33,858 bases of DNA from assembly GCA_031276915.1 (NCBI GenBank), contig JAISME010000169.1:1-33858 (forward strand), in the 5' to 3' direction. A program made the translations under genes and the position numbers. This DNA comes from Zoogloeaceae bacterium. Its GTDB lineage: Bacteria > Pseudomonadota > Gammaproteobacteria > Burkholderiales > Rhodocyclaceae. Of the stretch, positions 1 to 33,858 are shown in pieces; positions within the stretch are counted from its first letter, which is position 1, and every line of letters starts with the position of its first letter. Under the pieces are notes generated by a model that was given only the letters and a program-made list of their open reading frames with translations, did not search any database and was not told where the DNA came from.

Positions 1-60
1 GAACCAAAAAATGTCACTTCGCCTCTCTTCAAAAGAACAAAACCGTACAGCGGCAATTCC
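1..60 (-). repeat. Edge of a third copy of the sigma-54 promoter repeat (upstream module)
   Basis: These 60 bases align without gaps to 9113-9172, the part of repeat copy B that lies upstream of its sigma-54 promoter, including the A-run followed by TGTCAC (12-17). The promoter half of this copy would lie left of base 1, outside the window. Read leftwards (minus strand), copy A (145-367) comes first and this copy second, so two copies of the module seem to be stacked in tandem in front of whatever is transcribed leftwards out of the window. Bases 61-144, between the copies, contain no gene I can support. Confidence 0.7.
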
Positions 61-232
61 CCGAAATGGAGGGTTCGTGGCAAGCGCGTCCAAGGAATCT
101 GTCTCGAAGGCGCGGGCGCGTTCGCCTGTCTTTCTGTTGGCCTCTCGCGCGCGCACAAGGAAGACCCGACAACCGTCTTTTCCACTTTTCGTTCCTGTCC
201 TGTCATGTTCCGCTTCATCATGGCAATCTACA

Positions 233-248
233 TGCAATACATGTGCCA
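233..248 (-). promoter_or_regulatory. Sigma-54 (RpoN) promoter, copy A
   Basis: On the minus strand the sequence reads TGGCAC-N5-TTGCA, an exact match to the RpoN -24/-12 consensus (GG and GC elements at the required spacing). Transcription would start near 222 and run leftwards out of the window. The palindrome at 325-341 is at a typical enhancer distance upstream. Sigma-54 with an NtrC-type activator such as PilR is the known control of many type IV pilin genes, and copy B of this promoter lies behind a pilin gene, so a pilin gene left of the window is my guess. Confidence 0.7.
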
Positions 249-324
249 GAAACACTCAAATCCCTTAACCCCTTGATTACCCTTCCTTATCCATTCTCCC
301 ACCCCCACCCCAACAACACAGGAA

Positions 325-362
325 GTGACAATATTCGTCACCAATGAACCAAAAAATGTCAC
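325..362 (-). promoter_or_regulatory. Putative enhancer palindrome, copy A
   Basis: GTGAC (325-329), seven bases, then GTCAC (337-341) form an inverted repeat, followed by a further TGTCAC (357-362). It lies about 100-140 bp upstream of the predicted start from the sigma-54 promoter, where bacterial enhancer-binding proteins bind. TGTC-containing sites are reported for PilR. The assignment to PilR is inference. Confidence 0.45.
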
Positions 363-431
363 TTCGCCAGAAAATTCGGCCCGCGCGTCGATGATTTCCG
401 TCAGGGCGTGTCATCAAGATTTTGCAAGAGG

Positions 432-1370
432 TCAGGTTTTCCTTTTTTGACGGGATGCGACACCAGGGAATCCTGGCTTGCCGCCTGCATGATCCCGGGC
501 GAATTGCCAGGCGACGCGGCCGCTGCGGGAACCCCGGCTCAAGGCCCAGTTGAGGGCGTCTCGTTCGGCGGCGGCAATCTCTTTCCTGGAAAAGCCGAAA
601 GTGGTGAGCCAATGCGCGACGATGGCGAGATAATCGTCCTGGTCGAAGGGATAAAACGAAATCCAGAGACCGAAACGTTCCGAGAGAGAGATCTTCTCCT
701 CGGTGGCCTCGCCGGGGTGAATCTCGCCGTCGACGCGCGAGGAATCGAGATTTTCCGAGAAAAATTCGGGCATCAGGTGACGACGGTTGGATGTGGCGTA
801 GATCAGCACGTTGTCCGGTGGCGCGGCAATCGAACCATCCAGAACCGATTTCAGTGCCTTGTAGGCGCTTTCGCCTGCCTCGAAGGAAAGATCGTCGCAA
901 AAAACCAGGAATTTTTCAGGACGGTCGCGGACCCGTTCCACCACATCCGGCAAGCCAATGAGGTCTTCCTTGTCGATCTCGATCAGGCGCAGGCCCTGCC
1001 CGGCGAATTCGTTCAGTAGCGCTTTCACCAGCGAGGACTTGCCGGAACCGCGCGCGCCGGTGAGAAGCGCGTTGTTGGCGGGACGTCCCGCGACAAACTG
1101 GCTGGTGTTGGCGAGGATGCGCGCCTTCTGGTCGTCGATGCCGGAAAGATCCGCCAGGCGGATGGGATGCGTGTGCCAGACGGGGATCAACGCGCCGTGA
1201 CCGGAACCGGGAGAATGCCGCCAGCGGCAGGCGACGACCTTTTCCCAGTCCGGATCGGAAACAAGCGGTGGCAATTGCGCCTCGTAACGGGCGAGCACCG
1301 CCTCGGCGCGGGACAGGAAGCCTTGCAGACGGTCAAGGAATTGCGGGGGGAACAGGGGCGAATCGGACAT
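432..1370 (-). CDS. DUF815 family AAA+ ATPase
   Basis: This 312-residue protein belongs to the DUF815 family of stand-alone AAA+ type ATPases, common in beta- and gammaproteobacteria and without a settled function. Visible motifs are a Walker A loop GARGSGKSS (about 105-113), a Walker B strand FLVFCDDLSF (about 154-163) and a sensor-1 like IYATSNRRHL. I chose the ATG at 1370 because family proteins start with an MSD-like end directly before the conserved helix; an in-frame ATG at 1430 would add 20 residues with no family resemblance. It is divergent from mltA, leaving only 70 bp for both promoters. No partner gene follows: downstream is the sigma-54 repeat. Family call is firm, biological role unknown. 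Confidence 0.88.
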   Translation of the reverse strand: MSDSPLFPPQFLDRLQGFLSRAEAVLARYEAQLPPLVSDPDWEKVVACRWRHSPGSGHGALIPVWHTHPIRLADLSGIDDQKARILANTSQFVAGRPANNALLTGARGSGKSSLVKALLNEFAGQGLRLIEIDKEDLIGLPDVVERVRDRPEKFLVFCDDLSFEAGESAYKALKSVLDGSIAAPPDNVLIYATSNRRHLMPEFFSENLDSSRVDGEIHPGEATEEKISLSERFGLWISFYPFDQDDYLAIVAHWLTTFGFSRKEIAAAERDALNWALSRGSRSGRVAWQFARDHAGGKPGFPGVASRQKRKT

Positions 1371-1439
1371 GGCGGCGGTTATACTTGCGGACAAAATCGG
1401 AATGTAGCCAAAGTCATGCCGCAAAGCCAAGTTTTTTCC

Positions 1440-2777
1440 ATGTGTTTCCCCCGGTTTTCACCCATTTTTTCGCGCCGGACAGTTCTTTCCGGTCCGGGTT
1501 TCCGTCTGGCGTTCCTTGGCGGCCTGTTCGCGTTGCAAGGCTGCGTCTTCACGACGCCGCGCGCGCCGGATGCCGCTCCTGCTCCAGCCTGTCCACCCTG
1601 TGCGGTTTCGCCCGTCACCCCGCCTGTCAACCCGCCCGCGGAAACGCAACCGTATCTGGAACCCGGAGACTGGACGGATTTGCCGGGCTGGCGGGAAGAC
1701 CGGCTGACGGAGGCGTGGAACGCTTTTCTCATGTCCTGCAAGGCAATGCGGACCAGGGAGGAAACAGCGCGCGCCTGGTCGCCGGTTTGCGCGGCGGCAA
1801 CGCGCGTCGACAACCGGAACGCGCGCGCGGTGCGCGCCTTTTTCGAGCGCGAACTCAGACCCTACGCGGTGGTCGAAGGCGACGGGCGGCGCGAGGGTAC
1901 GATCACCGGCTACTACGAGCCGCTGATCCGGGGAAACCGACAACGCGACGCCCGGAACATCACGCCGGTCCTGGGCGTGCCGCCGGACCTGCTGACCATT
2001 GACCTGGGCACGCTCCATCCCGATCTGAAGCACCGTCGCCTGCGCGGACGGCTGGATGGCAACAGGGTGACGCCCTACTGGAGCCGCGCGGAAATCGACG
2101 CTCGCCTGGAGCGGGGCATGTGGCCGGAACAGCCCATCCTCTGGGTTGCCGATCCGGTGGAATTCTTCTTCCTGCAAATCCAGGGATCCGGGCGGGTGGA
2201 ATTGCCCGACGGCAGTCAGGTACGCATCGGCTACGCCGACCAGAACGGCCATCCCTACCAGTCCATCGGGCGGCTTTTGGTGGAACGGGGCGAACTGAAA
2301 CTGGAAGAAGCCTCGATGCAGGGTATACAGGCATGGGGACAGGCGCATCCGGAAGCGCTACGCGATCTGCTGCGCGCCAATCCGAGTTACGTGTTTTTCC
2401 GCGAACTTTCCGGCGATCCGGGCGACGGACCCATCGGCGCGTTGGGTGTGCCGCTTACCCCCGGACGCAGCATCGCCGTCGATCCGCGTCACATTCCGCT
2501 GGGTGCCCCGGTCTGGCTTGCCACGACACGCCCCAACAGCCGTGAACCCCTGAACCGGCTGACGCTGGCGCAGGACACCGGCGGCGCGATCCGGGGTGGC
2601 GTGCGCGCCGACTTTTTCTGGGGATTCGGCAAGGCGGCGGGCGAACAGGCTGGACGCATGAAACAGACCGGACGCATGTGGGTGCTGCTACCCGCGGCGG
2701 ATACTGGCGGCGACGGCGATCGTGAAACCGGGAGCGTCCATCACTCACGAAAGGGAAGATACAGGACCGGCGTATAA
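1440..2777 (+). CDS. mltA: Membrane-bound lytic murein transglycosylase A
   Basis: MltA cleaves the MurNAc-GlcNAc bond of peptidoglycan to form 1,6-anhydro-muropeptides. The 445-residue product begins with a lipoprotein signal peptide ending in a LQGC lipobox, so the mature protein should be anchored in the outer membrane. A proline-rich linker follows, then the MltA domain (YYEPLIRGN, PYWSRAEIDA, LWVADPVEFFFLQIQGSG) and the C-terminal 3D domain with the catalytic-Asp motif LAQDTGGAIRGG. The start at 1440 puts a positively charged n-region before the hydrophobic stretch; 1416 is an alternative start and neither has a strong ribosome site. The signal contains SRRTVLS, which resembles a Tat motif. 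About 25 residues follow the usual GRMWVLLP end. The stop codon overlaps the -10 of the next gene. Confidence 0.92.
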   Translation: MCFPRFSPIFSRRTVLSGPGFRLAFLGGLFALQGCVFTTPRAPDAAPAPACPPCAVSPVTPPVNPPAETQPYLEPGDWTDLPGWREDRLTEAWNAFLMSCKAMRTREETARAWSPVCAAATRVDNRNARAVRAFFERELRPYAVVEGDGRREGTITGYYEPLIRGNRQRDARNITPVLGVPPDLLTIDLGTLHPDLKHRRLRGRLDGNRVTPYWSRAEIDARLERGMWPEQPILWVADPVEFFFLQIQGSGRVELPDGSQVRIGYADQNGHPYQSIGRLLVERGELKLEEASMQGIQAWGQAHPEALRDLLRANPSYVFFRELSGDPGDGPIGALGVPLTPGRSIAVDPRHIPLGAPVWLATTRPNSREPLNRLTLAQDTGGAIRGGVRADFFWGFGKAAGEQAGRMKQTGRMWVLLPAADTGGDGDRETGSVHHSRKGRYRTGV

Positions 2778-2778
2778 T
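2773..2778 (+). promoter_or_regulatory. Perfect -10 box for the nucleotide-sugar dehydratase gene
   Basis: TATAAT lies 31 bases before the downstream start codon and includes the mltA stop codon (TAA 2775-2777). No good -35 is seen at 16-18 bp, so the promoter may be weak or activator dependent. It suggests the dehydratase gene is not transcribed only by readthrough from mltA. Confidence 0.4.
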
Positions 2779-2808
2779 GCTCGCGCTTCGCGCTCACCGC
2801 ATGTTTTC

Positions 2809-4668
2809 ATGACGCCTTCCCCCCGCCTGCTGCGCTTGATTGCCGCCACGCACGATTTCTGTGCCCTGATCCTGTGCTGGTATTTCGCCTACCTGTTGCG
2901 TTTCAACCTGGCGTTGCCAGCCGATTACGCGCGCGGATGCTTCGGGATGCTGCCTTTCGTGGCCGTCGCGCACATGACGATTTACTGGACGCTCGGCCTT
3001 TATCGCGGCATCTGGCGCTATGCCAGCCTCCAGGATTTGCTGCGCATCATCGGTGCCGTGGCGCTGGGGGCGCTGGTTACGACCTTTGCCGTTTACATGC
3101 TGCACCCCCCGCACTTGCGCCAAGTCCCCCGCTCGGTGCTGGTGCTGCATCCCCTGTTGCTGATTCTGGTCATGGGCGGAAGCCGCTTTGTCTATCGTCT
3201 TGCCAAGGACTGGCGGCAATATGGTCATTTGGGTCTGGCTGGCGAATGGGTGCTGGTGGTGGGCGCGGGCCATGCCGGAGCGCGTCTGGCGCATGAATTG
3301 CGGGGATCGAACGAGTGGCGGGTCGCGGCCTTTCTGGACGACGACGCCAGCAAGCATGGGCAGGAAATCCACGGCATCCGGGTGCGCGGGCCGGTCCGGG
3401 AAATGGCGCACTGGGCCCGGAAACTGGAGATTCGGCACGTCATCATCGCCATGCCTGGCGTACCGCAACGGGGGCGGCAAGACACGATGGAGCTCGCCAT
3501 CCAGGCCGGTCTCAAGGTAATGACCGTTCCCGCCGCCGAGGATCTGCTTTCCCGGCGGGTAACGATTTCCCGCTTGCGCCGGATCGACCTGGAGGATTTG
3601 CTCAAGCGTGACGCCGTGCAACTGGACAAGGCCGGTATTCTGGAGATGCTGACGGACGCGGTCGTGCTCATTACCGGAGCGGGCGGTTCGATCGGCGGCG
3701 AACTTGCCCGGCAAATCGCCGGCTTCCGGCCGCGCTGCCTGGTGCTCTATGAACATGCCGAATTCGCGCTTTTCCAGATCGAACAGGAATTCCGGCAAAG
3801 GTTCCCCGAAACGCCGATCCGCTGTCTCATCGGCGACGTGAAGGATGCGGAGCGCCTGGACCAGGTGTTCGGTGAATTCCGGCCCGCTTTCGTGTTTCAT
3901 GCGGCGGCCTACAAGCACGTGCCGCTCATGGAAACCGACAATGCCCGCGTGGCCGTGCAGAACAACGTGCTTGGCACACGCGCCGTGGCGCTGGCCGCAC
4001 AGCGGCACAACGCGCGCAAGATGGTGTTCATTTCCACGGACAAGGCCGTCAATCCGGTCAATGTCATGGGCGCGACCAAGCGACTTTCGGAAATGCTGCT
4101 GACGACGCTGTCGGACGCGGGATCCACAACCCGTTTTATCTCCGTGCGTTTCGGCAACGTCCTGGGTTCCAACGGTTCGGTGATTCCCACATTCCAGGCA
4201 CAGATCGAGAAGGGCGGCCCCGTCACCGTTACGCATCCGGACGTCATCCGCTACTTCATGCTGATTCCGGAGGCCGTGCAACTGGTGCTGCAGGCCGCGC
4301 TCATGGGACAGGGCAACGAAATCTTCGTGCTGGACATGGGCAAGCCAGTCCGTATCCTGGATCTCGCCCGCGACATGATCCTGCTTTCCGGCCACACCGA
4401 AGCGGAGATACCGATCCGGATCACAGGCTTGCGCCCCGGCGAGAAACTCTATGAGGAACTCCTGGCGGACGACGAAACTTCCTTGCCGACGCCACATGCC
4501 AAATTGCGCATTTCCAGGACGAATGCCGTTCCAGCCCCCGCCTGGCGAGCGGAACTGGACGCCTGGCTCGACAACCTGCCGGCGACAAACGCCGAAATCA
4601 AGGCGGATTTGCGAAAACTGGTCCCGGAATACAACCCGGAAGACAGGCGAGAAACGCCACCGGCATGA
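2809..4668 (+). CDS. Membrane-bound UDP-sugar 4,6-dehydratase (WbpM/PglF/CapD family)
   Basis: This 620-residue protein matches the large polysaccharide-biosynthesis dehydratases that convert UDP-GlcNAc to its 4-keto-6-deoxy form, the first step to sugars such as QuiNAc, FucNAc or bacillosamine. The N-terminal 130 residues contain four hydrophobic segments. Next comes a Rossmann domain (VVGAGHAGARLA), then the catalytic SDR domain with TGAGGSIGGEL (about 290-300), STDKAVNP (S409, T410, D411, K412) and NVMGATKR, where Met420 replaces the usual SDR tyrosine, as is typical of this subfamily. The ATG at 2809 gives an N-terminus that leads directly into the first membrane segment; 2722 would overlap mltA. 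No other glycan genes adjoin it, so the product glycan (O-antigen, exopolysaccharide or a pilin/flagellin glycan) cannot be told here. Confidence 0.9.
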   Translation: MTPSPRLLRLIAATHDFCALILCWYFAYLLRFNLALPADYARGCFGMLPFVAVAHMTIYWTLGLYRGIWRYASLQDLLRIIGAVALGALVTTFAVYMLHPPHLRQVPRSVLVLHPLLLILVMGGSRFVYRLAKDWRQYGHLGLAGEWVLVVGAGHAGARLAHELRGSNEWRVAAFLDDDASKHGQEIHGIRVRGPVREMAHWARKLEIRHVIIAMPGVPQRGRQDTMELAIQAGLKVMTVPAAEDLLSRRVTISRLRRIDLEDLLKRDAVQLDKAGILEMLTDAVVLITGAGGSIGGELARQIAGFRPRCLVLYEHAEFALFQIEQEFRQRFPETPIRCLIGDVKDAERLDQVFGEFRPAFVFHAAAYKHVPLMETDNARVAVQNNVLGTRAVALAAQRHNARKMVFISTDKAVNPVNVMGATKRLSEMLLTTLSDAGSTTRFISVRFGNVLGSNGSVIPTFQAQIEKGGPVTVTHPDVIRYFMLIPEAVQLVLQAALMGQGNEIFVLDMGKPVRILDLARDMILLSGHTEAEIPIRITGLRPGEKLYEELLADDETSLPTPHAKLRISRTNAVPAPAWRAELDAWLDNLPATNAEIKADLRKLVPEYNPEDRRETPPA

Positions 4669-4758
4669 TCGGGTCCGGCGCGGCCGGGCTTGTTCGCGGA
4701 TCACTGTCCGCGGACCATTGCCACGCGCAAGATTCGGTTTTTTTCTTTTTCCCCCGCT

Positions 4759-4788
4759 CTTGAAATTTCGAAGTGCCATCCCTATTAT
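4759..4788 (+). promoter_or_regulatory. groESL promoter, overlapping sigma-32 and sigma-70 elements
   Basis: CTTGAAA (4759-4765), 14 bases, then CCCTATT (4780-4786) fits the heat-shock sigma-32 consensus. The same bases read as TTGAAA-N17-TATTAT (4760-4765, 4783-4788) fit sigma-70. The CIRCE operator starts at the end of the -10, so HrcA would block the start site. The gene should show both positive and negative heat control. Confidence 0.75.
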
Positions 4789-4814
4789 TAGCACTCGTTG
4801 GTGACGAGTGCTAG
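4788..4814 (+). promoter_or_regulatory. CIRCE operator (HrcA binding site)
   Basis: TTAGCACTC (4788-4796), nine bases, then GAGTGCTAG (4806-4814). This matches the CIRCE inverted repeat with one difference in the last base. It lies between the promoter and groES, the usual place for HrcA repression of groESL. Confidence 0.95.
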
Positions 4815-4878
4815 CACACTGTTGGCCCGCACCCGCCTTTCATCTCATTGTCTGACAGAAACAGAAGGAGTTTCATCC

Positions 4879-6880
<2,002 letters not shown>

Positions 6881-6911
6881 TTCCCTTCTTTCCAGTCGTC
6901 TCCATCAACGG

Positions 6912-6957
6912 GACGGGGCCGGTCGGTTTGGCTGACCGGCCCCGTCTTGTCTTGTTT
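6912..6957 (+). terminator. Rho-independent terminator of groESL
   Basis: A perfect 13-bp stem (6912-6924 pairs with 6934-6946) with a nine-base loop is followed by a T-rich tract (6947-6957). It lies 31 bp after the groEL stop. Confidence 0.92.
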
Positions 6958-7019
6958 CGCCCTGTCTCGCCTCTCGTCCCGATCTCACCAAGGATTCCCC
7001 CTTTCGCGCGTTCCGCGCC

Positions 7020-7490
7020 GCTGGCGGGCGCAACGCCGCCGGATTTCGCGGACTGCCTCTTCGTAGCGGCCTTGCCCGATCAGACCGGGCGTCCGCTCGC
7101 TTCCCGCTTCCACCCGCAACGCCGAATGCGCCAGCCAGCCACGACGCGTTCCTGGGGAATCCGCGGCATAAACCTGGAGGGGCCTGGACGCTGGCGCTGG
7201 AAGCCCGATACCGGGAATTTTCCTGGAACGCGGTGCGGCGGCAGGAAAATCCAGGCGGTTACGTTGTCCATACCCTGATTGCCGTGTTCCCGGCGTTTTT
7301 CGGAACGGACGACTTCGAAACCTGCCTCATCGATGTGGTGAATCGCGGCGACGCCCGCCGATACGACCGGGGCCATCGCGGGCATGCTGGCGGGCGCCTG
7401 GCATGGCGCGGCAGCGATTCCGGCGCGCTGGTGCCACGCCAGAGCCAGCGACTTTTTCTGCGACAGATACCCGGAAGTCGCCGCGTGCCG
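7020..7490 (+). pseudogene. Remnant of ADP-ribosylglycohydrolase (DraG family)
   Basis: One frame (codon phase of 7020) translates to pieces of the DraG family, the hydrolases that remove ADP-ribose from dinitrogenase reductase and other targets. It gives a decayed counterpart of the family GNGAAMRCLP motif near 7026, then ARYREFSW, ENPGGYVVHTL, FFGTDDFETCLIDVVNRG near 7210-7350. The next part, ADTTGAIAGMLAGAWHG and IPARW, continues in another phase after about 7353-7359. The shift hits the metal-binding GGDADTTGA motif, apparently through a small insertion. The N-terminal half of the family (roughly 120 residues) and any start codon are missing. I conclude it is a dead, 5'-truncated gene. 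The segment 6958-7019 holds nothing recognised. Confidence 0.75.
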
Positions 7491-7558
7491 TTGTGGTCAC
7501 GATCATGCGGGATTCATGCGATAGACTGGATCCGGGATACCCTGCCGGGATACGGGGA

Positions 7559-8158
7559 TCAGGGCGTCACGCCATAACGACAACGGGCAGGTAGGTACTT
7601 GCCATATTTTTTCAAGGAAGCCGAAACGGCCAAGCTACATCCCCAGACCATGTTGGAAAGATTGGAATTGCCAATTGGATTGCCATTTTCATCAAATGAC
7701 AACACCACTTTGGGTCTTCCATCGGCTTGGATTGGGCCAAAGCCTGGCGTCAGCTTGAACGCGAATTTTGGCACCTTTTTGCCGTCCATCTCGATATAGA
7801 TCAAACCGTCATGACCAAAAGTGTCAGAACCTCCACCCGGATTGACCAGAGGATTGAGCTTGATCGCTGCGATTGCGCCGGTGGGCTTGAATTCGAAATC
7901 CGGGAAAGCTCCCTTGGGTGGTTTTCCGGTGCCGGGGTACGCAACAGTGATTTTTGCCGCGTTGCCGCTGGCGATTGTCTCCGTAATGATCATCTTGGCC
8001 TTTCCCGCGATGCTCAACCCTTCGGCGACATAGGCGCGGGCGATATAGTTCTGATAGGCGGGCAGCGCGATGGCGGCAAGGATGCCGATGATGGCGACGA
8101 CGATCATCAGTTCGATGAGCGTGAAGCCACGCTGGAAGGTGTGTACAAGATGTTTCAT
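7559..8158 (-). CDS. Type IV major-pilin-like protein, cassette 1
   Basis: This 199-residue prepilin starts with a short leader, [11 protein letters not shown], cut by prepilin peptidase after Gly11. Mature [22 protein letters not shown] carries Glu5, needed for pilus assembly, and the hydrophobic spine. A pair of C-terminal cysteines (Cys174, Cys193) should close the disulfide loop. The start at 8158 has a strong AAAGGAG site; the frame stays open far upstream, but that DNA is non-coding leader. The N-terminus, ribosome site and leader closely match the pilin at 32735-33334, whereas the bodies differ. No pil assembly genes are nearby. A minor or alternative pilin is possible. Transcription may come from the sigma-54 promoter at 9000-9015, through an 830-base leader. 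Confidence 0.9.
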
Positions 8159-8194
8159 GGTTGTGCTCCTTTGGGAAGAAAAAGAAGGAAGAAC

Positions 8195-8236
8195 AAAAAA
8201 AGCCGCGAACATGTACCAAGGCATGTACCCGCGACC
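8195..8236 (-). terminator. Terminator-like hairpin in the leader of pilin 1
   Basis: On the minus strand an imperfect hairpin (8202-8213 against 8221-8236, with a small bulge and G-U pairs) is followed by seven T (8201-8195), only 37 bases before the pilin start codon. The second pilin has a perfect 15-bp version at the same place with different stem bases, so the structure seems conserved. It points towards the pilin gene, not away from it. An attenuator or the end of a leader RNA are the obvious readings. Confidence 0.55.
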
Positions 8237-8383
8237 GGAGTGGTAAAACTGGGAAAAACAAGGGAACCGGAAACCCGGAGGGAAAAGAAACCCGGGAAAC
8301 CCGGAAGGAAAAACGAGGTCCTGCGGCCGGCAATTTGTCATTCGCGGATTTGCGCCTTCCCGTGGGGGAAACGGCAAGGTGGG

Positions 8384-8429
8384 GGGAGCATCCTGCTCCC
8401 CCGTGTCCGAACGGGAGCAGGGTGCTCCC
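8384..8429. repeat. Two tandem hairpins able to pair as one long arm, copy 1
   Basis: GGGAGCA-TCC-TGCTCCC (8384-8400) and GGGAGCA-GGG-TGCTCCC (8413-8429) are each perfect 7-bp hairpins. The two are also nearly reverse complements, so they can form a single 17-bp stem instead. This resembles BIME/REP-type extragenic palindromes. The counterpart in the second pilin leader is 33481-33526. Confidence 0.75.
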
Positions 8430-8576
8430 GCTACTTTGCCGTCGGTCCTGCGAACGGCGATTGCCCTGCGGGCAGCAATAATTGTTTTGGGGGAATTCAT
8501 TATCCGCAGGACCGATGCGGCAATCCATGAAGTGGTTCAGCAATCCGAAACGCTGGAGCGGACCGCAAGGCTGTCT

Positions 8577-8610
8577 GGATTGCCACGGGCCTGCGGCCCT
8601 CGCAATGACG
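8577..8610. repeat. REP-like palindrome of the CGTCATTGCGAGG type, copy 1
   Basis: Read on the minus strand this is CGTCATTGCGAGG, a short palindromic core, and then a GGCAATCC end. It resembles a widely scattered extragenic repeat I recall from many proteobacteria. A second copy lies at 33674-33707. Confidence 0.65.
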
Positions 8611-8665
8611 ATGTGGGGTGTGATTACAAGAACGAGGGGAAACACGTCCGCAACCGGGACGGTGA

Positions 8666-8762
8666 AACAAGGAAAAGCAAAAAAACCGGAAAACCCGGAA
8701 AGGAAAGGGAAACCGGAAGGGGAAGGGGAAGGAAAGGCTGGAGAAGAAGAGAGAAAGAACTC
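8666..8762 (-). other. Polypurine tract (pyrimidine-rich leader RNA on the minus strand)
   Basis: About 95 bases consist almost only of A and G with a few CC pairs on the plus strand. A minus-strand leader transcript would be an unstructured C/U-rich run, the kind of sequence on which Rho loads. No gene is seen. Confidence 0.4.
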
Positions 8763-8781
8763 GGCGTTATCCAGACGCCGA

Positions 8782-8821
8782 AAAATTTTCTCCGTTATCT
8801 GTGGATAACGGAGAAAATTTT
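8782..8821. repeat. Perfect 18-bp inverted repeat, possible terminator
   Basis: AAAATTTTCTCCGTTATC (8782-8799), loop TGTG, then its exact reverse complement (8804-8821). On the minus strand the hairpin runs into five T (8785-8781). Located about 170-210 bases after the predicted start of the sigma-54 promoter B, it could end a short leader transcript. Confidence 0.6.
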
Positions 8822-8823
8822 CA

Positions 8824-8879
8824 CGTTGTGCGTTGTGCGTTGTGCGTTGTGCGTTGTGCGTTGTGCGTTGTGCGTTGTG
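8824..8879. repeat. Heptamer tandem repeat, eight units of CGTTGTG
   Basis: Eight perfect seven-base units run from 8824 to 8879. They sit exactly between two long inverted repeats (8782-8821 and 8876-8924) in the transcribed leader predicted from promoter B. Seven is not a multiple of three and no gene spans the tract, so slippage here would alter RNA length, not a protein. Confidence 0.95.
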
Positions 8880-8924
8880 CGCGCGCGATCGCCAGGCTTT
8901 CAGCCTGGCAATCGCGCGCGCACA
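8876..8924. repeat. Near-perfect 22-bp inverted repeat
   Basis: TGTGCGCGCGCGAT (8876-8889) and GCCAGGCT (8891-8898) pair with AGCCTGGC (8902-8909) and ATCGCGCGCGCACA (8911-8924), leaving one mismatch and a three-base loop. The right arm runs into repeat copy B, and copy A contains only that right-arm sequence. Confidence 0.85.
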
Positions 8925-8999
8925 AGGAAGACCCGACAACCGTCTTTTCCACTTCTTGCTCCTGTGCTGTCATGTTCCGCTTCATCATGGCAATCTACA

Positions 9000-9015
9000 C
9001 GCAAGACATGTGCCA
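9000..9015 (-). promoter_or_regulatory. Sigma-54 (RpoN) promoter, copy B
   Basis: The minus strand reads TGGCAC-N5-TTGCG, matching the RpoN -24/-12 elements with correct spacing. Expected start is near 8989. The first downstream gene in this direction is the pilin at 8158, about 830 bases on, after the heptamer tract and several hairpins. Confidence 0.7.
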
Positions 9016-9091
9016 GAAACACTCAAATCCCTTAACCCCTTGATTATCCTTCCTTGTCCATTCTCCCACCCTCACCCCAACAACACAGGAG

Positions 9092-9129
9092 GTGACAATA
9101 TTCGTCACCAATGAACCAAAAAATGTCAC
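9092..9129 (-). promoter_or_regulatory. Putative enhancer palindrome, copy B
   Basis: GTGAC (9092-9096), seven bases and GTCAC (9104-9108), with a further TGTCAC at 9124-9129. Spacing and sequence are identical to copy A. It is about 100-140 bp upstream of the predicted start, suited to an NtrC/PilR-type activator; the identity of the protein is inference. Confidence 0.45.
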
Positions 9130-9374
9130 TTCGCGTGCCCCCGGGAGAACAAAACCGCACAGCGGAAATTCCTTGTAGCGGCGAGGGAACGGCACAACCT
9201 TCAGCCTCCCAACCTCTCCACCTTGCACACACCTGTCGCCGTCATCCGGCGCGAGAAACCGGCCTGGAAACCGGGCAGTCCCTGACGAATACCCCTTCCG
9301 GGACATGACTGATGATTTCGAACAATCACCCTGGCGTACCCCGCAAGAGTCAATCCGGGTTGTTCGCATCAATA

Positions 9375-9380
9375 TATAAT
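9375..9380 (+). promoter_or_regulatory. Perfect -10 box before the DNA alkylation repair gene
   Basis: TATAAT lies 34 bases upstream of the start codon at 9415. The -35 region is not well conserved. Confidence 0.4.
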
Positions 9381-9414
9381 CGACCGCTGCTTTCCAGCAC
9401 GACCACTAACTTCC

Positions 9415-10152
9415 ATGGCGCGAAAATTCAAGGATTGCTTTGACGACTCCTATGCCCGGATGCTGGCGGCGAAACTTTCCGCCGCCGCGCCCGCCTTTCG
9501 GGAAGAAGTGTTCTTGCGGATGCTGATGGGACAACTGGACAACCTGGAATTCTCCGGACGCGTCGACCGGATCGCGCGGGCGCTGGATGCGAGCCTGCCC
9601 GGCGCGTATGCGGAAAAACTCAGCGTGTTTGCCGCGATTCTGGGCGCGCCGCTTGCGACCGAGACCGGGATGTTTACCGAAGGCTGGTGGCTCTGGCCGA
9701 TCGCCCGTTACGTGGAGCATCACGCCACGGAGGATTGCGCGGCATCCGTCGCCTTCATCCGCGAACTCACGCGGCGACACACCGGTGAATTCGCCGTGCG
9801 CCCGCTCCTCAAGGCCAATCCTGAAACCATGATGCGCGTCATGCTGGCCTGGAGCCGGGATGTCGATGTACACGTGCGGCGTCTTGCCAGTGAAGGTGTG
9901 CGCATTCGGCTGCCATGGGCAAGGAAACTCACCGTCGCGCTGGAGCGCTTCGGGGAATTCCGGGCCTTGCTTGCGAACCTGAAGGATGATCCCTCGCGCT
10001 TCGTGCAAAAAAGCGTGGGCAACAACCTGAACGATCTTTTCAAGGAAGCGCCGGACAAGGCGGCAGCCATCATCCGGGACTGGGAGGCGATGCCTTGCTC
10101 CAGGGCGACGCAGTGGATCATCCGGCACGGCAGCAGGAACCTGAAAAAGTAG
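9415..10152 (+). CDS. DNA alkylation repair protein, AlkC/AlkD-type HEAT-repeat glycosylase
   Basis: The 245-residue product resembles the HEAT-like repeat DNA glycosylases that excise N3- and N7-alkylated bases. The conserved centre reads VDVHVRRLASEGVRIRLPWA (about 144-163) and is followed by LKDDPSRFVQKSVGNNLNDL, both signatures of the AlkC/AlkD superfamily. The whole chain is helical with no signal or membrane segment, so it should act in the cytoplasm on DNA. The ATG at 9415 follows a TATAAT box. It is monocistronic: a cluster of hairpins separates it from the cytochrome gene. Whether it is closer to AlkC or AlkD cannot be settled by eye. Confidence 0.85.
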   Translation: MARKFKDCFDDSYARMLAAKLSAAAPAFREEVFLRMLMGQLDNLEFSGRVDRIARALDASLPGAYAEKLSVFAAILGAPLATETGMFTEGWWLWPIARYVEHHATEDCAASVAFIRELTRRHTGEFAVRPLLKANPETMMRVMLAWSRDVDVHVRRLASEGVRIRLPWARKLTVALERFGEFRALLANLKDDPSRFVQKSVGNNLNDLFKEAPDKAAAIIRDWEAMPCSRATQWIIRHGSRNLKK

Positions 10153-10211
10153 AACATCCTGAAACACGCACATCGGCCAGTTTCCATGGAATTCACAGCA
10201 AGAAATGAGCG

Positions 10212-10335
10212 ACAGCCCTCCAAGGCTGTTGGCCTGACTCCATTTGGAAGGGGTTTTCCCTTCCTTCCAAATGGCTGCGGTCGAAACCCCGGCCTTCTGC
10301 CGGGATTCCAGCCTTCGCACCGCCCTGAAGGGCGG
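10212..10335 (+). repeat. Cluster of four extragenic hairpins
   Basis: The interval between the alkylation repair gene and the cytochrome gene holds four hairpins in a row: ACAGCC/GGCTGT (10212-10229), a perfect 12-bp stem CCATTTGGAAGG/CCTTCCAAATGG (10240-10274), CCCGGC/GCCGGG (10288-10304) and CCGCCCT/AGGGCGG (10320-10335). None is followed by a T run. They may act as REP-type elements or as a processed leader of the cytochrome mRNA. The end of the block resembles 32535-32571. Confidence 0.65.
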
Positions 10336-10361
10336 GATTTCAAACCGGAGTTGGTTTTACG

Positions 10362-10811
10362 ATGAAGCCCCCCTTCTTTTTCGCCTGTTTCCTTTCCTGC
10401 CTGTCGCTTGCCGCCTGCGCTCCCGCCACGGACACCCGTCCGGGGCAACCTGTCGCGCACCGGCAACAGGCGTTCAGGGAAATCCTGAAAAGTTTCGAGC
10501 CGATGGGCATGGCATTGCGGGAAAACCGTTACGATCCGGAAACCTTTTTACGGCACGCACGCGCACTGGAGCAGCAAAAAGACGCGCCCTGGCCGTACTT
10601 CGGGCCGGAGACGAACTATCCGCCGACCAGGTCGAAGAATGCGGTCTGGTCGGAAGCCGCGTTGTTCGCCAGCGAGCGGGATGCCTTTCTACAGGCCGTG
10701 ACGCGATTGCGGCAGGCTGCCGAAACACGGGACGAGGCGCAGGCGCGGCCTGCCTACGAGGCAGTGCATGAACGTTGCCGTGTTTGCCACAAGGCGTTCA
10801 AATCGGAATGA
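10362..10811 (+). CDS. Cytochrome c' family lipoprotein
   Basis: This 149-residue product is a class II (c'-type) cytochrome. A signal peptide ends in LAAC, so Cys19 should be lipidated and the protein anchored to a membrane on the periplasmic side. The mature part is a helical bundle ending in the heme site CRVCH (Cys139-Cys142, axial His143), at the extreme C-terminus as in cytochromes c'. Residues WPYFGPETNY and AVWSE match the family. Cytochromes c' bind NO and CO and can protect against nitrosative stress; most are soluble, so the lipobox is unusual. GGAG precedes the ATG by ten bases. It is convergent with the RDD gene, 12 bp away. Confidence 0.85.
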   Translation: MKPPFFFACFLSCLSLAACAPATDTRPGQPVAHRQQAFREILKSFEPMGMALRENRYDPETFLRHARALEQQKDAPWPYFGPETNYPPTRSKNAVWSEAALFASERDAFLQAVTRLRQAAETRDEAQARPAYEAVHERCRVCHKAFKSE

Positions 10812-10823
10812 CGACGGCTTCCG

Positions 10824-11255
10824 TCATTCCAGCACGACCCGGCTTCCCGCCAGACGATCGTGCAGGAACTGACGGTCGGAATCGAAGAGCGCCCAGAAGA
10901 CGCCAACACCAAACAAGAGCAGCGAGGGCCAGGCGGCCAGATAGCGAAAGACCGCCTGCGCAGGACGCAGGGGACGGCCAGACACATCCACGACACGGAT
11001 TTTCCAGGTCTTCAGGGCGGGCGTCTGGCCACCATGCGTCCAGAACCAGACGCAGTACAGCATGAGCAGCAGCAAGAGATGCAACAACAGCAGTCGGGGC
11101 GGCGCGATGACCGGGACAAAGAGACGGAACAGCACGTGCGGCAGCATGAAGCCGAACATGATGACAGCGAAAAGCAGCAGGCTTTCATAGAACATGGCGG
11201 CAAGCCGGCGGCGAATGCTCGGCACGTCGATGGCGTCGGGGAGGGAATCCGTCAT
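10824..11255 (-). CDS. RDD family membrane protein
   Basis: This 143-residue integral membrane protein fits the RDD family, small proteins of mostly unknown transport-related role. After a charged N-terminus with RRLAAMFYE (the usual first Asp is Glu here), there are two hydrophobic helices (about 24-50 and 56-72). A loop with QTPALKTWKIRVVDVSGRPL follows, then a third helix and the ending FDSDRQFLHDRLAGSRVV that supplies the family Asp. It starts 48 bp after ilvA on the same strand and is probably co-transcribed with it. The link to isoleucine synthesis seems to be one of location only. Confidence 0.85.
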   Translation of the reverse strand: MTDSLPDAIDVPSIRRRLAAMFYESLLLFAVIMFGFMLPHVLFRLFVPVIAPPRLLLLHLLLLLMLYCVWFWTHGGQTPALKTWKIRVVDVSGRPLRPAQAVFRYLAAWPSLLLFGVGVFWALFDSDRQFLHDRLAGSRVVLE

Positions 11256-11302
11256 GATTCATCCACGGGGATTGCGGGAGAGAAGCGCGCAGCGCATGCC
11301 GG

Positions 11303-12826
11303 TCATCCCAGGAAAAGCCTGTAGGCCGGGTTTTCCGTTTCGTCCCAGCAGGGATAGCCAAGCTCTTCCAGGAAGCACCGGAATTTCTTCGTATCCTCGG
11401 GCGGCACCTGCATGCCGACGAGCACGCGGCCTGTATCCGCGCCATGGTTGCGATAGTGGAAAAGACTGATGTTCCAGCCCGTGCTCATGCGGTTCAGGAA
11501 GTGCATGAGCGCGCCGGGACGTTCCGGGAACTCGAAACGATAAATACACTCGTCGATCCCCGTGTCCGGAACATGGCCGCCGACCATGTGGCGCACGTGC
11601 AATTTCGCGGTTTCATCCTCGGAAAGATCGATGGCCGGGTAGCCATGCTTTTTCAGGCTTTCCAACAGGCGCAGGGATTCCGCCCGGTTGGCGACCTGTA
11701 TGCCCACGTAGACATGCGCTTCGGAAGGGCGATGGTAACGGTAATTGAATTCGGTGATGCCGTGCTTGCCGATCAGGGAAACGAATTTCCTGTACGCCCC
11801 CGGTTTTTCAGGCAGCGTCACGGCAAAGACCGCCTCACGCTGCTCGCCAATTTCGGCACGCTCGGCAACGAAGCGCAGGCGATCAAAATTGGCGTTCGCG
11901 CCAGACGCGATGGCGACAAGCGTCTTGTCCCGAAGTTTGTGGCGATGCGCATATTCCTTGGCGCCGGCGATAGCGAGCGCGCCGGCGGGCTCCAGAATCG
12001 AGCGCGTATCCTCGAACACATCCTTGATGGCGGCGCAAGCGGCATCCGTGTCGACCAGCACGACATCGTCCAGCAATTCCCGGCAAAGGCGGAAGGTTTC
12101 CTCGCCGACCAGTTGCACGGCGGTGCCGTCGGCGAAAAGGCCCACTTGCTCCAGCCTGACACGCTTGCCAGCGGCGAGCGAGCGTTTCATGGCGTCCGCG
12201 TCGCGGGTCTCCACACCGATCACCTTGATATCGGGCCGTACCGCCTTGACGTAGGCCGCCACGCCGGAAGCCAGGCCGCCGCCGCCGATAGCGGCGAAGA
12301 TCGCGTGGATCGGCCCGTCCTGCTTCCTGTGCTGGCGCAGGATTTCCATGCCGATGGTGCCCTGACCGGCGATTACGTCCGGATCGTCGAACGGATGTAC
12401 GAAGGTGAGTTTTTCCTTTTTTTCCAGTTTCAGGGCATGCGCGTAGGCGGCATCATAGGATTCACCCGCCAGGACCACTTCGCCGCCGCGTTTCCGGACG
12501 GCCTCTACCTTGATGGCGGGCGTGGTGACAGGCATCACGACAACGGCACGGCAACCAAGATGCGCCGCCGACATGGCGACGCCCTGCGCGTGATTGCCGG
12601 CGGACGCGCAGATGACGCCGCGTTTCAGCCGGTCGGCGGAAAGACACGCGATCTTGTTGTGCGCTCCGCGCAACTTGAAGGAAAACACCGGCTGCATGTC
12701 CTCGCGTTTCAGATACACGCGATTGCCGATACGCCCGGAAAGATTCGGCGCAAAATCCAGTTGTGTTTCCTCGGCCAAATCATAGACCTGGGCATTCAGG
12801 ATTTTCTGTAGGTAATCGGGATGCAT
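11303..12826 (-). CDS. ilvA: Threonine ammonia-lyase (threonine deaminase), biosynthetic
   Basis: IlvA converts L-threonine to 2-oxobutanoate and ammonia, the committed step of isoleucine synthesis. The 507-residue product has the fold-type II PLP domain with the cofactor lysine in SFKLRGAHNK (Lys51), the glycine-rich phosphate loop (AIGGGGLASG) and SAGNHAQGVA. Two ACT-like regulatory domains follow (from about 325), as expected of the isoleucine-inhibited, valine-activated long form; length is typical. The ATG at 12826 has AGGAG eight bases upstream; 12850 is an alternative without it. A TAGAAT -10-like box lies at 12863-12868. I see no leader-peptide attenuator. The 12827-13056 gap carries only the two divergent promoters. 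Confidence 0.96.
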   Translation of the reverse strand: MHPDYLQKILNAQVYDLAEETQLDFAPNLSGRIGNRVYLKREDMQPVFSFKLRGAHNKIACLSADRLKRGVICASAGNHAQGVAMSAAHLGCRAVVVMPVTTPAIKVEAVRKRGGEVVLAGESYDAAYAHALKLEKKEKLTFVHPFDDPDVIAGQGTIGMEILRQHRKQDGPIHAIFAAIGGGGLASGVAAYVKAVRPDIKVIGVETRDADAMKRSLAAGKRVRLEQVGLFADGTAVQLVGEETFRLCRELLDDVVLVDTDAACAAIKDVFEDTRSILEPAGALAIAGAKEYAHRHKLRDKTLVAIASGANANFDRLRFVAERAEIGEQREAVFAVTLPEKPGAYRKFVSLIGKHGITEFNYRYHRPSEAHVYVGIQVANRAESLRLLESLKKHGYPAIDLSEDETAKLHVRHMVGGHVPDTGIDECIYRFEFPERPGALMHFLNRMSTGWNISLFHYRNHGADTGRVLVGMQVPPEDTKKFRCFLEELGYPCWDETENPAYRLFLG

Positions 12827-13056
12827 GGCGCTCCTGCAACACGCTCGCAAAAGAAGATTGCGATTCTAACGCGGGTTCCGCGAGCGGCTGTCTTTTTACC
12901 TCCCGGACGAAAAAATCTTTCCTGACTTGCCCAACGCCGAGCGCCGCGTGACGCAGGCCGGCATTTACGGCAGGGAACGGCAAGGAAATTGCTGTCCGCA
13001 GAACAGGGAAGCGATCGGGTAAAATGCCGTTTTCTTCAGATTCGAGGTAGGCGTTC

Positions 13057-13776
13057 ATGGCTGGACATTCCAAATGGGCCAATATTCAGCACCGCAAGGG
13101 GCGTCAGGATGAAAGGCGTGGCGCGGCCTTTTCCAAGGTCGCCAAGGAAATCACAGTCGCTGCCCGGATGGGCGGCGGCGACACCGCTTTCAATCCGCGC
13201 CTGCGGCTGGCGGTAGACAAGGCCAAGGCCCAGAACATGCCCAAGGACAGGATCGAAAATGCCATCAAGAAGGGAACGGGAGATCTCGAAGGCGTCGAAT
13301 ATGTGGAGATACGCTACGAAGGATACGGTGTCGGCGGCGCGGCGGTGATGGTGGATTGCCTTACGGACAACAAAACCCGGACCGTGGCCGATGTGCGCCA
13401 CGCGTTCAGCAAACACGGCGGCAACATGGGCGCCGATGGTTGCGTGGCCTTCCAGTTCAAGCACTGCGGCCAGATGGTTTTCGCGCCCGGCGCCGACGAG
13501 GCGGCGCTCATGGATGCCGCCATCGAGGCCGGCGCGGAGGATGTGGTGACGAACGAGGACGGCTCCATTGAGGTGCTGACCGCGCCCGGCAATTTCATCG
13601 CGGTTCGGGATGCCCTGGAGACCGCCGGCTTCAAACCCGAATTCGGCGAGGTCACCATGAAACCGGAGGCGGAAGCCGAGCTTTCCGGCGATGATGCCGT
13701 CAAGATGCAAAAACTCCTGGACGCCCTGGAAAACCTGGATGACGTGCAGGAAATCTACACCACGGCGGTCATGTGA
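13057..13776 (+). CDS. yebC: YebC/PmpR family protein
   Basis: The 239-residue product is a full-length YebC/PmpR protein. Members act as DNA-binding regulators (PmpR in Pseudomonas quorum sensing), and other members have been tied to translation of proline-rich stretches. The start [18 protein letters not shown], then [38 protein letters not shown] and [12 protein letters not shown] are standard. GAGG precedes the ATG, and a TAAAAT box lies at 13020-13025. YebC next to ruvC is a widespread bacterial arrangement, seen here with a 244-bp gap. That gap (13777-14020) has no supported gene; a short frame with a CxxC motif in it has no start signals. Confidence 0.95.
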
Positions 13777-14020
13777 CCGGGGCCGAAAGGACGAATATGT
13801 CCCGTTGCCCTGCATGCGCCGCGCCGCGTCGCCAACGCCAAGGGACGCAATGCGCGTGGGCATTCGTTTTCGCCCGGGAATTCTCCCGTGTCAACCTGCT
13901 TTCGTTTCCCTTGCCCCTTCCGCGCGGAGGAGACCGCAAGCGCCTGGAAAGCATGGGAAGACATTTCTCGGGGAAATTCCGCAAATCGCTTCCGATTCAA
14001 TCCGGTTTCCGGGTTCCGCA

Positions 14021-14569
14021 ATGCGTCTCATCGGCATCGACCCCGGCCTGCGCGTAACAGGATTCGGTGTGATCGAGAAACATGGCCCTCGCCTGGACTA
14101 TGTCGCCAGCGGTTGCATTCGTTCCGACGCGCGCCACAATCTGCCGGAGCGCATTGCCACCCTGTTTACGGGGATGCGCGACATCATCGCCACCTACGCG
14201 CCCGAAACGGCGGCAGTGGAAAAGGTGTTTGTCAACGTCAATCCGCAATCGACGCTGCTGCTGGGACAGGCACGCGGTGCGGCGATTGCGGCGCTGACGG
14301 CGGCCGGCCTGCCGGTCGCGGAATACACGGCCTTGCAGATCAAGCAGGCGGTGGTTGGACACGGCAAGGCGGCCAAGGAACAGGTGCAGCATATGGTGAC
14401 ATGCCTTCTCTCCCTCTCCGGCGCGCCTGCCGCCGACGCCGCCGACGCCCTGGCCTGCGCCATCTGCCATGCCCACGCCGGATTGGGAGCAATCGGCCTG
14501 GGCGAACAGTCGCAAACCGGGTATCGCACGCGCGCCGGACGCTTGCTTGTACCCGGGAGACGACAATGA
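14021..14569 (+). CDS. ruvC: Holliday junction endonuclease RuvC
   Basis: RuvC resolves Holliday junctions as a dimer, working with RuvAB branch migration. The 182-residue product has the RNase-H-like fold and all four acidic catalytic residues: Asp7 (GIDPGLR), Glu67 (AVEKVFVN), Asp139 and Asp142 ([12 protein letters not shown]). [10 protein letters not shown] and [17 protein letters not shown] are also typical. The ATG at 14021 is the only start that puts Asp7 in its place. ruvA and ruvB are not downstream; instead the stop overlaps (ATGA) a 26-codon frame and the DUF58 block follows. Confidence 0.97.
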
Positions 14570-14646
14570 CTTTTCCCGAATCCGCCAGCGGAGGTTTCCC
14601 CTCGCACCGCAAGACGCGGGAACAACATCCGCCGGAGTCGCCGTGA
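14566..14646 (+). CDS. 26-codon mini-ORF between ruvC and the DUF58 gene
   Basis: An ATG overlaps the ruvC stop (ATGA, 14566-14569), and the stop overlaps the presumed GTG start of the DUF58 gene (GTGA, 14643-14646). The 26-residue product is proline- and serine-rich, polar, and unlike any family I know. Two such overlaps suggest translational coupling. This is where related genomes usually carry the MoxR-type AAA+ ATPase gene of the DUF58-transglutaminase operon, so it may be the scar of a moxR deletion that kept the first and last codons. It could also be chance. Confidence 0.35.
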
Positions 14647-15617
14647 GTTCCATACTGACCTCCATGCGGCAGCGCTGGCTGCGCCGGATTCGTGTCCCGC
14701 ATCCGTGCGCGGGGACGATTCGCCTGCACCCGCGGCGCGTTTACATCTTTCCCACCTATGCCGGGCTCTTTTATACCCTGACCATCTTCGCCATGTTCCT
14801 GGTGTCGATCAACTACAACCTGGCGCTTGGGCACGCGCTGGTCTTCCTGTTGTTCAGCCTGGGTTTGGTTGGCATGCTGCACACTTGCCGCAACCTGCTC
14901 GGCCTTGAAATCGACGCTCTGGAAAACATGCCGCTCCATGCCGGAGAGACCGCGCACTTTTGTCTGCGTGTCAGGAACACGCGCGCGCGACCACGGCCCG
15001 GGCTGGAATGGTCGGGCGGCAGCCATCCCGAACCGCAGGTCATGCACCTCGCGCCGGAAGCGGACACCATCCTGCGCATCGCGGTTGTCACCAAACACCG
15101 GGGATGGCTGGCGCTTCCCATTCTCAAGGTCTCCAGCCGCTATCCCCTTGGCATTCTACTTACCTGGGCCTATGTCTGGCCGGACGCCCGTTGCCTCGTC
15201 TATCCGCATCCACGCTTTACTCCCTTGCCCGACGCGGTGGAATCAGATGGCGGCGAAGGCGTCGCTTCCGGACGGGACGGCCACGACGACTTCGCCGGTC
15301 TGCGGGAGCGCCAGCCCGCCGACTCGCTGCGCCATGTCGCCTGGAGAATTGCCGCGCGCGAGACCAACAACGCCCGGCCCTTGCTGGTGAAATGCTTCAG
15401 TGGCGGCGCAACCCGGCAGTTGTGGCTGGACTGGCGCATGACCGAAGGCTATGCCGAATTGCGCGTTTCCACATTGACCGGCTGGGTGCTCATGGCGGAA
15501 GAGGAAGGACTGGAATACGGCCTACGCCTCCCCGGCCTGGAAATCCCGCTTGACCGCGGCACATCGCACCGTCATGTCTGCCTGCAGGCGCTGGCGCTTT
15601 TCCGGGAGATGGCATGA
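14643..15617 (+). CDS. DUF58 domain-containing protein
   Basis: DUF58 proteins are membrane-anchored, vWA-like partners of MoxR ATPases and of transglutaminase-like membrane proteins; their exact function is not known. I place the start at GTG 14643 (GGAG five bases upstream), giving 324 residues; ATG 14664 is an alternative. Two membrane segments (about 35-85, with VYIFPTYAGLFYTLTIFAMF) precede an extracytoplasmic or cytoplasmic beta-rich part. The DUF58 core follows (DFAGLRERQPADSLRHVAWRIAARE), the family signature. The stop overlaps the next gene by four bases (ATGA), so the pair is translationally coupled. Confidence 0.88.
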   Translation: MSSILTSMRQRWLRRIRVPHPCAGTIRLHPRRVYIFPTYAGLFYTLTIFAMFLVSINYNLALGHALVFLLFSLGLVGMLHTCRNLLGLEIDALENMPLHAGETAHFCLRVRNTRARPRPGLEWSGGSHPEPQVMHLAPEADTILRIAVVTKHRGWLALPILKVSSRYPLGILLTWAYVWPDARCLVYPHPRFTPLPDAVESDGGEGVASGRDGHDDFAGLRERQPADSLRHVAWRIAARETNNARPLLVKCFSGGATRQLWLDWRMTEGYAELRVSTLTGWVLMAEEEGLEYGLRLPGLEIPLDRGTSHRHVCLQALALFREMA

Positions 15618-17545
15618 CAGCCTCCACGCCATACGCGCAAGTCCTGCGGCACGCGAGCCTTCCCTGGCTTCTGGCGGTCGTTTTCGTCACTGCCGCGCCG
15701 CATGCCCTCCATCAGCCCGTCTGGCTGGTGACGGCGGCCGCAGGCGTGCTTGCCGCCGTCCTCTGGCAATGGCGGCGTGGTTACAAGGTTACACAGCCCT
15801 GGCTCAAAATCCTGCTCGTGAGCGGCGGGCTGGTGGGAATCCTGTTGCATTACCGTCCGCTCATCGACTACGAGGCTGGCATCGCGCTCCTGATCCTGAT
15901 GCTTGCCTTGAAGCTTCTGGAACTGAAAAGCCGCCGCGACGCGGTAATCGTGGTCACACTCGCCCACTTTTTGCTGCTCACGCATTTCTTCTATTCCCAG
16001 AGCATTGTCACCGCAGCCTGGCTGGTGCTGGGCCTGCTGGTGGTGATCGCCGCGCTGGTCCGGCTCTATGAAGATCCCGAACGTCCCGGCGTCGCCCTTC
16101 TCGTCCACGCCAGTCGCCTGCTTGTTCAGGCCATGCCCTTCATGGTGCTGCTCTACCTTTTCTTCCCGCGGATAAACGGTCCGCTCTGGGGACTGCCGCA
16201 GGAAAAACTGATCGCGCGCACCGGACTTACCGACAGCATCAATCCAGGCAGCATTGCCGAACTGGCCATGAACGATGAAATTGCCTTCCGGGTCCAATTC
16301 CACAATCAGGTGCCGTTACCGAGGCAGCTTTACTGGCGCGGACCGGTCATGGGGTTTTACGACGGCATGGCATGGCGTGGCGGTTATTCCGTCAACATCC
16401 CGCCCGAACTGGAACGACGCGGCAATCCGATTATCTATACGCTGACCCTGGAGCCACACAACCAGAACTGGATACTGGCGATGGAAATGACACCGCGCCC
16501 GCCGGAGGTCGAGGACGGTATGCGCATGCGCATAAACAACGCGGGCGTGCTCACCAGCTTCCAGCCGATTACCAGTCGCAAGCGCTTTACTTTCGCTTCC
16601 TATCCGGACTATCGCCTGGATGCCCAGGCAAGCACCACGATGCGCAGGACCAACCTGCAATTGCCGCGCGGTCTCAATCCCCGCGCCAGCGCCCTGGCGA
16701 AAGGCTGGCTCGGGGAAACCAGGGATCCCCGGCAACTGGCCAACCGTGCCGTGGCCTGGTTTCGCCAGGGCGGCTTTCGGTACACCCTGGAGCCGCAGGT
16801 CCTGGGCCAGCACGCCGTCGATGATTTCCTGTTCGAGACCCGGGGCGGCTTCTGCGAACACTACGCCTCTGCCTTTGTCTGGCTGATGCGCGCCGCCGGC
16901 GTTCCCGCGCGCATCGTGGCCGGTTATCACGGCGGTGAATTCAACGCCGGCTATTTTGTGGTGCGACAGTCCGACGCGCACGCCTGGGCGGAAATCTGGG
17001 TGGAAAACGAAGGCTGGCTGCGCGTGGATCCCACCGCCGCCGTGCCGCCGGAGATGACAGACGAGAGCGTTCGCAACCTGGCCGCCGCCACTCAGTCCGA
17101 TGACTGGCTCATCGCGCTGCGCAACCGCTGGGAAGCCATCGGCAATCACTGGAATCAATGGGTACTCGGCTACAATCCCGCGCAGCAGTACGATTTCCTT
17201 TCCGCCCTCGGCCTGCGGAAACCGACTTGGCGCAGCCTGAGCGCCGTTCTGATTATGAGCATGACGCTTTGCCTCCTGCTCCTTGTCGCCTGGGTTTTCC
17301 GTCCTGGCCGTGAAACCGACCCGGCGCGCCGCATCTGGCGACAAGCCTGCCGCCGTCTTGAAAAATACGGCATCGTCTGCCCGCCCTGGGAATCCCCGCA
17401 CGCGCTGTCCCGTCGTCTGGAAACCGAGGCGCCGCATGTCGCGCCCGCCGTGCGGCGTCTGGCGACGCTTGTCTGCGCCGCCCGTTACGGCAACGGGAAT
17501 CCACCCGCGAACGCGGTCTTGCGCGCAGCCTTGAAATCCGTTTGA
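15614..17545 (+). CDS. Transglutaminase-like membrane protein (DUF3488/TgpA type)
   Basis: The 643-residue product matches TgpA, the Pseudomonas protein with a periplasmic transglutaminase domain. Five or six membrane helices in the first 190 residues (DUF3488) lead into a periplasmic region. There the transglutaminase core has the full triad: Cys414 (GFCEHYASAF), His456 (SDAHAWAEIW) and Asp472 (RVDPTAA). A last membrane helix (about 540-562) and a DUF4129-like cytoplasmic tail follow. It overlaps the DUF58 gene by ATGA. Substrate unknown; a cell-envelope peptide is likely. The usual MoxR gene of this operon is missing. Confidence 0.9.
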   Translation: MTASTPYAQVLRHASLPWLLAVVFVTAAPHALHQPVWLVTAAAGVLAAVLWQWRRGYKVTQPWLKILLVSGGLVGILLHYRPLIDYEAGIALLILMLALKLLELKSRRDAVIVVTLAHFLLLTHFFYSQSIVTAAWLVLGLLVVIAALVRLYEDPERPGVALLVHASRLLVQAMPFMVLLYLFFPRINGPLWGLPQEKLIARTGLTDSINPGSIAELAMNDEIAFRVQFHNQVPLPRQLYWRGPVMGFYDGMAWRGGYSVNIPPELERRGNPIIYTLTLEPHNQNWILAMEMTPRPPEVEDGMRMRINNAGVLTSFQPITSRKRFTFASYPDYRLDAQASTTMRRTNLQLPRGLNPRASALAKGWLGETRDPRQLANRAVAWFRQGGFRYTLEPQVLGQHAVDDFLFETRGGFCEHYASAFVWLMRAAGVPARIVAGYHGGEFNAGYFVVRQSDAHAWAEIWVENEGWLRVDPTAAVPPEMTDESVRNLAAATQSDDWLIALRNRWEAIGNHWNQWVLGYNPAQQYDFLSALGLRKPTWRSLSAVLIMSMTLCLLLLVAWVFRPGRETDPARRIWRQACRRLEKYGIVCPPWESPHALSRRLETEAPHVAPAVRRLATLVCAARYGNGNPPANAVLRAALKSV

Positions 17546-17580
17546 ATTTCCCAAACAGTCTTGCCTTTGTGATTCCGGAC

Positions 17581-18621
17581 ATGCTTCTTTTCCCCAATGC
17601 TTTCCCGCCCAAAATTTCCAGACTGCTGTGCGGCTTCGCCATCCTGGCGCACGGCGTTTACGCCAGCGCCCTCGACATGTCCTCCAACCCGGATGTCCAG
17701 GCTTTCATCGCCAACATGGTCGACCTGCACCAGATGGACGCCGGGGGTCTGACCCGGCTTTTTCGCGGACGCGAACCCAACGCCACGGTCCTGAAACTGG
17801 TCGCGCCGCCCGCTTCGCCGTCGCAGCGCTCCTGGCGGCGCTATCGCGCCCGTTTTCTGGATCCCATCCGCATTCAGCGCGGCGTGGAATTCTGGCAAAA
17901 GAACGCCGCGGCGCTCCAACGCGCGCACCAACGTTATGGCGTACCGGAGGAGATCATTGTCGCCATCATCGGCGTGGAAACCATATACGGACGCGACACA
18001 GGCAGTTTCAACACCCTGGAAGCACTGGCGACCCTCGCCTTTTATTATCCGCCGCGCGCGTATTTCTTCCGGCAGGAACTTGAACAATTCCTGCTGCTGG
18101 CGCGCGAAAACCGCCTGCCGCCGGAAAATTACCGCAGCTCCTACGCGGGAGCCCTGGGCATTCCCCAGTTCATGCCGGGCAGCCAGCGCCGCTACGCAGT
18201 GGATTTCGACAGCGACGGTCGCGTTGATTTGCAGGAAAGCGCCACCGACGCCATCGGCAGCGTTGCACACTTCCTGTCCCGACACGGCTGGCAACCCAAC
18301 GCGCCCGTCGCCGTTCCCGCCGATCTGGATCGTGATCCCGATCCAGCCTGGCTGGCGGCTGGAATCCGCCCAACATTGTCGGTGAATTCGCTCCTGACGG
18401 CAGGTGTCCACGCTGATGCCGATCCGGAAAGCAAGGTCACTTTCGTCGATCTGGTCACGCCGGGCGAGAAAACCGAATACTGGCTCGGGCATGAGAATTT
18501 TTACGTCATTACCCGCTACAATCGTTCCAGTTTCTACGCCATGTCGGTGTATCAACTGGCCAGGGAAATCAGGAAACGGAAAACGGCGAACGGCAAGGGA
18601 AGGCAAGGCAGAGTCCAGTGA
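17581..18621 (+). CDS. mltB: Lytic murein transglycosylase B
   Basis: MltB cleaves peptidoglycan glycan strands from within the periplasm. The 346-residue product has a signal peptide ending near VYASA with no lipobox cysteine, so it is probably soluble and periplasmic, unlike membrane-bound E. coli MltB. The catalytic domain carries GVETIYGRDTG with Glu133, LGIPQFMPGS and the EF-hand-like DFDSDGRVDL, which binds a metal in this family. ATG 17581 opens the signal peptide; a TTG at 17542 overlapping the preceding stop would add 13 residues before it. It is the second lytic transglycosylase in the window. Confidence 0.93.
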   Translation: MLLFPNAFPPKISRLLCGFAILAHGVYASALDMSSNPDVQAFIANMVDLHQMDAGGLTRLFRGREPNATVLKLVAPPASPSQRSWRRYRARFLDPIRIQRGVEFWQKNAAALQRAHQRYGVPEEIIVAIIGVETIYGRDTGSFNTLEALATLAFYYPPRAYFFRQELEQFLLLARENRLPPENYRSSYAGALGIPQFMPGSQRRYAVDFDSDGRVDLQESATDAIGSVAHFLSRHGWQPNAPVAVPADLDRDPDPAWLAAGIRPTLSVNSLLTAGVHADADPESKVTFVDLVTPGEKTEYWLGHENFYVITRYNRSSFYAMSVYQLAREIRKRKTANGKGRQGRVQ

Positions 18622-18628
18622 GTGACAC

Positions 18629-19306
18629 ATGGATATCCTGATCGTAGACGACGAGCCCGCCATTGCGGATGTCCTGGCATACGCCCTGTCCTCGGAGGGG
18701 TTCGGGACGGAAATCTGCGCGCTGGGAAGCGAGGCGCTTGCCCGTCTGGCGGACCGCCGTTATGCCCTGGTGATCCTGGATGTGGGTATGCCGGACATGA
18801 GCGGCTTCGACATCTGCCGCGCCCTGCGGCGGCAGTCGGATGTGCCGGTGATCTTTCTCACCGCGCGTACCGAGGAGGTCGATCGCATCGTCGGGCTGGA
18901 GCTCGGCGCGGATGATTACGTGGCGAAGCCCTTCAGCCCGCGTGAACTGGTCTCGCGTGTCCGCGCCATCCTGCGCCGGACAGGCGCGCGTGAAAGCTCC
19001 CCCGCCGCCACCAAGCCGGCATCCGTCTTTCGGGTTGACAAGGAAGGTTTGCGCATCGCCTGCAAGGACCGGTGGCTGAATCTTACCCGCTACGAATATC
19101 TGCTTCTCGCCTGCCTGCTCGAACACCCAGGCCGCGTCTGGAGCCGCGCCGCGCTCATGGACAATGTCTGGCGGAATGCGGAGGAAACCGAGGAACGCAC
19201 GGTAGACACCCATATCAAAACCCTGCGCGCCAAGCTCCGCCCCCATCTGCCGGGACGTGACCCCATCATCACCCATCGTGGCCTAGGCTACAGCATCGAT
19301 CCGTGA
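18629..19306 (+). CDS. creB: OmpR-family response regulator, CreB-like
   Basis: This 225-residue two-domain regulator has a receiver domain with the acidic pair Asp7/Asp8, phospho-acceptor Asp51 (VILDVGMPD), Thr78 (FLTAR) and Lys100 (DDYVAKPFSPREL). A winged-helix DNA-binding domain ends RTVDTHIKTLRAKLR...HRGLGYSI. Segments such as LDVGMPDMSGF and LTARTEEVDRIVGLELGADDYVAKPFSPRE are closest to CreB in my memory. CreB normally pairs with sensor kinase CreC, but none follows: the next gene is the convergent atpC. So it is an orphan here. It begins eight bases after mltB and is probably in that transcript. The exact subfamily is less sure than the fold. Confidence 0.85.
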   Translation: MDILIVDDEPAIADVLAYALSSEGFGTEICALGSEALARLADRRYALVILDVGMPDMSGFDICRALRRQSDVPVIFLTARTEEVDRIVGLELGADDYVAKPFSPRELVSRVRAILRRTGARESSPAATKPASVFRVDKEGLRIACKDRWLNLTRYEYLLLACLLEHPGRVWSRAALMDNVWRNAEETEERTVDTHIKTLRAKLRPHLPGRDPIITHRGLGYSIDP

Positions 19307-19446
19307 CTATTACGAACGCATTTTCCCGGTAATTCCGTCGAACGGTTGGGATTGCGGGAAAGGACAGCGGAAAACCAGGTCGACCGTGGTCGATGGACAA
19401 GATTTCGGATGCCGGCGCATGGCTGTCGCCACAATAGCCCATTGTC

Positions 19447-19477
19447 AAAAAAACAGGCGGCACACAAGCCGCCTGTT
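19447..19477 (-). terminator. Rho-independent terminator of the atp operon
   Basis: On the minus strand a perfect 10-bp stem (19477-19468 with 19461-19452, loop of six) runs into seven T (19453-19447). It lies 20 bases after the atpC stop. On the plus strand no T run follows, so the CreB-like gene lacks a clear terminator of its own. 19307-19446 shows nothing else. Confidence 0.92.
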
Positions 19478-19496
19478 CTGATATGGCTGGAAACGA

Positions 19497-19919
19497 TCAA
19501 TGCACCTGGTTTTTCAGCTTTTTGATCGCTTGCAACTGCGCGTTCAACTGAGCCAGTTCAGCTTCAGCGGCAACGAAGTTCATTTCGTCGCCCGAGCGCC
19601 TGGAAAGTGTTTCTTCGGCGCGTTTTTTGGCCTCCAGCACCTTGGCCTCATCCAGTTCCGCCGCGCGGAGCGCGGTATCGGCAAGTACCGTAATCATGTG
19701 GGGCTGGACTTCCAGCATCCCACCGGAAACATAGAGCGTTTCAAACTTGCCGCCAGATTTCAGGCGGATCGTGCCGGGCTTGATGCGGGTCAACAGCGGC
19801 GTATGGTTGGGCAGAATACCCAACTCGCCCACTTCGCCCGGGAATACCGCGAACTCGACAAGACCGGAGAAAATCGCTTCTTCGGCACTTACCACGTCCA
19901 CGTGAATGGTCATTGCCAT
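19497..19919 (-). CDS. atpC: ATP synthase F1 epsilon subunit
   Basis: Epsilon is the rotor subunit that couples F1 to the c-ring with gamma and can inhibit ATP hydrolysis. The 140-residue product has the N-terminal beta-sandwich ([32 protein letters not shown]) and the two C-terminal helices. A second ATG two codons inside is an equally possible start. It is the last gene of the operon, 29 bp after atpD, and is followed by a strong terminator. Confidence 0.96.
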
Positions 19920-19948
19920 GACGGGCTTCCTCTCTCAAATCCCAGCAT

Positions 19949-21367
<1,419 letters not shown>

Positions 21368-21380
21368 TCATCAAAAAAAC

Positions 21381-22241
21381 TCAAACCGCCGCCGCGCCGC
21401 CGACGATTTCGGACAATTCCTTGGTGATCGCCGCCTGACGCGCCTTGTTGTAGACCAGCTTCAGTTCGCCGATCACGTTCCTGGCGTTGTCGGAAGCCGA
21501 TTTCATGGCCACCATACGCGCCGATTGCTCGGAAGCCATGTTTTCCGCCACAGCTTGGTAGATCAGCGCCTCCACATAGCGCACCAGCAGATTGTCGATC
21601 ACGGACTTGGCGTCCGGTTCATAGACGTAATCCCACTTGGACTTGTTTGCGCCGACCTCCTCGCCGGACAGGGGAAGCAGTTGCTCGATCACCGGTTCCT
21701 GCTTCATCGTATTGATGAAACGGGTATAGGCGATGTGCACGGCATCCAGTTCGCCATTGCGAAATGCGTCCAGCAGAACCTTGATCGGACCGATCAACTT
21801 TTCCAGGCGTGGCATATCACCCAAGGCGATCACCTGCGAAACGATGTTCGCGCCCGCACGCTGCATGAACCCCAGTCCCTTGTTGCCGATGCAGGAAACG
21901 GAAAGCCGGATCCCATCCGCGTCCCATTCCTTCATCCGGAACAGCACCTGGCGCAGCACATTGCTGTTGAGGCCACCACACAAGCCCTTGTCGGAAGTAA
22001 TCACGATGAGGCCAACACTCCTGACCTCACGCCGCGACAGAAAAGGATGGCGGTATTCTGTCAACGCATGGGAGAGATTGGCCGCCACGCGCCGGATTTT
22101 TTCGCCATAGGGGCGAGCGGCCCGCATCCGGTCCTGCGCCTTGCGCATCTTGGATGCGGCCACCATCTCCATGGCTTTGGTGATCTTGCGCGTATTTTCT
22201 ACGCTCCTGATCTTGTTGCGAATTTCCTTGCCACTCGGCAT
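21381..22241 (-). CDS. atpG: ATP synthase F1 gamma subunit
   Basis: Gamma is the central shaft that turns inside the alpha3-beta3 ring. The 286-residue product has the conserved N-terminal helix ([30 protein letters not shown]) and the C-terminal helix ending [20 protein letters not shown]; together they form the coiled-coil shaft. The middle ([16 protein letters not shown]) is also standard. It lies 15 bp after atpA. Confidence 0.97.
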
Positions 22242-22256
22242 GGCGCTCTCCTGTTC

Positions 22257-23795
22257 TCAGACCCAGGTTTTCTTGAAGTCCGTAATGGCGGCGGCCAGTT
22301 TTTGCTCGCCGTCGGCATCCAGTTCCTTGGTCGACTCCACCTTGTCCAGGACATCGGCAACGTTCTGCCGCAGGTAGGCCAGCAGGGAGCGCTCGAATTC
22401 CAGGGCACGCTTTACTTCCACATCTTCGCAAAACCCCTTTTCCGCCGCGAAAAGAGTCACGGCCATTTCGGAAACACTCATGGGCGCGTACTGCGGCTGC
22501 TTCATCAATTCGGTCACCATGCGCCCGTGCTCCAACTGCTTTCGCGTTGCCTCGTCCAGGTCGGAAGCAAATTGAGCGAACGCGGCCAGCTCTCGGTATT
22601 GCGCCAGCGCCAAACGCACACCACCACCCAGTTTCTTGATGACCTTGGTTTGCGCCGCCCCTCCCACGCGGGAGACGGAAATCCCGGCGTTGATGGCAGG
22701 ACGGATGCCCGCGTTGAAGAGATCGGTTTCCAGGAAGATTTGACCGTCGGTAATGGAAATCACGTTTGTCGGCACGAAAGCGGAAACATCGCCGGCCTGG
22801 GTTTCGATCACCGGCAGCGCAGTCAAGGATCCGGTCTTGCCCTTTACTTCGCCGTTGGTGAAACGCTCCACCCATTCCTCGGAAACGCGAGCGGCGCGCT
22901 CCAGCAGGCGGGAATGCAAATAAAATACATCTCCGGGATAGGCTTCACGGCCCGGCGGACGCCGCAACAGCAAGGAAACCTGACGATAGGCCCAGGCCTG
23001 TTTGGTAAGGTCGTCGTAGATGATGAGGGCATCCTCGCCGCGGTCGCGGAAATATTCGCCCATCGTGCAGCCGGAATACGGCGCGATGTATTGCAGCGCC
23101 GCGGTTTCGGAAGCGGATGCCGCCACCACGATGGTGTATTCCAGCGCGCCATGTTCTTCGAGCTTGCGCACCACGTTGGCAATGGTCGAGGCTTTCTGGC
23201 CCACTGCCACGTAGATGCATTTCACCCCCGCGCCTTTCTGGTTGATGATGGTGTCTATGGCGATGGCGGTCTTGCCGGTCTGACGGTCACCGATGATGAG
23301 CTCGCGCTGGCCACGACCGATCGGCACCATCGCGTCGATGGATTTCAGACCGGTCTGCACTGGCTGGGAAACGGATTTCCGCCAGATCACGCCAGGCGCG
23401 ACCTTTTCGATCTTGTCGGTGTGCTTGTTATGGAGCGGTCCCTTGCCGTCGATGGGGTGGCCGAGTGAATTCACCACGCGGCCCAGGAGTTCCGGTCCAA
23501 CCGGAACCTCCAGGATACGCCCCGTGCATTTGACGGGATCACCCTCGGAAATGTGCTCGTATTCACCCAGAACAACGGCTCCGACGGAGTCGCGCTCGAG
23601 GTTCAACGCCATCCCGAAGGTGTTGTCCGGAAATTCCAGCATTTCGCCTTGCATGACGTCTTGCAACCCGTGGATGCGGCAGATGCCGTCGGTCACGGAA
23701 ACAACGGTACCCTGCGTGCGGGTTTGCGCGCCCACCTCAAGGTTCTGGATTTTGCTTTTAATCAGTTCGCTGATCTCGGACGGATTCAACTGCAT
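22257..23795 (-). CDS. atpA: ATP synthase F1 alpha subunit
   Basis: Alpha is the non-catalytic nucleotide-binding partner of beta. The 512-residue product starts [16 protein letters not shown] and has the P-loop GDRQTGKTA (about 170-178), the DEAD-like region [45 protein letters not shown] and the [15 protein letters not shown] segment near the arginine finger. It lies nine bp after atpH in the operon. Confidence 0.98.
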
Positions 23796-23804
23796 TTAAC
23801 TCTC

Positions 23805-24338
23805 CTAGTTCTTGAGGGCGGCGGCCATTGCATCGAGCTTGCCGCGCACGGAAGCATCCAGCACCTGATCGCCGACCGCCACGCGCACGCCGCCGATCAA
23901 TCCGGCATCCACTACCACCCTGGGCGTGAGCCGGGTTTTGAAATGCGCTTCCAGTTGGGGAACGAGCGCTTCGAGGTTGGCCTTGGAAAGCGGAAAGGCG
24001 GTTTCCACCAGGGCTTCCCGGATACCTTCCGCATCCGACTTCTGCGCGTCGAACAGCGTCGCGATTTCCGGCAGCAACGCGAGGCGCTCGTTTTCCGCCA
24101 GAACGCGGATGAAATTGCCAAGGGTGACGTCATTATCGCCGGCAAGCGAAGTGAAAAGCTGCACCAGCGTATCGACCGAACGCCTGGGATCGCCGATGAT
24201 TTCGGCCATTTCCGCGTCCTGGGCAATCAGGGCCAGGCGATGCAGACGCGCCGACCAGACGTCCAGCGCCCCGGACTCCCTGGCCGCACGGAACACGGCC
24301 TCGGCATATGGACGGGCAATGGTGACGGTTTCAGACAT
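23805..24338 (-). CDS. atpH: ATP synthase F1 delta subunit
   Basis: Delta joins the top of F1 to the b-subunit stalk. The 177-residue product shows the family layout: helical N-terminal domain (TIARPYAEAVFRAA, NFIRVLAENERLALLPEI) and the C-terminal strand region with VVVDAGLIGGVRVAVGDQVLDASVRGKL. It starts five bp after atpF. Confidence 0.96.
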   Translation of the reverse strand: MSETVTIARPYAEAVFRAARESGALDVWSARLHRLALIAQDAEMAEIIGDPRRSVDTLVQLFTSLAGDNDVTLGNFIRVLAENERLALLPEIATLFDAQKSDAEGIREALVETAFPLSKANLEALVPQLEAHFKTRLTPRVVVDAGLIGGVRVAVGDQVLDASVRGKLDAMAAALKN

Positions 24339-24343
24339 ATGCG

Positions 24344-24814
24344 TTACAGATCCTGTTTGATTGCGGACAGGAGATCGGCATGGACCTTGGCGTTGATCTC
24401 GCGGCGCAGGATTTTCTCCGCGCCGGCCACCGCCAGCGCCGCGACCTGATCGCGCAGGGCTTCCCTGGCGCGCAGGATTTCCTGCTCGGCTTCCGCCTTG
24501 CCGCCCGCGACAATGCGGTCGGCCTCGACCTTCGCCTGCGTCTTGGCTTCCTCGACGATCTGGGCCGCGCGTCTTTCCGCTTGGGCGAGAACCTCCGCCG
24601 ATTTTTCCTTGCCTTCGCGCAAGGCCTCCACAGAACGCCTGGTCGCAAGCTCCAGATCATGCCTGCCACGCTCGGCGGCGGCCAGACCATCCGCTACTTT
24701 TTTCGCGCGCTCATCCAGCGCCTTCACGATGGGTGGCCATACGAACTTCATCGTAAACCACGCCAGAATGAAGAACACAACGAGCTGCGCGTACAGCGTC
24801 GAGTTCAAATTCAC
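24344..24814 (-). CDS. atpF: ATP synthase Fo b subunit
   Basis: Subunit b forms the peripheral stalk. The 156-residue product has one N-terminal membrane helix ([27 protein letters not shown]), then a long charged, alanine- and glutamate-rich coiled-coil helix that reaches delta. Standard length. 37 bp follow the atpE stop. Confidence 0.96.
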
Positions 24815-24851
24815 GGTTCCAGTCCTTTATGAAAAGGTTGCCGAAAGCCGC

Positions 24852-25106
<255 letters not shown>

Positions 25107-25140
25107 TTAGTGGTTAAAAATGGACAGCAAAAAAACAGGG

Positions 25141-26022
25141 TCAGTGCGATTCATGCGCCTGACCGACATACACGAGCGTCAGCATCATGAAGATGAAGGC
25201 CTGCAGCGTGATGATCAAAATGTGGAAAACAGCCCAGATGGAACCGGCAACGACCTGCCCGATCCACAGGAGCGGCCCGGAAACACCGCCGCCTGTCGTC
25301 CAGGCGGCGCCCATGAGAGCGATCAGCATGAAAACGATTTCCCCGGCATACATGTTGCCGAACAACCGCATCCCGTGCGAGAGGGTCTTGGCGGCGAATT
25401 CGATCAACTGCATCAGGAAATTGATGGGTGCCAGAAGCGGATGCTTGCCGAACGGGGCGGAGAAAAGCTCATGCACCCAGCCACCGATGCCCTTGATCTT
25501 GACGTTATACCAGAGGCAAACCAGCAGAACGCCGATCGACATTCCCAGTGTTGCGTTGAGGTCCGCCGTCGGCACCACGCGCATGTAGGCATGGCGCGGG
25601 TCGCCGCCCGCCGCGCCGAAGACGCCCTCCCAGAGACGCGGCAGGAGATCAACGGGCAGGAGGTCCATGGCGTTCATCAGGAAAATCCAGATGAACACGG
25701 TAAGCGCGAGTGGCGCGACGAAACGGCGCGATTCCTCGGGATGGATCAGATCCTTGGCCTGGTTGGAAACGAGCTCCACCAGAATTTCGACGGCGGCCTG
25801 GAACCGCCCCGGCACGCCCGGAGTCGCCTTCCGTGCGGCGCGATGAAGGATGAAAACGGTGAGAAGCCCCAGAAGCAGGGAATAGAAAAGTGTATCGAAA
25901 TTGAGAATGGAAAACTGGACGATGGATTCTTGCGCGTGACCGGTGCTGTTCAGGTGGGTCAGATGGTGGACGATGTACTCGCCTGCCGTGGGACCATGTT
26001 CTGTGATGGCTTCTGTACTCAT
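25141..26022 (-). CDS. atpB: ATP synthase Fo a subunit
   Basis: Subunit a provides the two proton half-channels. The 293-residue membrane protein has the essential arginine in [15 protein letters not shown] and the later helix with [25 protein letters not shown]. The N-terminus has the HHLTHLN region typical of proteobacterial AtpB. It starts one base after the atpI stop, so the two are likely coupled. Confidence 0.97.
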
Positions 26023-26023
26023 G

Positions 26024-26365
26024 TCAGGGCTTCTTCCAAAACGCTAAAAAACTTGCTTGCAGGACAACCAGCAGACTGAGCAAGAAGGTTGGCCAATGCA
26101 GGTCCGGGTACAGCTTGACCGCGACGGACAAAAGACCGGCGGTAGCGGCGATCTTGACCAGTTCACCGGCGAGAAACTTCACCGCCGACATGCCGCCGGG
26201 ACGCCTTGCCGACACCTGGAGCCGCCATGCGAACCAGAAATTCGGCAATACTGCCGCCAAACCCGCCAGTCCCGCCGAAACCGCGCCGCGCATGCCAACG
26301 ATCAGGCCGGCCAGAACCACCAGCGACAGGACCGCCCCCCACTGAAAAAGAACCGCCTTGCGCAT
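26024..26365 (-). CDS. atpI: ATP synthase subunit I (AtpI)
   Basis: AtpI is a small membrane protein that helps assemble the c-ring or takes up Mg. The 113-residue product has four hydrophobic helices and the family pattern [15 protein letters not shown] and [19 protein letters not shown]. It is the first gene of the operon and lies right behind the promoter at 26394-26423. Confidence 0.92.
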
Positions 26366-26393
26366 TACCGGTCACCGCATGCAAAGTCGGAGA

Positions 26394-26423
26394 ATAATAG
26401 CGAGGAAAGCCTCTTCCCGTCAA
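26394..26423 (-). promoter_or_regulatory. Promoter of the atp operon
   Basis: On the minus strand TTGACG (26423-26418), 18 bases and TATTAT (26399-26394) make a good sigma-70 promoter, 29 bases before the atpI start codon. Confidence 0.7.
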
Positions 26424-26674
26424 ACAGAAAAGTGTTGTGCGCCGCGAGGAGCGCATGGGCAGTCGAGCGTGAATGCAAAAGGCATTGAGCGCATGGTCAT
26501 CAATGGGGAGCATTCCGCCTGGACAGGGTGGTCCGGGTCTTTGCCGGCTCAATCGCTTTCCGGCAATACATCTCGCCAACAATGGATGGGCCGGCAGGTT
26601 TCCCGTCCCCTGATGCGGCCGCCTGATGGGTTTCCGGAAAGGCGGGACATGGATCCGGCACAGTCCGAGGATAT

Positions 26675-26711
26675 TTTGTATCCTTTTGATTAAATTGAAT
26701 TTTTATACAAA
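26675..26711. promoter_or_regulatory. AT-rich inverted repeat between atpI and dnaE
   Basis: TTTGTAT (26675-26681) and ATACAAA (26705-26711) are perfect inverted repeats 23 bases apart in the only AT-rich stretch of this 430-bp divergent region. The right arm includes TATACA, a possible -10 for dnaE, though no good -35 is seen. The remaining bases 26424-26674 show no gene and no strong signal. Confidence 0.3.
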
Positions 26712-26795
26712 TCCGGTTGCAGGCACATCCGCGTCGCGCGTTCGTGGATGATAGAATTCCACCTTTCTTCGATCCCAGTCTGTTTCCCTGTACGC

Positions 26796-29700
26796 ATGAC
26801 CGTTCCTGCTTTCGTTCATCTTCGCGTCCACAGCGAGTTTTCCCTGGCCGACGGCATCCTGCGGGTGGGAGATGGCAAGGGAAATCCCGGAGACGCGGTG
26901 AAACGCGCGGTGGAGGACGGCATGCCGGCGCTGGCGCTCACCGACCTGATGAATGTCTTCGGTCTCCTGAAGTTTTACTTGGGCGCGCGCGGAAAAGGCG
27001 TGAAGCCTGTTGCCGGAGCGGATTGCTGGATCACGACAGAGGCGCGGACGGGCGCCATGCGCCTGCCGGATGTCCTTCCGGAACCGCGCCGTCTCCTTCT
27101 GCTCGTCAGGAATCATGACGGGTATCTGCAACTTTCGGAACTGCTGACCCGCGCCTACACCGTGCCCGATCGCCTGGAAAGGGCCGAAATCCGTCGCGCC
27201 TGGTTTGCCGAGACCGGATGCGATGGTCTCATCGCGCTCTCCGGCGCGAGGACAGGCGATGTCGGCGACGCCCTGTTGACGGGAAATTACCAGTTGGCGA
27301 AAGCGCGCGCGGAAGCCTGGGCTGCGCTTTTCCCCGGCGCCTATTACCTGGAAATCCAGCGGTACGGCCAGCCGGACGCCGAAACCCTGGTCGAGGCGAC
27401 GCTCGAACTGGCCGCGGAACTCGGATTGCCGGTGGTGGCGACCCACCCCGTCCAGTTCCTGGATCAAGAGGATTTCCGCGCCCACGAAGCCAAGGTGTGC
27501 ATCGCGGAAGGATATACCCTGGGCGACACCCGGCGGCCACGCCGGTTTACCGAGGAGCAATATTTCAAGCGCACGGAGGAAATGGTCGCGCTTTTCGCCG
27601 ATGTGCCGGAAGCGCTGGAAAATTCCGTGGAAATCGCCCGGCGCTGCAATCTGGAACTGACGCTCGGCAAGAACTTCCTGCCGCAGTTCCCCACGCCCGA
27701 GGGGGTAAGCCTAGAGGAATACCTGACCGGGCAGGCCCGGACGGGACTGGAAAACCGCCTCGTCCAGCTTTTCCCGAACCCGGAAGAGCGTGTCCGCCGC
27801 CGCCCGGAATATGACTCCAGACTGAAAACCGAACTTGAAACCATCATCCAGATGGGGTTTGCCGGTTACTTCCTCATCGTGGCGGACTTCATCAACTGGG
27901 GCAAGAACAACGGTGTGCCGGTGGGGCCGGGACGTGGTTCCGGGGCAGGGTCGCTGGTAGCCTACAGCATCGGCATCACCGATCTTGATCCGCTGCAATA
28001 CGCGCTCCTGTTCGAGCGCTTCCTGGACCCGGAGCGGGTATCCATGCCCGACTTCGACATCGATTTCTGCCAGGACAACCGCCACCGCGTCATTGAATAC
28101 GTGCGCGCCCGCTACGGCGCGGACGCCGTTTCGCAGATCGCCACTTTCGGCACCATGTCCTCCCGGCTGGTGATTCGCGATGTAGGCCGTGTGCTGGATC
28201 TCCCCTATACGCTCTGCGACAGGCTTTCCAAGCTGATTCCCGTCGTCCAGAACAAGCCGTTGCCGCTTGCCGCCGCCCTGGCGGAAGAGCCGCTCCTGAA
28301 AGCCATGATGGAAGACGAACAGGATGGCGAGGCCGTCCGCGAGCTCTTCCACCTCGCCCTGCGCCTCGAGGACCTGACTCGCAATGTCGGCATGCACGCG
28401 GGCGGCGTCCTTATCGCGCCCGGACGCATCGCCGATTTTTGCCCCATCTACCAGGCCACCGGCAGTGACGCCGCGCCGGTTTCCCAGTTCGACAAAGACG
28501 ATGTGGAAAAGATCGGCCTTGTGAAATTCGATTTCCTGGGCCTCAGGAACCTCACCATCATCAAGCTCGCGCTCGATTACGTGGAACGGCTGACCGGCGA
28601 ACGCCCCGATCTGGCAGCCCTGGGCTTCGACGACCCGGAAACCTATCGCATTCTGAAGGAAGCCAATACCACGGCCATCTTCCAGCTTGAATCGGAGGGC
28701 ATGAAGAATCTCCTGAAAAAACTCGCGCCCGACCGTTTCGAGGACATCATCGCCGTTCTCGCGCTCTACCGACCCGGTCCACTTGGTTCCGGCATGGTGG
28801 ACGATTTCATCCTGCGCAAGAAAGGACTGCAAAGGATCGACTATTTCCATCCCGACCTGGAGGAAAGCCTGGCGCCGACCTACGGTGTCATCGTCTATCA
28901 GGAACAGGTGATGCAGATTTCCCAGATCATCGGCGGCTATACCCTGGGCAGGGCCGACCTCCTGCGACGCGCGATGGGAAAGAAGAAACCGGAAGAAATG
29001 GCCAGGCACCGCGAGACCATTGCCGAGGGCGCGCAGGAAAAGGGATACAACCCGAAGCTCGCCGAACAACTGTTCGACTTGATGACGAAGTTCGCGGAAT
29101 ACGGTTTCAACAAGTCCCATACCGCCGCCTACGCCGTCGTCACCTACCAGACCGCCTGGCTGAAGGCGCACCACTGCGCCGCCTTCATGGCCGCGACCCT
29201 TTCCTCGGACATGGACAACACCGACGCCGTCAAGGTGTTCCACGACGACGCCCGCGCCAACGGCATCGTCATCCCTGGACCGGACGTCAACGCTTCCGCC
29301 TACCGTTTCGAGCCGGTTGACGCGAAAACCATCCGCTACGGACTGGGCGCCGTCAAGGGAACCGGCGAGCAGGCGGTCAACCTGATTCTCAAGGCGCGGG
29401 AAAAGGGCGGCCCCTTCAGGGACCTGTTCGATTTCTGTGCCCGGATGGACAAGCGGCAGGTCAATCGCCGCACCATCGAGGCACTCGTCAAGGCGGGCGC
29501 GTTCGACAGCATCGACGCCGATCGCGGCAAACTCCTCGCTTCCGTCGGGCTGGCGATGGACGCGGCGGAACAGGCGGAAAGAAACGCCTTGCAGGTCAGC
29601 CTTTTCGATTCCGGCGAGGACGCCGGGCACGCGCCGCAATACGTCAAGGCCAAGCCCTGGGACGAACGGGAGAAACTGGCTTGCGAAAAGGAAGCCCTGG

Positions 29701-30284
29701 GATTTTTCTTTTCCGGTCATCCATTCCAGAGTTTCGCGCCGGAGCTTGCGCGCTTCGTCCGGCGGCGACTGGACCGGCTGGAAGCCTCGAAGGAGCCGGT
29801 CCTGCTCGCCGGCATCGTCGCCGGCGTGCGCACGCAGATGACCCGGCGCGGCAAAATGCTGTTCGTGCAACTGGACGACGGCGGCGCAATGGTGGAGGTC
29901 TCCGTCTTCAACGAACTTTTCGAGGCCGGGCGCGGCAAGATCCGGACGGACGAACTGCTGCTGGTCGAAGGCAAGGTGAGTTTCGACGAATATTCCGGCA
30001 GCAATCGCGTGGTCGCCGAAGCGCTTCTCACCCTGGGCGAGGCGCGCGCGCGTTTTGCCCGCAGCCTGAAACTGACGATGAACGGACAATCCGACGCTGC
30101 TCGCCTGAAAACCCTGCTCGCTCCCTATCCCGGCGTCGCTCCGGTGTGTGTCGCCTACCGCAATGCCCATGCCTGTTGCGAACTCATTCTGGGCGCGGAA
30201 TATCGCGTCAGCCTGGAAACCGAGCTTCTGGAAAGCCTGCGCGCCTGGCTAAAGCCGGAAAACGTGGAAATCCTGTACGCCTGA
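26796..30284 (+). CDS. dnaE: DNA polymerase III alpha subunit
   Basis: This is the replicative polymerase catalytic subunit, 1162 residues, close to E. coli DnaE. Order: PHP domain (FVHLRVHSEFSL, MPALALTDLMNVFGLLKFY), the palm with GPGRGSGAGSLVAY and the catalytic acidic pair in PDFDIDF (Asp421, Asp423), then LFEQ-type fingers (FNKSHTAAYAVVTYQTAWLKAH). Next come a helix-hairpin-helix region, a clamp-binding motif QVSLF (about 933-937) and an OB fold (VLLAGIVAGVRTQMTRRGKMLFVQLDD). ATG 26796 is chosen because MTVPAFVHLRVHSEFS matches the family start; 26748 would add 16 unrelated residues. The stop overlaps the next start (TGATG). Confidence 0.97.
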   Translation: MTVPAFVHLRVHSEFSLADGILRVGDGKGNPGDAVKRAVEDGMPALALTDLMNVFGLLKFYLGARGKGVKPVAGADCWITTEARTGAMRLPDVLPEPRRLLLLVRNHDGYLQLSELLTRAYTVPDRLERAEIRRAWFAETGCDGLIALSGARTGDVGDALLTGNYQLAKARAEAWAALFPGAYYLEIQRYGQPDAETLVEATLELAAELGLPVVATHPVQFLDQEDFRAHEAKVCIAEGYTLGDTRRPRRFTEEQYFKRTEEMVALFADVPEALENSVEIARRCNLELTLGKNFLPQFPTPEGVSLEEYLTGQARTGLENRLVQLFPNPEERVRRRPEYDSRLKTELETIIQMGFAGYFLIVADFINWGKNNGVPVGPGRGSGAGSLVAYSIGITDLDPLQYALLFERFLDPERVSMPDFDIDFCQDNRHRVIEYVRARYGADAVSQIATFGTMSSRLVIRDVGRVLDLPYTLCDRLSKLIPVVQNKPLPLAAALAEEPLLKAMMEDEQDGEAVRELFHLALRLEDLTRNVGMHAGGVLIAPGRIADFCPIYQATGSDAAPVSQFDKDDVEKIGLVKFDFLGLRNLTIIKLALDYVERLTGERPDLAALGFDDPETYRILKEANTTAIFQLESEGMKNLLKKLAPDRFEDIIAVLALYRPGPLGSGMVDDFILRKKGLQRIDYFHPDLEESLAPTYGVIVYQEQVMQISQIIGGYTLGRADLLRRAMGKKKPEEMARHRETIAEGAQEKGYNPKLAEQLFDLMTKFAEYGFNKSHTAAYAVVTYQTAWLKAHHCAAFMAATLSSDMDNTDAVKVFHDDARANGIVIPGPDVNASAYRFEPVDAKTIRYGLGAVKGTGEQAVNLILKAREKGGPFRDLFDFCARMDKRQVNRRTIEALVKAGAFDSIDADRGKLLASVGLAMDAAEQAERNALQVSLFDSGEDAGHAPQYVKAKPWDEREKLACEKEALGFFFSGHPFQSFAPELARFVRRRLDRLEASKEPVLLAGIVAGVRTQMTRRGKMLFVQLDDGGAMVEVSVFNELFEAGRGKIRTDELLLVEGKVSFDEYSGSNRVVAEALLTLGEARARFARSLKLTMNGQSDAARLKTLLAPYPGVAPVCVAYRNAHACCELILGAEYRVSLETELLESLRAWLKPENVEILYA

Positions 30285-31396
30285 TGCTCGAGACCGCGCG
30301 TTCCCAAGGCGACATCCTGCAACTCTGCCACGGCTACAGCGCGCCCTTTCTGGATTGCGCGCGGCAATATGCCCGCCTTTTCCGGGGGACCCCGCGCAAG
30401 GTGGTGACGGTCTATCTCACGGGCGCGCCGGATGAACGGGTGACGCGGGAATCGGCCTCGGACGCGGTCGTCTTCCTCGATTACACCAGCGCCGCGATTC
30501 GTGGCCTCAAGCTTGCCGCCATCCGCGATGTGCGCCGTATCGTCGCCGGGCGCGATTTCAGCCTCTGCATCGCGCATCGTTTCAAATCCGTGCATGTGGC
30601 GCTCCTCGCCACCGATTTGCCGGTGATCGGCGTGCATCACGCGTTCGGCGATTACCAACGGCTCTCCCGGAGACTTTTCGCCAATATTTTCCGCGCGCGG
30701 CTGCGACTTCTTGGCGTTTCCGACGCCGTCCGCGACGACCTGCGCGCCGCGCTGCCCGCCTGGACCGCTGGTCGCATCACCACCCTTTACAACCGCATCG
30801 ACCGCGCCGGGACCGAGGCCGCACTGTTCTCCCGCACCGCCGCCCGCGCCGCGCTCGGCCTTCCGCCCGATACCTGGATCGTCGGCAACGTTGGCCGTCT
30901 GCATCCGGACAAGGACCAGTCCACGCTGATCCGCGCCTTCGCCCTGGCCCTGCCCCAACTGCCACCGGGAAGCCTGCTGGCCATCATGGGGAGTGGGCGA
31001 CTGGAAAAAACGCTGAAAACGCTGGCCGCCGAACTGGGTATCCGGGATGTCGTGCGTTTCCTGGGACAAGTGGCGGAAGGTCGCCGCTACTTCCGGGCTT
31101 TCGACGCGTTCGCGCTTTCCTCCGACCGGGAACCGTTCGGCATGGTGCTGCTGGAAGCCCTGGCCGCCGGCCTGCCGGTCATCTGTGGTGATTGTGGCGG
31201 CAGCCGCGAAGTGGTGGAGGGAGTGGGCGCGCTCTTTCCTCCCGGTGATGCCGGGGCGCTGGCGCGGTGCCTGGTGCACGCCGCGGAGCCACCGCCGCCC
31301 GACTACCCGGCGCGCGCGGCGGAATGCCTGGACCAGCGGTTTTCCGATGCGGCGGCGGCAGCGCGCTTTTGGCGCTTCATGGAGGAAAGCGCGTGA
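30284..31396 (+). CDS. Glycosyltransferase, GT4 family (LPS-core type)
   Basis: The 370-residue protein has the GT-B fold of GT4 retaining glycosyltransferases. It has an N-terminal acceptor domain (LCHGYSAPFLDCARQYARLF), a linker with LYNRID, and a C-terminal nucleotide-sugar domain with VGNVGRLHPDKDQSTLIRAFA and the EX7E-like motif EPFGMVLLEALAAGLPVICGD. No membrane helices, so it is probably cytoplasmic or peripheral. Its pairing with a Mig-14 gene resembles the Pseudomonas LPS-core region, so a core-oligosaccharide sugar is the likely acceptor; donor sugar unknown. The start overlaps the dnaE stop by one base (TGATG) and the stop overlaps the next start (GTGA). Confidence 0.88.
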   Translation: MLETARSQGDILQLCHGYSAPFLDCARQYARLFRGTPRKVVTVYLTGAPDERVTRESASDAVVFLDYTSAAIRGLKLAAIRDVRRIVAGRDFSLCIAHRFKSVHVALLATDLPVIGVHHAFGDYQRLSRRLFANIFRARLRLLGVSDAVRDDLRAALPAWTAGRITTLYNRIDRAGTEAALFSRTAARAALGLPPDTWIVGNVGRLHPDKDQSTLIRAFALALPQLPPGSLLAIMGSGRLEKTLKTLAAELGIRDVVRFLGQVAEGRRYFRAFDAFALSSDREPFGMVLLEALAAGLPVICGDCGGSREVVEGVGALFPPGDAGALARCLVHAAEPPPPDYPARAAECLDQRFSDAAAAARFWRFMEESA

Positions 31397-32340
31397 CCAT
31401 TTTCCTTTCCTCCCTGCTTCGCCGTTTTTCCTCCGGTTACCGCGAGCGTGGCTGGACGGAGATTTCCGCCGCCGATTACGCCGAGACCTGGCAACGCCAC
31501 GGCGGCAGCGTTGCCACGCATCCGGCCTTCGTCGAACGGCTTTCCCGCCTCGCGGACATTCCGGTGCGCTACCTGGGCTGGTCACGGGAAAATACACACA
31601 TCGCGGCCATTCCCGTCTGGGGACGACATCTGGCGCTTTCCCGGGCAGCCCTGAAATCGCTGGGCAAAAAGGGCTGCTTCGATCTCGGCAACGCGGAAGT
31701 GATCCTGCCGGTCGCGGAAACAACGGCGGAAACAGCGACAAAAGTGGCCGAAATCCCGCTGCGCCATGCGGGCCGTTATCTGTCAAACCGGCATGCGAGC
31801 GCGTTCACGGGATTGCTGCGCCAGCAAGAGACGCTCGCTGTTCTGAAGCAAACGGAGCGGCTTTCCGCGAAATTCCGCTACAACCAGCGCCGCGAGCTGC
31901 GGCTGTTCATGGACGCGGGCGGCGTCATCCGCCCGGTGCGGGATTTCACGCCCGCGGAACTGGCGGGTTTCTACACGGACCTGTTCCGGCAACGGTGGGG
32001 ATTCCCCGCGACCGGCGCAGCGCGAATGGCGGAGACATTCACCCTGCTGCGCGACTGGATGACGGGTTCGGTTCTTTTCCTGCGCGACGCGCCCGTCGCC
32101 GTGCAGGTGCTCTACCGCGTGGAGTCGCCGCGCTGGGTGAGCGTGGAATTCGTAAACGGCGGCGTCGACCCGCAAAGCCGCGATTTCAGCCCTGGCAGCG
32201 TGCTCACCTGGCTCAACACGGAAACCGAACGGGAAACGGCCCGGACGCTCGGCAAATCGCTCCGCTATTCCTTCGGCCGCGCCGACCGCGACTACAAGAC
32301 GCGCTGGTGCGTAGCGGAACAAGTCCTGCAATCGCCATGA
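31393..32340 (+). CDS. Mig-14 family protein
   Basis: This 315-residue protein resembles the Mig-14 family, GNAT-like proteins linked to resistance to cationic antimicrobial peptides in Salmonella and Pseudomonas. The hallmarks are a basic centre LSAKFRYNQRRELRLFMDAGG, FTPAELAGFYTDLFRQRWGFPATG, and a C-terminal VSVEFVNGGVDPQSRDFSPGSVL and YSFGRADRDYKTRWC. No signal peptide is visible. The GTG start at 31393 overlaps the preceding stop and has GGAGG eight to ten bases upstream. With the glycosyltransferase it suggests LPS or envelope modification as the shared job. Family call is from memory of conserved segments. Confidence 0.78.
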   Translation: MTIFLSSLLRRFSSGYRERGWTEISAADYAETWQRHGGSVATHPAFVERLSRLADIPVRYLGWSRENTHIAAIPVWGRHLALSRAALKSLGKKGCFDLGNAEVILPVAETTAETATKVAEIPLRHAGRYLSNRHASAFTGLLRQQETLAVLKQTERLSAKFRYNQRRELRLFMDAGGVIRPVRDFTPAELAGFYTDLFRQRWGFPATGAARMAETFTLLRDWMTGSVLFLRDAPVAVQVLYRVESPRWVSVEFVNGGVDPQSRDFSPGSVLTWLNTETERETARTLGKSLRYSFGRADRDYKTRWCVAEQVLQSP

Positions 32341-32388
32341 CCGCTTTCACGGGTAACCCGTATACGCTCTCCTTTCCAGGAGGATGTC

Positions 32389-32529
32389 ATGGCGCGAAAG
32401 GCAAGCGGAGCGGATCAAGCCGCGGCAGCGCGCGCGTTGTCGGGGACGGTGAAAACAGCGGATGAACCGGGGACGGCGCGTATGGTGTCGCTGCCGCTGG
32501 AAAAGCCGGTTCCATCAGGGAAGCCCTGA
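32389..32529 (+). CDS. Small hypothetical protein, 46 residues
   Basis: An ATG with an excellent ribosome site (AGGAGG, five bases spacing) opens 46 codons: alanine-rich, basic start MARKASGADQAAAARAL, and a proline-rich end. A short palindrome ACGGGT-A-ACCCGT (32349-32361) and a TATACG box lie just upstream, so it may have its own promoter. I recognise no family. It could also be the stump of a longer gene cut by the repeat that begins at about 32535. Confidence 0.4.
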   Translation: MARKASGADQAAAARALSGTVKTADEPGTARMVSLPLEKPVPSGKP

Positions 32530-32534
32530 TCCAC

Positions 32535-32571
32535 GGGCGGGATTCCAGATTGGAGTTCGTTCCACGATGGT
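32535..32571 (+). repeat. Short repeat shared with the cytochrome c' leader
   Basis: About 35 bases from GGGCGGGATT through GGAGTT to ACGATG match 10330-10364, including the ribosome site and start codon of the cytochrome c' gene, at about three bases in four. Here the ATG (32569) would open a 53-codon frame without any resemblance to a known protein. I regard it as a copy of an extragenic repeat. Confidence 0.45.
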
Positions 32572-32573
32572 GG

Positions 32574-32605
32574 AAAAAAATCCCCCGGGATTCATTGCCG
32601 GGGGA
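32574..32605 (-). terminator. Rho-independent terminator of pilin 2
   Basis: TCCCCCGG (32581-32588) pairs with CCGGGGGA (32598-32605), loop of nine. On the minus strand seven T follow (32580-32574); on the plus strand GATTTT follows, so it may act both ways. It lies 130 bp after the pilin stop. Confidence 0.85.
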
Positions 32606-32734
32606 GATTTTGCTTGCCAGCGGTTCGTGGCGTTGCGCCGCCGGAACGCCCGGAGCCGCTTCCTGCGAGGCGGTGGATTCCGGGCCGGGTCGTCTGCTGG
32701 TTGCGCGCCTGTCACATGCCCGTATATATAAACC

Positions 32735-33334
32735 TCACTTCGGCAGGACTACGCTCCTGTACCGGCATCTGCTGGGAATATATTTGGCAATCTTGGTGAA
32801 AGACTGTATTTGGCTGGAGCCACTCACGAGACAACCCCAGACGATGGAACCACCGCCAGCATAATTTTTCTTGCTACCACCAGCGATACCCGAGGCCAGA
32901 GGCGTTTCGGGAACACCGGAATCACCGTCGATCTTGCCAAACCCCGCGGCCAGCCCAATCACGATCCCCAGTCTATCCAGCGTTTTGTTCCTGCCGCCAT
33001 ACCAGATGCGGACAACAGAGTAGTCATCACTTCCCCCGATCTGGATTTTCTTTACATTGGCCGTTGGCTTGAATTCGTAGTTGAAGCTGCCTTTGATCGG
33101 CTTCCCGGTGCCGGGATAACCCGTTTGGGGAAGTGAGCCATTTTCGGTCCAGTAGTCAACGAAAGCCGCTTTGGCCCCTGCCGAGAGTTGCAGCCCTTCG
33201 GCGATGTAGGCGCGGATGGTGTAAGCCTGATAGGCGGGAAGCGCGATGGCGGCAAGGATGCCGATGATGGCAACAACGATCATCAGTTCGATGAGCGTGA
33301 AGCCGCGCTGGAAAACGCGTACAAGATGTTTCAT
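32735..33334 (-). CDS. Type IV major-pilin-like protein, cassette 2
   Basis: A second 199-residue prepilin. Leader [11 protein letters not shown] is cut after Gly11; mature [25 protein letters not shown] is identical to pilin 1 up to that point, with Glu5 present. The disulfide-loop cysteines are Cys168 and Cys190 and, as in pilin 1, are set in WGC and RCRY motifs. The middle shares only short words with pilin 1 (YPGTGKP.KG.F, FKPT) and is otherwise divergent. AAAGGAG precedes the ATG. A perfect terminator-like hairpin lies 35 bases upstream of the start codon, and a real terminator follows the gene. No promoter is seen within the window; it would lie beyond 33858. Confidence 0.92.
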
Positions 33335-33368
33335 GATGATGCTCCTTTGGAAAAAAAGAAGGAAGAAC

Positions 33369-33409
33369 AAAAAAGGCCGCGGACGCGTGAAAGACACGCG
33401 CCCGCGACC
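33369..33409 (-). terminator. Terminator in the leader of pilin 2
   Basis: On the minus strand 33409-33395 pairs along 15 bp (two G-U pairs) with 33389-33375, loop of five, followed by six T (33374-33369). This is a textbook intrinsic terminator pointing into the pilin gene, whose start codon is 35 bases further on. There is no room for a promoter between them, so transcription of the pilin must read through it. Confidence 0.8.
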
Positions 33410-33480
33410 GGGGTGGTCCTGCGGACGGCATTTGTCATCCGCGGATTTGCGCCTTCCCGTGGGGGAAACGGCAAGGTGGG

Positions 33481-33526
33481 GGGAGCATCCTGTTCCCTCG
33501 TGTCCGAACGGGAGCAGGATGCTCCC
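33481..33526. repeat. Tandem hairpins able to pair as one long arm, copy 2
   Basis: The arms 33481-33497 and 33510-33526 are reverse complements over 17 bp with one mismatch. The second arm is also a perfect hairpin by itself. Counterpart of 8384-8429. Confidence 0.75.
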
Positions 33527-33673
33527 GCTACTTTGCCGTCGGTCCTGCGAACGGCGATTGCCCTGCGGGCAGCAATAATTGTTTTGGGGAAACCCGCCGT
33601 CCGCAGGACCGACGTGGCAATCCACGCGGTGGTTCAGTTTTCCGAAACGCTGAAGCAAATTACAAGGCCGTCT

Positions 33674-33707
33674 GGATTGCCACGGGCCTTCGGCCCTCGC
33701 AATGACG
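33674..33707. repeat. REP-like palindrome of the CGTCATTGCGAGG type, copy 2
   Basis: Nearly identical to 8577-8610, with one base change inside the palindromic core (CTTCGG in place of CTGCGG). Confidence 0.65.
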
Positions 33708-33734
33708 AAGATTTGGAAGGTTGCGGGAAAAATT

Positions 33735-33779
33735 GCTGTCCGCAGGGTCGCCGTCCGCAGGGTTGCCGTCCGCAGGACC
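33735..33779. repeat. 15-bp tandem repeat, three units
   Basis: Three units of the pattern GCYGTCCGCAGGRYY run head to tail at 33735-33749, 33750-33764 and 33765-33779. The core CCGTCCGCAGG also occurs once at 33598-33608, at the edge of the inverted repeat in this leader, so the array may have grown from that. Confidence 0.85.
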
Positions 33780-33858
33780 GGGCCTGCGGTTCTCACAATG
33801 ATGCGTTGGGGCGTGATCGCAGGAACAAGGGGAAACGCGCCCGCGATCGGAGTGATAA

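Follow-up and report, generated by a model that had tools for sequence, protein, structure and literature searches.

Stems of the ompA type protect an mRNA from its 5′ end, and opa genes are switched by repeats. In Clostridioides difficile, the type IV pilin gene pilA1 has a regulated terminator in its 5′ leader, with a class II c-di-GMP riboswitch, and synthesis of the pilin needs read-through (PMC6366702). RNA 3′ ends within 5′ UTRs are a common regulatory device in Escherichia coli (PMC7815308). In Neisseria, the pilS copies are silent and lack a promoter and ribosome site, whereas the opa copies are complete genes (PMC4534519).

Here, we analyze a 33,858-nt stretch of DNA (the window), contig C162 in a draft genome (G000) of 2.3 Mb and 194 contigs that is 86% complete. 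Its two type IV pilin genes resemble C. difficile pilA1 in having a terminator-type hairpin in the 5′ leader; unlike pilA1, they have no aptamer or Rfam match, belong to many gene copies, and show no evident antiterminator. Compared with premature termination in E. coli 5′ UTRs, the present case differs in that one hairpin design recurs family-wide and in that it is known from sequence alone. The order of stem, single-stranded region, and Shine–Dalgarno sequence is that of an ompA-type leader, for which the nearest match is the hairpin at the start site of canonical pilA; the stem of the pilin family, in contrast, is internal to a long leader. Many variable surface-protein copies per genome are also a trait of Neisseria pilS/pilE and opa. 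We rejected a silent cassette of the pilS type: unlike pilS, the family copies have promoter-like sites (in 15 leaders) and, where readable, an AAAGGAG-type ribosome site and a start codon. The opa genes, being complete, are nearer than pilS, although the part of the source used here describes no leader terminator for them (PMC4534519).

Results

The second pilin gene of the window (minus strand, 32735–33334; 199 aa; N_methyl PF07963 and Pilin PF00114) is preceded on the same strand by a hairpin (33375–33409) identified by sequence and folding. Its 15-bp stem, in which 12 of 15 pairs are G-C, closes a 5-nt loop and, read in the pilin sense from 33409 to 33375, runs directly into six T residues (33374–33369). 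A T/C-rich stretch, the Shine–Dalgarno sequence AAAGGAG (33348–33342, read directly), and the ATG (33334–33332) follow. A sequence-only reading of this DNA had described a 15-bp stem plus T6 pointing into the pilin gene about 35 bases ahead of its start codon. Both statements are borne out: the T6-to-ATG gap measures 34 nt, and the stem ends 40 nt from the ATG. The minimum free energy of the 59-nt piece containing the stem is −32.6 kcal/mol, compared with −14.2 ± 2.6 kcal/mol for dinucleotide shuffles (z −7.24), and none of 200 shuffles reaches it. Both hallmarks of an intrinsic terminator, a GC-rich stem-loop and a U-run right after the stem, are thus present. Because the T-run lies on the pilin-sense side only, the element is unidirectional. 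A consensus scan around the gene detected no sigma70-type promoter in 32500–33858, in agreement with the claim that none separates hairpin and gene; the promoter of the second pilin lies past the contig end.

The first pilin gene (minus strand, 7559–8158; 199 aa) shares the N_methyl motif (PF07963), whereas the Pfam Pilin cut-off is reached by the second pilin only. Its leader hairpin (minus strand, 8236–8202, from sequence and folding), with a T7 run read from the sequence at 8201–8195, had been said to occupy the same place with retained pairing. That is so, but the structure is looser than claimed: it has a 2-nt bulge, a free energy of −15.2 kcal/mol, and a z score of −2.0, and its arms are predicted to pair partly elsewhere in folds of the long leader. 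The same leader holds, all on the minus strand, a sigma54-type promoter, TCTGGCACATGTCTTGC (9001–9017, a consensus match), 859 nt before the ATG; a tandem array of 8.3 copies of a 7-nt unit (CGTTGTG on the plus strand; 8824–8881); and a second structure, hairpin A (8781–8822), whose 19-bp arms covary across copies. Another sigma54-type site, with one mismatch, lies at 234–250 on the minus strand, directed off the contig start; it probably marks the leader of a further pilin that the contig truncates.

The large pilin family and most of its remote promoter-plus-repeat leaders lie outside the window and so escaped the sequence-only reading. With the leader as query, the draft genome yielded at least 40 matches, every match listed ending at a pilin start; the pilin protein gave 83, among them contig-end fragments and more distant pilins. 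Counting family start codons puts the number of related type IV pilin genes at no fewer than 49 (46 from a scripted list and three added by hand, namely C58 with a GTG start, C126, and C136). Five of them begin at a contig edge, and the leader is readable in the remaining 44. Long, intact coding sequences number 42; their pN/pS is ∼0.16 over the N-terminal portion and 0.59 over the remainder. The pilin coding regions are under purifying selection as proteins, and the genes must therefore be expressed at some time. Full-length, strong, multiple matches of this pilin type were confined to the source genome and that of a sister species (G006) among 398 genomes drawn from the bacterial family, and G006 was the sole genome with full-length relatives among 20 of the same genus. 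The closest named DnaE is that of 'Betaproteobacteria bacterium MS502-89' (77% identity), followed by Accumulibacter (68%). In the open-licence papers searched, we found no description of a multicopy pilin family of this kind.

A hairpin and a T-rich run precede the start codon in 44 of 44 readable leaders. The stem-to-ATG distance is 39 to 45 nt in the main family and about 42 to 43 nt in contig C90 and G006. The T-run follows one common stem family in 42 leaders; the two others, both on C90, have the stem GGCGGGTCGGGAAAC/GTTTCTCGACCCGCC and then ATTTT (z −6.4 and −5.3). Two G006 genes carry CCGCAGTCGCATG/CATGCGACTGCGG or a near copy, again with a T-run (z −8.3 and −7.2), such that unrelated stems of 13 to 15 bp occupy the equivalent position in two C90 paralogues and two G006 genes. 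The hairpin of a third G006 gene (on C78) is weaker (z −2.9).

Covariation of the stem in further pilin leaders, proposed earlier as a check, did not exceed chance. Across 37 paralogues, pairing is kept in 97.3% of stem cells; over 33 distinct stems the value is 97.2%, versus 96.6% in shuffles, 137 of 2000 of which match it. The same method detects covariation in hairpin A, for which 0 of 2000 arm swaps were as good. We consequently dropped paralogue covariation as proof of the hairpin, and the claim of a conserved structure stands instead on its presence in every readable leader and on the exchange of its stem for unrelated ones in C90 and G006. Judged from the leaders compared, such wholesale replacement speaks more strongly for conservation than covariation does. 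The commonest stem change, G-C to G·U, preserves pairing in the sense RNA and loses it in DNA or antisense RNA; the many G·U pairs could thus fit a structure of the sense RNA, with mutational bias as the alternative explanation.

The chance-level covariation among paralogues would also fit a hairpin that has no function of its own, being one of many palindromic repeats of the leaders, homogenised by recombination between copies. The leaders are full of repeated palindromes, and distances between leaders show no correlation with those between the variable coding parts (Mantel r 0.06), which suggests recombination between pilin copies by leader exchange. Gene conversion, however, cannot account for the unrelated stems and T-runs at the equivalent place in C90 and G006, and the position of the hairpin is fixed, whereas the repeats upstream of it vary. 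We consider a functionless repeat improbable.

The assembly reaches a promoter-like site in 15 leaders, 195 to 1247 nt upstream of the ATG. Nine of these sites are of the sigma70 type, resembling TTGACAAACCGGAATATGCAAACATAAT, and six of the sigma54 type, resembling TCTGGCACATGTCTTGC, the assignments being consensus matches and not mapped starts. All 15 leaders long enough have the promoter-like site upstream, the gene downstream, and none between; RNA polymerase must hence pass the hairpin to make a pilin transcript. Thirteen of these leaders show a 7–8-nt tandem array downstream of the promoter-like site, at 0 to 18 nt past a sigma70-type site and at 117 to 122 nt past a sigma54-type site. 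Array units across leaders include CGCACAA, GCAGGCA, GCAAGCC, AGCAAAC, and ACGGCTCA, in differing copy number. The arrays lie close downstream of the promoters, and repeat-length switching by them is possible. Many leaders contain inserted repeats, both palindromic ones of the GTCATTGCGAGGGCC type and those of the AGCGGGAGCATCCTGCTCCC type, for example at 8595–8609 and 33692–33706. A search with hairpin A for other genes under such a leader returned, for the most part, additional leaders truncated at contig edges. On contig C47 of G006, a different pilin (start ∼821) has a sigma54 promoter, a long leader, and a strong hairpin, GAAACCCCGGC/GCCGGGGTTTC, near the ribosome site.

From the tandem array to the leader hairpin (e.g., 8195–8824), all 21 leaders compared have one sense frame that contains no stop codon. 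This feature, together with the precedent of C. difficile pilA1 (PMC6366702), would speak for an attenuator with a specific signal, be it the ligand of a riboswitch or the codons of a leader peptide. The frame does not look coding, however: its GC content by codon position is flat (0.59/0.55/0.58, versus 0.68/0.41/0.77 in dnaE), and substitutions affect all three codon positions equally, on which grounds a translated leader ORF was rejected. Likewise, no Rfam aptamer or riboswitch matched at gathering level in the window and seven related loci, and a known riboswitch, that for c-di-GMP included, was rejected. An attenuator of either kind is highly improbable.

As a terminator, the leader hairpin scores consistently: each of the 41 leaders evaluated has a d'Aubenton-Carafa score above 0 (median 60). 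Eighteen sites 3′ of pilin genes also pass (median 33), these being best-scoring sites and not proven terminators. Further terminator-like hairpins occur in the leaders, among them hairpin A, with a d of 30, and an additional one in G006, with a d of 55. In most predicted folds of the full leader, the leader hairpin forms, and no competing antiterminator fold is evident. In the 86%-complete assembly, one NusG-family gene and no RfaH/LoaP-type factor were detected; given the single NusG gene found there, an NusG-type antiterminator was set aside.

Discussion

The leaders analyzed here may contain, with a probability that we place a little short of even, an intrinsic-terminator-type attenuator that keeps each pilin low barring read-through. 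RNA polymerase would start at a sigma54- or sigma70-type promoter 195 to 1247 nt upstream and transcribe the repeat array and the other leader hairpins before reaching the leader hairpin, at whose T-run most transcription complexes would stop. Pilin mRNA would then arise from read-through only, leaving each of the ∼50 pilin genes weakly or conditionally expressed. The earlier proposal that expression needs read-through or antitermination agrees with the terminator anatomy, the lack of an intervening promoter, the hairpin in all 44 leaders, and the necessity of crossing it; the antitermination partner is the part for which the folds give no evident candidate. Also in favor of attenuation are the terminator scores, the unrelated C90 and G006 stems that retain a T-run, the many G·U pairs, the additional terminator-like hairpins of the leaders, and the precedent of C. 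difficile pilA1. Constitutive termination is opposed by the intact pilin genes, and a built-in switch by the lack of a competing fold in most leaders, the lack of an Rfam match, and the single NusG.

A further argument against the attenuator comes from the ordinary pilA genes of the genus, which carry a similar module right where transcription is predicted to begin and where termination is impossible. In relatives, canonical pilA has a sigma54 promoter and a small CAGCG...CGCTG hairpin with a T-run, the hairpin beginning ∼11 to 12 nt past the −12 element, which is the expected sigma54 start and the predicted 5′ end of the mRNA (three cases computed, the others read from the leaders). By analogy, the hairpin of the pilin family could be a 5′-UTR protector and ribosome standby site, a possibility we entertain with some doubt: the leader would be cut just upstream, and the stem, left as the 5′ end of the mRNA, would shield it from RNase E and be followed by a U/C-rich landing site before AAAGGAG. 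The near-constant spacing of stem and ATG despite differing stems, the retention of the hairpin in all readable copies, and the intactness of the genes favor such a role. Yet a stem at the very 5′ end, which holds by prediction for canonical pilA, would require processing in the pilin family, since there the hairpin lies hundreds of nucleotides inside the transcripts; moreover, stem and U-tract exceed the strength needed for protection. Predicted access to the Shine–Dalgarno sequence is also unchanged with or without the hairpin, and for this reason control of that site by the hairpin was rejected. If the stem were broken, attenuation and protection would predict changes in opposite directions.

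More surprising than the hairpin alone is its setting, a large family of complete pilin genes that combine a promoter, a tandem repeat, and a leader of the terminator type. It is conceivable, if on balance unlikely, that these ∼50 complete genes, each with a promoter, a length-variable 7–8-nt repeat, and a gating terminator, form an opa-like contingency family in which read-through, perhaps tuned by the repeats, selects the pilins that are made. If the hairpin terminates, read-through at one defined hairpin would offer a simple assay, with many natural variants of unequal stem strength. One RNA device would then restrain ∼50 surface-fibre genes, and a large repertoire could be carried without being fully expressed.
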